A DNA stretch of 64,000 nt from contig NZ_NFIZ01000009.1 in NCBI RefSeq assembly GCF_002159625.1, positions 1 to 64,000 of the forward strand, given 5' to 3'. The stretch comes from Olsenella sp. An285 (GTDB lineage Bacteria > Actinomycetota > Coriobacteriia > Coriobacteriales > Atopobiaceae). The translations under genes and the position numbers were made by a program. Below, piece by piece: positions 1 through 64,000 of the stretch. Numbering within the stretch: the stretch's first letter is position 1; each line of letters begins with the position of its first letter. The notes below the pieces were generated by a model, which saw nothing but the letters and a program-made list of their open reading frames with translations, searched no databases and was not told where the DNA came from.

Positions 1-2364
1 GGCCGGGGCGGGCTCGGGGGCCTGTGCCGGCTCGGGGACGGGCTCGGCGACGTCGGAGGGCTCGTCCTTCTCGGCAGTTTCCTCGGCGGCGAGCTCGGGA
101 ACAGACTCGGGGGCGGGCTCCACGCGCGGGGCCTTGGCCGCGGCGGCGCGCTCCTCCATGGCCTCCTTCGCGCGGAGGTAGGCCTCGCGCAGGAACTCCT
201 CCTGGCAGTTCACGCGCGGAGCGTCCTCGGGGGAGTCCACGCGCGCCCAGGTGCCCTCGGAGGTGAGCTGGCGCGCCTTCACGTTGTCCGCGAGCTGGAG
301 CTCGATAAAGTGGCGCACGATCTCGCAGCAAGCGGGGTCGCGCACGGGGTAGGCGATCTCCACGCGGCGCTCGGTGTTGCGCGTCATCATGTCCGCGCTC
401 GAGAGGTAGATCGTGTCCGCGTACTCGCCGAAGGCGTAGATGCGGGCGTGCTCGAGGAAGCGCCCGGCGATCTGGCGCACCACGAGGCCGTCGGTCTTGT
501 CCGGGACTCCCGCCTTGATGCAGCAGATGCCGCGGACCACCATGACCACCTTGACGCCGGCCTCGCAGGCCTCGGAGATCTTGTCGATGACGTCGCGGTC
601 GGTGAGGGAGTTCATCTTGAAGAAGACGCGCGCGGGCGCCCCCTCGCGGGCGCGCGCGATCTCGCGGTCGAGTCCGCGCATGACGAGGGGCTTGAGGCCA
701 ACGGGTGCCACGCCGAGCTGGCGATAGGTGCCGCGGAGGTTGCCGAGGGAGAGGTTGCGGAAGAAGGTGTTGCCGTCCGCGCCTATGCCCTCGTCGGCGG
801 TGAGGAGCATGAAGTCGGAGTAGAGGGTCGCGGTCTTCTCGTTGAAGTTGCCGGTGCCCAGGCACGTGATGCGTCGGATGCCGTCGTGGTCGTGATAGGT
901 GATCTGGCAGATCTTGGAGTGGCACTTGAAGCCCTCGGAGCCGTAGATGACGGTGCAGCCGGCGTCCTCCAGGCGCTCCGCCCAGGCGATGTTGTTGGCC
1001 TCGTCAAAGCGGGCGCGCAGCTCCATGAGGACGGTCACGTCCTTGCCCGCCTCGGCGGCGCTGATGAGGCTCTCGCAGAGGTGGCTGGACTTGGCCACGC
1101 GGTAGAGCGTGATCTTGATGGAGATGCAGGCGTCGTCGGCCGAGGCCTCGCGCACGAGGCGCAAAAGCGGCGTCATGGACTCGTAGGGGTAGGTGAGAAG
1201 GACGTCATGGTCCTCCACCTGGCCGCGCATGGGAAGGGAGAGGTCCACCATCGGGGAGATCTGAGGCTCGAAGCGGCGGAACACGCAGGCGGCGTGCTCG
1301 TGGTCTGGGATGTGGGACTCGAGGCCGTAGACGTAGCCGAGGTCTATGGGCCTGTTGAGGCGGAAGACGCGGCGCGGCTCGAGGGAGAGCTCGTCGGCGA
1401 TGAGGCCCTCGAGCGCCTTGCCCAGCTTGCCGCGGATCTCGAGGCGCACCGGCTGCAGGCGCTGGCGCAGCTTGAGGACCTTCTTCATGTGCTGGCGGTA
1501 GTCCTCCTCCTCCTCGACGCCCTCGCCGTCCGGGTCGATGTCGGCGTTGCGCGTGACGCGCAGCACGGCGGAGCGCTTGGGGACGTAGTCGCCGAAGCAC
1601 TGGTCCAGGCAGGTCTCGAGCACGTCCTCGAGCAGGGTGTAGCGCCAGGCCTTGGGCGTGGCCGGCAGCGCAACGACGCGCTGCTCGGTGCGGGGCACCT
1701 CGATGATGCCCAGAAGGCTCGTCTCCTCCACGCCGTCGAGCGAGCACGCGACGAAGAGGCGGCCGTTCCTCAGGTTGGGGAAGGGGTGGCGCGGGTCGAC
1801 GATGAGGGGGGAGATGATGGGGGCAAGGCGTCGCTCGAAGTGGTGCAGGACGGCGGCGCGGTCCTCCTCGGTGTACTCGGCGGGGGAGACGCGCACGAGC
1901 CCGTGCTGGGCGAGAAGGGCCTCGACCTCGGCGAGCCCCCTCTCGTGGCGCTCCACCAGGGAGGGCAGCGCGTCGAAGATTGCCTCGAGCTGCTCGGTGG
2001 GCGTCATGTTGGACTTGTTGTCCTTGGGCTGGTTCTTGAGCGAGGCGAGGTCGGAGAGGCCGCCCACGCGAATCATGAACCACTCGTCGAGGTTGGACTC
2101 CACGATCTCGCAGAACTTGAGTCGCTCGAACGCGGGGACCTCGGGGTCGTAGGCCTCGTCGAGGATGCGGTCATCGAAGCGCAGCCAGCTGAGCTCGCGG
2201 TTCTGCGTGTAGGAGAAGTCGCGCTCGGGCTTCCTGGGCTCGCCGTCCTTCTCGCCCGCGTACTTTGCCGCAGCCTTCTTGAGGGCCTGCTCCTTGCGGG
2301 ATTCCTTGGAGTCCTTCTTGCGCGGCTCCTCCTCGAGGGAGTCCTTGGTCTTGTCCTTGCTCAT
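1..2364 (-). CDS. ppk1: Polyphosphate kinase 1 (C-terminal end cut by window edge)
   Basis: Polyphosphate kinase reversibly transfers the terminal phosphate of ATP to inorganic polyphosphate. Reading leftward from ATG at 2364, 788 codons are visible and no stop occurs before the window edge. The two histidines needed by the family are present, His482 in HSKICQI and His639 in EHARIY; their spacing of 157 equals that of His435/His592 in the E. coli enzyme. GTGNFNEKTA and the N-terminal RELSWLRF block are also family signatures. The start has a good ribosome site (AAAGG). The visible C-terminal tail past about residue 720 is rich in Pro, Glu and Ala and looks like a disordered extension beyond the usual roughly 690-residue enzyme. 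It is divergent from argF. Family assignment is firm; the true end is not visible. Confidence 0.96.
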   Translation of the reverse strand, partial: MSKDKTKDSLEEEPRKKDSKESRKEQALKKAAAKYAGEKDGEPRKPERDFSYTQNRELSWLRFDDRILDEAYDPEVPAFERLKFCEIVESNLDEWFMIRVGGLSDLASLKNQPKDNKSNMTPTEQLEAIFDALPSLVERHERGLAEVEALLAQHGLVRVSPAEYTEEDRAAVLHHFERRLAPIISPLIVDPRHPFPNLRNGRLFVACSLDGVEETSLLGIIEVPRTEQRVVALPATPKAWRYTLLEDVLETCLDQCFGDYVPKRSAVLRVTRNADIDPDGEGVEEEEDYRQHMKKVLKLRQRLQPVRLEIRGKLGKALEGLIADELSLEPRRVFRLNRPIDLGYVYGLESHIPDHEHAACVFRRFEPQISPMVDLSLPMRGQVEDHDVLLTYPYESMTPLLRLVREASADDACISIKITLYRVAKSSHLCESLISAAEAGKDVTVLMELRARFDEANNIAWAERLEDAGCTVIYGSEGFKCHSKICQITYHDHDGIRRITCLGTGNFNEKTATLYSDFMLLTADEGIGADGNTFFRNLSLGNLRGTYRQLGVAPVGLKPLVMRGLDREIARAREGAPARVFFKMNSLTDRDVIDKISEACEAGVKVVMVVRGICCIKAGVPDKTDGLVVRQIAGRFLEHARIYAFGEYADTIYLSSADMMTRNTERRVEIAYPVRDPACCEIVRHFIELQLADNVKARQLTSEGTWARVDSPEDAPRVNCQEEFLREAYLRAKEAMEERAAAAKAPRVEPAPESVPELAAEETAEKDEPSDVAEPVPEPAQAPEPAPA

Positions 2365-2572
2365 CGCGAAAGCCTTTCACGAGACGGGTGCGGCCGCGGC
2401 CGCGGGGAATGTCATGACGATGATAGCAGCCGCTGACCGCGCCGCCGGGGCCCTCTTGGTTAAGGTTGTGAAAAGAGCCGGCCAAGCGGGGGCCCTCGCG
2501 GCGGGCGGACCCTGGGCGGCGTGCTACGATTCCACTTTCCCACGTATCACCAACGCGGAAAGGAGACCCCCC
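2365..2572. promoter_or_regulatory. Divergent ppk1/argF intergenic region
   Basis: These 208 bases separate two divergent genes and must hold both promoters. Toward argF, an extended -10-like TGCTACGAT ends about 40 bases before the start codon, but no convincing -35 box precedes it. No ARG-box palindrome was recognised. The promoter call is tentative. Confidence 0.35.
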
Positions 2573-3571
2573 ATGTCCGTCAGCCTCTCCGGGCGAAACT
2601 TCCTCAAGCTCCTCGACTTCACCCCCGAGGAGATCCGCTACCTGCTGGACCTCTCCGCCGACCTCAAGGCCAAGAAGCGCGCGGGTGAGGCGCACCGCTA
2701 CCTCGAGGGGAAGAACGTCGCGCTCATCTTTGAGAAGACCTCCACGCGCACGCGCTGCGCCTTCGAGGTGGGGGCGGCGGACCTTGGCATGCACGCGGTC
2801 TACCTCGATCCGAGCGCCTCGCAGATCGGCAAGAAGGAGTCCATCGCGGATACCGCGCGCGTGCTCGGCCGCATGTTCGACGGCATCGAGTACCGCGGCT
2901 TTGGCCAGGAGCGCGTCGAGGAGCTCGCCGAGTACGCCGGCGTGCCCGTGTGGAACGGCCTCACCACCGAGTTCCACCCCACGCAGATGATCGCCGACGT
3001 CCTCACGATGGAGGAGGAGTTTGGCCGGGACGGCATGCGCGGGCGCAAGGTGACCTTCATGGGTGACGCGGGCAACAACGTTGGCAACTCGCTCATGGTG
3101 GTCTGCGCCAAGCTGGGCATCGACTTTACCGCGTGCGGACCTGCCGAGCAGATGCCGGACGCCGAGCTCGTGAAGACCTGCCGCGCGATAGCCGCCGAGA
3201 CCGGCTCCACGATCACGCTCACGGCAGACGTCGCCGAGGGCGCGACCGGCGCGAGCGTCATCTACACGGACATCTGGGTCTCCATGGGCGAGTCCTCCGA
3301 CCTCTGGGGCGAGCGCATCCGCCTTCTCTCCCCGTACCAGGTCAACGCCGAGCTCATGGCGCGCGCGGAGGACGACGCGATCTTCATGCACTGCCTGCCG
3401 AGCTTCCACGACCGCAAGACCACCATCGGCGAGGAGGTCTACCAGAAGTTTGGCCTGGCCGAGCTCGAGGTAACCGACGAGGTCTTCGAGGGCCCGCGCA
3501 GCCGCGTCTTCGACGAGGCGGAGAACCGCCTGCACAGCATTAAGGCCGTCATGTACGCGACGCTGAGGTAG
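2573..3571 (+). CDS. argF: Ornithine carbamoyltransferase
   Basis: This enzyme makes citrulline from ornithine and carbamoyl phosphate, or runs backward in the arginine deiminase pathway. The 332-residue product is full length and very close to E. coli ArgF/catabolic ArcB in order and spacing of motifs: carbamoyl phosphate site STRTR at 57-61, HPTQ at 135-138 and the ornithine/catalytic loop HCLP at 273-276. ATG at 2573 follows AAGGAG. No arginine biosynthesis gene, arcA or arcC is next to it, so anabolic versus catabolic use cannot be decided from context; the length and sequence resemble the catabolic (ArcB) clade at least as much as the anabolic one. Confidence 0.95.
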   Translation: MSVSLSGRNFLKLLDFTPEEIRYLLDLSADLKAKKRAGEAHRYLEGKNVALIFEKTSTRTRCAFEVGAADLGMHAVYLDPSASQIGKKESIADTARVLGRMFDGIEYRGFGQERVEELAEYAGVPVWNGLTTEFHPTQMIADVLTMEEEFGRDGMRGRKVTFMGDAGNNVGNSLMVVCAKLGIDFTACGPAEQMPDAELVKTCRAIAAETGSTITLTADVAEGATGASVIYTDIWVSMGESSDLWGERIRLLSPYQVNAELMARAEDDAIFMHCLPSFHDRKTTIGEEVYQKFGLAELEVTDEVFEGPRSRVFDEAENRLHSIKAVMYATLR

Positions 3572-3579
3572 GTTCCTGA

Positions 3580-3614
3580 CGGCCCCGCCCGGGACCTCCG
3601 CCGGAGCGGGGCCG
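3580..3614 (+). terminator. Possible argF terminator hairpin
   Basis: A 9-bp GC-only stem (CGGCCCCGC at 3580-3588 pairing with 3606-3614) lies just after the argF stop. Only a short, broken T run (CTTATC) follows, so termination strength is uncertain. Confidence 0.45.
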
Positions 3615-3718
3615 CTTATCGACCGGGGGGGGGACGCTCGCCGACCTCGCGGTATCTGGCCTCTGGGCTGCCCCGCTAACGGGTACCCCTAGACTAACGA
3701 CATATCGAGGAGGCCCCC

Positions 3719-4060
3719 ATGAATGCACTCGCTATCTTTCGTGGGCGCATGAAGCGCGCCGCCCTTGCTGCCGCCGTCATCGCGGCGGCCCTTCTCGCCG
3801 CGAGCTTTGTCTTGACCGGGGTCGCATGCAGCGAGTGCGCCCGTGCAATGAGCTCCTTTGACGCCCTGGCCTCCTACGGGACCGCAGAGCCTTTTCTGAC
3901 GGCGACGTTTGCCGAGGCAGAGCTTGCTGCCACCCATAGCATCGCGTTCCCCCTGCTCGTCCTGGGACTCGTATCGACGCTGGTGTCCCTCATCTGCACG
4001 ACGCTCTGCCTGGTGGCGGACCTGCTGCAGGCCCACGAGTCCTCTGACGGTGAGAAGTAG
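3719..4060 (+). CDS. Small two-helix membrane protein, unknown function
   Basis: The 113-residue product was not recognised as a known family. It has two hydrophobic segments, about residues 13-35 and 74-103, joined by a polar stretch with two cysteines (CSEC near 37-40), and a short charged tail. With a positively charged N-terminus (RGRMKR) both ends are predicted to face the cytoplasm. ATG at 3719 is preceded by GAGGAGG at ideal spacing, which argues that it is a real gene. It stands alone between argF and the convergent trpS gene. Confidence 0.6.
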   Translation: MNALAIFRGRMKRAALAAAVIAAALLAASFVLTGVACSECARAMSSFDALASYGTAEPFLTATFAEAELAATHSIAFPLLVLGLVSTLVSLICTTLCLVADLLQAHESSDGEK

Positions 4061-4073
4061 CGAGAATAACAGA

Positions 4074-4156
4074 GGGGGCGATAAGGTCCGCCGCGAGTTC
4101 TGCAGCGCGCGTCCTTTGCGCGCGAAGCTGTCTGAGCGCCGGACCTTATCGCCCCC
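4074..4156. repeat. 83-bp inverted-repeat element between convergent genes
   Basis: Perfect 17-bp arms (GGGGGCGATAAGGTCCG at 4074-4090 and its complement at 4140-4156) flank a 49-base centre that itself contains a GCGCGC hairpin (4105-4110 with 4118-4123). It lies between the stops of the membrane protein gene and trpS. It may act as a bidirectional terminator: on the minus strand it is followed by a T-rich TCTGTTATTCT. The long perfect arms would also suit a small non-coding mobile element. Confidence 0.7.
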
Positions 4157-4171
4157 GAGGGGGTTCGAAGC

Positions 4172-5221
4172 CTAGTACACCATCCCCATGGCCTCGCGGA
4201 CCTCGTCGAGCGTGGCCGCGGCGATCTCGCGGGCGCGGCGGTTGCCCTCGTGCAGGACGTCGGCCACGTAGCCCATGTCCTTCTCGATTTCTGCGCGGCG
4301 CTCGCGGATGGGGGCGAAGTAGGTATTCACGGCCTCGGTGACGTAGCGCTTGAGCTGGCCGGCGCCGCCCATGCCGATCTCCTCGGCGATCTCGCGCGGG
4401 TCGCGCCCGGTGCAGATGCCAGCCGTGGTGAGAAGGCCGGAGATCTCCGGGCGGTTGTCGGGGTCGAAGGTGATGTTGCGCTCGGAGTCGCTCTTGGACT
4501 TCTTGATGAGCTTGGCTGTCTCCTCCGCCGTCATGGAGATGGAGATCGCGTTGCCGTAGGACTTGCTCATCTTGCGCCCGTCGAGGCCGGGGAGCAGGGG
4601 CGTGGAGGTGAGCAGGCCCGTGACGTCCGGGAAGACATGGCCGTAGCGCTCGTTGAAGCGGCGGGCTATCTTGGAGGTTATCTCGATGTGCGGCAGCTGG
4701 TCACGGCCGACGGGCACGATGTTGCCCTTGCAGAAGAGGATGTCGCAGGCCTGGTGCACGGGGTAGGTGAGGAGAAGCCCCGTGAGCGCGTGGCCGGAGG
4801 CCTCCTGCTCGGCCTTGACGGTGGGGTTGCGCTCCATCTCCGCCTCGGTCACGAGGGAGAGGAAGGGGAGCATGAGCTGGTTGAGCTCGGGCACCGCCGA
4901 GTGCGTGAAGATCATCGTCTTTGCCGGGTCGATCCCGCAGGCCAGGTAGTCGATGACCATGTTGTAGACGTTGTCGCGGATGTGCTCGGTGGTGTCCCTG
5001 TCCGTGATGACCTGGTAGTCGGCGATGATGATGTTGGTGCGGACGCCCATGTCCTGCAGGCGCACGCGGTCTACGAGCGTGCCGAAGTAGTGGCCCAGGT
5101 GGAGGCGGCCCGTCGGGCGATCCCCCGTGAGCATGGTGTACTTTCCGGGGTTGACGAGAAGGTCCGCGTGGACCTCGTCGCTCCTGCGCTTTGCAGCCTC
5201 GTAGCTTCCCTCGTTGGGCAT
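4172..5221 (-). CDS. trpS: Tryptophan--tRNA ligase
   Basis: This class I aminoacyl-tRNA synthetase charges tRNA-Trp. The 349-residue product has the HIGH-type signature HLGH at 41-44 and KMSKS at 217-221, with TGDRPTG before the first signature as is usual for TrpRS. Length is normal for the bacterial enzyme. It is read on the minus strand from ATG at 5221, divergent from the cyclo-ligase gene; the 152-base gap shows no T-box leader that I could recognise. Confidence 0.97.
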   Translation of the reverse strand: MPNEGSYEAAKRRSDEVHADLLVNPGKYTMLTGDRPTGRLHLGHYFGTLVDRVRLQDMGVRTNIIIADYQVITDRDTTEHIRDNVYNMVIDYLACGIDPAKTMIFTHSAVPELNQLMLPFLSLVTEAEMERNPTVKAEQEASGHALTGLLLTYPVHQACDILFCKGNIVPVGRDQLPHIEITSKIARRFNERYGHVFPDVTGLLTSTPLLPGLDGRKMSKSYGNAISISMTAEETAKLIKKSKSDSERNITFDPDNRPEISGLLTTAGICTGRDPREIAEEIGMGGAGQLKRYVTEAVNTYFAPIRERRAEIEKDMGYVADVLHEGNRRAREIAAATLDEVREAMGMVY

Positions 5222-5373
5222 GGTGACTCCCGTCTCGCGCGCCGTCGCTTCTCGCGCGCGTCAATTGCCGTGCGAACGGTCTCCCATGGTACGGCAAACG
5301 GCTCCCGGATTGGGACCGGGCGGCCCAAAACACTGATAGAATGAACCCACGACACGCGTGAGGGGAGTCTCAA

Positions 5374-5991
5374 GTGGCAAGCTCATATGGAACAGACGCT
5401 GACAAGAGCTCCCTCAGAAGCAACTACCTTGCCGTTCGCGCCACCATCACCCCGGAGAACAAGGATCTCTCGGACGCCGCGATCTTCTCCCAGCTCTATG
5501 AGTTCCCCATCTTCGACGATGCCCGGCTCGTGCTCTCCTACGTCTCATTTGGGCCCGAGGTGGACACCCGCATCCTGATAGACGGGCTCCTGGTGGAGGG
5601 CCGCCGCGTCGCGGTCCCGCGCGTCAACAGGGCGGCGCACGCGATGGCGTTTCACGAGATAGCCTCGCTCGACGAGCTTGAGCCCGGGACCATGGGCATT
5701 CTCGAGCCAGCTCCCGACGTCCCTGCCGTGTCCGTGAGGGAGATGGTCGGGTCCGTCTGCCTGGTGCCGGGCCTCGTCTTTGACGGCGCCGGCCATCGCG
5801 TGGGATACGGTGGGGGCTACTACGACCGCTTCCTCGCGTTCTACCCGGGGGACAAGATCGGCCTCGCGCGCACCACGATGCTCTCCTCCAACCCGCTCCC
5901 GACGGACGGCCTCGACGTTCCCGTCGACTTCATTGCCCACGAGAACGGCGTGTGGAACTGCCGCGGCAGCTGGCCTACGCGTGGCGCGTGA
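5374..5991 (+). CDS. 5-formyltetrahydrofolate cyclo-ligase
   Basis: The enzyme uses ATP to turn 5-formyl-THF into 5,10-methenyl-THF, returning this folate to the one-carbon pool. The 205-residue product carries the family's C-terminal signature, VPGLVFDGAGHRVGYGGGYY near residues 128-147, which forms the ATP and folate sites. The start is GTG at 5374 behind GAGGGGAG. A TAGAAT -10-like element sits at 5337-5342 without a properly spaced -35 box. It stands as a single gene, convergent with aroQ. Confidence 0.92.
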   Translation: MASSYGTDADKSSLRSNYLAVRATITPENKDLSDAAIFSQLYEFPIFDDARLVLSYVSFGPEVDTRILIDGLLVEGRRVAVPRVNRAAHAMAFHEIASLDELEPGTMGILEPAPDVPAVSVREMVGSVCLVPGLVFDGAGHRVGYGGGYYDRFLAFYPGDKIGLARTTMLSSNPLPTDGLDVPVDFIAHENGVWNCRGSWPTRGA

Positions 5992-6084
5992 GGTTTGACT
6001 GCTGACCAGCTCGACTCCTCGGGTTTGGGTGGAGGCGCTGCGCCCAAGGTGACGTGACCGTTTGACGCCCCGCGGGTCCCGTCG

Positions 6085-7038
6085 CTAGAGCCCCACGTGC
6101 GCCGCGAGGTCGAAGATCGCCCTGCGATAGCCCTCGATGCCCTCTCCGCTGATGGTCTCGAAGCAGGCGGCACGGATGTAGGAGACCTGACGGAAGTCCT
6201 CGCGGTCCTCGAGCTTTGAGATGTGGACCTCCACGATGGGCAGACCGACGGCCTTGGCGGCGTCGAGAAGCGCGATCGAGGTGTGGGTGTAGGCGCCGGG
6301 GTTGATGACGATCCCGGCATAGCTGCCGTACGCGTCCTGGATGGCGTCGATGAGGTCGCCCTCGTGGTTCGACTGGAAGCACGTGCAGTCGTCGAAGCCG
6401 GCGTCCGTCGCGGCCTCCTGGCAGGTGCGCAGCAGCGTCTGGTAGGTGTCGTGGCCGTAGATGTCCGGCTCGCGGATGCCGAGCATGTTGATGTTGGGGC
6501 CGTTGATCACAAGGACCCGCGTTGGGGCGTCGCTGTCGTCCTCCGCCTCCGCGAGGTCGTCCGCGGGCAGCGGGTCGGGGGAGTCTGCGATGTCATCGCC
6601 GGCGGGGAGCTCGTGAAGCAGGCTGATGAGCTCGTCAACGGAGTCCGTGGCCTCGGCGGCGGGCTCAAAGGAGCCGTCTTCCTCGCTCTGGGAGAGCGCC
6701 GCGTCACGGAGCGGGTTGGGCGTGATGTGGACGTGAAGGGGCGCGGGCTGGGCCATGGGGCCCGAGAAGGCGTCCTCGTCCGAGTCTATGCCGGTTATGC
6801 TGGCGATGGCCTCGTGCACGGCCTCGACCTTCCCGGGGCCAAAGACGACCTCGATGCCGTTGGCGCCGCGCTTGACGAAGCCGAGGACCCCTCGGGCGGA
6901 TGAGAGCTGCTCGGTGTTCACGAGCGAGGGGTCGCTCGTGAGGAGCCTGAGGCGAGTCATGCAGATGTCGTTCGCCGTGACGTTGTCCTTGCCGCCCACT
7001 GCCGCGAGGACTTCCTCCGCGATCTGCTGCCTGTCCAC
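6085..7038 (-). CDS. aroQ: Fusion: PTS EIIB-like domain + type II 3-dehydroquinate dehydratase
   Basis: The C-terminal part, residues about 173-317, is a complete type II dehydroquinase (3-dehydroquinate to 3-dehydroshikimate): INGPNINMLGIREP, catalytic Tyr194 in DIYG, QSNHEGDLID at 222-231, catalytic His252 in NPGAYTH, and EVHIS with His272. The N-terminal 85 residues resemble the glucose-family PTS EIIB domain, with the phosphocysteine motif CMTRLRL (Cys26) and the GVLGFVKRGANGIEVVFGPG block. An acidic linker (about 86-172) joins them. All is one uninterrupted frame from ATG at 7038. Ordinary AroQ is about 145 residues, so the first half is an addition. It lies downstream of the fused aroE/K with a 211-base gap. 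Dehydroquinase activity is a firm inference; a PTS role is not demonstrated. Confidence 0.9.
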   Translation of the reverse strand: MDRQQIAEEVLAAVGGKDNVTANDICMTRLRLLTSDPSLVNTEQLSSARGVLGFVKRGANGIEVVFGPGKVEAVHEAIASITGIDSDEDAFSGPMAQPAPLHVHITPNPLRDAALSQSEEDGSFEPAAEATDSVDELISLLHELPAGDDIADSPDPLPADDLAEAEDDSDAPTRVLVINGPNINMLGIREPDIYGHDTYQTLLRTCQEAATDAGFDDCTCFQSNHEGDLIDAIQDAYGSYAGIVINPGAYTHTSIALLDAAKAVGLPIVEVHISKLEDREDFRQVSYIRAACFETISGEGIEGYRRAIFDLAAHVGL

Positions 7039-7249
7039 TTCGCGATCCTTCCCGTCGTCGAATCGCGAGCAAGAGCCCCGTCTCTTCTCACCACCAGCAC
7101 GACAACACGTTATCTACCTGAAGAGTATACGGGGCGGCAGCTCAAAGGCCCGGCCAGTCCGGCGAGCGGTGCCGCAGACGGCGGTGGCCTTCACAAAAGG
7201 CACTCTTCCGCCCCGGGCACGTCGCGCGTCGCCACCTCGGCCCCGTGTC
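7039..7249. promoter_or_regulatory. aroE/K-aroQ intergenic region
   Basis: This 211-base gap on the minus-strand aro block separates aroQ from the tightly spaced genes upstream. On the minus strand it holds an interrupted hairpin (7184-7203, GTGCCTT pairing with AAGGC-AC) and a TATACT -10-like hexamer at 7124-7129. No matching -35 box was found. It could carry a separate aroQ promoter, but that is not shown. Confidence 0.3.
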
Positions 7250-8557
7250 TTACAGCCCCAGCAGCTCCCGGGCGAGCGCGGCGTCACCCTCCGCGGAGCC
7301 CGTGCAGGCCACGGTGACGTCCGCCCACGACCGGTAGAGCCCCATACGCTCCCGGGCCACCCGCTCGATCCCCTTTGCCTGCGAGACCGGCCTCCCTGCG
7401 TCGGAGAGCTCCCCGACCGGCCGGTCTAGAAAGACGATGGCGCCGTTCTGGTGGAGCAGGGGATAGTTGCGCTCTCGGGTGACGACCCCGCCGCCGCAGG
7501 CGATCACCAGTCCCGAGCGGCCCCCGTAGATGCCGGTGACGCGCGTCTCCTCCTCGCGGAAGGCGTCCTCTCCGTCCTCTTGTATGATCTGGGCGGGCGT
7601 CCTGCCGCACTCGAGCTCTATCGCCTCGTCAAGGTCCACGAAGGGCCGTCCCAGATCGCGGGCGAGCAGTCTGCCGCAGGTGGTCTTGCCGGCTCCCGGC
7701 ATCCCCACGAGCACGACGTTCTGCGTCCGGGAGGCGATCTCCCGCTCGATCGTGGGCACGAGCGCGTCGTCGAGCTCGCGCCCCTGGAAGAGCTCGCTCG
7801 CGTAGAGGGCCTGCGCCACGAGCATGGGGAGGCCGGACTCGCTGGGGAGCCCCAGGCGCTCGGCCGCCATGCAGATGCCCGTGCGGCACGGGTTGTAGAC
7901 CACGTCGAGCACGCCGCGAAGGCCCGTAAGGCTCGCCAGCGTCTCGTCGCCCACCGGGCTCGCCGGGCAGGCGGGGAACATCCCCACCGGCGTGGTGTTG
8001 ACGAGAAGGACGGCGTCACCGTGGCGCTCCGCGAGGGTCTCGTAGGTGTCCTCGCCGCTGCGCGAGATGACGCGGGGGACGGCGCCCGCGACCTCGGAGA
8101 GCGCGTACGAGACGGCCTGGCTCGCGCCGCCCGAGCCCAGGACGAGCACCTTCCGGCCGCCCAGGGCGTCTCGCGCGGACTCGCCCAGGCGGTCGCGGCA
8201 GAAGCGCGCGAGCATCCAGGCAAAGCCGAGCACGTCGGTGTTCTCAGCCACGATGCGGCCGACCCCGTCTCGAACGAGGGTGTTGGCCGCCCCCAGGCGC
8301 TCCACGGCGGGGGAGCGGACGTCCGCGAGGCGCGCGGCGTCGCGCTTGTACGGGATGGTGACGTTGAGGCCGCGCCAGGAGCCCTCGCGCACGAGCGTCT
8401 TCACGTCCTCGGGCTCGCGCTCCACGAGCTCGTAGGGGGAGGAGCCCAGCCGCTCGTGAATCTGCGGCGACCAGCTGTGCCCGAGACGCCTTCCCAGAAG
8501 GCCGTAGGGGGCCGTCATGGGGCGGGGGGCAGCTGCGGGACCGTTCTTCTCGGCCAC
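7250..8557 (-). CDS. Fused shikimate dehydrogenase / shikimate kinase
   Basis: One 435-residue chain covers two successive shikimate steps: NADPH-dependent reduction of 3-dehydroshikimate and ATP phosphorylation of shikimate. The AroE part (about 15-270) shows LGHSWSP, catalytic Lys71 in NVTIPYK, Asp108 in AENTD and the nucleotide loop GSGGAS at 141-146. The AroK part (about 278-435) shows Walker A GMPGAGKTT at 285-293, FVDLDE and the CGGG loop. Both sets of catalytic residues look intact. ATG at 8557 follows the pheA stop by a single base, so the two are co-transcribed and probably translationally coupled. Confidence 0.94.
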   Translation of the reverse strand: MAEKNGPAAAPRPMTAPYGLLGRRLGHSWSPQIHERLGSSPYELVEREPEDVKTLVREGSWRGLNVTIPYKRDAARLADVRSPAVERLGAANTLVRDGVGRIVAENTDVLGFAWMLARFCRDRLGESARDALGGRKVLVLGSGGASQAVSYALSEVAGAVPRVISRSGEDTYETLAERHGDAVLLVNTTPVGMFPACPASPVGDETLASLTGLRGVLDVVYNPCRTGICMAAERLGLPSESGLPMLVAQALYASELFQGRELDDALVPTIEREIASRTQNVVLVGMPGAGKTTCGRLLARDLGRPFVDLDEAIELECGRTPAQIIQEDGEDAFREEETRVTGIYGGRSGLVIACGGGVVTRERNYPLLHQNGAIVFLDRPVGELSDAGRPVSQAKGIERVARERMGLYRSWADVTVACTGSAEGDAALARELLGL

Positions 8558-8558
8558 G

Positions 8559-9710
8559 CTAGATCACCTCCGCGTAGGAGCCCAGGTAGCGGCACTCCTG
8601 GCAGAGGCTGCCTATGGAGGACATGAGGGCGGAGAACTCCGGCGCGGCGACGGGGCACTCGATGTCGAAGTAGAAGCGGAACTCGAAGTCGCGCTCGGGT
8701 ATGGGGCGGCTCTCCAGCTTGAGGAGGTTGATGTCCAGCGCGTAGAACTTGGCGAGCAGCTTGTAGAGGGTGCCGGGCTCGTGGGGCAGCACGATCATGA
8801 GGGAGGTGCGGTCCGCCCCGGGGTAGATCCTGAGGTCCCGGGAGATGCAGGCGAAGCGCGTGTAGTTGTTGTCATGGTCCTGCGCGTCGGCCACCAGCAC
8901 GTCGAGGTCGTAGAGGTCGGCGCAGGACCTGGAGGAGAGCGCGGCCACGTCCGTGCGGCCCGACTCCGCAACGCGCTTGGCCGCGACCGCGGTGTTCTCG
9001 CACACGTGCACGCGCACGTCCGGCAGGCCCGAGAGGAACTCCGCGCACTGGCCTATGGCCTGCTCGTGGCTGTAGATGTCGCGTATGCCCTCGATGGTGG
9101 CGCCGCGGCGGGCAAGGAGGTTGTGCTCCACCTTCACGCGCGTGGTGCGAACCACGTAGAAGGAGTGCTCGACCATGAGGTCGAACATCTGGTTGACCGA
9201 GCCCGCGGTGGAGTTCTCGAGCGGCAGGACGCCGAACTCCGCGAGCCCCTGCTCCACGGTGCGGAAGACGGCGTCGAACGAGGGGGCGTAGGCGATCTGC
9301 GGGCGCCTGAAGAACTTCTCCGCCGCCATCTGCGAGTAGGCGCCCTCGACGCCCTGGCAGCACACGCGCGCGGAGCGCGGGAAGAGCTCAGGCGTTGAGG
9401 CGCGGGCGGCGTCTATGCGCGCGAGCACGGGGTCCTTCTCGACGTCCCCCAGAAGGGCGTGCTGGCGGGAGCGCGAGGCCTCCATGAGGAGCTCCATGAG
9501 CACCTGAGCGTAGGTCGCCAGGTCCTCCGGGGCGGCCGCGGCGGCGGAGGCCACCTTCTGGCGCTCCCGGGCGGGGTCGAAGACGCGCAGGCCGTGTTCG
9601 CGCTTGTAGGCAGCGACGCGCTCGGAGACGCGGGCGCGCTCGGCAAAGAGCGAGAAGATCTGGCTGTCGATCTGGTCTATCTGCTGTCTAAGCTCTCCGA
9701 GCTCCGGCAT
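8559..9710 (-). CDS. pheA: Bifunctional chorismate mutase / prephenate dehydratase (P-protein)
   Basis: The 383-residue protein takes chorismate through prephenate to phenylpyruvate. Domains in order: an AroQ-type chorismate mutase helix bundle (about 1-90), prephenate dehydratase (about 113-295) with ENSTAGSV and the catalytic TRF motif at 284-286, and a C-terminal ACT domain with ESRP at 333-336, the site for phenylalanine feedback inhibition. ATG at 9710 has AAGGAG seven bases upstream; a longer in-frame reading exists but adds a low-complexity leader without a ribosome site. It is followed directly by aroE/K. Confidence 0.95.
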   Translation of the reverse strand: MPELGELRQQIDQIDSQIFSLFAERARVSERVAAYKREHGLRVFDPARERQKVASAAAAAPEDLATYAQVLMELLMEASRSRQHALLGDVEKDPVLARIDAARASTPELFPRSARVCCQGVEGAYSQMAAEKFFRRPQIAYAPSFDAVFRTVEQGLAEFGVLPLENSTAGSVNQMFDLMVEHSFYVVRTTRVKVEHNLLARRGATIEGIRDIYSHEQAIGQCAEFLSGLPDVRVHVCENTAVAAKRVAESGRTDVAALSSRSCADLYDLDVLVADAQDHDNNYTRFACISRDLRIYPGADRTSLMIVLPHEPGTLYKLLAKFYALDINLLKLESRPIPERDFEFRFYFDIECPVAAPEFSALMSSIGSLCQECRYLGSYAEVI

Positions 9711-9787
9711 GTGCGACTCCTTCTTGGTTTCCGACGGTTCGATCTTATGATGGTGCCTTGCCTGCCTGCCAGCTTGCGCCCCCGACT

Positions 9788-9801
9788 TTTGAGGCCTCAA
9801 A
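9788..9801. promoter_or_regulatory. Palindrome TTTGAGGCCTCAAA between aroC and pheA
   Basis: A perfect 14-bp palindrome, extended by GAC/GTC arms across single-base bulges, lies in the 124-base aroC-pheA gap. No T run follows on the minus strand, so a simple terminator is unlikely. It could be an operator or an RNA hairpin affecting pheA; there is no other evidence. Confidence 0.35.
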
Positions 9802-9834
9802 GGTCGAGGCCGGCGAGAAGGGCGCGCGTGTGCG

Positions 9835-10956
9835 CTACTGCGGGTCCGCGGGCCAGGCCAGGAGCGCGTCCGCGACGCCCAGCGCGCAGACGGCCTCCAC
9901 CACGGGCACCGCGCGGATCACGGCGGTGGTGTCGTGCCTGCCGTGGACCCTCAGCGTGGCGGGCTCCATGCTCGTGAGGTCGACGGAGGGCTGGTCAACC
10001 ATGACGCTGGAGATGGGCTTGAAGGCGCAGCGCACGAGGAGGGGCGCCCCGGTGGTGATGCCGCCGAGGATGCCGCCGGCGTTGTTGGTCGCAGGGACGC
10101 AGCGTCCGTCGCGCACCTCATAGGGGTCGTTGTTCTGCGTCCCGCGCAGGCGTGCCGCCTCAAAGCCCCGACCGAACTCGACTCCCTTCACCGATGGGAT
10201 GCCAAAGAGGGCGCGTGCGAGCACGTTCTCCATCCCGTCGAACATGGGGGAGCCTGCGCCGGCGGGGATGCCCGTTGCGGCGCACTCCACGATGCCGCCC
10301 ACGGTATCCCTCTGGGCGCGTGCCGACATCACGGCCTCGACCATCCGCTCGCCGGCGGCGGCGTCGATCGCGGGCATGCGGCGGCCATCCGCGAGCGCGC
10401 CCATCTGCTCGGCGAGCCTGGCGTTTGCCGCGGGGGAGTTGTCAAGAGCGGCGAGGGGCTCGTCCACGATCCCGGCGAGCTCTGCCACATGGGCGGCCAC
10501 GCGAATGCCCCCGCTCTCGAGCCACTGGAGGGCAAGCCCGCCGGCGACGCAGAGCGGGCCGGTGAGCCTGCCCGAGAAGTGCCCGCCTCCGGGGACGTCC
10601 TGTGCGCCGTGCCACTTGGCCCACGCAGCGAAGTCGGCGTGCCCGGGGCGCGGCACGGAGAGGATGTTTCCGTAGTCGCCGGAGCGCGTGTTGGTGTTCT
10701 CTATGACGGCGGCGAGCGGCGCGCCGCAGGTCTCGCCGTTGGGGTTGAGGCCGGAGACGATGCGGGGGACGTCCGGCTCCTTGCGCGGGGTGCCCCAGGG
10801 ATCGTTGCCCGGAGCCCGTCGCGCGACGAAGGCGGTGAGCGCCTCGAGATCGACCCTCATGCCGGCGGGCAGGCCCTCGACCACGCATCCCACGGCAGGG
10901 GAGTGCGACTGCCCGAAGACGGTCACTTTGAGCGCGGTTCCCATGCTTGAAGGCAT
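9835..10956 (-). CDS. aroC: Chorismate synthase
   Basis: The enzyme makes chorismate from EPSP using reduced FMN. The 373-residue product has the family signatures GQSHSPAVG near the N-terminus, GHADFAAWAKW in the middle, and the HDTTAVIRAVPVVEA block near the C-terminus. The start was placed at ATG 10956 because AAGGAG lies five bases upstream; a second in-frame ATG at 10944 is possible. It is separated from aroA by a 95-bp repeat cluster rather than being directly adjacent as the other aro genes are. Confidence 0.95.
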   Translation of the reverse strand: MPSSMGTALKVTVFGQSHSPAVGCVVEGLPAGMRVDLEALTAFVARRAPGNDPWGTPRKEPDVPRIVSGLNPNGETCGAPLAAVIENTNTRSGDYGNILSVPRPGHADFAAWAKWHGAQDVPGGGHFSGRLTGPLCVAGGLALQWLESGGIRVAAHVAELAGIVDEPLAALDNSPAANARLAEQMGALADGRRMPAIDAAAGERMVEAVMSARAQRDTVGGIVECAATGIPAGAGSPMFDGMENVLARALFGIPSVKGVEFGRGFEAARLRGTQNNDPYEVRDGRCVPATNNAGGILGGITTGAPLLVRCAFKPISSVMVDQPSVDLTSMEPATLRVHGRHDTTAVIRAVPVVEAVCALGVADALLAWPADPQ

Positions 10957-10986
10957 GCTGCTCCTTTCTGTTGCACAAAGCGGCAC

Positions 10987-11081
10987 AAAGCGGGACGTGC
11001 CTGCTCTGTGCAGATTCTTGCACGTTTGGGGACGTGCCTAAAATGTGCAGATATTTGCACGTTTCAGGCACGTCCCGTTTT
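10987..11081. repeat. REP/BIME-like cluster A (95 bp) between aroA and aroC
   Basis: This is one of three near-identical 94-95 bp clusters in the window, with B at 40268 and C at 41210. It contains two hairpins in a row. The second has stems 11028-11049 and 11056-11076 around a GATATT loop, and the outer end reads GGCACGTCCCGTTTT. It has the same orientation as copy B. Its last base pairs overlap the aroA stop: the TAA of aroA (11080-11082, minus strand) is formed partly by the repeat's terminal TTTT. Transcribed within the aro operon, it would fold in the mRNA between aroA and aroC. Confidence 0.85.
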
Positions 11082-12390
11082 AGGCGAGGACGTGGCCGCC
11101 GAGGGAGGCGAAGTCCTCGAAGAAGGCCGGGTAGGACTTGGAGACGCACTCCGCGCCCTCGATGGTGACGGTCCCGGCGCAGCGGGTGGAGAGGACCGCC
11201 GCCATCATGGCGATGCGGTGATCGTTCGCGGCGTCCACGACGCCGCCCGCGAGCTCCGGGACGCCCTCCACGAGCAGGCCGTCCTCCGTCGCCCGCGCCC
11301 TCCCGCCGAGCGCGCGGATCGCAGCGGAGACGGTCTCGAGGCGGTCGGACTCCTTGAGGCGCAGGCGCGCCGCCCCCGTGAAGGCGGTCGTGCCCTCGGC
11401 GACGGCGGCCACCGCGGCGAGGGGAGGCACGAGGTCCGGGCAGGCGCTGACGTCGATGGTGCGCCCCGCCAGCCGGTCGGTCACGCAGCCGGCGCCGTCA
11501 GCTGAGCGCAGGACGCGTGCGCCGAGAAGGGCAAGCGCCGCAAGGACCTGACGGTCCCCCTGCGGGCTTCGCGCGTCGAGCCCCGTGACCGCCACGCCCT
11601 GCTCGCGGCCGCAGATGGCCCCGGCGGCGAGCCAGAAGGCCGCGTTGGACCAGTCCCCGCCCACGCGGACCGTGCCGGGGGAGACGAGCCCGGCAGGCGC
11701 CGAGCAGGCAAAGGAGCGGGCGGGCGATCCCTCGGGCGTCTGAACGCGGCCCTCGGTCACCTTCGCGCCAAAGCGCCGGAGCGCGGCGACGGTGATGTCT
11801 ATGTAGGGGCGGGACTCCACGGGCTCGGTCACCACGACCTCGACGGGCTCGCCCATGAGGGGCGCCGCCAGGAGAAGGCCGCTCACGTACTGCGAGGACA
11901 CGTTCCCGGGTAGGGAGAAGCGTCCCGGCAGGAGCGTCCCGCTCACGCGCAGCGGGACCTCGCCCTGGGGAGAGAGCGCTGCCCCGTGCCCGACGAGCTC
12001 CTCGTAGAGAGGGGAGAGCGGCCGCTGCGGAAGCCTGCCGTGCGCCGTTATGCTCGCGGTGCGCCCCAGCGCGGCCACCACGGGGAGCAGAAACCTCAGC
12101 GTGGAGCCGGACTCCCCGCAGTCGAGCGCCGCTTCTGGTTGGTCGTCGGGGCGGCTCTCCTTCGCGGGCACGGGGGTCACGCGGAAGCCCAGCCTCGTGC
12201 GCGCGACACCTGCGCCGAGAGACTCGAGGCAGGAGATGGTGGCGTCGATGTCGTCCGAGGTGGTGGTGCAGTCCACGTTGTTGGTCCCGGAGGCAAGCGC
12301 GGCGCAGATAAGCAGGCGGTGCGCCTCGGACTTGGAGGACGGCGCCTCGACTGCCCCCGAGAGGCGCGCGGGTTCTATGACGGCCCTCAT
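11080..12390 (-). CDS. aroA: 3-phosphoshikimate 1-carboxyvinyltransferase (EPSP synthase)
   Basis: The enzyme joins shikimate-3-phosphate and phosphoenolpyruvate to give EPSP. The 436-residue product has the substrate-binding block SSKSEAHRLLICAAL near the N-terminus, DCGESGSTLRFLLP (family LGNAGTA/ESGSTLRF region) and RLRLKESDRLE near residue 345, plus DHRIAMMAAVL near the C-terminus. The ESGSTLRF form is typical of the actinobacterial/firmicute enzymes. ATG at 12390 overlaps the aroB stop (ATGA). Its stop codon abuts repeat cluster A. Confidence 0.96.
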   Translation of the reverse strand: MRAVIEPARLSGAVEAPSSKSEAHRLLICAALASGTNNVDCTTTSDDIDATISCLESLGAGVARTRLGFRVTPVPAKESRPDDQPEAALDCGESGSTLRFLLPVVAALGRTASITAHGRLPQRPLSPLYEELVGHGAALSPQGEVPLRVSGTLLPGRFSLPGNVSSQYVSGLLLAAPLMGEPVEVVVTEPVESRPYIDITVAALRRFGAKVTEGRVQTPEGSPARSFACSAPAGLVSPGTVRVGGDWSNAAFWLAAGAICGREQGVAVTGLDARSPQGDRQVLAALALLGARVLRSADGAGCVTDRLAGRTIDVSACPDLVPPLAAVAAVAEGTTAFTGAARLRLKESDRLETVSAAIRALGGRARATEDGLLVEGVPELAGGVVDAANDHRIAMMAAVLSTRCAGTVTIEGAECVSKSYPAFFEDFASLGGHVLA

Positions 12391-13511
12391 GAGGCCGCCC
12401 CCGTCATCTCGAGGCCGGCGTCAAGGAGCTCGCGCATCTCGGCGAGCGACACGCGCCGCACCTCCGCGCGCCCGACCTCGGCCGGCACAGCGAGGTTCAC
12501 GCCGTCGCCGTGGCGCTTCTTGTCGTGCGCGAGGAAGCCCATGAGGACGTCCGCCGGAAGGTCGGTCGTGACGGGCAGGCCGTGCGCTCGGACGCAGCGC
12601 TCGATGCGCCTGCGGGTCTCCCCGGAGCACCAGCCGCGGCTCTCCGAGGCGCGGGCCACGATGCAGAGCCCCGCGGCCACGCACGTGCCGTGGCCCAGCG
12701 CAAAGTCGCTCGCGGCCTCTATGGCATGCCCCACGGTGTGGCCAAGGTTGAGCGTCTGCCTGAGCCCGCGCTCCCGCTCGTCCGCCTCCACCACGTCGCG
12801 CTTGATCTCTATGTTTCTCGCGACGATCGCGGCGACCTCGTCGGCGGAGGCGCCCGGCGCGTTGAGCGGGCTCACGGTCAGCCTGTCCAGGAGCTCGCCG
12901 TCTGCCAGGACCGCGTGCTTGACCACCTCTCCGCAGGAGTCCGTGAGGAGCTCGGGCGAGACCGTCTCGAGGCAGCTCACGTCCGCAACCACTGCCGAGG
13001 GCTGCCAGAAGGCGCCCACGAGGTTCTTGCCTGCCGCGATGTCCACGGCGGTCTTTCCGCCCACCGAGGAGTCGACCATGGCAAGGAGCGAGGTCGGTGC
13101 CTGCACCACGCGAATCCCGCGCAGGTAGAGGGCGGCGGCAAGGCCCGCCATGTCACCCGTGACGCCGCCCCCCAGCGCCACCACGACATCGTCGCGCGTG
13201 AGTCCGCGCTCCGCGAGGCCCTCGAGGATGCCCCCGAGCGTCCCGAGCCCCTTGTGCGCCTCGCCGGCGGGAAAGACGATCCTCGGCGCCACGCCCATTC
13301 CCGCGGCCGAGAGCGAGGCCTCGGCGGCGTCCGCGTAGAGGGGCGCCACGTTGGTCTCGCTCACCACGCAGACGCGAGCGTCCCCCGCGACGCTGCGGGT
13401 GACCTCGCCGAGAAGGGCGAGGGCCCCGGGCCCCACCAGCACGTCGTAGGCGCGCGAGGCGGCGCCCACGTGGACGTTGATAATCTCGTGGTTCTTCTCG
13501 CCGGACGTCAT
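12387..13511 (-). CDS. aroB: 3-dehydroquinate synthase
   Basis: This NAD- and metal-dependent enzyme converts DAHP to 3-dehydroquinate. The 374-residue product carries FPAGEAHKGL, the dinucleotide-site ALGGGVTGDMAG, QAPTSLLAMVDSSVGGKT, and the metal ligands in CGEVVKH and NLGHTVGHAIE. The ATG at 13511 overlaps the tyrA stop in an ATGA arrangement and the gene ends inside the aroA start, so translation of tyrA, aroB and aroA is probably coupled. An in-frame extension upstream would run through tyrA and is not real. Confidence 0.96.
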   Translation of the reverse strand: MTSGEKNHEIINVHVGAASRAYDVLVGPGALALLGEVTRSVAGDARVCVVSETNVAPLYADAAEASLSAAGMGVAPRIVFPAGEAHKGLGTLGGILEGLAERGLTRDDVVVALGGGVTGDMAGLAAALYLRGIRVVQAPTSLLAMVDSSVGGKTAVDIAAGKNLVGAFWQPSAVVADVSCLETVSPELLTDSCGEVVKHAVLADGELLDRLTVSPLNAPGASADEVAAIVARNIEIKRDVVEADERERGLRQTLNLGHTVGHAIEAASDFALGHGTCVAAGLCIVARASESRGWCSGETRRRIERCVRAHGLPVTTDLPADVLMGFLAHDKKRHGDGVNLAVPAEVGRAEVRRVSLAEMRELLDAGLEMTGAAS

Positions 13512-14407
13512 CTTCCCTCGACCTCCCGCTTGATCCTGTCGCCCTCCGCAAGGAGCGCCTGGAGCCGCTCCGCGTCGCGAGCGTCTATGGCGTCCTTGTA
13601 TGCCTGCAGGCTGGCGATGATGGTCCCGATCTCCTCGGACAGGAAGTCGGCGTTGTCGAGGAAGAGCTCGGTCCACATGGGCGCGTTGAGGCGCGCCACG
13701 CGCGTGAGGTCGCGGTAGGAGCCGGCCGAGAAGCCCCGGTGCTCGCGGGCCGTGGGGCTCTTGACGTAGGCGTTTGAGACCACGTGCGCGAGCTGAGAGG
13801 TGAAGGCGATGATGCGGTCGTGCTCCTCCGCCGTGGCCAGCGTGAAGCTGCCGAACTCGCAGGGTGCGAGGAGCTCCTTCAGGCGCTCGAGCACGTCCGC
13901 GCGGGCGAGGTCGCCCATCCGGGGCGGGACCACGACCATGGGGGCGCCGCGGAACATGGTGGCGCGGGCGCGGGCGAAGCCGGAGAACTGGGTGCCCGCC
14001 ATGGGGTGGCACCCCACGAAGGTGAAGGGGAGCCCCTCGCAGATCTTCTCGCAGCGCTCGCAGATGGCGCGCTTCACGCCCACGGCGTCGATGACGATGG
14101 CGCCCGGGGAGACGAGGTGCGCGTAGCGCTCGAGCCACTCGACGGTGGAGGCGGGGTAGCCCGCGAGCACGATGAGCTCGCAGGTGGGGACCGTGGACTC
14201 GTCGAGCTCTCCGGTGACGGTCTCGATCATGGCGAGCTCAAGGGTGGAGCGCGTGCGGTTCCAGGCGAAGACCTCCGCGCCGGCGGCGGCGAAGGCCTTG
14301 GCGAAGGAGCCGCCCATGAGCCCCAGGCTCACCACGCCGCGACGCCCGGGGACGAAGGTCGCCTCCGGCGCGACGCTCTTCTCGCCAGTCGCGTTCTCGA
14401 CAGCCAT
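13508..14407 (-). CDS. tyrA: Prephenate dehydrogenase
   Basis: The enzyme oxidises and decarboxylates prephenate to 4-hydroxyphenylpyruvate on the tyrosine branch. The 299-residue product has an N-terminal NAD(P) fold and the conserved GCHPMAGTQFSG (catalytic His) and SQLAHVVSNA helices. The nucleotide loop reads SLGLMGGS, so the first glycine of the usual GxGxxG (position 27) is serine. No ACT domain is fused. ATG at 14407 follows the aroF stop directly (TAG at 14408-14410). Family placement is good; cofactor preference is not predictable. Confidence 0.92.
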   Translation of the reverse strand: MAVENATGEKSVAPEATFVPGRRGVVSLGLMGGSFAKAFAAAGAEVFAWNRTRSTLELAMIETVTGELDESTVPTCELIVLAGYPASTVEWLERYAHLVSPGAIVIDAVGVKRAICERCEKICEGLPFTFVGCHPMAGTQFSGFARARATMFRGAPMVVVPPRMGDLARADVLERLKELLAPCEFGSFTLATAEEHDRIIAFTSQLAHVVSNAYVKSPTAREHRGFSAGSYRDLTRVARLNAPMWTELFLDNADFLSEEIGTIIASLQAYKDAIDARDAERLQALLAEGDRIKREVEGR

Positions 14408-15433
14408 CTACGCCTCCTCGATCTCTGCCGTCACGGCCTCGCGGATGAGGGCGATGCGGCGCATGGCGTCGGTGAACTGCTCCGGCGTGAGCGCCTGCGC
14501 ACCGTCCGACCACGCCCTGCTGGGGCAGTCGTGGACCTCGATCTCCAGGCCGTCGGCGCCCGCGGCGGTTGCGGCGTAGGCGGCGGAGCGCACGTATCGC
14601 GTGTAGCCGGTGGAGTGGCTGGGGTCGGCGATGACGGGGAGATGCGTGAGGTGCTTGAGCACCGGCACGGCGTTGACGTCGAAGGTGTTGCGCGTGCGCG
14701 TCTCGAAGGTGCGGATGCCGCGCTCGCAGAGCATGACGTTGGCGTTGCCCTCGCTCATGACGTACTCGGCTCCCAGGACGAGCTCGTCTATGGTCTCGGA
14801 CATGCCGCGCTTGAGGAGGACGGGCGTGGAGGTCTGGCCCACCTCCCTGAGAAGGGCGAAGTTCTGGGCGTTGCGCGCGCCGATCTGCAGGACGTCAACG
14901 CCCTTCTCCACGAAGAGCTCAACGTCGCGCGGGTCCATGACCTCGGTCACGACGGGCATGCCCAGTTCGGCACCCGCCTCGAGAAGAAGGTCGAGGCCCT
15001 TCTCTCCCATGCCCTGGTAGGCGTAGGGGGAGGTGCGGGGCTTGAAGGCGCCCCCGCGCAGCATGGTGGCGCCGGCGGTCCTGACGGCGCGCGCGATGGT
15101 GACGAGGTTCTCGCCCTCGACGGAGCACGGGCCCGCGATGACCTGGAAGTGGCCCCCGCCCACGAGCACCCCGTGGCCGCAGTCCACGACGGTGTCCTCC
15201 GGGTGGAACTTGCGGTTGGCGAGCTTGAACGGCTCCGAGACGCGCTGGACGCGCTCGACGATGTCCATGCTCTCCAGGATGAAGGGGTCGATCTGCGTGG
15301 TGTCGCCGATGATGCCGACGAGCGTCTCGTGGTCGCCCTGCGAGACGTTGGTCCTGAATCCGCGGTCCTCGATCCACTTGACAAAGAGGTCGAGCTGCTC
15401 GGTCGTGGCCGAGTCCCTGACTACTGCTATCAT
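14408..15433 (-). CDS. aroF: 3-deoxy-7-phosphoheptulonate (DAHP) synthase, type I-beta
   Basis: This is the first committed step, joining phosphoenolpyruvate and erythrose-4-phosphate. The 341-residue chain has a short N-terminal ferredoxin-like regulatory domain (about 1-70), like the Thermotoga enzyme, and then the barrel with AGPCSVEG, LRGGAFKPRTSPYAYQG, LKRGMS and ADPSHSTG. That architecture marks the type I-beta group, where the N-terminal domain gives feedback control by aromatic amino acids. ATG at 15433 has GGGGAGG upstream. It opens the minus-strand aro operon. Confidence 0.95.
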   Translation of the reverse strand: MIAVVRDSATTEQLDLFVKWIEDRGFRTNVSQGDHETLVGIIGDTTQIDPFILESMDIVERVQRVSEPFKLANRKFHPEDTVVDCGHGVLVGGGHFQVIAGPCSVEGENLVTIARAVRTAGATMLRGGAFKPRTSPYAYQGMGEKGLDLLLEAGAELGMPVVTEVMDPRDVELFVEKGVDVLQIGARNAQNFALLREVGQTSTPVLLKRGMSETIDELVLGAEYVMSEGNANVMLCERGIRTFETRTRNTFDVNAVPVLKHLTHLPVIADPSHSTGYTRYVRSAAYAATAAGADGLEIEVHDCPSRAWSDGAQALTPEQFTDAMRRIALIREAVTAEIEEA

Positions 15434-15475
15434 GCGGGCCTCCCCGGGTCCGATGGGCGTCCAGAAATGCCCGGT

Positions 15476-15484
15476 ATCATAGCA
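15476..15484 (-). promoter_or_regulatory. Candidate extended -10 promoter for the aro operon
   Basis: On the minus strand TGCTATGAT, an extended -10 element, lies about 42 bases before the aroF start. The region 17 bases further upstream has no recognisable -35 box. The leader is too short for a T-box or peptide attenuator. Confidence 0.5.
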
Positions 15485-15629
15485 CGGGGGTGTGTCCTGC
15501 TGGTTACGGTCGTGGGCGCGTCCTGACGTTCTGGACGAGAAGAACGTCTGCTCGGACCCAGGACCCGATGCCTGCCCGGGGCGCCCGGGGTGCGCCGCGC
15601 CGCGACATGCGCTATACTCTGCTGCGCAC

Positions 15630-15706
15630 GCGCCCATAGCTCAGTGGATTAGAGCGTCTGCCTCCGGAGCAGAAGGTCGTGGGTTCGAATCCCCCTGGGC
15701 GCACCA
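15630..15706 (+). tRNA. tRNA-Arg (anticodon CCG)
   Basis: A complete cloverleaf can be drawn. The acceptor stem is GCGCCCA pairing with TGGGCGC, followed by discriminator A and an encoded CCA. The D arm is GCTC...GAGC. The anticodon stem TCTGC/GCAGA carries the loop CTCCGGA with anticodon CCG, and the T arm holds GGTTCGAAT. It reads the CGG arginine codon. A TATACT -10 element sits at 15613-15618 and a strong hairpin follows, so the gene is expressed alone. Confidence 0.97.
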
Positions 15707-15717
15707 CGCAAGACGTG

Positions 15718-15753
15718 TCGGCCCGGGCGCCCCAGCGGCGTCCGGGCCGATTT
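15718..15753 (+). terminator. Terminator after tRNA-Arg
   Basis: A long GC-rich stem (TCGGCCCGGGCGCC pairing with GGCGTCCGGGCCGA, one bulge) is followed by TTTG, 12 bases after the tRNA CCA. Confidence 0.8.
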
Positions 15754-15858
15754 GCCGTCGCGCCTCACCTTCGCATCTATCTGTTTCGTAAGCTTTGAAT
15801 AAGACAGCGCCTCCCGTGGCACAATGACCACCGTGTGTTTGCCTTCGAGAGGGGACAG

Positions 15859-18235
15859 ATGACGGACCAGAGGGACGCGGGCCTCGTTGGCCTTACCGAC
15901 GCGGAGGTCGCCGAGCGCGTGGCCGACGGGCGCACGAACGCCAACACGGACGTCAAGACAAAGTCCGTGCGCCAGATTCTCGCCGAGCATGCGTTCACGC
16001 TCTTCAACGGGGTCAACCTCGCCCTTGCGCTGCTGGTGCTGCTCACCGGGCAGTACCGCAACATGCTCTTCATGTGCGTCGTGGGAGCAAACCTCGTCAT
16101 CGGCGTCTCGCAGGAGATCCGTGCCAAGCGCATGGTTGACAGGCTCACCATCCTCACCCAGAAGGAGGTGACGGTCATCCGCGCCTCGGGGGAGCGCTCG
16201 CTTCCGCCCTCGGAGCTCGTGGCGGACGACCTCATGCGCCTCTCTCACGGAGACCAGGTGCCCGCCGATGCCGTCATCGTGTCCGGGAACGTCTCCATGA
16301 ACGAGAGCCTTCTCACCGGCGAGGCCAAGCCCGTCTCCAAGGGCCCCGGCGACGAGCTCCTCTCCGGCAGCTTCGTGGACGCCGGCAGCCTCGTCGCGCG
16401 CGTCACGCGCGTGGGCGCGGAGGGCTACGCCGCGCGCATCAACGCCGAGGCCAAGTACGTGAAGGCCGTCCACTCCGAGATCAAGGCCACGCTCAAGGCG
16501 ATCATCCGCCTGGGGACCGTCGTCCTCGTGCCTCTGGGGCTCGGCCTCTTCCTGAGGAGCCTCCTCATGGACGGCGGCTCGCTCAACGACGCCATCCTCA
16601 CCTCGGTTGCGGCGGTCATCGGCATGATCCCGCAGGGCCTCGTCCTGCTCACGTCCTCGGTCCTTGCCATCGCGACCTTCAGGCTCGGCCGTCGCATGGT
16701 GCTCGTCCAGCAGGCCTACTGCGTGGAGACGCTCGCGCGCGTGGACACGCTCTGCCTGGACAAGACGGGCACCATCACCTCGGGCGAGATGGAGGTGTCC
16801 TCGGTAGGGGCTGCGGCCGGATTCTCGACGAAGGACGTCGAGGCCGCCATGGCGGCGGTTGCCACGGCAAACGCTCAGGACGCCAACGAGACCGCGCTCG
16901 CCCTGCTTCGCCACGCAAGGGACACGGGCACGGAGGCCGCCCCCGCGGCACGAGCGGTCCCCTTCGACTCCGCGCGCAAGTACTCCGGATGCGTGACCGC
17001 GGACGGGCGCGCCCTCGTCATGGGGGCCGCCGCCTTCGTGCTCGGTCGCGAGCGGGCGGCAGAGGCGGACGCCGTCGCGCGCGCCTTCGACGCCACGGAG
17101 CGCGTGCTCGTGGTGGGGGAGGCTGACGGGTTTGACGAGAAGAACGCTCTTCTCGGCGAGGTTCGCCTCATGGGCTGCGTCGCCATCCGGGACGAGATCC
17201 GCCCCACCGCCCCGGACACCATGCGCTACTTCCTCGAGCAGGGCGTGGAGCTCCGCGTCATCTCCGGGGACGACCCGCGCACGGTCTCCGCCATCGCCGC
17301 GCGCGCGGGCGTGCCGCTCGCGGAGCGCTACGTGGACGCGGCAACGCTGGACACGCCGGAGAAGCTCGACGCCGTGGCGGACGAGGCGCGCGTCTTCGGT
17401 CGCGTGACGCCCCAGCAGAAGCGCGAGCTCGTCCGGGCACTCCACCGCAGGGGCCGCACGGTTGCCATGACGGGCGACGGCGTGAACGACGTCCTCGCCC
17501 TGCGCGAGGCCGACTGCTCCGTTGCCATGGCCTCTGGCTCGGCGGCGGCGCGCAACGTCTCCGAGATCGTGCTCGCGGACAACGACTTCTCCCACATGCC
17601 GGAGGTCGTGGCGGAGGGGCGCCGATCGATCAACAACCTCCAGCGCTCCGCGTCCCTCTTTCTCGTGAAGACCGTGTTCACGGCGGTCCTCGCGCTCGTG
17701 TGCATCGTGATGCCCCCGTACCCCTTCATCCCCATCCAGATGTCGCTTCTCTCCACGGCGATCATCGGCATCCCCTCGTTCGTGCTCGCGCTCGAGCCCA
17801 ACCACGAGCTCGTCCGCGGCAGCTTCCTCGCCAACGTGCTCGCGCGGTCCCTTCCGGCCTCCGCCGCCATCGTGGCCGCCCTTCTCGCCGAGCTTCTGGT
17901 GGGCCGCGCCCTCGGGCACTCCTTCGACGAGATCTCCACGGTCTGCACCGCCCTGGTGGCATTTGTGGGCATTGCGCTCATCTGGCGCATCTCCCAGCCC
18001 CTGACGCCCCTGCGCGGCGCCCTCCTTGTCGTGGTGATCGCCATTGTTGCGCTTGGGTGTACGGTCTTTGGTTCCTTCTTCGAGATCGTGTCCTTTGACG
18101 CTAGCATGGGTGTCGTGATCGTCGCGGCGGGCGTGCTCGCCACGGCGGCCTTCAACGTGATGTACGACCGATCGCTCGCCGGCTACGAGAGCAGCGAGCT
18201 CTTCTCCAGGCTCGTGAGAAAGGTGGAGGGTAAGC

Positions 18236-18252
<17 letters not shown>
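15859..18252 (+). CDS. P-type cation-transporting ATPase, CtpE-like
   Basis: The 797-residue product is an ion pump of the inner membrane. It has the actuator loop TGE at 153-155, the M4 motif GMIPQGLVLLTSS at about 255-267, the phosphorylation site DKTGT with Asp301, and the hinge TGDGVNDVLAL. Hydrophobic pairs lie near 50-85 and 217-270, with about six helices at the C-terminus. The PQGLVLLTS form and the absence of N-terminal metal-binding cysteines match the CtpE group, described in mycobacteria as a calcium transporter; calcium here is inference. ATG at 15859 was chosen over GTG 15835 because AGGGGA precedes it. Its end overlaps the aconitase start by 17 bases. Confidence 0.88.
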
Positions 18253-20896
<2,644 letters not shown>

Positions 20897-20915
20897 GCGG
20901 AGAGGGGAGTCGCCC

Positions 20916-21893
20916 GTGATCTGTCCCTCCTGCGGTGCGCGCGTGAGCGACGGGGCCCTGTCCTGCCCCCGCTGCCACGAGCCGCTCGACGTGACGCAGA
21001 AGCTCTCGCTCTCGAACGCCACGTGGTGCCCCGGCTGCGGGGCCCTCGTGCCCTCGGGCGAGTCGATCTGCCCCAAGTGCGGCACCGAGGTGCGCCCGGA
21101 CAGTCCCGCCCCGTCAGCCAGGCGCACGCGCAGCCTCGACCTCCCGTCCATAGGCGACACCGGCGTCATCCCGGTGGGGGAGGAAGAGGAGACGAACGTC
21201 ATGACGCGCATCGAGAGCGCCATCCCGGGCGCGGACGGCTCGTCCACGCCCACGGCGCTCGGCGACCGCATGCCGAGGACCCGCTCCTTCGCCCTTGCCG
21301 CCGCCCTCGCCGTGGCGGTGGTGGGCGGCGCGACGCTCTACATCACGCACCCCTGGGACCCGGACGCCACGAGCATCTCCGCAAAGACCCCGGCCGACAC
21401 GTCGATGCAGGGGTTCCCGGGGGTCGTGGACAGCCTCTCCGGGCAGGACGACTCGGGCGAGCGGGTGAGCGCCGCGGAGCAGGTCGCGCAGAACATGAGC
21501 GCGTTCTACGAGGAGCTCGGCGAGCTCTCCGCGCGCGTTGACGAGTCCGAGGAGGACCTTCGCACGACCGGGGTCTCCGGCGAGAAGGACGCCCGTGCCG
21601 CAGGCCTCGAGGGCGCGCAGGCCATAGCCATCGACATCTCCAACCTCATAGACAGGATGAGCGGATCTTTCGACGACACGAGCGACTGGGCCGACGACAT
21701 GGGCAACCTCAGCACGCTCGGCAACTGGCTGAGGAACCGCTGCGACGCCATCGTGGAGGCGTGGGAGGTGTCCGCGAAGTCTCAGGACCCGGCGGAGGAC
21801 AGCGCGGAGATCATCTCCGAGGCGGCGCGCGGGCGCTCGTTCGCGGCGCTCTTCTCCGAGAACTACGAGGACTGGAGACCCTCAACCGACTAG
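20916..21893 (+). CDS. Zinc-ribbon single-pass membrane protein, unknown function
   Basis: The 325-residue product starts with two zinc ribbons (Cys 3, 6, 17, 20 and Cys 38, 41, 52, 55). An unstructured linker follows, then one membrane helix at about 124-143, and a C-terminal half rich in Ser, Asp and Glu with predicted helices that should lie outside the cell. The layout, cytoplasmic zinc ribbons tethered to an exported domain, is common in low-annotation Gram-positive proteins and gives no function. The start is GTG at 20916 behind GGAGAGGGGAG, 19 bases after acnA, so it is probably in the same transcript. Confidence 0.75.
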   Translation: MICPSCGARVSDGALSCPRCHEPLDVTQKLSLSNATWCPGCGALVPSGESICPKCGTEVRPDSPAPSARRTRSLDLPSIGDTGVIPVGEEEETNVMTRIESAIPGADGSSTPTALGDRMPRTRSFALAAALAVAVVGGATLYITHPWDPDATSISAKTPADTSMQGFPGVVDSLSGQDDSGERVSAAEQVAQNMSAFYEELGELSARVDESEEDLRTTGVSGEKDARAAGLEGAQAIAIDISNLIDRMSGSFDDTSDWADDMGNLSTLGNWLRNRCDAIVEAWEVSAKSQDPAEDSAEIISEAARGRSFAALFSENYEDWRPSTD

Positions 21894-21926
21894 CACTCTG
21901 CCGAATGTGTGAAATCGCTCGCTTCT

Positions 21927-21935
21927 TGCTAGAAT
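21927..21935 (+). promoter_or_regulatory. Candidate extended -10 promoter for the cyclophilin gene
   Basis: TGCTAGAAT, an extended -10 element, lies 55 bases before the ATG at 21991 in an AT-richer stretch that follows the preceding stop codon. A clear -35 box is not seen. Confidence 0.55.
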
Positions 21936-21990
21936 CACATAGTTGGTAGCATCTGGCCGAGAGCGGCCACCAGGAGGAAGGGGATGTCGC

Positions 21991-22548
21991 ATGGGCTTCA
22001 TCCAGGACCCGTTCTACACTCCCGCCTACGAGGTCGTGGGTGACGAGGTCGCCGTCTTCGACACCTCAAGGGGAGTCATCCGCGCGCGTCTCGACGGCGC
22101 GGGGGCGCCCGTGCACGTCGCCAACTTCTGCGAGCTCGCCGAGTCCGGCTTCTACGACGACCTCAAGTTCCACCGCTACGTCCCCGGCTTCGTGATTCAG
22201 GGCGGGTGCCCCAACACCAGGGACATGTCCCCCGAGGACGTCGCCAGCGGTCGTCCCGGCCCCTCGGGCCGTCCCGGCACCGGCGGCCCCGGCTACCGCA
22301 TCCGCGAGGAGTACACCGTCAACCCCAACAACTCTCACGTTGACGGCGCCCTCGCAATGGCTCGGTCAATGGACCCCAACTCCGCGGGGTCTCAGTTCTA
22401 CTTCTGTCTTGGTCCCCAGCACGGCCTCGACTCCGGCTACACCGTCTTTGGTGTCACGGTCGAGGGCATCGACGTCGTCCGCGCCCTGCGCCAGGGCGAC
22501 GTCATCAACTCCGTGAGGATCGAGCACGTCGACGCAAGCGTCGCCTAG
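21991..22548 (+). CDS. Cyclophilin-type peptidyl-prolyl cis-trans isomerase
   Basis: The 185-residue cytoplasmic product catalyses proline isomerisation during protein folding. Cyclophilin signatures are clear: FHRYVPGFVIQGGCP, MARSMDPNSAGSQFYFC, and YTVFG. A Gly/Pro-rich insertion (about residues 86-107) sits where many bacterial forms are variable. No signal peptide is seen. ATG at 21991 has AGGAGGAAGGGG upstream; an earlier in-frame start lacks a ribosome site. It is four genes upstream of the mre cluster. Confidence 0.93.
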   Translation: MGFIQDPFYTPAYEVVGDEVAVFDTSRGVIRARLDGAGAPVHVANFCELAESGFYDDLKFHRYVPGFVIQGGCPNTRDMSPEDVASGRPGPSGRPGTGGPGYRIREEYTVNPNNSHVDGALAMARSMDPNSAGSQFYFCLGPQHGLDSGYTVFGVTVEGIDVVRALRQGDVINSVRIEHVDASVA

Positions 22549-22563
22549 GGTATGGAGGGCATT

Positions 22564-23874
22564 GTGAACCAGCAGGCATACGAATCCGGAAAGCGCGCCT
22601 ATCAGAGCGGCGACTGGCTCGGGGCTGTGACGCAGCTCGCGGCCGCCACCGCGCCCGGCGAGGCCTCCGGCGAGGTCGACCACCTTCGAGGCAACGCGTA
22701 CATGAAGCTCGGCCAGTTCGACGCCGCGGCGGGCGCCTACGAGTCCGCCCTGAGCGACGCGGCGTACGGCAAGCGCGGCGCGCTCTCCTGCAACCGCGGC
22801 AGGGCGCTTCTGGCGGCAGGCAAGGCTCAGGAGGCCGTCGCCGCTCTCAACGAGGCCGCCCAGGACGAGTCCTACGCCACGCCCTACAAGGCCTACATGG
22901 CCCTGGGCTCCGCCTACGAGAAGCTCGGCGACGTCCGCAGCGCCGGCATGGCGTACAGGAGCGCCGCCATCGACGAGGCCAACCCCGCCCCCGCCGTGGC
23001 GCTCTCCAACCTCGGCAGCTGCTTCATGAGGCTCGGGCGCCCCGTCGACGCCGTGGAGGCCTACCGCACCGCGCTCGACTTCACCACCCCGCTCGAGAGC
23101 CAGAACCAGATCTGGCGCGACCTCGGCCTCGCCTACGTCGCCGCCAACAGGATGTCCGAGGCCGTCGACGCCTTCGGCCACGCCACCGCCGACGGCACCC
23201 TCACGCTCTCGCCCGAGGCGCAGGCGTCCTACGACGCCGCGCGGAAGGCGGTCGCGGCCCTCGCCGACCGTCGTCCCTCCGAGACGGACGCCTTCCTCGC
23301 CGCTGCCGGTTACGGCGGATCCTACGACCCGCTCGACCCCACCGGCGCCTCCGGCGAGCTCATGCCGTCCCCCGAGGACACCGGCTTCTTCTCCGTCACC
23401 GAGGAGGACCTCGTCGCCGCCGACAAGCACGACCGCAAGGTGAGGCGCAAGCACCGCCACACCGGTCTCAAGGTCTTCATCTTCATCCTCGTCGTCCTTC
23501 TCCTCGCCGCCGGTGCTGCAGGCTTCGGCTACGTGAAGGGCTATGGCTGGCCCACGCAGGAGTCGGTGGTCGAGGGCCTCTTCGAGGCCAAGTCCTCCGG
23601 CCAGGAGCTCGACTCGTACGTCGCCTCCGGCACCTCCGAGAGCGTCATAGAGGAGATGTCCGACGTCATGCCCACCGGCGACACCACCGTCACCGTGAAG
23701 GGCGTCGACCGCAGCATGACCGAGTCCACCGTCTACCTCACCGCCACCCTTGCCGAGGGCGGGGAGCAGGACTACACGGTCGAGCTCGTCCGCGACGGCA
23801 TCAGCTGGAAGGTCACCACGGTGACCCCCGAGTACGCGTCTCAGCACGCGACCGGTGACAACTCGGAGAACTAG
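22564..23874 (+). CDS. TPR-repeat membrane protein, unknown function
   Basis: The 436-residue product has about five tetratricopeptide repeats (residues about 10-240). A basic stretch, one membrane helix (about 300-325) and a roughly 110-residue C-terminal domain predicted to be outside the cell follow; that part resembles small NTF2-like or DUF4878-type extracytoplasmic domains. With repeats inside and a sensor-like domain outside it may scaffold a complex. GTG at 22564 was chosen because GGAGGG sits at the right distance; the ATG at 22552 has no ribosome site. It ends 12 bases before mreB, so a cell-wall role is possible from context only. Confidence 0.75.
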   Translation: MNQQAYESGKRAYQSGDWLGAVTQLAAATAPGEASGEVDHLRGNAYMKLGQFDAAAGAYESALSDAAYGKRGALSCNRGRALLAAGKAQEAVAALNEAAQDESYATPYKAYMALGSAYEKLGDVRSAGMAYRSAAIDEANPAPAVALSNLGSCFMRLGRPVDAVEAYRTALDFTTPLESQNQIWRDLGLAYVAANRMSEAVDAFGHATADGTLTLSPEAQASYDAARKAVAALADRRPSETDAFLAAAGYGGSYDPLDPTGASGELMPSPEDTGFFSVTEEDLVAADKHDRKVRRKHRHTGLKVFIFILVVLLLAAGAAGFGYVKGYGWPTQESVVEGLFEAKSSGQELDSYVASGTSESVIEEMSDVMPTGDTTVTVKGVDRSMTESTVYLTATLAEGGEQDYTVELVRDGISWKVTTVTPEYASQHATGDNSEN

Positions 23875-23886
23875 GGCGGATAGCGC

Positions 23887-24927
23887 ATGTCTCTCTTTGA
23901 CTCACTCTTTGGCGAATATGGCGGCGACCTGGCCATCGACCTGGGCACCGCCAACACGCTCGTCGCGGTCCGAGGGCAGGGCATCGTCATCAACGAGCCG
24001 TCCGTCGTCGCCATCGACAAGAGCGAGAGCCGCGTCCTCGCCGTGGGCGCGGACGCCAAGCGCATGATCGGACGCACGCCCGGCTCCATCATCGCCGAGC
24101 GCCCCCTCAAGGACGGCGTCATCGCCGACTTCGACGTGACCGAGGTCATGCTCCGCTACTTCATCGAGAAGGCCCGCGAGCGGCGCTACCCCTGGTCGCC
24201 CCGTCCTCGCGTGGTGGTGTGCGTCCCCTCCGGCGTCACCTCCGTCGAGAAGCGCGCGGTCTTCGAGGCCACCATCTCCGCCGGTGCGCGCCAGGCCTAC
24301 CTCATCGAGGAGCCCATGGCGGCTGCCATCGGCGCCGATCTCCCGATCGAGGACCCCACCGGGTCGATGGTCGTCGACATCGGAGGCGGCACGACCGAGG
24401 TCGCCGTCATCTCGATGGGCGGCATCGTCGTCTCCCAGTCCATCCGCACCGCGGGCGACGAGTTTGACCAGACCATCCTCGAGCACGTGCGCGACGCGTA
24501 CAACCTCTCCATCGGCGAGAGGACGGCCGAGGACATCAAGATCAAGGTCGGCTCTGCCGCACCTCTTGCCGAGGAGCTCGACGTCGAGGTCAACGGCCGC
24601 GACGTGATGAGCGGTCTCCCCAAGTCCGTGCGCATCGAGAGCGAGGAGATCCGTCGCGCCCTCGACCGCCCGCTCGACGAGGTTACCAAGGCCGTCAAGG
24701 ACGCCCTCGACGTGACGCCTCCCGACCTCGCCTCCGACCTCATGTACTACGGCATCCTCCTGACCGGCGGCGGCGGGCTCCTTCGCGGGCTCGACCAGCG
24801 CCTCCGCGAGGAGACAGGCGTTCCCGTGAACGTGAGCCCCACCGCCCTCGAGAACGTGGTCAACGGCTGCGCCCGAGTCCTCGAGGCCAACGCCCTCTCC
24901 GGCGGCTTCGTGCAGAAGGCGAGCTAG
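23887..24927 (+). CDS. mreB: Rod-shape determining actin homologue MreB
   Basis: MreB polymerises under the membrane and directs lateral wall synthesis. The 346-residue product has the actin-fold ATP signatures DLGTANTLV near the N-terminus, VVDIGGGTTEVAVIS near residue 160, and LTGGGGLLRGLD near 295. Length is normal. It heads mreB-mreC-mreD-pbp2-rodA, the complete elongasome operon, and follows the TPR membrane protein by 12 bases. Confidence 0.97.
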   Translation: MSLFDSLFGEYGGDLAIDLGTANTLVAVRGQGIVINEPSVVAIDKSESRVLAVGADAKRMIGRTPGSIIAERPLKDGVIADFDVTEVMLRYFIEKARERRYPWSPRPRVVVCVPSGVTSVEKRAVFEATISAGARQAYLIEEPMAAAIGADLPIEDPTGSMVVDIGGGTTEVAVISMGGIVVSQSIRTAGDEFDQTILEHVRDAYNLSIGERTAEDIKIKVGSAAPLAEELDVEVNGRDVMSGLPKSVRIESEEIRRALDRPLDEVTKAVKDALDVTPPDLASDLMYYGILLTGGGGLLRGLDQRLREETGVPVNVSPTALENVVNGCARVLEANALSGGFVQKAS

Positions 24928-24932
24928 CGGGC

Positions 24933-25964
24933 GTGCCTCTCTCCGGATCTCGTCGGTCCTCGGGACCGACGCTCGGCAACGCAAGACAGAGCGGCGGCGG
25001 GGGCGTCCTCGCCGTCTGCGCCATTCTGTCCATAGCGCTCTTCACCGTGAGCTGCCGCACCGGCGAGGAGGGCCCGCTCGGCACGGTGAGGGGCGCCTTT
25101 CAGACGATCACCTCTCCCGTCCGCTATCTGGGCGCGACCCTGTCCATGCCCTTCCAGGGCCTGGGCAACGTCGTCACCAACCTCACCGCGGACCAGCAGA
25201 CGCTCTCCGAGCTCAAGGCTGAGAACGAGCAGCTCAGGGCCAGGAACGTAGAGCTCGAGGAGGCAGCCCAGTCCGTCGAGAGGCTCCAGGGCCTTCTGGA
25301 GCTCCAGGACGTCAACAACCTGCAGTCGACCGCCGCCCACATCATCTCGGGCGCCGGCGACTCGTGGTCCTCCACGGTGACCATCGACAAGGGGACCACC
25401 AGCGGGGTCTCCGTCGGCATGCCCGTGACGTCTGCCAGCGGCATCATCGGGCAGATCGTCGAGTGCGGTCCCACCACCTCGACGGTGAGGCTCATAACCG
25501 ACGAGAGCTCGTCGGTCTCTGCCATGCTCCAGACGAGCCGCCTTCAGGGCATGCTCGACGGCACGGTTGGGGACCAGCTTCGGCTCTCGCTCATCCCAAC
25601 TGACGGCGAGGTGTCGGTCGGCGACGTCGTGGTGACGAGCGGCCTGGGCGGCGTCTTCCCCAAGGGGCTTCCCCTCGGCGAGGTGACGAGCGTCGAGAAC
25701 AGCCCCGGTGCCTCGTACCTCTCCATCGTCGTCGAGCCCTACGCGCACGCCGAGAACAACGAGGAGGTCCTCGTGATCACCTCGCTCACGGAGGAGCAGC
25801 AGGCAACGGAGGAGGACATCGCCGCGGCCGACGCCCAGGACACCGCAGGCGCGTCCGCCGCGGACGCCGAGGGGGACGACGGGTCCTCCGACGGTGAGGA
25901 CTCGGGCTCCGAGGACGGCTCGTCCTCGGACGATGCTGCCGATGACTACGGGCAGGGGGTGTGA
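24933..25964 (+). CDS. mreC: Rod-shape determining protein MreC
   Basis: MreC links MreB to the wall synthases outside the membrane. The 343-residue product has an N-terminal membrane helix (about 24-42), a coiled coil (about 85-120, rich in Leu and Glu), the paired beta domain with the family's GVSVGMPV and LPLGEV motifs, and a long acidic Ser/Asp tail after about 280. The tail is an extension beyond typical MreC. GTG start five bases after mreB. Confidence 0.93.
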   Translation: MPLSGSRRSSGPTLGNARQSGGGGVLAVCAILSIALFTVSCRTGEEGPLGTVRGAFQTITSPVRYLGATLSMPFQGLGNVVTNLTADQQTLSELKAENEQLRARNVELEEAAQSVERLQGLLELQDVNNLQSTAAHIISGAGDSWSSTVTIDKGTTSGVSVGMPVTSASGIIGQIVECGPTTSTVRLITDESSSVSAMLQTSRLQGMLDGTVGDQLRLSLIPTDGEVSVGDVVVTSGLGGVFPKGLPLGEVTSVENSPGASYLSIVVEPYAHAENNEEVLVITSLTEEQQATEEDIAAADAQDTAGASAADAEGDDGSSDGEDSGSEDGSSSDDAADDYGQGV

Positions 25965-25965
25965 G

Positions 25966-26505
25966 ATGCAAGTTGCAGACAGGAACCGCGAGAGCAGGAG
26001 CACGCTCGTGCTCGCCATCATCTGCGGCGTGTGTCAGCTCGCGCTTGCGCCCAACATCGGCCTCGGCAACGGTCGCGCCAACTTCGCCCTGATCTTCTCG
26101 GCCTGCGTCGCGCTGCTTGTGGGCGGCAGGAGGGCCGTTCTCGCCGGCTTCTTCGCCGGCCTCTTCTTCGACCTCTCCACCACGGGCCCCGTGGGACTCA
26201 TGGCCTTCTGCCTCACCGTCTCTTCCTTCGTGCTGGGACTTCAGGAGCGCAACCGCATGTCGGGCGACCTCATGGTCACGCTCGCCCTCTTTGGCGGGGC
26301 CTCCCTCGGCGTCAGCCTTGTCTACCACCTCGCCATGCTCCTCGTGGGGCAGGCCGACTCCATCCTCGACGTCCTCGTCTTCAGGACGCTTCCCACGACG
26401 CTGCTCACGATCGTCTTCTTCGTGCCCTTCGCCTACTACTTCTCCAGGATGCACGTGTCTGGCACCAACCTCGGTGGCGGCCGCCTCGGCAAGCGCGGCT
26501 TCTAG
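25966..26505 (+). CDS. mreD: Rod-shape determining protein MreD
   Basis: A 179-residue integral membrane protein with about five hydrophobic helices and the family's conserved stretch FFAGLFFDLSTTGPVGLMAF. MreD is a small membrane partner of MreC. ATG at 25966 lies one base after the mreC stop (TGAGATG), suggesting coupled translation. Confidence 0.9.
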   Translation: MQVADRNRESRSTLVLAIICGVCQLALAPNIGLGNGRANFALIFSACVALLVGGRRAVLAGFFAGLFFDLSTTGPVGLMAFCLTVSSFVLGLQERNRMSGDLMVTLALFGGASLGVSLVYHLAMLLVGQADSILDVLVFRTLPTTLLTIVFFVPFAYYFSRMHVSGTNLGGGRLGKRGF

Positions 26506-26514
26506 GGGCCTCTC

Positions 26515-28557
26515 ATGGATCTCTCCATCGTCATCGTCATAGTCTGTGCGGTCCTTGCCGTGGCCCTCATCGTCATCTTCATCGTCTACGGTCGCGGCGA
26601 GGCCGCCTTCACGTTTGACATCGGCGGTTCTGCGCCCCGTGCGTCCGGGGGGTCGGACTCGTCCACGGAGAAGACCCTCTCCTCCAGGCTCGTTGGCCTC
26701 TCCGTCGCCGTGGGCGCCATCTTCGCCACGCTCTTCGCGAGGCTCTGGTCCATGCAGCTCGTCTCCTCGGACGAGTACGCGGAGCGCGCCGAGTCCAACA
26801 GGACGAGCACGGTGTACACCCAGGCCCCCCGCGGTCGGATCCTCGACCGCAACGGCGTCGAGATCGTGACCAACCGCGCGAGCCTCACCGTCACCGCCCA
26901 GGCGGACGTCGTCGACGACGAGGTGGAGGTCCAGCTCCTCGCCAACCTCATCGGCATGCCCGCCCAGGCGGTCCGGCGCAAGCTGCAGGACACCTCAGCC
27001 GGCTATCAGAGCATGAGGACCGTCTCGGTGGACGTGTCGCGCCGCGTCGTCGCCTACATCGGCGAGCACCCGGACGTCTTTCCCGGCGTCACCGTGGAGG
27101 AGCGGACGCTGCGAGCGTACCCGCTCGGCTCCCTCGCCGCCCACGTGGTGGGCTACACCGGAACCGTCACCGCCGACCAGCTCGAGTCGAGCAAGTCCGG
27201 AGACGCGACTGCCATCGGCTACCGCTCGGGGGACGTCGTCGGCCAGACGGGGATAGAGCTCGAGTACGAGAGCGTCCTCCAGGGCGTCCGGGGCGAGCAG
27301 CTCGTCTACGTGAACGCGCACGGGGACGTGGTGGGCCTCTCGACCACGATCGAGCCCCAGCGCGGCTCCGACCTCGTCCTCACCATAGACGCGGCCATCC
27401 AGGCGCAGGCCGAGGCCTCGCTCAAGCGCGTCGTCGACGACCTCACCACGGAAGAGCTTCGCGCGAGCGGCTCGGCCGTGGTGCTCGACTGCACCAACGG
27501 CGAGGTGCTCGCCATGGCGAGCTACCCCACCTTCTCCCCGAGCGTCTTCGTGGGCGGGATCTCGTCCTCCGACTGGGACGACCTGCAGGCCGAGAGCGCA
27601 AACTACCCGATGCTCAACCGCGCCATCGCGGGACAGTACCCGCCGGGATCGGTCATCAAGCCGCTCACCGCGTTCGCGGCCCTCGACAACGGGATCGCCA
27701 CCCCCAGCTCCAGCTGGGTCTGCACGGGCTGGTGGACGTGGTCGGGCAACCAGTCCGACCCGGGCGGCATGAAGTGCTGGCAGGAGAGCGGCCACGGCGA
27801 CATCAACCTCGCTGACGGCATCACGTTCTCCTGCGACGTCGTCTTCTACGAGATCGGAAAGGGCTTCTACTACTCCAAGGACAACCCCGAGGGCATGCAG
27901 GAGACCTTCCGCGAGTACGGGCTGGGGCAGAAGACCGGCATCGACCTCCCCGGCGAGGAGGTCGGGCGCGTGCCCGACGCCGAGTGGAAGTGGGACTACT
28001 TCAAGAGCCTCGGCTACTCGGACGAGGACGCCACCTGGCAGGGCGGCGAGAACTGCAACATCGCCATCGGACAGGGCGACATGCTCGTGACGAGCCTCCA
28101 GATGGCCGCCGCCTACTGCAGCATCGCCGCGCGCGGCCCCATGTGGCGCCCCCACCTCATGAAGGGCGTCCGGGCGCGCATAGGCGAGGGCCTCGTCTCG
28201 GAGTACCGGTGCGAGACCACGAGGGACATCAAGGAGGACGACTCCTACCGCGCCCTCGTCGAGAGCGGCATGGAGGGCGTCACCTACCGAGAGAGCGCCT
28301 CGCAGGCCTCCCACTGGACGAACCTCGACGTCACCGTCCTCTCCAAGACGGGCACGGCCGAGCAGCAGTCCTCGGAGGGCAACGTCGGCTGGTTCTGCTC
28401 CTTCGCCCCGGCCGAGGACCCCAAGTACGTGGTCTGCGCCAACGTGGACGGCGCCGACTGGGGCGCCACGACGGCCATGTACGTCGTGCGAGACATCTAC
28501 GGGCAGATCTACGGTCAGCCGGACACGAGCACCGCCGCGTCCGAGTCCGCGGACTAG
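26515..28557 (+). CDS. mrdA: Penicillin-binding protein 2 (class B transpeptidase)
   Basis: This transpeptidase cross-links lateral-wall peptidoglycan together with RodA. The 680-residue product has the dimerisation domain with RGRILDRNG, then the transpeptidase domain with SVIK (nucleophile Ser379), SCD at 439-441 in the SxN position, and KTGT at 611-614. The N-terminus has two hydrophobic segments (about 3-26 and 58-80) instead of the single anchor typical of PBP2. It lies between mreD and rodA, its usual partner. Confidence 0.95.
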   Translation: MDLSIVIVIVCAVLAVALIVIFIVYGRGEAAFTFDIGGSAPRASGGSDSSTEKTLSSRLVGLSVAVGAIFATLFARLWSMQLVSSDEYAERAESNRTSTVYTQAPRGRILDRNGVEIVTNRASLTVTAQADVVDDEVEVQLLANLIGMPAQAVRRKLQDTSAGYQSMRTVSVDVSRRVVAYIGEHPDVFPGVTVEERTLRAYPLGSLAAHVVGYTGTVTADQLESSKSGDATAIGYRSGDVVGQTGIELEYESVLQGVRGEQLVYVNAHGDVVGLSTTIEPQRGSDLVLTIDAAIQAQAEASLKRVVDDLTTEELRASGSAVVLDCTNGEVLAMASYPTFSPSVFVGGISSSDWDDLQAESANYPMLNRAIAGQYPPGSVIKPLTAFAALDNGIATPSSSWVCTGWWTWSGNQSDPGGMKCWQESGHGDINLADGITFSCDVVFYEIGKGFYYSKDNPEGMQETFREYGLGQKTGIDLPGEEVGRVPDAEWKWDYFKSLGYSDEDATWQGGENCNIAIGQGDMLVTSLQMAAAYCSIAARGPMWRPHLMKGVRARIGEGLVSEYRCETTRDIKEDDSYRALVESGMEGVTYRESASQASHWTNLDVTVLSKTGTAEQQSSEGNVGWFCSFAPAEDPKYVVCANVDGADWGATTAMYVVRDIYGQIYGQPDTSTAASESAD

Positions 28558-28566
28558 GGAGGCACC

Positions 28567-29787
28567 ATGGCACGAGACATGACCGGGCCGGGGACCAACC
28601 GCCGCGGCATCTCATCCTTCGCCCAGCGCGTGGCGGGCCAGCCCGCCCAGAGCGGCAAGGTCGGCGGCAAGCAGGGGCCCCTGGGGAGACTCTACCTCTC
28701 CCAGCTCATTCCCGCCCTGCTCATCGTGATCCTTGGCGTCATCAACATGTGGTCCTGCGCCCTGGCGCTCGAGGGCGAGGTCAACTTCACGAGCCATCTC
28801 GCCGGCATCGCGCTCGGCTTTGCCGCCGCCGTGGTGGTGTGGCGCTACGACTACCGCAACCTCGCGAACCTCACCACGGCGCTCTTTGTTCTTTCCTGCG
28901 TCATGCTCGCGCTTCCGCTCGTCCCCGGCCTCGGCGTGGAGGGCGGCCTGGGAGGCCTTGGCTGGGTGCGGGTGGGCCCGCTGCGCTTCCAGCCCTCGGA
29001 GCCCTCGAAGCTCGTGGTGATTGCCCTCATGGCCTCCGCCTGCGCCCAGTACAACGGCAAGATCGAGGACTTCCGGGACTATGCCAAGCTCTGCGGCACG
29101 CTTCTCGTGCCGCTGCTCCTCATCATGGTGACCGACCTCGGCACGGGACTCATGATCTTCTTCACCGGCGCCACGATCATCATCTGCAGCGGCGCCCCGC
29201 GCGCCTGGGTGCTCGCCACGATCGCGCTCATCGTGGGCGTCTCCGCCCTCGTGGTCATAACCTCGTCCATTGACGGCCTGCCCCACATCCTCAAGCCCTA
29301 TCAGCTCACGCGCCTCACGGTGTTCCTCGACCCGGAGGGCTCGAGCTCGGAGGATGCCTACAACCTCATCCAGGCCATGATCGCCATCGGCTCCGGCGGG
29401 CTTCTGGGGAAGGGCTTCGGCAACGCATCGCAGTCTCTGCTCGGCTTTGTCCCGGAGTCCCAGACTGACTTCATCTTTGCCACCTTCGCGGAGCAGTTCG
29501 GCTTCGTGGGCTCGGTCCTCCTTCTCGCCCTCTACGCCTGGATGATCCTTGCGACCATCTTTCTCGCCATGAAGGTCGACTCGACCTTCTCCAAGCTCGT
29601 GCTCGTGGGCTGCGCCGCCATGTGGACGTTCCAGGTCCTTGAGAGCGTGGGCATGTGCATCGGCATCATGCCCATCACCGGCATCCCGCTGCCCTTCATG
29701 ACCTACGGATCGTCCTCGATGGTCACGCAGCTCGCGGCGGTGGGCCTGGTTCAGTCTGTGTGGAGGCATCGTCAGAAGGTTGCGTAG
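28567..29787 (+). CDS. rodA: Rod-shape SEDS glycosyltransferase RodA
   Basis: RodA polymerises lipid II into glycan strands. The 406-residue product has about ten membrane helices and the SEDS signatures RFQPSEPSKLV (about 137-147), TDLGTGLM, the catalytic loop with PESQTDFIFA, and the C-terminal LPFMTYGSSSM. The first 45 residues are polar and extended compared with E. coli RodA. ATG at 28567 follows mrdA by nine bases. A GC-rich hairpin (29786-29816) overlaps the stop. Confidence 0.95.
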   Translation: MARDMTGPGTNRRGISSFAQRVAGQPAQSGKVGGKQGPLGRLYLSQLIPALLIVILGVINMWSCALALEGEVNFTSHLAGIALGFAAAVVVWRYDYRNLANLTTALFVLSCVMLALPLVPGLGVEGGLGGLGWVRVGPLRFQPSEPSKLVVIALMASACAQYNGKIEDFRDYAKLCGTLLVPLLLIMVTDLGTGLMIFFTGATIIICSGAPRAWVLATIALIVGVSALVVITSSIDGLPHILKPYQLTRLTVFLDPEGSSSEDAYNLIQAMIAIGSGGLLGKGFGNASQSLLGFVPESQTDFIFATFAEQFGFVGSVLLLALYAWMILATIFLAMKVDSTFSKLVLVGCAAMWTFQVLESVGMCIGIMPITGIPLPFMTYGSSSMVTQLAAVGLVQSVWRHRQKVA

Positions 29788-30273
29788 CGGGCCCGCGCGT
29801 CTGCGTCGCGCCCGCTTGGCCGCCGGGTTCCCCCGCTCGTCCTTCTCGCCTTGACGAACCTGCGCGTCCCGCGCTCCCGTCAGTTTTGTCATGCGATTGG
29901 GCATATTGCCTTGCCGCGGCTTCGCGAGCCGGCGTCTAGGCCAAATTCTCGGGCGATTGGGCAAAGGACTTGATATAAAGATCCGACGTAATCAAGAATG
30001 CCACCCAATTTCCGCAAAATGTTGGCGAGAAGAACAAGCGGGACGTTACGTCAGCACTCGTTCCCGGTGTGGAAAGCTCGAGGGCATCAAGGGTTTTGCC
30101 CAATCGCGGGGGTGTCCTGACGGGGCCGTCAATCTCTAAAGACGGTGCGGGCCTCTGTCCCGAGGGTGGCGTCGAGCAACTATAATGTTAGGCTCCGAGA
30201 GCCTGGGCCCGCTTGCGCCTTGGCTCCGCCTAGACGTTCGTCCGGGGATTCCCGGGGAGGGGAGCGCCCGCAA
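29788..30273. other. 486-bp intergenic region between rodA and the DUF697 gene
   Basis: No convincing coding region is present. The middle part (about 29880-30115) is visibly richer in A+T than the surrounding genes and holds a 155-bp inverted-repeat element at 29953-30107. An extra copy of its end motif GCGATTGGGCA lies at 29893-29903, exactly 60 bases upstream. A TATAAT hexamer at 30181-30186 probably serves the next gene, although its -35 position (TCCCGA) is poor. Confidence 0.7.
29953..30107. mobile_element. MITE-like 155-bp element with 22-bp inverted ends
   Basis: The left end (29953-29974, GCGATTGGGCAAAGGACTTGAT) and the complement of the right end (30086-30107) match at 19 of 22 positions, with the first 13 identical. 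The interior has no open reading frame of note and is AT-richer than the chromosome around it. Size, terminal inverted repeats and lack of genes fit a miniature inverted-repeat element. An alternative is a set of operator sites for one regulator, since a further GCGATTGGGCA copy lies outside. No target-site duplication was identified. Confidence 0.5.
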
Positions 30274-31224
30274 ATGGCTTCCAGGAAGGTTTCCATGGGG
30301 AGGGTCTTCGAGGTCATCTCCTCGGGCCGGAGCTCGTTCGCCGCGCGCGACGAGCGCGTCGTGCTTCGCGTGCACGTCGACCCCTCCTGCCCCCGGGAGG
30401 TCGCTCGCTGCGTGCGCCGCGCCCTCGGCGCCGAGCGCCCCGGGGGAGTCGTCGACGTGAGGGACACGCTGCCCCCGCTCCCGGGCGAGGAGGTCCCGGA
30501 TGCCGCCCTGGTCCTCACGGCCGACGGCAGGGGCGCCGAGCTCGTGGCGTCCTACGCGCGCGCCGGCGTGAGCGTGGGCGTTGTCGTCGAGGGCGCCCTC
30601 GAGGCCCCTCGCCTCGACCTTCCCGAGCAGGCCATGGGGCTCGTGAGCGTGATCGCGGCGTCGAGCCCGGAGACCCTCACGGACAAGCTCGCGTCCTGGC
30701 TCGCCGGGGCGACGGACAAGCCCATCGCGCTCGCCGCCTGCTTCCCGTTCTGTCGTCGCGCAGTGACCGACGACTTGGTCTCGCGCTGCGCCATGGAGAA
30801 CGCGGCCGTGGGCGCGGTGAGCCTCGTCCCCGGGTCCGACCTGCCCATCATGTGCGCCAACCAGGCCATGCTCGCGCTTGACATCGCGGCCGCGTACGGG
30901 CGCGACGTGAGTCTCGAGCGCGCCGCGGAGCTCGCCGGGGTCATCGGTGCCGGGTTTGCGTGGCGAGCCCTCGCCCGCACCCTCGTGGGCCTCGTCCCGG
31001 GGATAGGCGGCCTCCTCAAGGCCGGCATAGGATTTGGCGGAACCGTCGCCACCGGGCGCGCCCTGCGTCTTCGCCTGGAGCTCGAGGACGGCACGGTCGA
31101 GATTCCGATGCCCGAGCCCCGACCCGCCGACGCGGCTCCGGCCCGCGCGTCCTTCTCGGCCCCGCGTCCCGAGTCCTCGCGTTCCGACGACGGGTACGTC
31201 ACGGTGGGGGAGGCCGGAGCATGA
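30274..31224 (+). CDS. DUF697 domain protein
   Basis: The 316-residue product has a hydrophobic glycine-rich C-terminal region (about 195-270, with ALDIAAAYG and LVGLVPGIGGLLKAG) typical of DUF697, a family often tied to membrane-associated GTPases. No GTPase motifs are present here. The N-terminal part looks like a degenerate nucleotide-binding fold, with LPPLPGEEVPDAALVLTA where a G-domain would have its DxxG and following strand. The tail is disordered. ATG at 30274 has GGGAGGGGAG upstream. Its stop overlaps the radical SAM start (ATGA), so the genes are coupled. Function unknown. Confidence 0.75.
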   Translation: MASRKVSMGRVFEVISSGRSSFAARDERVVLRVHVDPSCPREVARCVRRALGAERPGGVVDVRDTLPPLPGEEVPDAALVLTADGRGAELVASYARAGVSVGVVVEGALEAPRLDLPEQAMGLVSVIAASSPETLTDKLASWLAGATDKPIALAACFPFCRRAVTDDLVSRCAMENAAVGAVSLVPGSDLPIMCANQAMLALDIAAAYGRDVSLERAAELAGVIGAGFAWRALARTLVGLVPGIGGLLKAGIGFGGTVATGRALRLRLELEDGTVEIPMPEPRPADAAPARASFSAPRPESSRSDDGYVTVGEAGA

Positions 31225-33098
31225 GGGCGGCGCGCGAGAACCTCTTTCACCTGATCGAGCCCCTGCTGCCCCACGTGGAGCACCCCAGCCGCTACCTTGA
31301 CCACGAGTGGGGCGTCTGCGAGGAGCAGGATGGCCCCTTCCACCTCTGCATGGTCTATGCGGACGTCTACGAGGTCGGCCAGCCCAACCTTGGCGTCGCC
31401 ATCCTCTACAACAACGTGAACGCTCAGGAGGGGATGAGCTGCGAGCGCTGCTACCTCCCCTGGAAGGACATGTCCGCCCTCATGCGCGAGCGCGGGGTGC
31501 CCCTGCTCTCGCTCGAGGGGGCGGCTCCGCTCGCCTCGTTCGACGCCATCGGCTTCACGCTCGCGCACGAGCTCATAGCCACCAACGTGCTGGAGACGCT
31601 CGACCTCGCGGGCATAGCCCTTACCTCGGCGGAGAGGGACGAGGACGACCCCATCATCCTTGCCGGAGGCCCGTCCGCCTGGAACTGCGAGCCGCTCGCC
31701 CCCGTCTTCGACGCCGTGCTCCTGGGGGACGGCGAGGAGTCGATCGTGGAGGTCTGCGCCTGCATCCGCGACGCCCGCGCCGAGGGGCTCTCCCGTGCGG
31801 ACCTGCTGCGACGGCTCGCACGCGTGCCCGGCACCTACGTTCCCTCGCTCTATGACGTGGTGGTCGACGAGAGCACCACGCGCTGGGGCCGCGCCGTGCC
31901 CCGAGCGGGCGAGGATGCCCCCAAGGTCGTCCTCAAGCGCTGCGTGAACGACTTTGCCTCCACCCCAGCCGTGGCGCAGCGCATCGTTCCCTACATGGGC
32001 ATCGTCCAGGACCGCCTCTCGCTCGAGGTCCTGCGCGGGTGCGCGCGCGGATGCCGCTTCTGCCAGGCGGGCATGACCTACCGTCCCGTGCGCGAGCGCC
32101 CGGCCGAGCAGGTCGTGAGGTGCGGCGTGGAGGGGCTCCTCACGAGCGGCCACGACGAGATCTCGCTCACCTCGCTCTCCACGACGGACCACTCTCAGTG
32201 CGAGCTCATCCTCAACAAGATGAACGAGGCGCTCGATGGGCAGGGCATCAGGGTGTCGATTCCCTCGCAGCGGCTCGACTCCTTTGGAGTGGACATGGCG
32301 GCCGCCGTCGCGGGCGGCAAGCGCGGGGGCCTCACCTTCGCGCCGGAGGCGGGCAGCCAGCGCCTGCGCGACGTCATCAACAAGAACGTGACCGAGGAGG
32401 ACCTCGAGCGCGCGGCGAGAAACGCGTTTGCCGCGGGCTGGCGGCGCATGAAGCTCTACTTCATGATCGGGCTTCCCACCGAGACGGACGAGGACGTCGT
32501 GGGCATAGCGCGCATGGCCGAGCGCGTGCTCGAGATCGGGCGCGAGGTCGTGGGGCGCGGGCCCAAGAGCGGGGTCTCCGTCTCCATCTCCGTGGCCGTG
32601 CTCGTTCCCAAGCCCTACACGCCCTTCCAGTGGGTGGGCCAGCTCAAGCCGGAGGAGGTGCGCCGTCGCCAGCAGCTCCTGCTCCACGAGGTGCGCGACC
32701 GCGCCATACGCGTCTCCTACCACGACGCCGACGTCTCGCTGGTGGAGGGCGCGCTCTCCAAGATGGGCCGCGCGGGCTTTGAGCTGGTGCGCGCCGCATG
32801 GGAGCGGGGATGCCGCTTCGACGCGTGGACGAGCGAGTTCGACTTCTGCGCGTGGAACGAGGCGGCTCGCTCCTGCGGTCTCGACCTCGAGGAGGTGGCG
32901 TGCGAGCAGTTCCCGCTCACGGCCGCCCTTCCGTGGGCGCACACCTCGCCCGGAGTCTCCATGGGATACCTCCAGCGCGAGTGGCGCCGCGCCGTCGAGG
33001 GCGTCACCACGCCGGACTGCACGCGCGAGAGCTGCACGGGCTGCGGGGTCTGTCCCGCGCTCGGGGTCCACAACGTCATCCAGGGGGTGCGCTCATGA
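31221..33098 (+). CDS. Radical SAM protein, TIGR03960 type
   Basis: The 625-residue product has an N-terminal domain related to B12-binding folds and a radical SAM core with CxxxCxxC (Cys274, Cys278, Cys281 in CARGCRFC). A C-terminal cysteine cluster (CTRESCTGCGVC) is near the end. This family is always paired with a DUF2344/TIGR03936 protein, as here; the reaction is not established, though tRNA or ribosome modification has been suggested from its neighbours. It starts inside the DUF697 stop and overlaps the next gene. Confidence 0.9.
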   Translation: MRAARENLFHLIEPLLPHVEHPSRYLDHEWGVCEEQDGPFHLCMVYADVYEVGQPNLGVAILYNNVNAQEGMSCERCYLPWKDMSALMRERGVPLLSLEGAAPLASFDAIGFTLAHELIATNVLETLDLAGIALTSAERDEDDPIILAGGPSAWNCEPLAPVFDAVLLGDGEESIVEVCACIRDARAEGLSRADLLRRLARVPGTYVPSLYDVVVDESTTRWGRAVPRAGEDAPKVVLKRCVNDFASTPAVAQRIVPYMGIVQDRLSLEVLRGCARGCRFCQAGMTYRPVRERPAEQVVRCGVEGLLTSGHDEISLTSLSTTDHSQCELILNKMNEALDGQGIRVSIPSQRLDSFGVDMAAAVAGGKRGGLTFAPEAGSQRLRDVINKNVTEEDLERAARNAFAAGWRRMKLYFMIGLPTETDEDVVGIARMAERVLEIGREVVGRGPKSGVSVSISVAVLVPKPYTPFQWVGQLKPEEVRRRQQLLLHEVRDRAIRVSYHDADVSLVEGALSKMGRAGFELVRAAWERGCRFDAWTSEFDFCAWNEAARSCGLDLEEVACEQFPLTAALPWAHTSPGVSMGYLQREWRRAVEGVTTPDCTRESCTGCGVCPALGVHNVIQGVRS

Positions 33099-33874
33099 GA
33101 GGCCGCGCGAACGCCCAGCCCTTCTCGGCTCGGCCGCAGGACCTGCCGGTCAAGGCGGACCTCGCGCGCCTGCGCGTGGAGTACGGCAAGGACGAGCGGC
33201 TCGCCTTCCTTGGCCACCTCGAGGTCCTGAGCACCGTCGAGCGCAGCATCAGGCGAGCCCGCCTGCCCTTCTCCATAGGAAACGGCTTCGCCCGACGGAT
33301 GCGCATCCAGTTCTCCCAGGCGCTGCCGGTGGGCGCGTCATCTGCGTGCGAGTACTTCGACCTGCGCCTCACGGAGCGCGTGAACCCCCAGGAGGCGCTC
33401 GATGCGCTGCGCGCCTCCACGCCCAGGGGCCTCGCCCCCGCGCGCGCCGCGTACGTGCCGGGGAGGCTGCCGGCCCTCGAGGCCTGGCTCGACCGATCCA
33501 TCTGGGAGCTCGAGGTGAGGGGCGCCTCCTGGGGCGCAGATGACATTGCGGCTGCGATCGGCGAGGTGGTGCGCCGGGGCTCGCTCACCTATCTCAGGGG
33601 CGAGAAGGCCAAGACCGTCGACGTCGCGTCCTCCCTCGTGGGCTTCTCGGCGTTTGACGGCGGCGGGTTCATCGGGCTCACCCTTGAGACCAGGCTCACG
33701 GGCGGAAACGCCCTGAGGCCCCAGGTGCTCCTGGATGCGGCCCTTGGCCTTTCCGGCATGCCCCGCTACGACTCGGTGAGGGTGAGAAGGACGCTCCAGG
33801 CGCACGAGGAAGATGGGCGTCTTGTGGAACCTTTCTGCGGCTCTGACGCAATCGCTACGTCATCGCTATTCTGA
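33095..33874 (+). CDS. DUF2344 (TIGR03936) radical SAM-associated protein
   Basis: The 259-residue product matches the partner family of the preceding radical SAM protein: an early RLRVEYGKDERLAFLGHLE block, GNGFARRMRIQFSQALPVG, and a mid VSSL/Tyr-rich region. ATG at 33095 overlaps the stop of the radical SAM gene by four bases, so the two are made together. In several relatives of this operon a ribonuclease G gene lies between this gene and rplU; it is absent here. Confidence 0.88.
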   Translation: MRGRANAQPFSARPQDLPVKADLARLRVEYGKDERLAFLGHLEVLSTVERSIRRARLPFSIGNGFARRMRIQFSQALPVGASSACEYFDLRLTERVNPQEALDALRASTPRGLAPARAAYVPGRLPALEAWLDRSIWELEVRGASWGADDIAAAIGEVVRRGSLTYLRGEKAKTVDVASSLVGFSAFDGGGFIGLTLETRLTGGNALRPQVLLDAALGLSGMPRYDSVRVRRTLQAHEEDGRLVEPFCGSDAIATSSLF

Positions 33875-33948
33875 GCAAGGCCGCATCGCTCCGGCGCGAC
33901 GCCGGCACCGTCTTTTCCCTTACGGTGTCCGGGTCACCCCAACGCATG

Positions 33949-33977
33949 TTGACGGGTCGGATCGCTGCTAGTAATAT
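33949..33977 (+). promoter_or_regulatory. Promoter of rplU-rpmA
   Basis: TTGACG at 33949-33954 and TAATAT at 33972-33977, with a 17-base spacer, make a strong housekeeping-sigma promoter about 40 bases before the rplU start. Confidence 0.8.
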
Positions 33978-34019
33978 AAGCAACTGTTGCATTCACGCCA
34001 GCAATGAAGGGTTCTCCAC

Positions 34020-34328
34020 ATGTACGCAATCGTAGCAACTGGTGGCAAGCAGTATAAGGTTGCCAAGGGCGACGTCATCGACGTCGAGAAGCTCGACGCG
34101 CAGCCTGGCGACAAGGTCGAGCTCTCCGTCCTCCTCGTGAACGACGGCACCACGACCATCGTTGACCCCGCGCAGCTCCAGGACAAGAAGGTCACCGCCG
34201 AGGTCGTCGACCAGCACAAGGGCGAGAAGGTCCTCGTCTTCAAGCTCAAGAAGCGCAAGCGCTATCACCGCACCAAGGGTCACCGTCAGAACCTGACGAG
34301 GCTCCAGGTCGTCGAGATTCCCGCGTAG
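34020..34328 (+). CDS. rplU: 50S ribosomal protein L21
   Basis: The 102-residue product is a full-length L21, a large-subunit protein that binds 23S rRNA. It begins MYAIVATGGKQYKV and has the KRKRYHRTKGHRQ basic region near the C-terminus, both family hallmarks. It is followed by rpmA in the universal L21-L27 order, with its own promoter upstream and a shared strong terminator after rpmA. Confidence 0.98.
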   Translation: MYAIVATGGKQYKVAKGDVIDVEKLDAQPGDKVELSVLLVNDGTTTIVDPAQLQDKKVTAEVVDQHKGEKVLVFKLKKRKRYHRTKGHRQNLTRLQVVEIPA

Positions 34329-34363
34329 TTCGTCTGAGTTCTGAGTAGAAGGCAGGTCACACC

Positions 34364-34612
34364 ATGGCTCACAAGAAAGGTCTCGGCTCCTCCCGCAACG
34401 GCCGCGACTCCCACGCCCAGCGTCTGGGCACCAAGCGTTACGGCGGCCAGTTCGTGAAGGCCGGCGAGGTCCTCGTCCGCCAGCGCGGCACCCACATCCA
34501 CCCCGGTGACAACGTTGGCATCGGCAAGGACGACACCCTGTTCGCCCTCACCGCCGGCACCGTCGAGTTCACCAAGGGCGTCAAGCACAAGGTGCACGTG
34601 CGCGAGGCGTAA
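34364..34612 (+). CDS. rpmA: 50S ribosomal protein L27
   Basis: The 82-residue product begins [16 protein letters not shown], the conserved N-terminus that reaches the peptidyl transferase centre. Unlike the L27 of many Firmicutes there is no cleavable N-terminal extension, and accordingly no Prp protease gene lies between rplU and rpmA. Confidence 0.98.
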
Positions 34613-34629
34613 GCGACGACTCACGTTAA

Positions 34630-36125
<1,496 letters not shown>

Positions 36126-36126
<1 letters not shown>

Positions 36127-37238
36127 TGGAGCGCCCGAGCCTGCTCGTGGCAAAGGTCGGCTCGTCCACGCTCGTTGACGAGACCGGCTCCGTCGACGGT
36201 GCCTACATCGAGTCCCTCTGCGACCAGGTCGCCCGGCTCGTGGAGTCCGGGACCCGCGTGGTCCTCGTCTCCTCGGGCGTCGCGGCGGCGGGTCGGGAGG
36301 TGCTCGGGATCCCCGAGCGGCCGCGTGACATCGAGACCCTGCAGGCCTGTGCCGCGGCGGGTCAGGCGCGCCTCACGCAGGCCTACGCCGACGTGCTCCG
36401 CGACCGCGGCATCGTGTGCGGTCAGGTCCTGCTCACGCGACGCGACGTCACGGACAGGGACGGCTACCTCAACGCCCGGAGGACCCTCACGCGCCTGCTC
36501 GAGCTCGGCGTGGTGCCGGTCGTGAACGAGAACGACACCGTCTCCGTGGCCGAGTTCGCATTTGGCGACAACGACATGCTCGGGGCGATCGTTGCGGCCA
36601 TGCTCGGGGCGGACCTCTACGTCATCTGCTCGGACGTGAGCGGCCTCTACACCGCCAATCCGCAGACGCGTCCCGACGCCCGGCTCGTGGAGAGCGTGAG
36701 CGCCGTTGACGAGCGCATCACCGCCATGGCGGGGGGCGCCGGCAGCAGCTTCGGCACCGGCGGCATGGCCTCCAAGCTCCGCGCCGCCCGCGCCATGCTC
36801 GCCGCCGGCGTGCCCATGGTCATCTGCCAGGGGAGACGGCCGGACGTGCTGGTGGATCTGGCCAGTGGGGAGCGCGTGGGCACGAGGTTCGAGGCGCCCG
36901 CGGGTTCCGCGCGCGAGGGCGGCCGAAAGCTGTGGATCGGCCTCGCCGAGGTGCCGCGGGGGACGCTCGTCCTGGACGAGGGCGCCGCAACGGCGGTGGT
37001 CTCTCGCGGGGCGTCGATACTGCCGGTGGGCGTGAGCGCCACGCGCGGCAACTACGACGCCGGTGACGTCGTGACCGTCGAGGGTCCGTCCGGGCGCGTC
37101 ATCGGGCGCGGCGTGGTACGCTATTCGTCAGAGGACATGACGCGCGTCCGCGGCCTCAAGCTCGACGTCATCGCCCGTTTCCTGGGGGAGGGCGGCGCCC
37201 AGCCCGCTGTGCACCGAGACGACCTTCTCGTCCTCTAG
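36126..37238 (+). CDS. proB: Glutamate 5-kinase
   Basis: The first enzyme of proline synthesis phosphorylates glutamate and is usually inhibited by proline. The 370-residue product has the amino acid kinase domain (VLVSSGVAAAG, NENDTVS, GTGGMASKL) and a C-terminal PUA domain from about residue 275. It overlaps the obgE stop (TGATG) and is followed by proA after 46 bases. Confidence 0.96.
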
Positions 37239-37284
37239 CATCCCCGCCGCCCAGCGGCGCCACGCCTCACGAAGGGAGACCCCC

Positions 37285-38553
37285 ATGTCCGAGGCTCGCA
37301 CCAAGGCCGCGCTCGCCCGTGCCGTCGCGCCCGAGCTCGCCCGCGCCCCGCGCTCGCAGCGCGAGCGCGCCCTTCTCGCCGCCGCCGCGAGGATCCGCGC
37401 CGACGAGGGCGCCATCCTCGCCGCAAACTCCCGCGACCTCGAGCGCGCGCGTGCCGCGGGCATGAAGGAGTCCCTGGTGGACCGCCTCGCGCTCGACCAC
37501 GATCGGCTCTTCGGCATCGCCTCGTCGCTCGAGGAGATCGCCGGCCAGCCGGACCCGCTCGGCCGCGTCCTCGACGGCTCGACGCTCGACAACGGGCTTC
37601 GCATCGAGCGCGTGACCGTGCCGCTGGGCGTGGTCGCCCTCATCTATGAGGCCCGTCCCAATGTCACGGCAGACGCCTTCGGCCTCTGCCTGCGCTCTGG
37701 CAACGCCTGCGTCCTCAAGGGCGGCTCCGCTGCGCAGGAGTCCTGCCTCGCCCTCGTGGCGTCGTGCCGGGCCGCCCTGGTGGAGGCCGGCCTGCCCGCA
37801 GACGCGCTCCAGTACGTCGAGGACGATGCCGGTCACACCCAGACCCAGGAGCTCATCACCGCAAACGGGCTCGTGGACGTGCTCATCCCGCGCGGCGGTG
37901 CCTCCCTCATCCGCGCCTGCGTGGAGCGCGCCACCGTCCCCGTCATAGAGACGGGCACCGGCAACTGCCACGTCTACGTCCATGAGAGCGCGGACCTCGA
38001 GCGAGCCCGCGCCATCGTCATGAACGCCAAGACTCAGCGCACCGGCGTGTGCAACGCCGCGGAGTCCCTCCTCGTGGACAGGGCCATCGCCGCCGATTTT
38101 CTCCCGGACATGCTGCGCGACCTCACGGGGGCCGGCGTCGTCGTCCACGCGGACGAGGAGACGCTCTCCGTCGCTGACGACCTTGGCCTGCCCGAGGGTT
38201 CGCTCGTGGCCGCCACCGAGGATGACTGGGGCACGGAGTACCTCGCCCTCGAGATCAGCTGCCGCGTCGTCTCCGGAGTCGACGAGACCGTGGGGCACGT
38301 CAACCGCTACGGCACCGGCCACTCCGAGGCCATCGTCGCGGACTCCTACGAGGCGTGCGAGGCGTTTCTCGCGGGCGTGGACGCCGCGGCGGTCTACGCC
38401 AACGCGTCCACGAGGTTCACCGACGGCGGCGTCTTCGGGCTCGGGGCCGAGATCGGCATCTCGACGCAGAAGCTCCACGCGCGCGGTCCCATGGGGGCGA
38501 GTGCCCTCACCACGACCAAGTACCTCGTCCGCGGGAACGGGCAGACACGATGA
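37285..38553 (+). CDS. proA: Glutamate-5-semialdehyde dehydrogenase (gamma-glutamyl phosphate reductase)
   Basis: The second proline-synthesis enzyme reduces glutamyl 5-phosphate with NADPH. The 422-residue product shows YEARPNVTADAFGLC, the glycine loop and the catalytic-cysteine region TGVCNAAESLLV. GGAGA precedes ATG at 37285. Its stop overlaps the nadD start (ATGA). Confidence 0.97.
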   Translation: MSEARTKAALARAVAPELARAPRSQRERALLAAAARIRADEGAILAANSRDLERARAAGMKESLVDRLALDHDRLFGIASSLEEIAGQPDPLGRVLDGSTLDNGLRIERVTVPLGVVALIYEARPNVTADAFGLCLRSGNACVLKGGSAAQESCLALVASCRAALVEAGLPADALQYVEDDAGHTQTQELITANGLVDVLIPRGGASLIRACVERATVPVIETGTGNCHVYVHESADLERARAIVMNAKTQRTGVCNAAESLLVDRAIAADFLPDMLRDLTGAGVVVHADEETLSVADDLGLPEGSLVAATEDDWGTEYLALEISCRVVSGVDETVGHVNRYGTGHSEAIVADSYEACEAFLAGVDAAAVYANASTRFTDGGVFGLGAEIGISTQKLHARGPMGASALTTTKYLVRGNGQTR

Positions 38554-39257
38554 GCGTGGACTGGGCGGCGCTGCGCGCTGCGGACCTTCCGGTCCTGGGG
38601 GCCGAGGAGGACAGGACGTATCGCCTGGGCATCATGGGCGGTACGTTCGACCCCATCCACAACGGGCACCTGGTGGCGGCCGAGCAGGCCTTCGACGACC
38701 TCTCGCTCGACCTCGTGGTCTTCATGCCGGCGGGGCGCCCCGCGTTCAAGCTGGACCAGTCGGTGACCTCCGGCGAGGAGCGCTTTGCCATGACGCTGCT
38801 CGCCACGGCAGACAACCCGCACTTCGTGGCCTCGCGCTTCGAGGTGGACCGCGAGGGCGTCACCTACACGGCGGACACGCTGAGGCTCCTGCGCGAGCTC
38901 TATCCCAACAACGTCGAGTTCTACTTCATCACCGGCGCGGACGCCATCACCGAGATCGTCTCCTGGCGCGACGCCGCGGACATCGCGCGCCTGGCTCACC
39001 TCGTCGCCGCAACGCGGCCCGGGTACGACCTCGACCGCGCCTGGGACGCCATAGCCGCCTCGGGACTGGACTTCGACGTCACGTACCTCTCCGTCCCCGC
39101 ACTCGCCATCTCCTCGAGCTACCTCCGCGAGCGCGTGGGGGCCGGCCAGAGCCTTCGCTACCTCACGCCGGACCCGGTCACGGGCTACCTGCACAAGCAC
39201 GGCCTCTACGGCGCCTCGAGGAGCCGCTACGGGCAGACGGGGGAGGTGGTCGCCTAA
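38550..39257 (+). CDS. nadD: Nicotinate-nucleotide adenylyltransferase
   Basis: The enzyme makes deamido-NAD from nicotinate mononucleotide and ATP. The 235-residue product has GGTFDPIHNGHL (the HxGH nucleotidyl-transfer site near residues 30-41) and ISSSYLRERV near 190, the family's ISSTxIR motif. A roughly 25-residue N-terminal lead precedes the core. It sits between proA and yqeK with four-base and one-base overlaps. Confidence 0.94.
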   Translation: MSVDWAALRAADLPVLGAEEDRTYRLGIMGGTFDPIHNGHLVAAEQAFDDLSLDLVVFMPAGRPAFKLDQSVTSGEERFAMTLLATADNPHFVASRFEVDREGVTYTADTLRLLRELYPNNVEFYFITGADAITEIVSWRDAADIARLAHLVAATRPGYDLDRAWDAIAASGLDFDVTYLSVPALAISSSYLRERVGAGQSLRYLTPDPVTGYLHKHGLYGASRSRYGQTGEVVA

Positions 39258-39916
39258 TGGGCGGCAAGAAGAAGCACAAGGGGGCGAGCTACACGAAAGA
39301 CCAGCAGAAGTACCTCAAGAGGCTCGAGAAGGACCTGGGGCAGCAGCTCGCGTCGAAGCCCAAGCGCCTTGCGCACTCACTCTCGGTGGCGAGGACGGCG
39401 GAGGAGCTCGCGTTCGCCTACGGCGTCGACCCCTTCCTCGCCCGCGCCGCGGGAACCCTGCACGACTGGTGCAAGGCGCTCTCCGGCGACGAGCAGGTCG
39501 CGCTCGCGCGCGAGCTGGGAGTCGACTTCGGGGTTGACCTCGAGACTGTACGGCCGCTCCTTCACGGGGTCATTGCGGCGCGCATCCTCCCGGAGCGCTA
39601 TCCCGAGCTGCCCCCCGAGGTCTGGCACGCGATTGCCGTGCACACCACCGCCGCCGTCGAGATGAGCCCCCTCGACGAGGTCATCTTCGTCGCGGACGGC
39701 ATCGAGCCCCTGCGCCACGACACGCCCGGCATCGAGAGGACCCGCTCCCTCGTGGGGAAGGTGAGCCTCGACGACCTCTTCTGGGAGTCCTTCGTCGGAG
39801 GCATCGTCTACGTGCTCGAGGGGGCTCGGCACCTCTATCCCGGCACCGTCGACGTGTACAATGGGCTTGTCGCCCACAGGGCGGAAAGGGAACGAAAGAA
39901 CAAGGAGACTGCATGA
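39257..39916 (+). CDS. yqeK: YqeK-family HD-domain protein (predicted nucleotide hydrolase)
   Basis: The 219-residue product has an HD-type metal site (His40, then His69-Asp70 in LHDWCKAL, and later His residues). YqeK members have been reported to hydrolyse diadenosine tetraphosphate symmetrically. It has a Lys-rich N-terminal extension of about 25 residues. Position between nadD and rsfS is the classic one and supports the call. ATG at 39257 overlaps the nadD stop (TAATG). Confidence 0.88.
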   Translation: MGGKKKHKGASYTKDQQKYLKRLEKDLGQQLASKPKRLAHSLSVARTAEELAFAYGVDPFLARAAGTLHDWCKALSGDEQVALARELGVDFGVDLETVRPLLHGVIAARILPERYPELPPEVWHAIAVHTTAAVEMSPLDEVIFVADGIEPLRHDTPGIERTRSLVGKVSLDDLFWESFVGGIVYVLEGARHLYPGTVDVYNGLVAHRAERERKNKETA

Positions 39917-40269
39917 CAGCAACGCCTCTCGAGATCGCAAAGGTGGCCGCCCTCGCGGCGGACTCGAAGAAGGCTGGCCAGATCGTCCTTCTCGACCTGT
40001 CCTCCAAGACCGACGTCTGCGACTACTTCCTCATCTGCTCCGGTGAGAACACGCGCCAGGTGGATGCCATCGTCGACGAGGTGCGCGAGAAGGTCTCGAA
40101 GAACTGCGGCATCTCTCCCATCTCCTGCGAGGGGCGCGAGAGCCTCTCCTGGGTCCTCGTGGACTACGGCTCTGTCGTGGTCCACGTGTTCCGCCCCGAG
40201 TCTCGCGACTTCTATCGCCTCGAGACCCTCTGGGGCGACGCCCCCCGCGTCGACCTCGACCTTGCCTAA
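39913..40269 (+). CDS. rsfS: Ribosome silencing factor RsfS
   Basis: RsfS binds L14 and blocks subunit joining when nutrients are low. The 118-residue product has the family blocks GQIVLLDLSSKTDVCDYFLI, SGENTRQVDAI and DYGSVVVHVF. It overlaps the yqeK stop (ATGA). Its own TAA stop (40267-40269) is shared with the first bases of repeat cluster B, so the mobile unit abuts the end of the gene. Confidence 0.96.
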   Translation: MTATPLEIAKVAALAADSKKAGQIVLLDLSSKTDVCDYFLICSGENTRQVDAIVDEVREKVSKNCGISPISCEGRESLSWVLVDYGSVVVHVFRPESRDFYRLETLWGDAPRVDLDLA

Positions 40270-40362
40270 AACGGGACGTGCCTGAAACGTGCAAGATTTT
40301 GCATATTTAGGGACGTGCCTGAAACGTGCAAACTTCTGCACGTTTCAGGCACGTCCCGTTTT
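40268..40362. repeat. REP/BIME-like cluster B, left flank of the RAYT gene
   Basis: The outer arms are a perfect 26-bp inverted repeat (40268-40293 and 40337-40362, beginning AAAACGGGACGTGCCTGAAA). Inside, the right half folds into a 21-bp perfect hairpin (40310-40330 with 40337-40357, loop AACTTC). It is an inverted copy of cluster C on the other side of the transposase gene and lies in the same orientation as cluster A. Confidence 0.9.
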
Positions 40363-40451
40363 GTGCAAATTCTTGCATAAAACAAGTTGATGATTAACAT
40401 TTATCCTTTAATTCGATAGCATCCTCTTAATAGTCGTTTATGGGGGTGCAC

Positions 40452-41204
40452 ATGAGAGGGCCAAGAGAAAAATCGGAGCACGGCTTCTACCATGTCGTTA
40501 TGAGGGGGAGCGGGAGGCAGATTCTCTTCGAAGACGACGCCGCGCGGTGCCGCTTTCTCGAGCTCTTGTCGCACGGTCTCGAGAAGTGCAAGGTCAAGCT
40601 GCTCGCATGGTGTCTTATGAGCAATCACGTTCACCTTCTCGTCTGTGACGAGGAGGAGGGCCTCAGCAACCTTCTCCATGATCTTCAGACATCGTTTGCC
40701 ATCTACTTCAACCACACCACCGGACATGTGGGGCATGTCTTTCAGGGCAGATTCTCGAGCGTTGCGATTTGCTCTGACGAGCAGCTGCTGCAGGCAGTTC
40801 GTTACATTCATGACAACCCGGTAAGGTCGGGTCTGTCCCCGCGGGACGAGTATCCGTGGAGCAGCTACCACGAGTATGCCCCTGGCCCTGCCAGCCTTAT
40901 CTCCCCAGAGCTCATTCTTGACATGGTTGGCGGTAGGGAGCGTTTTAGTAAGTACAGCGAAGAGGGCGGTTCTGACGGCTATGTCTTTCGATGCGGGGTG
41001 CGCTACGACGACGAGGATGCGATGTTGGTTGCCCGTCGTGCGCTTGGCTCTGTTGCTCCCACCGCTCTGAAGGCGCTGGTTCCGTCCATGCGCGACCCTC
41101 TATTGCAGCAGCTCAGGGATGCGGGGCTCACCGTTCGTCAGATCGAGCGCGTCACCGGAATCGGTCGCAGTACCATCTCTCACGCAACTCGGCGACGCGC
41201 ATGA
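40452..41204 (+). CDS. REP-associated tyrosine transposase (RAYT, Y1/HUH family)
   Basis: The 250-residue product is a single-strand Y1 transposase of the IS200-like RAYT branch. It has the HUH metal site in SNHVHLLV (His59, His61), the catalytic tyrosine region VRYIHDNPVRSG (Tyr118), and a C-terminal helix-turn-helix (about 226-247). Such proteins are thought to move or maintain short palindromic repeats. ATG at 40452 was chosen over 40440 because GGGGGTG precedes it. The gene and its leader are AT-richer than the neighbours, suggesting transfer. It sits in the convergent gap between rsfS and dinB, enclosed by inverted repeat clusters. Confidence 0.92.
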   Translation: MRGPREKSEHGFYHVVMRGSGRQILFEDDAARCRFLELLSHGLEKCKVKLLAWCLMSNHVHLLVCDEEEGLSNLLHDLQTSFAIYFNHTTGHVGHVFQGRFSSVAICSDEQLLQAVRYIHDNPVRSGLSPRDEYPWSSYHEYAPGPASLISPELILDMVGGRERFSKYSEEGGSDGYVFRCGVRYDDEDAMLVARRALGSVAPTALKALVPSMRDPLLQQLRDAGLTVRQIERVTGIGRSTISHATRRRA

Positions 41205-41209
41205 TGCTC

Positions 41210-41303
41210 AAAACGGGACTGCCTGAAACGTGCAGATATCTGCACGTTTCAGGCACGTCCCCAAATATGCAAATCCTTGCACGTCTCAGGCACGTCCCGT
41301 TTT
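41210..41303. repeat. REP/BIME-like cluster C, right flank of the RAYT gene
   Basis: This is the reverse complement of cluster B with a few changes. One base is missing in the left arm (CGGGACTGCC), making it 94 bp. The strong hairpin now comes first (41215-41234 with 41241-41261, loop GATATC) and the degenerate one second. The outer right arm, TGCACGTCTCAGGCACGTCC onward, runs 41278-41303. Confidence 0.9.
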
Positions 41304-41311
41304 GGGCAAGG

Positions 41312-42571
41312 CTACTCGTCGTCCTTGTGCATCGGTGCGGTGCCGGTGGTGTGGCCGCGGAACCTGAGCTCGCGGCCGTAGCCCACGACGCCGTCGCCAA
41401 ACCGCTCCCTGAGGCGGTCCGTCACCCGACCGAGCTCGGACCTGTCGCGTGCGCTCTGCCCCTCATCCTCGGGGAAGAGGCTCATCTGGCTCGGGGCGGC
41501 GGCACCAAAGCCGGAGACGCCCACGCCGACGAGGCGCACGCGATGCCCGGGCGCCCACAGCTCGTCGAGGAGCCCCACCGCAACCTCGCCGAAGACCCGC
41601 TCGTCGCTCGTGGGGGCGGGGAGCTGCCGCTGCGCCGTCCTGGCATGGCTCACGTCGAACTTGAGCTTGAGGGTTACCGTGGAACCTTCAAGCCCCTTCT
41701 TGCGCAGGCGTCGCCCCGTCATGGCGGCTATGTGCCTCACGGCCGCCACGAGGTCGTCGCGATCGGCGAGGTCCCGGTCGAACGTCCGCTCGTTGCTCAC
41801 GGACTTGACCTCTTCGGGCGCGGCGGCCTCCACCACCCGGCTGCGCTCCTCTCCGGCCGCGCGCACCCTCATGCGTGGCCCGAGCACGCCGAACTCCCGC
41901 TCGAGCGCTCGCTCGTCCGCGCGGGAGAGCTCGCCGAGCGTGCGGATCCCCAGGTCCTTGAGGCGCCGCTCCGTCGCAGGTCCCACGCCGCTCATCGCGC
42001 CAACGGGTAGCGGTGCCAGAAAGGCCCGCTCCGTGCCGGGGAAGACCACGGTGAGCCCGCGCGGCTTCTCGCGCTCCGAGGCGATCTTCGCGACGGTCTT
42101 GTTCACGCCCAGGCCTATCGAGCAGGTGACGCCGAGCTCCGCCACGCGCGCCTGTATGCGCCGGCAGATGGCGATGGGGCTCTCTCGCGAGTAGCGCCCC
42201 GGGGTCACGTCGAAGAAGGCCTCGTCGATGGAGACCTGCTCGACGAGCGGCGTCTCCGCGCAGAGCACGTCCATGACCGAGCGGCTCACCTCCCGGTAGC
42301 GGGCGAAGTTGCCGCGGGTCCAGATGGCGTCGGGGCAGAGGCGGCGCGCCGTGGCGGACGGCATGGCGGAGTGGACCCCGTAGCGTCTCGCCTCGTAGGA
42401 GGCGGTGGAGACGACGCCCCTGTGCTCGGCGCTTCCGCCAACGATGACGGGGAGCCCGCGCCACTCCGGGTGGTCGAGCTGCTCCACCGAGGCGAAGAAC
42501 GCGTCGAGATCGAGCAGGCCCACCGCCGGGCCCGCCCAGTCGAGGGCATCGCTGTTGCGCACGTCATCCAT
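41312..42571 (-). CDS. dinB: DNA polymerase IV (Y family)
   Basis: A translesion polymerase. The 419-residue product has DLDAFFASVE (metal Asp), SIDEAFFDV (catalytic Asp-Glu), GLGVNKTVAKIAS and a helix-hairpin-helix thumb region. QMSLF near residue 375 fits the sliding-clamp binding motif. It follows the histidine kinase gene by seven bases on the minus strand. No ribosome site precedes the ATG at 42571, but TATAAT (42578-42583, minus strand) ends six bases before it, so a leaderless transcript is possible. No LexA box was recognised. Confidence 0.94.
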   Translation of the reverse strand: MDDVRNSDALDWAGPAVGLLDLDAFFASVEQLDHPEWRGLPVIVGGSAEHRGVVSTASYEARRYGVHSAMPSATARRLCPDAIWTRGNFARYREVSRSVMDVLCAETPLVEQVSIDEAFFDVTPGRYSRESPIAICRRIQARVAELGVTCSIGLGVNKTVAKIASEREKPRGLTVVFPGTERAFLAPLPVGAMSGVGPATERRLKDLGIRTLGELSRADERALEREFGVLGPRMRVRAAGEERSRVVEAAAPEEVKSVSNERTFDRDLADRDDLVAAVRHIAAMTGRRLRKKGLEGSTVTLKLKFDVSHARTAQRQLPAPTSDERVFGEVAVGLLDELWAPGHRVRLVGVGVSGFGAAAPSQMSLFPEDEGQSARDRSELGRVTDRLRERFGDGVVGYGRELRFRGHTTGTAPMHKDDE

Positions 42572-42577
42572 GCGTCG

Positions 42578-42583
42578 ATTATA
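42578..42583 (-). promoter_or_regulatory. Possible leaderless-transcript -10 box for dinB
   Basis: A perfect TATAAT on the minus strand ends six bases before the dinB ATG and contains the histidine kinase stop codon. This spacing would put the transcript start at or next to the ATG. The -35 position (CGACGA) is poor, so chance is possible. Confidence 0.35.
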
Positions 42584-43850
42584 CGTTGGTACCCCTCGGG
42601 TCGTCGGGGTGGGGCGAGGGGCTTCCGGCGAGGGGCAGGGTCACGGTGAAGGTGGTCCCCGCCTCGGCGGAGGAGGTGACCCCGATCGTGCCGCCGTGGG
42701 CCTCCGCGATGCTTCGCGCAATGGCGAGCCCGAGGCCGAAGCCGCCCGTCTCCTTGCGCTCGCGCGCCTCGTCCGTGCGGTAGAAGCGGTCGAAGAGGTG
42801 CTCGATGTCCTCCGGAGGTATGACGTCGCCGTGGTTGTTCACGGAGAGCCGCGCTCGCCTTCCTTCACGAGCCAGTGCCGCGGTCACCTCGCTGCCCTGC
42901 CGCGCGTACTTCGTCGCGTTGTCCAGGAGCGTCCTCACGAGGCGCGCGAGCTGCTCGCCGTCCCCGAGCGTCACGAGTCCCGGCTCGACGGCGCACTCGA
43001 TGGAGCACCCCCGCTCGAAGGCCACCGGGTCGAACTCAAGCGCGCAGCGCTCCACGAGCCCCGAGAGCGAGACCTCGTCCCTCGCGACGGCGCGCTCCGA
43101 GCCCTGCTCGTCCGCGCGCGCCAGGGTGAGAAGGTCGTCCACGAGGACCTTCATGTGACCCGCCTCGTCCGAGGTGCTGCTCACCCAGCGCTGCGCGTCA
43201 GGCGGGAGCCCCTCCATCCTCTCGAGGATCTGCGTGTTTGCAAGAATGACCGCAAGCGGCGTCTTGAGCTCGTGGGAGGCGTCCGAGACGAAGCGCCTCT
43301 GCTGGTCCCACGCCCGCCTCACGGGGCGGAGAACCCAGCCCGAGAGCCCATAGGAGACGACGAAGATCGCACCCATCGAGACCACGAAGATGGCGAGGCT
43401 GCTCAGCGCCTGTGCGCGCAGGGCGGCCCCCCTGAGGTAGGTGTCGACAAAGGCGATGCGCCAGCCCCAGGAGGCCTCGGTCCTCATCCAGGCTATCTCA
43501 TAGCCCTCGCAGCGACCGGACTCCTCCTTGCTGGCGAGGGCCTGGCGCACCACCTCGCGCAGCGTCTCGTCGGGCACGTTGGCGACGAAGCTCGTCCGGT
43601 CGAAGATGATGCCGTCCTGCGTCACGTCCACGACCACCGCGAGCATGAGCTCGGCGCTCTGCGTGTCGGATGAGTCGCCCACGGTGGCCGTGGCTATGCC
43701 GTCGGAGATGGCTCGCTGGAGTATCTGCACCACGATACCTCGCTGCGTGAGGGCGCTCGAGAAGAGCGAGGAGCCGAGCACGCCCGCGAGGACGAGGCCA
43801 ACGAGGAGCATGGTGATGGCGGTGAACTTCCGCCTCAGCCTCTTGAGCAT
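42579..43850 (-). CDS. Sensor histidine kinase
   Basis: The 423-residue membrane kinase has an N-terminal helix (about 10-33), an extracytoplasmic sensor region (about 34-148), a second helix (about 149-172), a short HAMP-like linker, the phosphorylated histidine His193 in SHELKTPL, and the ATPase domain with DNATKYA, DRFYR and GFGLGLAIA. Its signal is not predictable. It lies seven bases after the response regulator gene and is its cognate partner. Confidence 0.93.
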   Translation of the reverse strand: MLKRLRRKFTAITMLLVGLVLAGVLGSSLFSSALTQRGIVVQILQRAISDGIATATVGDSSDTQSAELMLAVVVDVTQDGIIFDRTSFVANVPDETLREVVRQALASKEESGRCEGYEIAWMRTEASWGWRIAFVDTYLRGAALRAQALSSLAIFVVSMGAIFVVSYGLSGWVLRPVRRAWDQQRRFVSDASHELKTPLAVILANTQILERMEGLPPDAQRWVSSTSDEAGHMKVLVDDLLTLARADEQGSERAVARDEVSLSGLVERCALEFDPVAFERGCSIECAVEPGLVTLGDGEQLARLVRTLLDNATKYARQGSEVTAALAREGRRARLSVNNHGDVIPPEDIEHLFDRFYRTDEARERKETGGFGLGLAIARSIAEAHGGTIGVTSSAEAGTTFTVTLPLAGSPSPHPDDPRGTNV

Positions 43851-43857
43851 GGCGGGG

Positions 43858-44532
43858 CTACGAGAAGACCTCGAGGCGGTAGCCGAGCATCCTCAGGGTG
43901 GTTATCTGCACCTTGGAACCCACGTGGGCAAGCTTCTTGCGCAGGAAGGAGACGTAGGCCTCGACGGAGTTCTCCGAGGCCTCGGCGTCGGCGCCCCACA
44001 CGCGCAGGAGCAGGTCCTGCTTGGAGACCACGCGGCTCGTGGAGCTCATGAGAATGGACATGACCTCGAACTCCTTGCCCGAGAGGTGAACCGTGGAGTC
44101 GCCGCACGTGAGGTCGTGGGTGTCCAGGGTGAGCGTCACGTCGCCAAACGTCACCTCGTCGAGCACGACGTCGCCGCGGCGGCGGGTGAGGGCGCGCAGC
44201 CGCGCCAGGAGCTCGTCGGCCTCGAAGGGCTTGGTCATGTAGTCGTCCGCGCCGGCGTCAAGCCCCTCGACCTTGTCGGCGGTCGTGGTGCGCGCGGTGA
44301 GGAGAAGAACGGGCGTGGAGACGCCCTCGCGCCTCATCTCGTGGACGATCTCGTAGCCGCTCAAGCCGGGGAGCATGACGTCGAGGACCACGGCGTCGTA
44401 GAGGCCGGACAGAGCCGAGCGAAGGCCGGAGCGGCCGTCGTAGGCGGCCTCGGCGTTGTAGGAAGCACTCTCGAGTATCTGCACGATGGCGTCCGCGAGG
44501 TTGCGCTCGTCCTCGACAACCAGCACGTTCAT
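43858..44532 (-). CDS. OmpR/PhoB-family response regulator
   Basis: The 224-residue product has a receiver domain with the acidic pocket (Glu-Asp at 7-8), phosphoacceptor Asp51, Thr79 and Lys101, and a C-terminal winged-helix DNA-binding domain. ATG at 44532 has GGAG upstream. It is first in the operon regulator-kinase-dinB, an arrangement that would put the mutagenic polymerase under the same transcript as an envelope sensor. Confidence 0.94.
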   Translation of the reverse strand: MNVLVVEDERNLADAIVQILESASYNAEAAYDGRSGLRSALSGLYDAVVLDVMLPGLSGYEIVHEMRREGVSTPVLLLTARTTTADKVEGLDAGADDYMTKPFEADELLARLRALTRRRGDVVLDEVTFGDVTLTLDTHDLTCGDSTVHLSGKEFEVMSILMSSTSRVVSKQDLLLRVWGADAEASENSVEAYVSFLRKKLAHVGSKVQITTLRMLGYRLEVFS

Positions 44533-44664
44533 GGTTTCTCCTCTCATGGCCGCGATCTTCGGCCAAACGGCGTTCGGCTGCTATCCTACCCAGCGGCGCT
44601 GAATTTCATCTGAACCACCTCTCGCGTGACGTTTCAGTATGCTGCCGTTCACAAAAACTGCACC

Positions 44665-44692
44665 TTGCGGCCAAAATGAAGAGCGGTATGAT
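44665..44692 (+). promoter_or_regulatory. Promoter of rpsP operon
   Basis: TTGCGG at 44665-44670 and TATGAT at 44687-44692 with a 16-base spacer, about 75 bases before the rpsP start. Confidence 0.7.
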
Positions 44693-44767
44693 GGTTAATC
44701 GCTTTGTGGCTTTGCGGTGCGGCCAATCCTTACGACCACGCGCACCGCACGACTGGAGGAGTTTTCA

Positions 44768-45103
44768 TTGGCAGTTAAGATTCGCCTGGCCCGTCACGGT
44801 GCCAAGAAGCGTCCGTACTACCGCGTCGTCGTCGCCGACGGCCGCATGCCGCGCGACGGCCGCTACATCGAGGAGGTCGGCCGCTACAACCCGCTGACCA
44901 ACCCCAAGGTCATCGACATCAACCTCGAGAAGGTTGACGAGTGGGTCTCCAAGGGCGCCCAGCCCACCAACGCCGTCGCCCACCTCATCGAGGTCGCCCG
45001 CAACGGCCAGCCTGCCGTCGAGAAGAAGGCCAAGATCTCGAAGAAGGCCGCTGCCAAGGCCGCCGCTGCCGCCGAGGCCGCCGCTGAGGCCGACGCCGAG
45101 TAG
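44768..45103 (+). CDS. rpsP: 30S ribosomal protein S16
   Basis: The 111-residue product begins with [20 protein letters not shown], the family N-terminus. The start is TTG at 44768: it directly precedes this N-terminus and has GGAGGAG at the right spacing, whereas the upstream in-frame ATG at 44717 lies before the ribosome site. An Ala/Glu/Lys-rich C-terminal tail extends past residue 90. It opens rpsP-khpA-rimM-trmD. Confidence 0.96.
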
Positions 45104-45112
45104 GCATCACGC

Positions 45113-45403
45113 ATGGATAACACGGAGAGCATGCTCGTCGAGCCCGAGGAGCGCGAGCTCCCCTCCGATCGAGTCGCGGACCTTGTCGAGTACATCGTCT
45201 GCGGTCTTGTGGACGACGAGGACGCCGTCTCCCTTGACGTGACCGACAGCGAAGGCTCGTCCCTCATCGAGGTCACGTGCTCCGAGGCCGACGCGGGTCG
45301 CGTCATCGGCCGCAAGGGCCGCACCATCAAGGCGATCCGCACGCTCGCGCGCGCCCTCGGGCAGCGCGTGGGGACCGCCGTTGAGGTCGAGGTCATAGGC
45401 TAG
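45113..45403 (+). CDS. khpA: KH-domain RNA-binding protein KhpA
   Basis: The 96-residue product is a small KH protein with the RNA-binding loop VIGRKGRTIKAIR (about 64-76). KhpA works with KhpB in RNA binding linked to cell elongation and division in Gram-positive bacteria. It lies nine bases after rpsP, in its usual place between rpsP and rimM. Confidence 0.93.
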   Translation: MDNTESMLVEPEERELPSDRVADLVEYIVCGLVDDEDAVSLDVTDSEGSSLIEVTCSEADAGRVIGRKGRTIKAIRTLARALGQRVGTAVEVEVIG

Positions 45404-45408
45404 GGAGC

Positions 45409-45933
45409 ATGCGGGAGCGCTTCAGGGCCATAGCCCGTGTCGAGAAGACGCACGGGAGAAGAGGGGAGGTCGTGACGGTTTCCGTCCACGGCCTTCCCTC
45501 ACTTGTGCGCGAGGGCCTCGAGGTCTTCGTGGTGCCCCCCGCCCTCAAGGGGCCGCGGCACCACGTTGTGACCTCGTGCTCCTCCGACGACCGGTCGGGA
45601 TGCCTCGTGGGGCTCTCCGGCGTGGGGGACCTCCGCGCCGCCGAGGGCCTCGTGGGCAAGACCCTGCTCGCCCGCGAGGCGGACCTTCCCGAGGACCTCT
45701 CGCTCCACGACGCCGCGCGCCTCGTCGGGCGCGTGGTCGAGGTCTCGCCCACCGGCGACACGGGAACCATCGAGGAGGTCATGCGGGGACCCGCCAACGA
45801 CGTCTGGGTCGTGCGGGGCGCCCGCGGGGAGATTCTCCTCCCCGTCATCGACGACGTCGTCTCCGCCGTTCCCGAGAGCGGCCCCATCCCGGTGCGCGTC
45901 CCCGCCGGGCTCGAGTGGGAGGCCGCGTCGTGA
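45409..45933 (+). CDS. rimM: 16S rRNA processing factor RimM
   Basis: The 174-residue product has the N-terminal RimM barrel (VEKTHGRRGEVVTV) and the C-terminal PRC-barrel-like domain with VWVV and ILLPVIDDVV. RimM helps assemble the 30S head around S19. It lies five bases after khpA and overlaps trmD by four bases. Confidence 0.92.
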   Translation: MRERFRAIARVEKTHGRRGEVVTVSVHGLPSLVREGLEVFVVPPALKGPRHHVVTSCSSDDRSGCLVGLSGVGDLRAAEGLVGKTLLAREADLPEDLSLHDAARLVGRVVEVSPTGDTGTIEEVMRGPANDVWVVRGARGEILLPVIDDVVSAVPESGPIPVRVPAGLEWEAAS

Positions 45934-46673
45934 TCTTCGAGACCCTCTCCGTCTTTCCCGAGGTCTTCTCGCCCTACCTGGACGTCTCCATCATGGGGCG
46001 CGCGCAGAGGGCGGGTGTGTTCTCCTTCCTCTCGCATGACCTGCGGGACTGGACGCACGACAGGCACCGCACCGTGGACGACGCTCCCTTCGGGGGCGGG
46101 CAGGGGATGCTCATGAAGCCCGCGCCCATCTTCGAGGCCGTCGAGGACATCTCCTCGCAGGGGCCCTCGAGGCCTCACGTGGTGTTCTTCTCGCCCTGCG
46201 GCAGGCGCTACGACCAGCGCGCCGCCGAGCGCCTGGCCAAGGAGGACAGGATCTTGCTGGTGTGCGGGCGCTACGAGGGCATGGACGAGCGCGCCTACGC
46301 GCTCGCGGACGACGTCTTCTCCCTCGGGGACTACGTCCTCACGGGCGGCGAGCTTGCCGCGCTGGTCGTCATCGACTCCGTCGCCCGGCTCCTGCCCGGT
46401 GCCCTCGGGGACGAGATGAGCGCCGTGGACGAGTCCTTCTCGCCCGCGGGGCTCCTCGAGTACGCGCAGTACACGCGCCCCGCCAGCTACCGCGGCATGG
46501 ACGTCCCCGAGGTCCTGCTCTCCGGGGACCACGCACGCGTGGCGGCGTGGAGGAGGAAGAGCGCCATAGAGAGGACCGCGCGCTGGAGGCCCGACCTCCT
46601 GGACGCCGCTGACCTCACGCCGGAGGAGCTCGAGCGCGCCCGGGCGATCGCCCGGGGAGAGGAAGGGGAGTGA
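45930..46673 (+). CDS. trmD: tRNA (guanine-37-N1) methyltransferase
   Basis: The enzyme methylates G37 of tRNAs to prevent frameshifting. The 247-residue product has the SPOUT knot: LVCGRYEGMDERA, and YVLTGGELAAL that holds S-adenosylmethionine, plus DDAPFGGGQGM near the N-terminus. The start is GTG at 45930 overlapping the rimM stop (GTGA). Confidence 0.97.
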   Translation: MIFETLSVFPEVFSPYLDVSIMGRAQRAGVFSFLSHDLRDWTHDRHRTVDDAPFGGGQGMLMKPAPIFEAVEDISSQGPSRPHVVFFSPCGRRYDQRAAERLAKEDRILLVCGRYEGMDERAYALADDVFSLGDYVLTGGELAALVVIDSVARLLPGALGDEMSAVDESFSPAGLLEYAQYTRPASYRGMDVPEVLLSGDHARVAAWRRKSAIERTARWRPDLLDAADLTPEELERARAIARGEEGE

Positions 46674-46678
46674 GCCCC

Positions 46679-47305
46679 ATGGCGGAGCACCTGAGAGAGC
46701 GGCCCGACGCCGATGCCGGCGTGCGGGACGAGAAGGGCGGGGACGCCGAGAAGAACGGGCGCGCCCGCGAGGGCGGGTCATCGGGGATCCTCTGGTTCCT
46801 CGGGCCCGTGATCGTCGCCGTCGTGGTGGCGCTCTTTGTCAAGACCTACGTGGTCACCCCGTACGTGGTGCCCACCGGCTCCATGCTCGAGACCATCCAG
46901 GAGGGCGACATGCTCCTGGGGGAGTGCGTCACCCTGCACTTCCAGGACCCCGAGCAGGATGACATCGTGACCTTCCGCAGCCCGCTCGACGGCGAGACCC
47001 TCATCAAGCGCGTCGTGGCCGTGGGCGGGCAGACCATAGACCTCGTGGACGGCGAGGTCTACGTCGACGGGGAGCGCCTCGACGAGCCCTACACCGGCGG
47101 CAAGCCCACCTACTCGCTGAGCGAGTACGTGGGCTCTGCCGGGATCGAGTACCCCTACGTCGTGCCCGAGGGGACCGTCTGGGTCATGGGCGACAACAGG
47201 ACCGACTCACGTGACTCGCGCTACTTTGGACCCGTGGACGTGGATGACGTAACATCGAGGGCGCTCTTCATCTACTGGCCGCCCTCCGACATAGGTGGGC
47301 TCTAG
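46679..47305 (+). CDS. lepB: Signal peptidase I
   Basis: The membrane enzyme removes signal peptides from exported proteins. The 208-residue product has a polar N-terminal stretch of about 35 residues, one membrane helix (about 37-57), catalytic Ser68 in PTGSM, catalytic Lys110 in LIKRVVAVGG, and GDNRTDSRDSR near the C-terminus. ATG at 46679 follows GGAAGGGGAG; a GTG at 46670 overlapping trmD is a weaker option. Confidence 0.95.
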   Translation: MAEHLRERPDADAGVRDEKGGDAEKNGRAREGGSSGILWFLGPVIVAVVVALFVKTYVVTPYVVPTGSMLETIQEGDMLLGECVTLHFQDPEQDDIVTFRSPLDGETLIKRVVAVGGQTIDLVDGEVYVDGERLDEPYTGGKPTYSLSEYVGSAGIEYPYVVPEGTVWVMGDNRTDSRDSRYFGPVDVDDVTSRALFIYWPPSDIGGL

Positions 47306-47332
47306 CCCCAAGAGGCAAGGAGAGATTCGGAT

Positions 47333-48244
47333 ATGAGCAAGGACGTGCTTACGTTCCAGGACATGATCCTCGCGCTCGAGCGGTACTGGGCGTCGTGCGG
47401 CTGCACCGTCATGCAGCCCTATGACTCCGAGGTCGGCGCCGGGACCTTCCACACCGCCACCACCCTGAGGAGCCTCGGCCCGGCAGCCTGGCGCACCTGC
47501 TACCCGCAGCCCTGCCGCCGCCCCGCCGACGGCCGCTACGGCGAGAACCCCAACCGCATGCAGCACTACTACCAGTTCCAGGTGATCCTCAAGCCGTGCC
47601 CCGCGGACTCGCAGGACCTCTACCTCGGCTCCCTTGCCGCCATCGGCCTCGACCCCGCAGAGCACGACGTGCGCTTCGTCGAGGACGACTGGGAGAGCCC
47701 CACCCTCGGCGCCTGGGGCCTGGGCTGGGAGGTCTGGATGGACGGCATGGAGGTCACCCAGTACACCTACTTCCAGCAGGTGGGAGGCATCGAGGTCGAC
47801 CCGGTGCCCGTGGAGATCACCTACGGCCTCGAGCGCATTGCCATGTACATCCAGGGCGTTGACTCCGTCTTCGACCTGGTGTGGAGCTACCTGCCCGACG
47901 GCACGCCCATGACCTACGGCGACGTCTTCCTGGAGAACGAGCGCGAGTTCTCCGCCTACAACTTCGAGGTGGCCAACGTCGAGATGATGCGCCAGAAGTT
48001 CGACGACTACGAGCGCGAGTGCCACTCCTGCCTCGAGCACAGGCTCCCGCTCCCGGCCTACGACTGCGTCATGAAGTGCAGCCACGCCTTCAACCTGCTC
48101 GACGCCCGCGGCGCGATCTCGGCCACCGAGCGCGCCAACTACATCCTGCGCGTGCGCACCATCGCCAAGCTCTGCTGCGAGAGCTACCTCGCCGAGGTGG
48201 CGGGGAAGACCGATGACGGCGCCAAGAAGGGGGAGGTGGCCTAG
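47333..48244 (+). CDS. glyQ: Glycine--tRNA ligase alpha subunit
   Basis: The alpha chain of the tetrameric class II glycyl-tRNA synthetase carries the catalytic core. The 303-residue product has [31 protein letters not shown] and [16 protein letters not shown], all family hallmarks. AAGGAGAG precedes the ATG. It is directly followed by glyS; most Actinobacteria instead use a one-chain enzyme. Confidence 0.97.
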
Positions 48245-50341
48245 ATGGCAGACACCCGCGACTTCCTGCTCGAGATTGGCACCGAGGAGATGCCCTCGGC
48301 GCCGCTCATGAACGCTTCCGCCCAGCTCGGCAAGCTCGTCGCCGCCGGCCTCGACGAGGCGGGCCTCTCGCACGGCGACGTCCGCGTCATCTCCTCGCCG
48401 CGACGTCTTGCCGCGCTCGTCTCCTCGGTTGCCACCAGCACCGAGGAGATTCACGAGGTTCGTCGCGGTCCCGCCGCGAGCATCGCCTTCGACGAGTCCG
48501 GCGCGCCCACCAAGGCGGCCGCGGGCTTTGCCCGCAAGTGCGGCGTCGAAGCTGCCGACCTCGTTCGTCGCGTTGACTCGGACGGCCGCGAGTACGTCTT
48601 CGCGGAGCGCAGCGTCCCCTCGGCGCCCGCCATGCCCATCCTCTCCGCGCTTTCCGAGCGCGTCATCGGCTCGCTTCAGTGGCCCAACTACCGCAGCCAG
48701 CGCTGGGGCTCCACGCACCAGACCTTCGTGCGCCCGATCCGCTGGATCTGCTCGCTGCTGGGCTCTGAGGTCGTCCCCGTCTCCTACGCCGACGTCACGA
48801 GCGGCAACGTCACCCGCGGGCACCGCGTCCTGGCTCCCGGCGACCACGTCGTGAGCGAGGCCTCCGACTACGAGCGCGTCCTCGAGCAGGCCTTCGTTCT
48901 CTCCGCGGAGCGCCGCGCCGAGGCCATCCGCGAGGGCATCGCGCGCGTCGAGTCCGAGCGCGGCGGCGCCCACGTGGACACGCCCAAGCGCATCTTCGAC
49001 GAGGTCGTGAACCTCTGCGAGTGGCCCACCGTGCTCGTGGGCACGTTCGACGAGGAGTTCCTCTCGGTCCCGCACGAGATCATCTGCGAGTCCATGCTCT
49101 CCAACCAGCGCTACTTCCCGGTCTACGACGCCTCCGGTGCGCTCACGCGCGAGTTCGTCGTTGTCTCCAATGCCGACCCTCGCGTCTCCGACACCGTCGT
49201 CGCGGGCAACGAGAAGGTCGTGAGGGCTCGCCTCGACGACGCCAAGTTCTTCTACGACGAGGACCTCAAGCGACCGATGGAGGAGTTCGTCGAGCGCCTG
49301 GGCACCGTCACGTTCCAGGAGCGCCTGGGCACCGTGCTCCAGAAGGTCGAGCGCATGGAGGGCCTCGCCGCGACCGTCGCCCGCCAGGCGGGGTGCGACG
49401 AGGCGGGCGTGGCCAACGCCGCGCGTGCCGCACACCTGGCCAAGGCGGACCTCGTCTCCCAGGCGGTGGTCGAGTTCACCAACCAGCAGGGCGTCATGGG
49501 CGGCTACTATGCCGCCGCGGCGGGCGAGCCCGAGGAGGTTTGCGCCGCCGTCCGCGAGCACTACCGCCCGCGCTTCGCTGGTGACGAGCTTCCCTCCGGC
49601 ACGTGCGGCCGCTGCGTGGCCGTCGCGGACAAGCTCGACACCGTGTGCGGCATCTTCGCCATCGACGAGCCGCCCACCGGCTCCTCCGACCCCTATGCCG
49701 TGCGCCGCGCCGCCATCGGCATCATCGCGATGCTCCGCACCCTTCCCGGCTGCGACCTGCGCCAGCTCATCGGCCTTGCCCTCGGCGCCTACGCCGCGCA
49801 GGGGCTCGAGTTCGACCTTGACGCCGTCGCGGGCTCCGTCGTCCAGTTCTTCCAGGGTCGCCTCGTCGCGATCGCCCGTGAGGAGGGCCTGAGCCCCGAC
49901 ACCATCGAGGCCGTCTCCTCGGTGGGCGTCATCGACCCGATCGAGTTCATGGCCCGCGCACGCGCCCTCGAGGACGCCCGCCGCGAGGACGCCGAGACCT
50001 TCGACGCCCTGGCCCAGGCCTACGCCCGTGCCGCCCATCTCGCGGACGCCGCTCTGGGGAACCAGGTCAAAGAGGGCATGCTCGGAGACGCCGAGCGCGC
50101 GCTGCTCTCCGCCTGCGACGAGGGCTCGAAGAGCGTCAGTTCCGCCCTTGACGCGGGGGACTTCGCAGCCGCCATCACCGCTCTCGCGGGGCTCAAGACC
50201 CCCATCGACCGATTCTTCGACGACGTACTTGTCATGGACGAGGATACTGCTGTAAGGGAGAACCGCCTCAGGCTGCTCAACAGGTTCGTCGAGGTGTTCT
50301 CCGGGGTAGCGAACATCGGCGCGCTCTCGCGCAAGAAGTAG
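48245..50341 (+). CDS. glyS: Glycine--tRNA ligase beta subunit
   Basis: The 698-residue beta chain binds tRNA-Gly. It has the N-terminal LLEIGTEEMPSAP, RWGSTHQTFVRPIRWI, KFFYDEDLKRPMEEFVERLG, an HD-like middle and the C-terminal anticodon-binding domain ending FFDDVLVM. ATG comes immediately after the glyQ stop. Confidence 0.97.
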   Translation: MADTRDFLLEIGTEEMPSAPLMNASAQLGKLVAAGLDEAGLSHGDVRVISSPRRLAALVSSVATSTEEIHEVRRGPAASIAFDESGAPTKAAAGFARKCGVEAADLVRRVDSDGREYVFAERSVPSAPAMPILSALSERVIGSLQWPNYRSQRWGSTHQTFVRPIRWICSLLGSEVVPVSYADVTSGNVTRGHRVLAPGDHVVSEASDYERVLEQAFVLSAERRAEAIREGIARVESERGGAHVDTPKRIFDEVVNLCEWPTVLVGTFDEEFLSVPHEIICESMLSNQRYFPVYDASGALTREFVVVSNADPRVSDTVVAGNEKVVRARLDDAKFFYDEDLKRPMEEFVERLGTVTFQERLGTVLQKVERMEGLAATVARQAGCDEAGVANAARAAHLAKADLVSQAVVEFTNQQGVMGGYYAAAAGEPEEVCAAVREHYRPRFAGDELPSGTCGRCVAVADKLDTVCGIFAIDEPPTGSSDPYAVRRAAIGIIAMLRTLPGCDLRQLIGLALGAYAAQGLEFDLDAVAGSVVQFFQGRLVAIAREEGLSPDTIEAVSSVGVIDPIEFMARARALEDARREDAETFDALAQAYARAAHLADAALGNQVKEGMLGDAERALLSACDEGSKSVSSALDAGDFAAAITALAGLKTPIDRFFDDVLVMDEDTAVRENRLRLLNRFVEVFSGVANIGALSRKK

Positions 50342-50349
50342 GGTACACG

Positions 50350-50379
50350 GCCGGCGGGGGAGACGATCCCCCTGCCGGC
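50350..50379 (+). terminator. Hairpin after glyS
   Basis: GCCGGCGGGGGA pairs with TCCCCCTGCCGGC around a GACGA loop, nine bases past the glyS stop. GAAAAGC rather than a T run follows, so it may be a weak terminator or an mRNA-stabilising hairpin before the DUF299 gene. Confidence 0.5.
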
Positions 50380-50401
50380 GAAAAGCAAAGGGGGACCTCA
50401 G

Positions 50402-50809
50402 ATGGCCAAGCTCGATCTTGATGACGACCTCTTCGGCGAGGTCATTCCACTTATCTTCGTTCTTTCTGACGCCCGCGGTGAGACCGCCAACACCGTGGTG
50501 ATGGCCGCGGCCGCCCAGTTCGGCGATGACTCCGTTGACATCGAGCGCCTTTCCAACGTGAAGGACGTCGAGGCCGTGCGCGAGTTCCTGGACGCCAACT
50601 ACGACCCCAACCGCCCGTGCGCCGTCTTCCACACCTTCGCGAGCGGCATCCTCCGCAGGGAGATCCGGCGCGAGCTCGACCGCAGGGGCATCCCCTCGAT
50701 TGACCTTCTGGGACCGGCGGTGACGGTCATCTCCACGCTCACGGGCGAGGAGCCCACCCGCGAGGTGGGCGCGCTGTACAACAAGGAGGGGGAGGCGGCC
50801 TCCAACTAG
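50402..50809 (+). CDS. Half-length DUF299 (PPDK regulatory protein-like), no P-loop domain
   Basis: The 135-residue product aligns with the N-terminal half of the PPDK/PEP synthase regulatory proteins (B. subtilis YqfL type): IFVLSDARGETA at 18-29 matches their VVSDSVGETA block and IPSIDLLGP at 97-105 matches their IIGP block. The full family is about 270 residues and its second half carries the P-loop GVSRTSKTPL that binds nucleotide; it is wholly missing here. The gene has a good ribosome site (GGGGGACC) and its own terminator, so it is not an edge artefact. It lies just upstream of ppdK. It might be a regulator that works without kinase activity, or a relic. Confidence 0.8.
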   Translation: MAKLDLDDDLFGEVIPLIFVLSDARGETANTVVMAAAAQFGDDSVDIERLSNVKDVEAVREFLDANYDPNRPCAVFHTFASGILRREIRRELDRRGIPSIDLLGPAVTVISTLTGEEPTREVGALYNKEGEAASN

Positions 50810-50837
50810 AAGGCCAAATCGGTTCCATGTTACTACC

Positions 50838-50873
50838 AGTGGGGTCTGGCTGCATGCCGGACCCCACTTTTTT
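50838..50873 (+). terminator. Terminator between the DUF299 gene and ppdK
   Basis: AGTGGGGTCT pairs with GGACCCCACT (one G-T pair) and is followed by six T residues. It separates the regulator-like gene from ppdK transcriptionally. Confidence 0.9.
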
Positions 50874-50923
50874 CCGGCGAGCGTCCGCTTATCGACGGGC
50901 GCCGACCGAATATCAAATAATGC

Positions 50924-50951
50924 TTGGCTCTCACAAATGCGTTGCTAGAAT
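50924..50951 (+). promoter_or_regulatory. Promoter of ppdK
   Basis: TTGGCT at 50924-50929, a 16-base spacer, and TAGAAT at 50946-50951 with an upstream TGC making it an extended -10. It leaves a leader of about 90 bases before the ppdK start. Confidence 0.75.
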
Positions 50952-51045
50952 GTGCTGAGTGCGCGGCATGCCAGCGCGCACGAGCTCGTGTAAGTGCGCG
51001 TCCCCGCGGGGGCGCGTCTGGACCCAAGGAAAGCAAGGGGTAAAC

Positions 51046-53805
<2,760 letters not shown>

Positions 53806-53830
53806 TTCTCGTGCCTACGTGCTGACCAAG

Positions 53831-53857
53831 GGGGAGGGGGCTTCGGCTCCCTCCCTT
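53831..53857 (+). terminator. Terminator after ppdK
   Basis: GGGAGGGGGC pairs imperfectly with GCTCCCTCCC around a TTCG tetraloop and is followed by TTCTCT, about 30 bases after the ppdK stop. Confidence 0.7.
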
Positions 53858-53859
53858 CT

Positions 53860-53890
53860 CTGTAAATTGGGGACAGTCCCCAATTTACAG
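53860..53890. repeat. 31-bp perfect palindrome, second REP-like family
   Basis: Arms of 15 bp (CTGTAAATTGGGGAC and its complement) surround a single central A. It lies just after the ppdK terminator and before dgt. The GGGGAC/GTCCCC core is reminiscent of the RAYT-linked clusters, but the flanks (TGTAAATT) are different, so it is treated as a separate repeat type. Confidence 0.75.
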
Positions 53891-53928
53891 ACGGTGTGAT
53901 GTCCCCACAATCCAGAGGGGAGGCGGGA

Positions 53929-54972
53929 ATGAGGGTTTCCACGAGACAGGACCTCGAGCGCGCCGAGCACGAGAGGCTTTCTCCAGACGCCACGTTCGCC
54001 GACGGCTCGGTCGGGCGCCTGCGTCCGGAGGCCGAGGACGCCCTGAGGACCTGTTTCCAGTGCGACCGGGACCGCATACTCCATTCCAAGAGCTTCAGGC
54101 GCCTTGCCCACAAGACGCAGGTCTTTCTCGCCCCGGAGGGCGACCACTATCGCACGCGTCTCATCCACACGCTCGAGGTGGCGCAGGTCGCCCGCTCCAT
54201 CGCCCGCCCCCTCGGCCTCAACGAGGACCTCACGGAGGCCGTGGCCCTGGGGCACGACCTCGGCCATACGCCGTTCGGTCACGTGGGCGAGCGGGCCCTC
54301 AGCTACGCCATCGCGCGGCACAGGGGCCTCCCCTCGGACGGCCCCGACTCGAGGCGGCCTTTCTCCCACAGCGAGCAGGGCGCGCGCATCGTCGAGCTCC
54401 TGGAGCGGGACGGCACCGGGCTCAACCTCACCCGCGAGGTCGTCGACGGCATTAGAAGCCACACCGGGAACGGCCGTGCCCTGACCCCGGAGGGGAGGGT
54501 GGTCGCGCTCGCGGACAGGATCGCCTACGTGTGCCACGACATTGACGATGCCAAGCGCGCCGGGCTCCTCGAGGAGGCCGACCTTCCCTTCGGCGCACGC
54601 GAGGTCCTGGGCGGAAGCTCCTCGGAGCGCATAGAGACCATGGTCCGCGACGTCGTTGCCGTGAGCGCCCGCTCCGGTGACGTCGCCATGTCGCCCGAGG
54701 TTCGGGAAGCGATGCTGTCCATGCGCGGCTTCCTCTTCGAGAACCTCTACTCCGTCGGCGACGCCAAGTGGGAGGAGCCCAAGGCCTATGCCATGCTCGT
54801 CGAGCTCTTCGACCACTTCGTCGCGCACCCCGACGAGATCCCAGGGGAGTACCGCCTGCACGACGACCCCGTAGACGTCCAGGCCGCCGACTTCGTGTCC
54901 GGCATGACCGACCGCTACGCGGTTCGTCTGTACGAGGACCTCAAGGTGCCCAAGTCGTGGAGGGGTCGCTAG
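53929..54972 (+). CDS. dgt: dGTPase-like HD-domain triphosphohydrolase
   Basis: Members remove triphosphate from dNTPs. The 347-residue product has the RRLAHKTQVF block and the HD metal site (His80 in RLIHTLEVAQVAR, then His109-Asp110 in GHDLGHTPFGH). The C-terminal part with VALADRIAYVCHDIDDA is also typical. ATG at 53929 has GGGGAGGCGGG just upstream, better than the ATG at 53896. The usual neighbours dnaG and rpoD are absent here. Confidence 0.92.
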   Translation: MRVSTRQDLERAEHERLSPDATFADGSVGRLRPEAEDALRTCFQCDRDRILHSKSFRRLAHKTQVFLAPEGDHYRTRLIHTLEVAQVARSIARPLGLNEDLTEAVALGHDLGHTPFGHVGERALSYAIARHRGLPSDGPDSRRPFSHSEQGARIVELLERDGTGLNLTREVVDGIRSHTGNGRALTPEGRVVALADRIAYVCHDIDDAKRAGLLEEADLPFGAREVLGGSSSERIETMVRDVVAVSARSGDVAMSPEVREAMLSMRGFLFENLYSVGDAKWEEPKAYAMLVELFDHFVAHPDEIPGEYRLHDDPVDVQAADFVSGMTDRYAVRLYEDLKVPKSWRGR

Positions 54973-55027
54973 CCCCCTCGTCCGAGCGTAGAATGGGTCT
55001 CTACCGATTTCGACGCTAGGGGTTCCC

Positions 55028-55996
55028 ATGACGCAACGAGAAGAACGTGGGGGCGGCTGCCTCGTCGCGATTGCCGTGCTCCTTGGCCTTGCGCTCGTGG
55101 TCGCGGGCGCGGGGACGCTCTGGCTCGTCCTCTCCTCGCAGCCCGAGCCCCCTGCCCAGGAGCAGGGCGCAGCTAGCGAGCCGCGTGCCTTCGCCGACTA
55201 CTCATGGGAGGAGCTCTCTGTGATCTCCAGCGAGATCGCCGCGGCTCAGAGTCCCGAGGAGGCGGCCTCCATCGCCGCGTCTCACGGCATTCACGTTGGT
55301 GACACTCGCGCCGTCACCCTCGAGGACGGGACCGAGGCTCTTGTTCGCGTTATCGGACTCGCACACGACGCGCGCGCTGATGGCTCCGGGAGGGCCGGGA
55401 TCACGCTCCTGACGTCTCCGCTCGCCCTTCGCCAGATGTCAGGCGACGCCGCCAACGAGGGCGGCTGGGAGGCGTCGGACCTACGTGCCTGGCTGGCCTC
55501 CGACGGCCTTGCGCTCCTGCCCGACGAGCTCGCCGCCGAGGTCGTCTCCGTCTCCAAGGACGCCGCCAGCCGTCCCGTGCGCTACGGCTCCGCCGACCTC
55601 TCGGGCGCCGTCACCCAGACCAGGGACGCCCTCTGGGTGCCCTCGCTGAGCGAGGTCTGCGGCGACGTCACCCTCATGACCGACGAGTACGGGACGGAGC
55701 CGAGCGCCAACACCGAGTACGTCGACTTCGTTCCCTACGACGAGCTCCTCTCGTCCGAGGGCGAGCAGTACGAGTTCTTCCGCGAGCAGGGGGTATCCGG
55801 CACCTCCGACGCGGACCCCGCCCTCCAGATGAGCCTTGGCGGCAGTCCCTGCGCCTGGTGGCTCAGGACCTCGTACCCCTTCACGTATGGGGGCTCCTCC
55901 GAGCGTTACTGCTACCAGGTCATGACCTCGGGACTCCCTTCGGGGCTCGCCGCCGCAACCTCGGAGGCGGGGGTGGTCGTCGGCCTCTGCCTGTGA
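55028..55996 (+). CDS. Membrane-anchored DUF6273 domain protein
   Basis: The 322-residue product has one N-terminal membrane helix (about 11-36) and a Pro/Gln/Glu-rich linker. An extracytoplasmic domain follows with the pattern of DUF6273: [34 protein letters not shown] and the closing GVVVGLCL. That family is found in surface proteins of gut Coriobacteria and Firmicutes and has a fold related to sulfatase-modifying/C-type lectin-like domains; function unknown. ATG at 55028 follows AGGGG, and the gene stands alone between dgt and rplS. Confidence 0.78.
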
Positions 55997-56043
55997 CGCG
56001 CGGACGAAGGAAGAATGTCGAGAAAAACCAAGTTGTGTGGTTC

Positions 56044-56072
56044 TTGTCCGCTCGGCCTGCGTGCCGTATAAT
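56044..56072 (+). promoter_or_regulatory. Promoter of rplS
   Basis: TTGTCC at 56044-56049 and a perfect TATAAT at 56067-56072 with a 17-base spacer, about 70 bases before the rplS start. Confidence 0.85.
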
Positions 56073-56144
56073 CACTCGCTGTGTGTAAAGCTATGTGTCG
56101 TTCGCGGGAGCGTCGGCACCTCTAGAGAAGAACGAGGTATGAGC

Positions 56145-56489
56145 ATGGACTTCATCCGCGCCATCGAGCGCCAGCAGATTCGCGAGGACATCCCCGCCGT
56201 CCGCGTTGGCGATCACGTCAAGGTTCACTATCGCATCGTCGAGGGCGACCGCACCCGTGAGCAGGTCTTCGAGGGCGACGTCATCCGCATGAGCGGCGAG
56301 GGCTCCCGCGAGACCTTCACCGTCCGCAAGATCAGCTTCTCCGTGGGCGTCGAGCGCACCTTCCCGCTTCACAGCCCCAAGATTGCCAAGCTCGAGGTCA
56401 TCCGTCACGGTGACGTCCGTCGCGCCAAGCTCTACTACCTCCGCGACCGCGTGGGCAAGGCCGCTCGCATTCGTGAGAAGCGCGACTAG
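56145..56489 (+). CDS. rplS: 50S ribosomal protein L19
   Basis: The 114-residue product has the family blocks [36 protein letters not shown] and [10 protein letters not shown]. The ATG at 56145 is preferred over 56139 because the GAGG ribosome site lies seven bases before it and only one base before the other. In many bacteria rplS directly follows trmD; here it is about 10 kb away with its own promoter. Confidence 0.97.
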
Positions 56490-56510
56490 TCCCATCATTC
56501 GCTCTGCTCG

Positions 56511-56541
56511 AGAGGCCGTCCCTTCGGGGGCGGCCTCTTTC
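56511..56541 (+). terminator. Terminator after rplS
   Basis: AGAGGCCGTCCC pairs with GGGGCGGCCTCT around a TTCG loop and is followed by TTT; it lies 21 bases after the rplS stop. Confidence 0.88.
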
Positions 56542-56553
56542 CATGGAGGCCCC

Positions 56554-57345
56554 ATGTCCACGTCATCCGCAAGGCCGACTTCCGCCCGAGAGATCGCCGC
56601 CCTCCTTTCCGATGCTCCCCTTGACGAGGCGCGCACACTCATCGAGCGCTACTTCGAGGACCCGCGCAAGCAGGTCGCGCGAGCTGTCGAGTCCGCGCGT
56701 CGGAGGGTCCAGCGCGAGGAGGCGGAACGCTCTCGCGTGCTCGGCATGTACGAGGCGATGCGCCAGCTCGGCGGCGGGGGAGTCGTGCTGGGCGTGGACG
56801 AGGTCGGCCGCGGCGCGCTCGCGGGACCGCTCACGGTCGCAGCCGTGGCGCTCCCCGACGAGCCCGTCATCTGGGGCATCAACGACTCCAAGCAACTCAC
56901 CCCCGCGCGCAGGGAGGCCCTCGCCGTGCGTGTGGCGGACGTCGCGCTGGCGATAGGCATAGCGCATGTGGAGCCCGCCGCCATCGATGCCGTCGGGATG
57001 GCCTGCGCGCTCAGGCAGGCGATGGCGCGAGCCATCGCTGACTCCGGGGTGGACCCGGATGCCGTGCTCATCGACGGCAACCCCGTGCACGTGCATCCCC
57101 GCGAGACGTGTGTCGTGAAGGGCGACGGACGCGTCGCCTGCATAGCCGCGGCCTCAGTCGTCGCCAAGGTCACGCGCGACGCCCTCATGGTCGCGCTCGA
57201 AGAGGAGTATCCCGGATACCACCTCGCCGAGTCCAAGGGCTATGGGTCGGCCGAGCACATCGCTGCCATCAGGGCGCGTGGCTGCTCGCCCGTGCACCGC
57301 GTCTCCTTCTGTGGAAACTTCCTCGAGACGCCGTCGCTCTTCTGA
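56554..57345 (+). CDS. rnhB: Ribonuclease HII
   Basis: The enzyme nicks RNA in RNA-DNA hybrids and removes single ribonucleotides. The 263-residue product has an N-terminal helical extension of about 75 residues, as in the Bacillus/Clostridium branch. The catalytic GVDEVGRGALAGP (Asp82-Glu83), VLIDG, SVVAKVTRD and ESKGYGSAEH motifs follow. GGAGG precedes ATG at 56554. Confidence 0.95.
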   Translation: MSTSSARPTSAREIAALLSDAPLDEARTLIERYFEDPRKQVARAVESARRRVQREEAERSRVLGMYEAMRQLGGGGVVLGVDEVGRGALAGPLTVAAVALPDEPVIWGINDSKQLTPARREALAVRVADVALAIGIAHVEPAAIDAVGMACALRQAMARAIADSGVDPDAVLIDGNPVHVHPRETCVVKGDGRVACIAAASVVAKVTRDALMVALEEEYPGYHLAESKGYGSAEHIAAIRARGCSPVHRVSFCGNFLETPSLF

Positions 57346-57529
57346 TCGCCACCCAGCCTCGCTCGCACGAATCTTCTAGCCATATCGCGTTGGAGTCCGG
57401 CACCGACGCCTGACGCGCTGCAAGCCCGGCTCGCTTGCGGTTCGTCCCGTGCGCGCCCGGGGTAAGAGTCGTGAGAGCCCGCTCTGCCACGCTTGTCCCA
57501 CCAGATGGCGGCAAGCGAGGAGGGCGACC

Positions 57530-58048
57530 ATGCTTGAGGAGACCGAGAGGACCTACGAGGACGCTCGCACGGGGCTTGGGCCCGTTTCTGCGTGCGAACC
57601 GAATGACGAGCCTGAGACGGGGCTCCCCGGGGGCGAGGAGGAGCCGCCCCGAAAGGCGGTGCGCGACCTCACGCCCCGCGAGCTTGGCATGAAGGGCGAG
57701 GACATGGCTGCGGCCTACCTGGAGCGCAACGACTGGTTCATCCTCGCCCGCAACTGGCGGTGCCGCTTCGGAGAGGTGGACATCGTTGCTCAGGAGGCCG
57801 ACGACGATGACACCGTGGTGCTCGTCGAGGTGAAGACGCGCCTTGCCCTGGGGGAGCGTGCCGACGAGATGCCCGAGCTCTCGGTGGACGCCAAGAAGCG
57901 TCGCCGCTACCGCAACCTCGCCCACGCCTACATCGTCGACCACCCGGACGTCGATTCCATCCGCTTTGACGTGATCGCGCTCAACGTGGTGGGGGAGTCC
58001 CAGGCGCGGCTCCGCCATCTCCGCGGTGCCTTTGGGTGGGACGAGTGA
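57530..58048 (+). CDS. yraN: UPF0102/YraN endonuclease-like protein
   Basis: The 172-residue product has the restriction-endonuclease-like core of the YraN family, with GMKGEDMAAAYLER, RNWRCRFGEVDIVA (metal Asp in GEVDIV) and VLVEVKTR. An N-terminal acidic leader of about 45 residues precedes the core. GAGGAGG precedes ATG at 57530. The usual order rnhB-yraN-comM-dprA is kept. Biological role unproven. Confidence 0.9.
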   Translation: MLEETERTYEDARTGLGPVSACEPNDEPETGLPGGEEEPPRKAVRDLTPRELGMKGEDMAAAYLERNDWFILARNWRCRFGEVDIVAQEADDDDTVVLVEVKTRLALGERADEMPELSVDAKKRRRYRNLAHAYIVDHPDVDSIRFDVIALNVVGESQARLRHLRGAFGWDE

Positions 58049-59538
58049 TGGGCGCGGGGTTCGGAGGCGTCCAGACCGCCAACCTCCGAGGCATCGATGC
58101 CGAGCCCGTGACCGTCGAGGTGAGCACCTCGGGCGGCATCCCGGGTCTGGACATCGTGGGGATGCCGGACTCCGCCGTCCTTGAGGCCCGCTCCAGGGTG
58201 CGCTGCGCCATCAAGTCGGCCGGCTTCGAGCTTCCCCGGCTCCATGTCACCGTGAACCTCGCACCCAGCGAGAAGAGAAAGTCCGGCACCGGGTTCGACC
58301 TGCCCATTGCGACGGCCATCCTTGTCGCGACGCACCAGCTTCCCCCACGCGTCGTCGACGGCTGCCTGCTCGTGGGCGAGCTCGCGCTCGACGGATCCGT
58401 GTGCCCCGTGCGGGGGGACATGGCCTACGCGGTGCTCGCGCGCAAGCTTGGGCTCTCCCTTGTCACCTCGGCGGAGAGCTCCCTCACCGGAGGGTGGGAG
58501 GGAGACGCGCGGGGGCTGTGGAGCCTGTCACAGCTGCGGGGCGGCGTCGAGGGGCTCAGCGCACTGGGGACGGTCGCCGGCGATCCGGTGCCCGTGGGAC
58601 GCTCGGGGCTCGACTTCTCTGACGTCGTGGACCAGGAGCTCGCCAAGAGGGCGATGACGATAGCGGCCGCGGGACGTCACGGGATGCTCATGGTGGGCCC
58701 TCCCGGATCGGGGAAGACCATGCTCGCACGGCGCCTCCCGACCATCCTTCCCCCTCTCGAGCAGGAGGAGCGCGTGAAGGCCATGCTGCTGCACTCGGTC
58801 GCGGGGCTGCCGATAGACTCGCTCGCACGCGGCGAGCGACCCTTCCGGGCCCCGCACCACAGCATCTCGGTCGGGGGACTTGTGGGAGGGGGCAGGCCCG
58901 TCACGCCCGGGGAGATCTCCCTCGCGCACGAGGGGGTTCTCTTCCTCGACGAGCTCCCCGAGTTCTCCAGGACCGCGCTCCAGGCACTGAGGCAGCCCAT
59001 GGAGGACGGGTCCGTTCGCATCGTCCGCGTGGACGGGGCCTACGTCTTCCCCTGCGACTTTCAGCTCGTGGCGGCTGCGAACCCCTGCCCCTGCGGCTAC
59101 CTTGGCGACCCATCTCATGAGTGCTCGTGCCCTCCCGCCAAGATCGCTGCGTACCAGGCAAAGATGGGAGGCCCGCTCATGGACAGGATCGACGTTGTGG
59201 TGGACGTCTCGCGGCCGGCCTCGAGGAAGGTCATCCGCGGGAAGAGGGGGCTCGGCTCGGATGAGATGTCCCAGACGGTGCTCGCGGCGCGCGAGTTCAG
59301 GTCGTGGCGCGAGGCGAGGCTCGGGAGGGACGCGCGTGACCCGGTTGTCGCCGCGGACATGGAGGACGCCGCTCGCTCCGCTTTCGAGGAGCTCTCGGAG
59401 CGCCTGGCGCTCGGCGGCCGTGCCATCGCACGCGTGTCTCGCGTCGCCCGGACCATAGCGGACATGGGGGAGAGGGAGCGGGTGGGCGAAGGGGACATCA
59501 TCGAGGCGCTGGGCTTTCGTTCGAGGACCTTGGGATAG
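58048..59538 (+). CDS. comM: ComM/YifB-type AAA+ Mg-chelatase-like protein
   Basis: In naturally competent bacteria ComM is a hexameric helicase that extends heteroduplex during transformation. The 496-residue product has the N-terminal LonC-like domain (GLDIVGMPDSAVLEAR), Walker A GPPGSGKT at 217-224, Walker B EGVLFLDE, and AANPCPCGYLGDP with a cysteine cluster. ATG overlaps the yraN stop (TGATG), and dprA follows. Confidence 0.93.
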   Translation: MGAGFGGVQTANLRGIDAEPVTVEVSTSGGIPGLDIVGMPDSAVLEARSRVRCAIKSAGFELPRLHVTVNLAPSEKRKSGTGFDLPIATAILVATHQLPPRVVDGCLLVGELALDGSVCPVRGDMAYAVLARKLGLSLVTSAESSLTGGWEGDARGLWSLSQLRGGVEGLSALGTVAGDPVPVGRSGLDFSDVVDQELAKRAMTIAAAGRHGMLMVGPPGSGKTMLARRLPTILPPLEQEERVKAMLLHSVAGLPIDSLARGERPFRAPHHSISVGGLVGGGRPVTPGEISLAHEGVLFLDELPEFSRTALQALRQPMEDGSVRIVRVDGAYVFPCDFQLVAAANPCPCGYLGDPSHECSCPPAKIAAYQAKMGGPLMDRIDVVVDVSRPASRKVIRGKRGLGSDEMSQTVLAAREFRSWREARLGRDARDPVVAADMEDAARSAFEELSERLALGGRAIARVSRVARTIADMGERERVGEGDIIEALGFRSRTLG

Positions 59539-59546
59539 GGGGAGCC

Positions 59547-60497
59547 ATGACGGACGGCGGATGGGAGCTGGTACGAGGGGAGCGAGGCTGGCCTAAGACG
59601 CTCGAGGACCTGAGGGTCCCACCCGAGCGCCTGTATGGACTGGGGAGCGTCGAGGTGCTCTCGACGCCCTCTCTTGCCGTGGTCGGGGCGAGAAGAGCGA
59701 CGCCCTACGGGCTTGCCATTGCCGAGATGGCGGCCCGCACGGCGGTGGGGTGCGGGGCGACGGTGGTCTCCGGGGGAGCCATGGGCTGCGACCACGCTGC
59801 AGGCGCCGCAGCTCTTCGCGCGGGTGGTCGCACGGTCGTCGTCTCAGGCTGCGGTGCGGACGTTGTGTACCCTGCCACCTCGGCGGATGTGTATCGGGGC
59901 GCCATGGAGCGCGGCGGCGCCATCGTCTCCGCGGAACGCTGGGGCGCGGGGCCCAGGCGCTGGGCCTTTCCCAAGAGAAACTCGCTCATCGCCGCGCTCT
60001 CGCAGGTGCTCGTTGTGACCGAGGCCGGCGTTCGCTCGGGAACCATGTCTACCGCAGAGGCTGCGGCTGAGCTCGGGCGCACCGTCTATGCCATCCCGGG
60101 GTCCATTTTCTCGCCAGAGTCCGCGGGAACCAACCGCCTCATCTCCGAGGGGGCCTCCGTCATAGCGGACGAGCAGGCGCTCAGCGTGGCGCTCTCCCTT
60201 GACTTCGGCCACCTCCCGCTGGCGCGCCAGGAGGGCGCGCGGGGGCACGGGCCCGTGGTCTCCGCACTTCTCGCCTCGCCCTCCCGCCCTGAGGAGCTTG
60301 CCGTCAGGCTGGGAGAAGACGTGCTGACGATTCTGCGCACACTCACGGACTACGAGGCAAGAGGAATCGTGGAGCGTCTGCCGGACGGCAGATACTCGCC
60401 CACGCGCACCCTCCTCTTGGAGCAGAATAGGGGGCCGAGAATCGCGTCGTCCGCCCTCGGGCGGCAGGAGGGGGAAGAGCATGGACCAGACCGTTAG
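59547..60497 (+). CDS. dprA: DNA-protecting protein DprA
   Basis: DprA loads RecA on incoming single-stranded DNA. The 316-residue product has the Rossmann-type core with AVVGARRATPYG, VVSGGAMGCDHAAG and the FPKRNSLIAALS loop, and a small C-terminal winged-helix domain (about 230-290). With comM next to it a competence route is suggested, but no uptake genes are in view. It overlaps trmFO by 17 bases. Confidence 0.93.
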   Translation: MTDGGWELVRGERGWPKTLEDLRVPPERLYGLGSVEVLSTPSLAVVGARRATPYGLAIAEMAARTAVGCGATVVSGGAMGCDHAAGAAALRAGGRTVVVSGCGADVVYPATSADVYRGAMERGGAIVSAERWGAGPRRWAFPKRNSLIAALSQVLVVTEAGVRSGTMSTAEAAAELGRTVYAIPGSIFSPESAGTNRLISEGASVIADEQALSVALSLDFGHLPLARQEGARGHGPVVSALLASPSRPEELAVRLGEDVLTILRTLTDYEARGIVERLPDGRYSPTRTLLLEQNRGPRIASSALGRQEGEEHGPDR

Positions 60498-61812
60498 CGT
60501 GGTGGGCGCCGGCCTCGCGGGCAGCGAGTGCGCGCTCCAGCTGGCGATGAGGGGCGTTCGCGTGCGCCTCTTCGAGCAGAGGCCCGCCCATCCCTCTCCA
60601 GCGCACCACACGGACCGGTTCGCCGAGCTCGTGTGCTCCAACTCGCTCAAGTCCACCAAGGAGGACAGCGCGGCCGGCCTGCTCAAGCACGAGCTCGACC
60701 GGATGGGATCGGCGCTTCTGCCCATTGCGCGCACGTGCTCCGTCCCTGCCGGCGGGGCGCTCGCGGTCGACCGCGACGCCTTCTCCACCGCGGTCACCGA
60801 GCGCGTCACGGCAGACCCGCTCATCGAGGTCGTCCGCGAGGAGGTCACGAGCGTGCCCGAGGGGCCCTGCGTCATAGCGGCGGGTCCGCTCTGCTCCGAC
60901 GCCCTCTTTGAGGCGGTCTCCGCGGCGGTGGGGGGCGAGCGGATGAGCTTCTTCGACGCGGCCGCCCCCATCGTGGACGCCGAGAGCATCGACCGCGCCG
61001 TCGTCTTCGAGCAGTCCCGCTACGGCGAGTCTGGCACGGGCGACTACCTCAACTGCCCCATGACGCGCGAGGAGTACGAGGCCTTCATGGACGCCCTGCT
61101 CTCTGCGGAGCGCGTGATAGCCCGGGACTTCGAGCAGGCGGACCTCTTCTGCGCCTGTCAGCCCGTCGAGGAGGTCGCCCGGACGGGGCGCGACTCGCTG
61201 CGCTTTGGCGCGCTCAAGCCCGTGGGGCTCACGGACCCGCGCACCGGCAGGCGCCCCTGGGCGGCGGTGCAGCTCCGCGCCGAGACCTCGTCTCGCGCGG
61301 CATACAACATGGTTGGCTTCCAGACGAACCTCACCTGGCCCGAGCAGCGACGGGTCTTTCGCATGGTCCCCGGCCTGAAGGGGGCCGAGTTCCTCCGCTA
61401 CGGCGTCATGCACAGGAACTCCTTCGTGGACGCCCCCCACGCGCTCGACCGCACCTTCGCCATACCCGGGACGCAGGTGAGGCTCGCAGGCCAGATCACG
61501 GGCACCGAGGGCTACGTCGAGGCCATCGCGTCCGGTCTTCTTGGCGCGCTCAACACGTACGCCGCGCTCACGGGTGCGCCGGCCGTGATCCTTCCCCTGA
61601 CGGGGGCGCTCGGCTCCCTCGCTGCCTACGCCACCGACCCGGCGACCAGCAGTTACCAGCCCATGCACGTGAACTTCGGGCTCTTCCCGCCGCTCGAGGA
61701 GCACATCAGGAACAAGGCCGAGCGCAGGGCGGCGATGGTCACGCGCGCCCGCGCCGACCTCGACGCCTACCTGGCCGGCAGGCCCGACCTCGCCTGTGCG
61801 GGTAGGTCATGA
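60481..61812 (+). CDS. trmFO: Methylenetetrahydrofolate-dependent tRNA (uracil-54-C5) methyltransferase
   Basis: TrmFO methylates U54 of tRNA with a folate carbon and FADH2. The 443-residue product has the FAD loop VVGAGLAGSECA, AELVCSNSLKS, the conserved cysteines in the C-terminal half and QITGTEGYVEA. A topA gene commonly lies between dprA and trmFO in Gram-positive bacteria; here trmFO starts inside dprA and topA is missing. Confidence 0.96.
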   Translation: MDQTVSVVGAGLAGSECALQLAMRGVRVRLFEQRPAHPSPAHHTDRFAELVCSNSLKSTKEDSAAGLLKHELDRMGSALLPIARTCSVPAGGALAVDRDAFSTAVTERVTADPLIEVVREEVTSVPEGPCVIAAGPLCSDALFEAVSAAVGGERMSFFDAAAPIVDAESIDRAVVFEQSRYGESGTGDYLNCPMTREEYEAFMDALLSAERVIARDFEQADLFCACQPVEEVARTGRDSLRFGALKPVGLTDPRTGRRPWAAVQLRAETSSRAAYNMVGFQTNLTWPEQRRVFRMVPGLKGAEFLRYGVMHRNSFVDAPHALDRTFAIPGTQVRLAGQITGTEGYVEAIASGLLGALNTYAALTGAPAVILPLTGALGSLAAYATDPATSSYQPMHVNFGLFPPLEEHIRNKAERRAAMVTRARADLDAYLAGRPDLACAGRS

Positions 61813-62738
61813 CAGTCTGTGTCTCCGCCGGGGACGGCGGGAGGCGTCCCTCCGAGCTCGCAGAGCGCTTCTGCGACCACCTCGCCCGCGTGAGGGGGCT
61901 CTCCGAGAACACCGTGCGCTCGTACCGCGCCGACCTCGCCGCCTTTTGCGCGTGGTGCGGGAGACGACACGTCGACTTCCTCTTCGTCACGCACCGAGAG
62001 CTCAGGGGGTACCTCGCAGAGCTCACTCGCGCCGGGTACTCGTCGCGCACCGTCAACCGGCATCTCTCCGCCCTGAGGGGGTTCTACCGCTGGCTCGAGC
62101 GCGAGGGGCTTTGCGGCTCCGAGGCAGCGGCCGCGCTCGCGAGCCCCAAGGTCGCCCGCTCGCTCCCCCGTACGATGTCCGACGCGGACGTCCGCGTCCT
62201 TCTCGCCACCTGCGACGACTCCGACCCCGCCGGGCTCAGGGACCGTGCGCTGCTCGAGCTGCTGTACGCTACGGGCGCCCGCATTTCGGAGGCGGCCGGG
62301 CTCAGCGTCTCAGACGTCGACCTCCGCGCGCGGCAGGTGCGGCTCTTTGGCAAGGGCTCCAAGGAGCGCGTCGTCCCCGTCTACGAGGCGGCGCTCGACT
62401 GGGTGGCGCGCTACCTGGGGGAGGGAAGGCCTAGGCTCGCCGCGAGGTCGAAGGCGCCCACCGAGGCGCTCTTCCTCTCCGTCCGCGGCAACCCCATGTC
62501 CGCCGACGCCCTGCGCACGCGCTTCGAGGCGCACGTGCGTCTCGCCGGCCTCGACCCGGAGCTCACGCCTCACGCGATGAGGCACACCTTTGCGACCGAG
62601 CTCCTCACGGGGGGCGCGGACCTCAGGAGCGTTCAGGAGCTGCTGGGACACGAGAGCCTCTCCACCACGCAGGTCTACACGCACCTCTCCGTGGAGCGCC
62701 TGCGCGAGGCCGCCGCGAGGTCCCATCCCCGCTCGTAG
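61809..62738 (+). CDS. xerC: Tyrosine recombinase XerC/XerD family
   Basis: Xer recombinases resolve chromosome dimers at dif. The 309-residue product has the SAM-like N-terminal domain and the full catalytic set: Arg158 in TGARISE, Lys183, His255 and Arg258 in HAMRHTFA, His281 in LLGHES, and nucleophile Tyr290. It overlaps the trmFO stop by four bases, a classic xerC location; distinguishing XerC from XerD rests on this context. Confidence 0.93.
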   Translation: MTVCVSAGDGGRRPSELAERFCDHLARVRGLSENTVRSYRADLAAFCAWCGRRHVDFLFVTHRELRGYLAELTRAGYSSRTVNRHLSALRGFYRWLEREGLCGSEAAAALASPKVARSLPRTMSDADVRVLLATCDDSDPAGLRDRALLELLYATGARISEAAGLSVSDVDLRARQVRLFGKGSKERVVPVYEAALDWVARYLGEGRPRLAARSKAPTEALFLSVRGNPMSADALRTRFEAHVRLAGLDPELTPHAMRHTFATELLTGGADLRSVQELLGHESLSTTQVYTHLSVERLREAAARSHPRS

Positions 62739-62764
62739 AGCGGGTATGGAGACGTTTTGGGCAC

Positions 62765-62793
62765 TCGACAAGCGCGGGGCGGCCGTCTATAAT
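62765..62793 (+). promoter_or_regulatory. Promoter of rpsB-tsf
   Basis: TCGACA at 62765-62770, 17-base spacer and perfect TATAAT at 62788-62793. The following leader of roughly 150 bases before rpsB is long and GC-rich, which would leave room for autoregulation by S2; no known leader motif was recognised. Confidence 0.8.
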
Positions 62794-62950
62794 TCCGCCT
62801 GTTGTGCACAAGCACGGCATGTCGCGCGCCAGCGCGGCACCATTACGCACGCGTGACGACCCGCCCGCCGTGGTGCCCGAGGCTCAAGCCAGGCCGAGGG
62901 TGGCGAAGCGGGGATGACCTCACGCGGAGGACCAACCACAGGAGGTTACC

Positions 62951-63703
62951 ATGGCTAAGATCACTATCCAGACCCTTCTCGACGCCGGCTGCCACTACGG
63001 CCACCAGACCCGTCGCTGGAACCCCAAGATGAAGCCCTTCATCTTTGGCGAGCGCAACGGCATCTACATCCTCGACCTCAAGCAGACCATGCTCGGCGCG
63101 GACAAGGCCTACACCTTCCTCAAGGAGACCGCTGCCAAGGGCGGCACCGTCCTCTTCGTGGGTACCAAGAAGCAGGCCCAGGAGCCCATCGCTGCCCAGG
63201 CCGAGCGCTGCGGCATGCCCTACATCAACCAGCGCTGGCTCGGCGGCATGCTCACCAACTTCGTGACCATCCGCTCCCGCATCCAGCGCATGGAGGAGCT
63301 CGAGGCCATGGTGGAGGACGGCCGCATGGCCCTTCTCCCCAAGAAGGAGCAGGCCGTCCTGGGCAAGGAGCTCGCCAAGCTCCAGGCCAACCTCGGCGGC
63401 GCCCGCACCATGACCGCCCTGCCGCAGGCCATCTTCGTCGTTGACTCCAAGCGCGAGGAGATCGCCATCCGTGAGGCCAACCGTCTTCACATCCCGGTTG
63501 TCTCCCTGCTCGACACCAACTCCGACCCCGACGTCATCGACTACGGCGTGCCCGCCAACGACGACGCCATCCGCTCCGTCTCGCTCATGTGCGAGCTTGC
63601 CGCCGACGCCGTTCTGGCGGGCTCTGGCAAGGAGCAGATCACCGCTGCCGAGATGGAGGCCGGTACCACCGAGCCCGCCGTCGAGGCCCCCGTTGCCGAG
63701 TAG
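62951..63703 (+). CDS. rpsB: 30S ribosomal protein S2
   Basis: The 250-residue product has the family blocks [27 protein letters not shown] and [12 protein letters not shown], and the closing [21 protein letters not shown] precedes the ATG. The codon use is highly biased, as in other strongly expressed genes here. It forms the usual pair with tsf. Confidence 0.98.
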
Positions 63704-63744
63704 CCCTTCGCAAACAAAAGTCTTCTAGGACAGAGGAGAACAAC

Positions 63745-64000
63745 ATGGCTCAGGTTACCGCCGCTCTTGTCAAGCAGCTCCGCGAGATGACCGACTCCCC
63801 GATGATGGAGTGCAAGAAGGCCCTCGTCGAGGCCGACGGCGACATCGAGAAGGCCGTCGACATCCTGCGCACCATGGGCGTCGCCAAGGCCGTCAAGCGC
63901 GCCGGCCGCGACACCAACGAGGGCACCATCGCCACCTACGTCTCCGAGGACGCCAAGCTCGGCGCCATCCTCGAGCTCACCTGCGAGACCGACTTCGTGG
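63745..64000 (+). CDS. tsf: Elongation factor Ts (N-terminal part, cut by window edge)
   Basis: Ts recycles EF-Tu by exchanging GDP for GTP. The 85 visible residues include the UBA-like N-terminal domain with [20 protein letters not shown] and the start of the core ending [17 protein letters not shown] precedes ATG at 63745, 41 bases after rpsB. The rest lies beyond the right end. Confidence 0.97.

Follow-up and report, generated by a model that had tools for sequence, protein, structure and literature searches.

MITEs such as the Correia elements are non-coding, about 150 bp long, bounded by inverted ends and situated near genes, and looping operators of the Lac type have their sites on one face of the DNA helix. 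To our knowledge, REP elements have so far been tied to one enzyme type. According to the passages that deal with them in PMC3116915, RAYTs are encoded by single-copy genes that are fixed in place and flanked by their own repeats, the repeats are dispersed through extragenic DNA as inverted pairs, and several such gene-repeat pairs occur per genome.

Here we describe an intergenic block in the window, the 64,000-nt stretch of Olsenella sp. An285 DNA under analysis, and the repeat family to which it belongs. Both the dispersal of this element and its association with a cognate gene are well supported. On balance, sequence comparison makes it somewhat probable that the block is a solo, non-autonomous element whose spread depends, or formerly depended, on a single nuclease-like partner gene.

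Anatomy of the intergenic block

Arms A and C (Table 1) are inverted with respect to each other, 111 nt apart and identical at 19 of 22 positions, just as the sequence-only reading had claimed for its 22-nt inverted ends; a pair as good was found once in the window and in none of 40 dinucleotide shuffles of it. The third end copy which that reading had placed exactly 60 nt upstream was also recovered, GCGATTGGGCA occurring exactly at 29893 and 29953, with a reverse-strand copy at 30097-30107, and the low GC content was borne out as well (the two 150-nt tiles 29875-30024 and 29950-30099 have 51%, and all others between 29350 and 31200 have 59-80%). Two features had been absent from it, the degenerate inner arm B and the GGCGAGAAGAAC box. 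The arrangement A-B-box-C is common to the window block and seven other copies in this genome. The distance from A to B in other copies is 37 or 38 nt, the box is degenerate in copy L021, and the L014 copy has a 10-nt insertion between B and the box. Extra end copies like A', 60-61 nt outside the arms, are also found at L013, L014, L018, L020 and L021.

Table 1 Features of the block and its surroundings, with positions in the window
Feature	Position	Strand	Basis or remark
rodA/ftsW-like gene, upstream of the insertion	28567..29787	+	query for the orthologous junction
GGCGAGAAGGAC box, outside the element	29839..29850	-	similar boxes next to the clusters at the partner gene
A', extra end copy 60 nt upstream	29893..29903	+	exact motif match
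Arm A, core CGATTGGGCAAAGGACTTGAT, weaker outer half reaching ~29939	29953..29974	+	motif search
Arm B, degenerate	29991..30011	-	7 mismatches to the working pattern; clear in sister copies
GGCGAGAAGAAC box, outer end of B	30024..30035	+	box search and copy alignment
Arm C, core CGATTGGGCAAAACCCTTGAT (reverse strand), weaker outer half reaching ~30123	30086..30107	-	motif search
TATAAT	30181..30186	+	within 30 nt that are unchanged in the sister genome
Downstream gene	30274..31224	+	follows rodA within 22-59 nt in 28/30 genomes; junction comparison

The TATAAT hexamer, which is absent from the output of the promoter scan, might possibly stand in as promoter for the gene now separated from rodA by the insertion. 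Boxes of the GGCGAGAAGRAC type were counted 34 times in the window (1.45 expected), and several exact copies lie inside long open frames in a Gly-Glu-Lys register; the role of the box is uncertain and little weight is placed on it because its abundance is partly a codon effect in this genome. Rfam gave no match near the block, the sole match in the window being a tRNA, and an RNA element was rejected on this ground.

Dispersed copies in the genome

A search of this genome with the 21-nt core, allowing up to three mismatches, gave 39 matches, and the reversed pattern used as a control gave none. With a lone match on contig 5 dropped, 38 copies remain, grouped into 14 clusters. Of the 13 loci that hold them, L018 has two clusters, and the window, L011-L017 and L019-L022 have one each. 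The genome-wide search, which the sequence-only reading had named as a check, thus reveals a dispersed family. The partner gene lies between the two L018 clusters; the remaining 12 are found elsewhere. As read from the gene calls, the genes on either side are convergent for seven of the 14 clusters, co-directional for six and divergent for none, and one cluster (L013) was left unassigned because the only long gene call on its left-hand side looked spurious.

The repeats of this family are mostly inverted pairs in extragenic space, and their core consensus, CGATTGGGCAACAYCTTTGAT, is no palindrome. As in MITEs, the block contains no gene, has terminal inverted repeats and exists in several copies; apart from the nuclease-like gene, no gene was found between ends of this kind. 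The spacers are also homologous among copies, with up to 78% identity over 114 nt, and the copies have therefore spread as blocks. Four motif matches were obtained in IMG/VR, none with an inverted partner in the stretches examined, and these look like chance matches. Of the 47 stretches from the genome collection, those outside the sister genome were left out of account, nearly all being single matches in unrelated organisms.

The partner gene and its species-specific motif

The partner gene is a 303-aa open frame (G000:C1:234.2-235.1 kb, G000 being this genome) bracketed by two mirror-image clusters, in which steps of 38 and 84 nt recur on either side. Homologues are present in all 31 genus genomes, with 4-17 family matches per genome, and in 49 of 119 genomes sampled across the class (E up to 1e-10). 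The best homologue was examined from 17 other genus genomes, 14 at 54-93% identity and three at 30-35%. It occupies the slot between livF and thrB in 15 of these genomes and, judged by eye, has a related motif on its flanks, inverted or direct, in 16, the exception (G024) having only boxes and no motif there.

The motif is species-specific, being for example TTGGGCAA in this genome, TTGGGTGGC in G019 and G017 and TTGTGTGCAA in G018. When the 31 genus genomes were searched with up to two mismatches, the motif of this genome had 30 matches here, 37 in the sister genome G015 and 0-5 in the other 29. The G019 motif had 41 matches in G019, 23 in G017, where the motif at the gene is almost the same, and 0-3 in the other 29 genus genomes, with none in this one. 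A control pattern was matched in neither genus set and once in a genome of the same order. A phage or plasmid origin was considered and rejected: the partner protein had no phage match, and its one match in the plasmid collection, a hypothetical protein by annotation, has 25% identity and comes from a Collinsella aerofaciens record.

Predicted fold of the partner protein

An AlphaFold2 model of the partner protein (18 sequences, pLDDT 89, pTM 0.87) predicts a Vsr/DUF559-like PD-(D/E)XK fold for residues 163-277. In VIA-align comparisons the catalytic domain of I-Bth0305I (3r3p) came out best (Z 9.7, rmsd 2.4, 95 of 97 residues aligned) and was the only match to exceed the stated background of the tool, followed by NGO0050 (Z 7.5, rmsd 2.7, 91 aligned), Vsr (1cw0; Z 7.4, rmsd 3.9, 107 aligned) and TnsA (Z 5.4, rmsd 4.2, 110 aligned); Foldseek returned no match with E up to 0.001 for the model. 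Weak profile matches were obtained to DUF559 in 12 of the 18 members (best 9.9e-6) and to MTES_1575 in six (best 7.8e-6). For the partner protein itself there was no Pfam match up to E 10, nothing useful in NCBIfam or PADLOC and nothing under E 0.19 in a sequence search of the PDB, and NCBIfam also gave nothing useful on eight family members and two homologues. D211, E221, H227, D236, K239 and N241 are invariant in the 18 sequences, and two residues beyond the invariant glutamate most of them have Q, as opposed to the K of the classical motif.

Other family members and the wider class

In this genome the gene family gave ten matches, of which two fall within one gene, and thus has nine members. 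Flank repeats of at least 16 nt within 700 nt were found for all nine and for 20 of 25 class homologues (those with a locus, excluding this genome and four orthologue loci), compared with none of 27 rodA flanks and three of 25 tiles of the window, and local inverted pairs with arms of at least 14 nt for 6/9, 15/25, 0/27 and 2/25, respectively; both controls are imperfect because they consist mostly of coding DNA. Against shuffles, 20 of the 25 class homologues stood out. The L133-type repeat is a second family dispersed in this genome. In G139, which belongs to another taxonomic family, the flank motif had 19 matches (four at the gene, 15 elsewhere), in pairs 100-144 nt apart.

Each of the eight further members of the nuclease-like family in this genome (L127-L134) is flanked by repeats of its own, inverted or direct. 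Copies of the G139 element at L171 and L174, in two genera, have a common spacer and perhaps a common flanking stretch of 128 nt, a sharing that suggests an old common copy.

Helical phasing of the arm distances

The distances between inverted arms are 122, 132, 142, 143 and 153 in this genome, 122-152 in G015, 91-134 in G019, 100-144 in G139, and 104 and 115 in the L133 family. Only distinct distances were tested, for a period of 10.4 bp and against 20000 random draws, of which 0 were as good for G000, 10 for G015, 1 for G019 and 17 for G139. G017 was not significantly phased (1648 of 20000 draws as good), and the distinct distances in G008 and the L133 family were too few for the test. Stepping by about 10.4 bp is therefore seen in four of the five systems tested, with figures that are indicative, because the period was chosen after inspection of the data and the copies are of common ancestry.

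Steps of one helical turn suggest that the arms come together while the DNA is double-stranded, pointing to a protein that would loop the DNA between them. Hairpin pairing as the constraint was rejected, arm-to-arm similarity within copies being weak here (179 and 78 of 5000 shuffles as good) and absent in G019 and G139.

Presence, absence and conservation among relatives

From the rodA stop to the next start there are 22-59 nt in 28 of the 30 genus genomes with the locus (G020, the 31st, matched without a locus), 486 nt in this genome and about 554 nt in the sister G015, both of which hold the element. An orthologous element was recognised in G015 for nine of the 13 loci of this genome, in a comparison with 25 G015 stretches all selected for holding the motif, and turnover is therefore slow. 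L011 is a true difference: its flanks are contiguous in G015, where a 247-nt gap holds other repeats instead, and the same slot in other species has yet other repeats, the species' own motif variant (G012, G013, G019) or neither (G008). Comparison with relatives, which the sequence-only reading had named as a check on its MITE-like interpretation, thus revealed presence and absence at two places. No excision was seen, nor any target-site duplication, for which the flanks at both places were too diverged, and no copy was caught as recently moved. One intergenic slot, compared at L235-L246 downstream of a putative asd-like gene, holds several unrelated repeat types that differ by species, as if it were a landing hotspot.

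Between G000 and G015 the core arms are identical at 340 of 360 positions and the rest of the same intergenic stretches at 2052 of 2598, a comparison biased toward the core because six of the seven G015 stretches were selected by exact motif match. At the window locus alone, where the G015 junction was located independently through rodA, the corresponding values are 32/36 and 317/437.

Possible mechanism and alternative explanations

A MITE-like movable block and a cluster of operator sites had been offered as alternatives by the sequence-only reading. The former agrees with the dispersed family and with presence and absence at two places, and falls short in that the arms are site-like too and the partner gene lies outside the window. 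What survives of the latter is that the arms look like protein sites; ordinary operators are disfavoured because the clusters sit at gene 3' ends. Since the arms are conserved above the spacers and their distances are helically phased, block and sites both hold, and the two are not mutually exclusive.

From the dispersal of the repeats, their position around the gene, the motif variants, presence and absence, and phasing, we infer that the product of the partner gene may bind, cleave and mobilise them. Acting as a dimer or together with a host factor, the protein would bind the inverted arms on one face of the helix, loop the 90-155 bp between them and then nick or cut, and repair would lead to new element copies at other sites. 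The partner gene would be fixed in place and vertically inherited, the motif drifting along with it, and copies would be gained and lost at gene 3' ends. Sites and partner gene could also be linked by regulation alone.

The arms may instead be sites of the partner protein acting as a looping regulator or architectural protein, the nuclease fold being a relic and the copies beneficial to the host. Helical phasing, the sites adjoining the partner gene itself and the sister comparison of core arms (340/360 against 2052/2598) would all agree with such a role, but this conservation is biased by selection and amounts at the window locus alone to 32/36 against 317/437. The homologous spacers, hence spread as blocks, the different repeat types in one slot across species and the lack of any cluster between divergent genes among the 14 (seven between convergent genes, six between co-directional ones, one unassigned) make this explanation unlikely in our view. 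It is very improbable that the dispersed sites titrate a harmful nuclease, site loss being punished as in addiction; persistence in one place and core-arm conservation would be explained, but the spread of sites would not follow from titration itself.

Ordinary MITEs derived from a now-lost insertion sequence, with the nuclease-like gene as a passenger, would have inverted ends, small size and presence/absence differences like those seen here. However, the pairing of gene and motif is seen again in orthologues, in members of the gene family and in another taxonomic family, and the gene stays put while the motif changes with it, and we regard such an origin as quite improbable. Least probable is a mechanism of the RAYT/REPIN kind, with the repeats carried as single-stranded hairpins by a Y1 (HUH) transposase. 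The layout is that given for RAYTs in the relevant passages of PMC3116915, and Y1_Tnp genes occur in 28 of the 31 genus genomes, with five matches here; yet G019, which is 99% complete, has 41 motif copies and no Y1_Tnp match, the Y1_Tnp gene of the window is flanked by another repeat, and a single-stranded hairpin would not predict helical phasing.

Mobilisation of the block through the partner gene may have a wider bearing. It is possible, though we hold this with some doubt, that an undescribed class of mobile repeat systems exists across Coriobacteriia, composed of immobile, vertically inherited PD-(D/E)XK genes, several kinds per genome, that copy their own phased sites, with protein and motif co-evolving; double-stranded cutting and repair would spread the inverted sites of each gene around the chromosome. 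The relatives' own gene-repeat pairs suggest a little-known kind of bacterial genome passenger. If true, a second, unrelated enzyme type would follow the logic of a gene plus dispersed repeats, this way of life would have arisen more than once, and some of the repetitive DNA between the genes of a widespread bacterial group would be accounted for. The helical phasing offers a mechanism that is open to in vitro test.

Comparison with known systems

The system resembles RAYTs and REPINs in that a fixed gene is flanked by its own repeats, which are dispersed as extragenic inverted pairs, and in that several distinct gene-repeat pairs exist per genome. It differs in that the partner is Vsr/DUF559-like by predicted fold and not Y1, that single arms are not palindromes, whereas REPs are imperfect palindromes, and that the arm spacing is helically phased. 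The window also has, at 40255-41315, a Y1_Tnp gene (40488-40817) between a pair of inverted copies (92 nt, 91%) of a repeat of about 105 nt. This repeat is in part palindromic and contains GGGACGTGCCTGAAACGTGCA, and gene and copies together look like a RAYT with its REPs.

With I-Bth0305I, Vsr, DUF559 and MTES_1575 the partner protein has in common the modelled fold of residues 163-277 and the weak profile matches, and it differs from them in an extra N-terminal half. These nucleases are not linked to dispersed repeats in the papers searched, and nothing on such repeats in Coriobacteriia was found in a literature search that mostly did not reach subscription journals. Like MITEs of the Correia type, the block is about 150 bp long, has inverted ends, lies near genes and is non-coding, but it has three arms and a box and a cognate chromosomal gene, and no parent insertion sequence was found for it. 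As in Lac-type looping operators, the arms lie on one helical face; unlike them, the copies are situated at gene 3' ends and are dispersed as blocks.

Follow-up and report, generated by a model that had tools for sequence, protein, structure and literature searches.

The window analyzed here, a stretch of 64 kb (G000:C33:1-64000), belongs to the 2.41 Mb draft genome of a gut actinobacterium, in 33 contigs (G000, the source genome). It contains a unit of ~1050 bp (40262..41311), in which a transposase gene is enclosed by two inverted hairpin clusters; neither the unit nor its clusters were assigned a strand. Upstream lies rsfS, encoding a ribosomal silencing factor (39913..40269, + strand; Pfam RsfS, E 1e-32), and downstream dinB, encoding a Y-family DNA polymerase IV, in convergent orientation (41312..42571, - strand; Pfam IMS, E 6.5e-46). 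As stated in the original prediction, the clusters abut the ends of these two genes: rsfS ends at 40269 within the repeat, with cluster B (40262..40372) covering its last codons and the stop codon, and dinB ends at 41312, immediately beyond cluster C (41205..41311). The proposed exact bracketing of a RAYT gene by inverted clusters of ~95 nt was also recovered, as B and C are inverted copies with arms of 92 nt (40260-40351 and 41220-41311) that are 91% complementary, and the Y1 gene between them is intact. The 26-nt outer repeat of cluster B is perfect (40268-40293 and 40337-40362), as had been reported. The clusters had further been described as two hairpins inside a long outer repeat; the outer repeat was found, but three half-sites, i.e., one full palindrome and half of a second, describe each cluster better. 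These are located at 40273-40293 (+), 40310-40330 (+) and 40337-40357 (-) in cluster B and at ~41215-41234 (+, one base missing), 41241-41261 (-) and 41278-41298 (-) in cluster C. An AT-rich leader (40373..40451, + strand, 34% GC) separates cluster B from the gene. No Rfam matches were obtained across 39800-41700.

The gene, RAYT1 (40452..41204, + strand), is an intact open frame for a Y1/HUH transposase of 250 amino acids (Pfam Y1_Tnp, E 1.3e-11), which probably starts at 40452 rather than at 40440. Its match to NCBIfam REP_Tyr_transpos (E 2e-19) reached 69.7 bits, under the family cut-off of 80. The HUH motif (H-V-H) is encoded at ~40626-40634 and the catalytic tyrosine at ~40803-40805; in an alignment with 35 relatives, H61, H63, Y120 and N124, as well as an NP motif, showed no variation. 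A separate C-terminal domain of ~50 residues contains a helix-turn-helix (~41085-41190). This region carries a conserved LxVRQIERLTGIGR motif in the alignment of the relatives, helices at residues 213-247 in the AlphaFold model (pLDDT 87.8) and a weak HTH_5 match, below the cut-off, at residues 221-248. Among PDB entries, the model matched 4er8 best (E 6e-8), a structure of E. coli TnpA-REP in complex with a REP hairpin; the IS608 and ISDra2 transposases followed. The gene is AT-richer than its surroundings, as originally noted, with 58% GC (GC3 67%) compared with 69% for the window, and 1.2% of 750-bp windows have a GC content as low. The nearest named relatives of the protein come from Olsenella, Thermophilibacter and Collinsella, in agreement with the suspected Coriobacteriia host.

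Seven copies of the 21-nt half-site GGGACGTGCCTGAAACGTGCA lie in the window, compared with 0 in 100 shuffles. The core of the window copies reads GGGACGTG with C, A or G in front of it and deviates slightly from GGGGWSAS. Genome-wide, 61 half-sites were found at ≤3 mismatches and 0 with the reversed control. They form 32 clusters, corresponding to 29 dispersed places in addition to B and C (~31 places); the clusters at the end of contig C14 and at the start of C30 were counted as one, a single site split by a contig break as judged from the close relative G018. The proposed search for further clusters has thus revealed a genuine repeat family. One dispersed copy, cluster A (10983..11081, no strand assigned), lies in the window and occupies the same place in G018. 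The usual unit is a near-perfect palindrome of 70 nt with two inverted copies of the half-site: an outer arm of 11 nt (TTGCACRAAAS or variants), GGGACGTGCC, TGAAACGTGCA and a loop of 6 nt, followed by the complement of all. As single-stranded DNA, it is predicted to fold into one hairpin of 32 bp (-44 kcal/mol, z -15). Complete units, 26 in the source genome and 17 in G018, are REPIN-like inverted pairs, not of the GTAG type, and no conserved GTAG foot was found in any RAYT1-family cluster read out from the source genome. Pseudomonas REPINs differ from these repeats, which lack the GTAG tag, are present in tens and not hundreds of copies and form a near-perfect palindrome.

Four further RAYT loci were identified in the source genome (C1:249532, C29:43189, C32:70076 and C1:213327). 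Of the five loci in total, four are full-length, RAYT4 containing an internal stop codon, and the one at C1:213327 is broken; each of the five lies between inverted hairpins of its own. The full-length paralogs share 46-51% identity with RAYT1 and have different ends. Each of RAYT1 to RAYT4 has a separate repeat family within this one genome: the RAYT2 repeat, TTGACAA-GGGACWGTCCC, was found at 63 sites, the RAYT3 repeat, AATTGGGGACWGTCCCCAATT, at 75 sites and the RAYT4 repeat, TGACAAAAGGGACAGGG, as 27 hits, with zero in the control in each case, and each of these three repeats also serves as the inverted flanks of its own gene. In the RAYT3 repeat the strands can be told apart by the central A/T only. 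Relatives of RAYT2 and RAYT3 occupy conserved places in other genus members. Flanking hairpins with a GGGGAC-type core, and with a stem that differs from gene to gene, are present in most of the named Coriobacteriia relatives; fewer Bacillota have such flanks. At window position 53869, a palindrome of the RAYT2/RAYT3 repeat type, GGGGACAGTCCC, was observed.

Systems of this kind have been described before. TIRtrons or TIRYTs, reported by Di Nocera et al. (2013; PMC3733652), combine a RAYT-like Y1 gene with inverted flanking hairpins that carry a GGGGWSAS motif; some of the TIRs make up repeat families of moderate size, arranged as dimers or in clusters. They were equated with TnpAREP subclass 2.1 and with RAYT group 1 of Bertels et al. 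(2017) by Quentin et al. (2018; PMC6006769). The unit studied here carries a Y1 domain with HUH motif and catalytic tyrosine, a C-terminal helix-turn-helix and inverted flanks with a GGGGWSAS-like motif, and by its domain layout and flanks it fits the TIRtron/TIRYT kind (RAYT group 1, subclass 2.1). Like RAYT1, subclass 2.1 proteins consist of a Y1/HUH core of ~140 amino acids and a C-terminal helix-turn-helix; no REP-like sequences were found near their genes in that study (PMC6006769), whereas the repeats near RAYT1 are obvious and dispersed. Compared with the TIRtrons of 2013, the repeat is here a doubled, near-perfect palindrome, and several matched gene/repeat pairs are found in one Coriobacteriia genome (PMC3733652). 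E. coli TnpA-REP (4er8; PMC8266576) shares the HUH motif and the tyrosine, but is only 20% identical to RAYT1 and its chain of 165 residues has no C-terminal helix-turn-helix domain.

A classical GTAG-type REP/RAYT pair (REPtron) as in gammaproteobacteria, the group of the known RAYT genes named in the original prediction, would involve the same enzyme superfamily and similarly inverted repeat pairs. In Pseudomonas, two short inverted repeats likewise make up one hairpin unit, and the RAYT gene is single-copy (PMC3116915). Nevertheless, without the GTAG tag at the repeat foot, with the GGGAC core inside the palindrome and with the extra C-terminal domain, such a pair is highly improbable here, and the unit is instead of the TIR type. 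No Coriobacteriia were found by name in the text of Di Nocera et al. (2013; PMC3733652), and a literature search for extragenic palindromes with a transposase in Coriobacteria returned nothing. The kind is already known and occurs here in a lineage for which no description was found, with unusually clear evidence for one repeat family per transposase and for the evolution of the hairpins as units.

At the rsfS-dinB junction the unit is missing in G018 and in most of the genus, a comparison with relatives that the original prediction had proposed. The junction in G018 measures ~20 bp and contains neither gene nor repeat, and in other genomes rsfS and dinB are spaced by 17-45 bp. Four other genus members (G014, G029, G024 and G027) carry a RAYT that is 53-58% identical to RAYT1 and adjoins rsfS or dinB, and several Collinsella also have a RAYT between the two genes. 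In the tree, the rsfS-locus RAYTs of the genus members group with RAYT1 with moderate support (92/58) and those of Collinsella fall elsewhere. Because of this distribution and grouping, the rsfS-dinB junction is regarded as an old or repeatedly used RAYT site. The orientation of dinB relative to rsfS is reversed in many genus genomes, whether or not a RAYT lies between the two genes. G022 (C150, L249) has a solo hairpin, TTGCCTAAAAGGGGACGGGTACGTTTTAGGCAT, at the junction without a transposase, which is possibly a scar or a lone repeat insertion.

The repeats differ where the rsfS-locus RAYTs differ. Apart from one hit in G014, the RAYT1 repeat is restricted to the source genome and G018, and 28 other genomes gave 0 hits. 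G014 and G029 have 28-30 forward matches to CCTAAAAGGGGACAGGCCCCTTTTAGG, G024 and G027 have 14-16, mostly of a TC/GA variant, and the source genome and G018 have none. In G014 and G029 the repeat is a simple hairpin of 33 nt, TTGCCTAAAAGGGGACAGGCCCCTTTTAGGCAA, of which G024 and G027 carry a variant. Therefore, transposase and repeat have diverged together at this locus. A classical insertion sequence of the IS200/IS605 type, in which the gene and its ends move as a whole, was also considered. The inverted hairpin ends abutting the gene exactly and the missing unit in G018 and most of the genus would be in line with such an element. However, insertion sequences of this type multiply as near-identical copies, whereas a single full copy was found here, with diverged full-length paralogs that have other ends, and a related gene is present at the rsfS locus in several relatives. 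An insertion sequence is thus considered very unlikely.

G018 contains 18 RAYT1-family repeat sites, 17 of which are at positions shared with the source genome, and the flanks of the shared sites are mostly 85-95% identical. No RAYT of >52% identity to RAYT1 was found in G018, the genome of which is 85% complete, so that a copy elsewhere is possible. Since the G018 repeats match the missing gene, the simplest history would be that G018 lost RAYT1 while its repeats persisted. The repeat at C14:16853 in the source genome is common to G018; at C1:157210 the G018 counterpart seems to hold a decayed copy, and at C29:19272 and C29:83961 the counterparts are unrelated sequence. The sites compared between the two genomes included no clean empty site for an individual dispersed repeat, so neither a target duplication nor a polarity of insertion could be derived. 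The suggestion that the family still moves or was recently active was not upheld, given the rsfS-dinB RAYTs in the four genus members and in Collinsella, the shared sites and the lack of a clean empty site; with 17 of 18 sites shared, the family may be old and static. The G018-only repeat site corresponds to a 1-kb stretch in the source genome (C28:69.1-70.1 kb; L254, L255) with HicA/HicB-like toxin-antitoxin genes, named by eye from their translations.

Core and flank divergence were compared at 15 alignable repeat sites shared by both genomes. The inner 42 nt showed 14 differences in 630 positions (2.2%) and the flanks 482 in 4056 (11.9%; Fisher p 2e-17). The outer arms vary by site, yet match their partner: arm complementarity was 0.80 in the source genome, versus a mean of 0.66 and a maximum of 0.75 in 5000 shuffles, and 0.83 in G018, versus 0.68 expected. 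At some shared sites both arms had changed together, e.g., TTGCACACTTG versus TTGCGCGCTTT on both sides. Furthermore, the 6-nt loop was exactly inverted between the two genomes at 4 of 15 sites (shuffle p 0.0008). A fifth inversion was read by eye (C30:9 versus L167), giving 5 of 16 sites (L153/L167, L020/L172, L157/L174, L035/L179 and L027/L182), and the loop was identical at two. The flanks of L182 (G018 C180:3693) match two sites in the source genome, C12:23066 and C32:65491, which may reflect a rearrangement at the repeat or a join made during assembly. Inversions of hairpin loops have been discussed for plastid DNA, so that a transposase is not required for them. Both the inverted loops and the covarying arms would be accounted for by hairpin-templated correction during replication. 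The cores could also be conserved because they are selected for a function in RNA or DNA that has no relation to the transposase.

The strong conservation of the cores, although G018 apparently lacks the gene, would also be expected for a domesticated RAYT, which no longer moves its repeats while the host uses these static sequences for 3'-end protection, termination or as replication or supercoiling sites. The repeat sites common to G018 and the finding that the RAYT is inherited at a single locus in at least two genera point in the same direction. On the other hand, the active-site residues are intact, and the repeat changes along with the rsfS-locus RAYT, a change that would be unnecessary for a repeat selected purely by the host. 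Domestication is therefore possible, but is not the reading we favor.

Instead, we consider it likely that the unit is a TIRtron with an RAYT of the helix-turn-helix type and its own repeat family, and that the gene is mainly vertically inherited and acts on the repeats in trans. RAYT1 would most likely bind the hairpin that its cognate repeat forms in single-stranded DNA upon exposure of the lagging strand, and recognition would combine the constant GGGAC core with a stem sequence private to each transposase. Cleavage beside the hairpin by the catalytic tyrosine could then allow repeats to be copied or moved in trans; what was observed is the association and co-divergence of gene and repeat. 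The gene would be inherited mainly at the fixed rsfS-dinB site and sometimes be lost, with the repeats persisting. In this lineage the repeat would have become the doubled, REPIN-like palindrome, the two arms of which may be kept complementary by hairpin-templated correction or by selection. It is puzzling that the palindromes are nearly symmetric, as this weakens the strand asymmetry on which known TnpA-REP proteins, which discriminate the strand (PMC8266576), rely. The system is thus viewed as a RAYT lineage that is old and bound to its locus, accompanied by a repeat family that diverges with it and is maintained through its hairpins.

Why bacterial genomes retain RAYT genes is an open question in the field. 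Several parallel transposase/repeat pairs are present in this one genus, together with related transposases at one locus whose repeats have diverged, i.e., specificity swaps. The source genome and G018, with and without the transposase and with 17 repeat sites in common, form a compact natural experiment in which maintenance of the repeats by the transposase can be weighed against maintenance by the host. It is rather unlikely, but conceivable, that the transposase, or replication across the hairpins, actively maintains the palindromes in place, rewriting arms and flipping loops, so that in-place processing would prevail over mainly new insertions. If this is true and the transposase is responsible, RAYTs would have a maintenance role, which would help to explain the persistence of the gene at one site.
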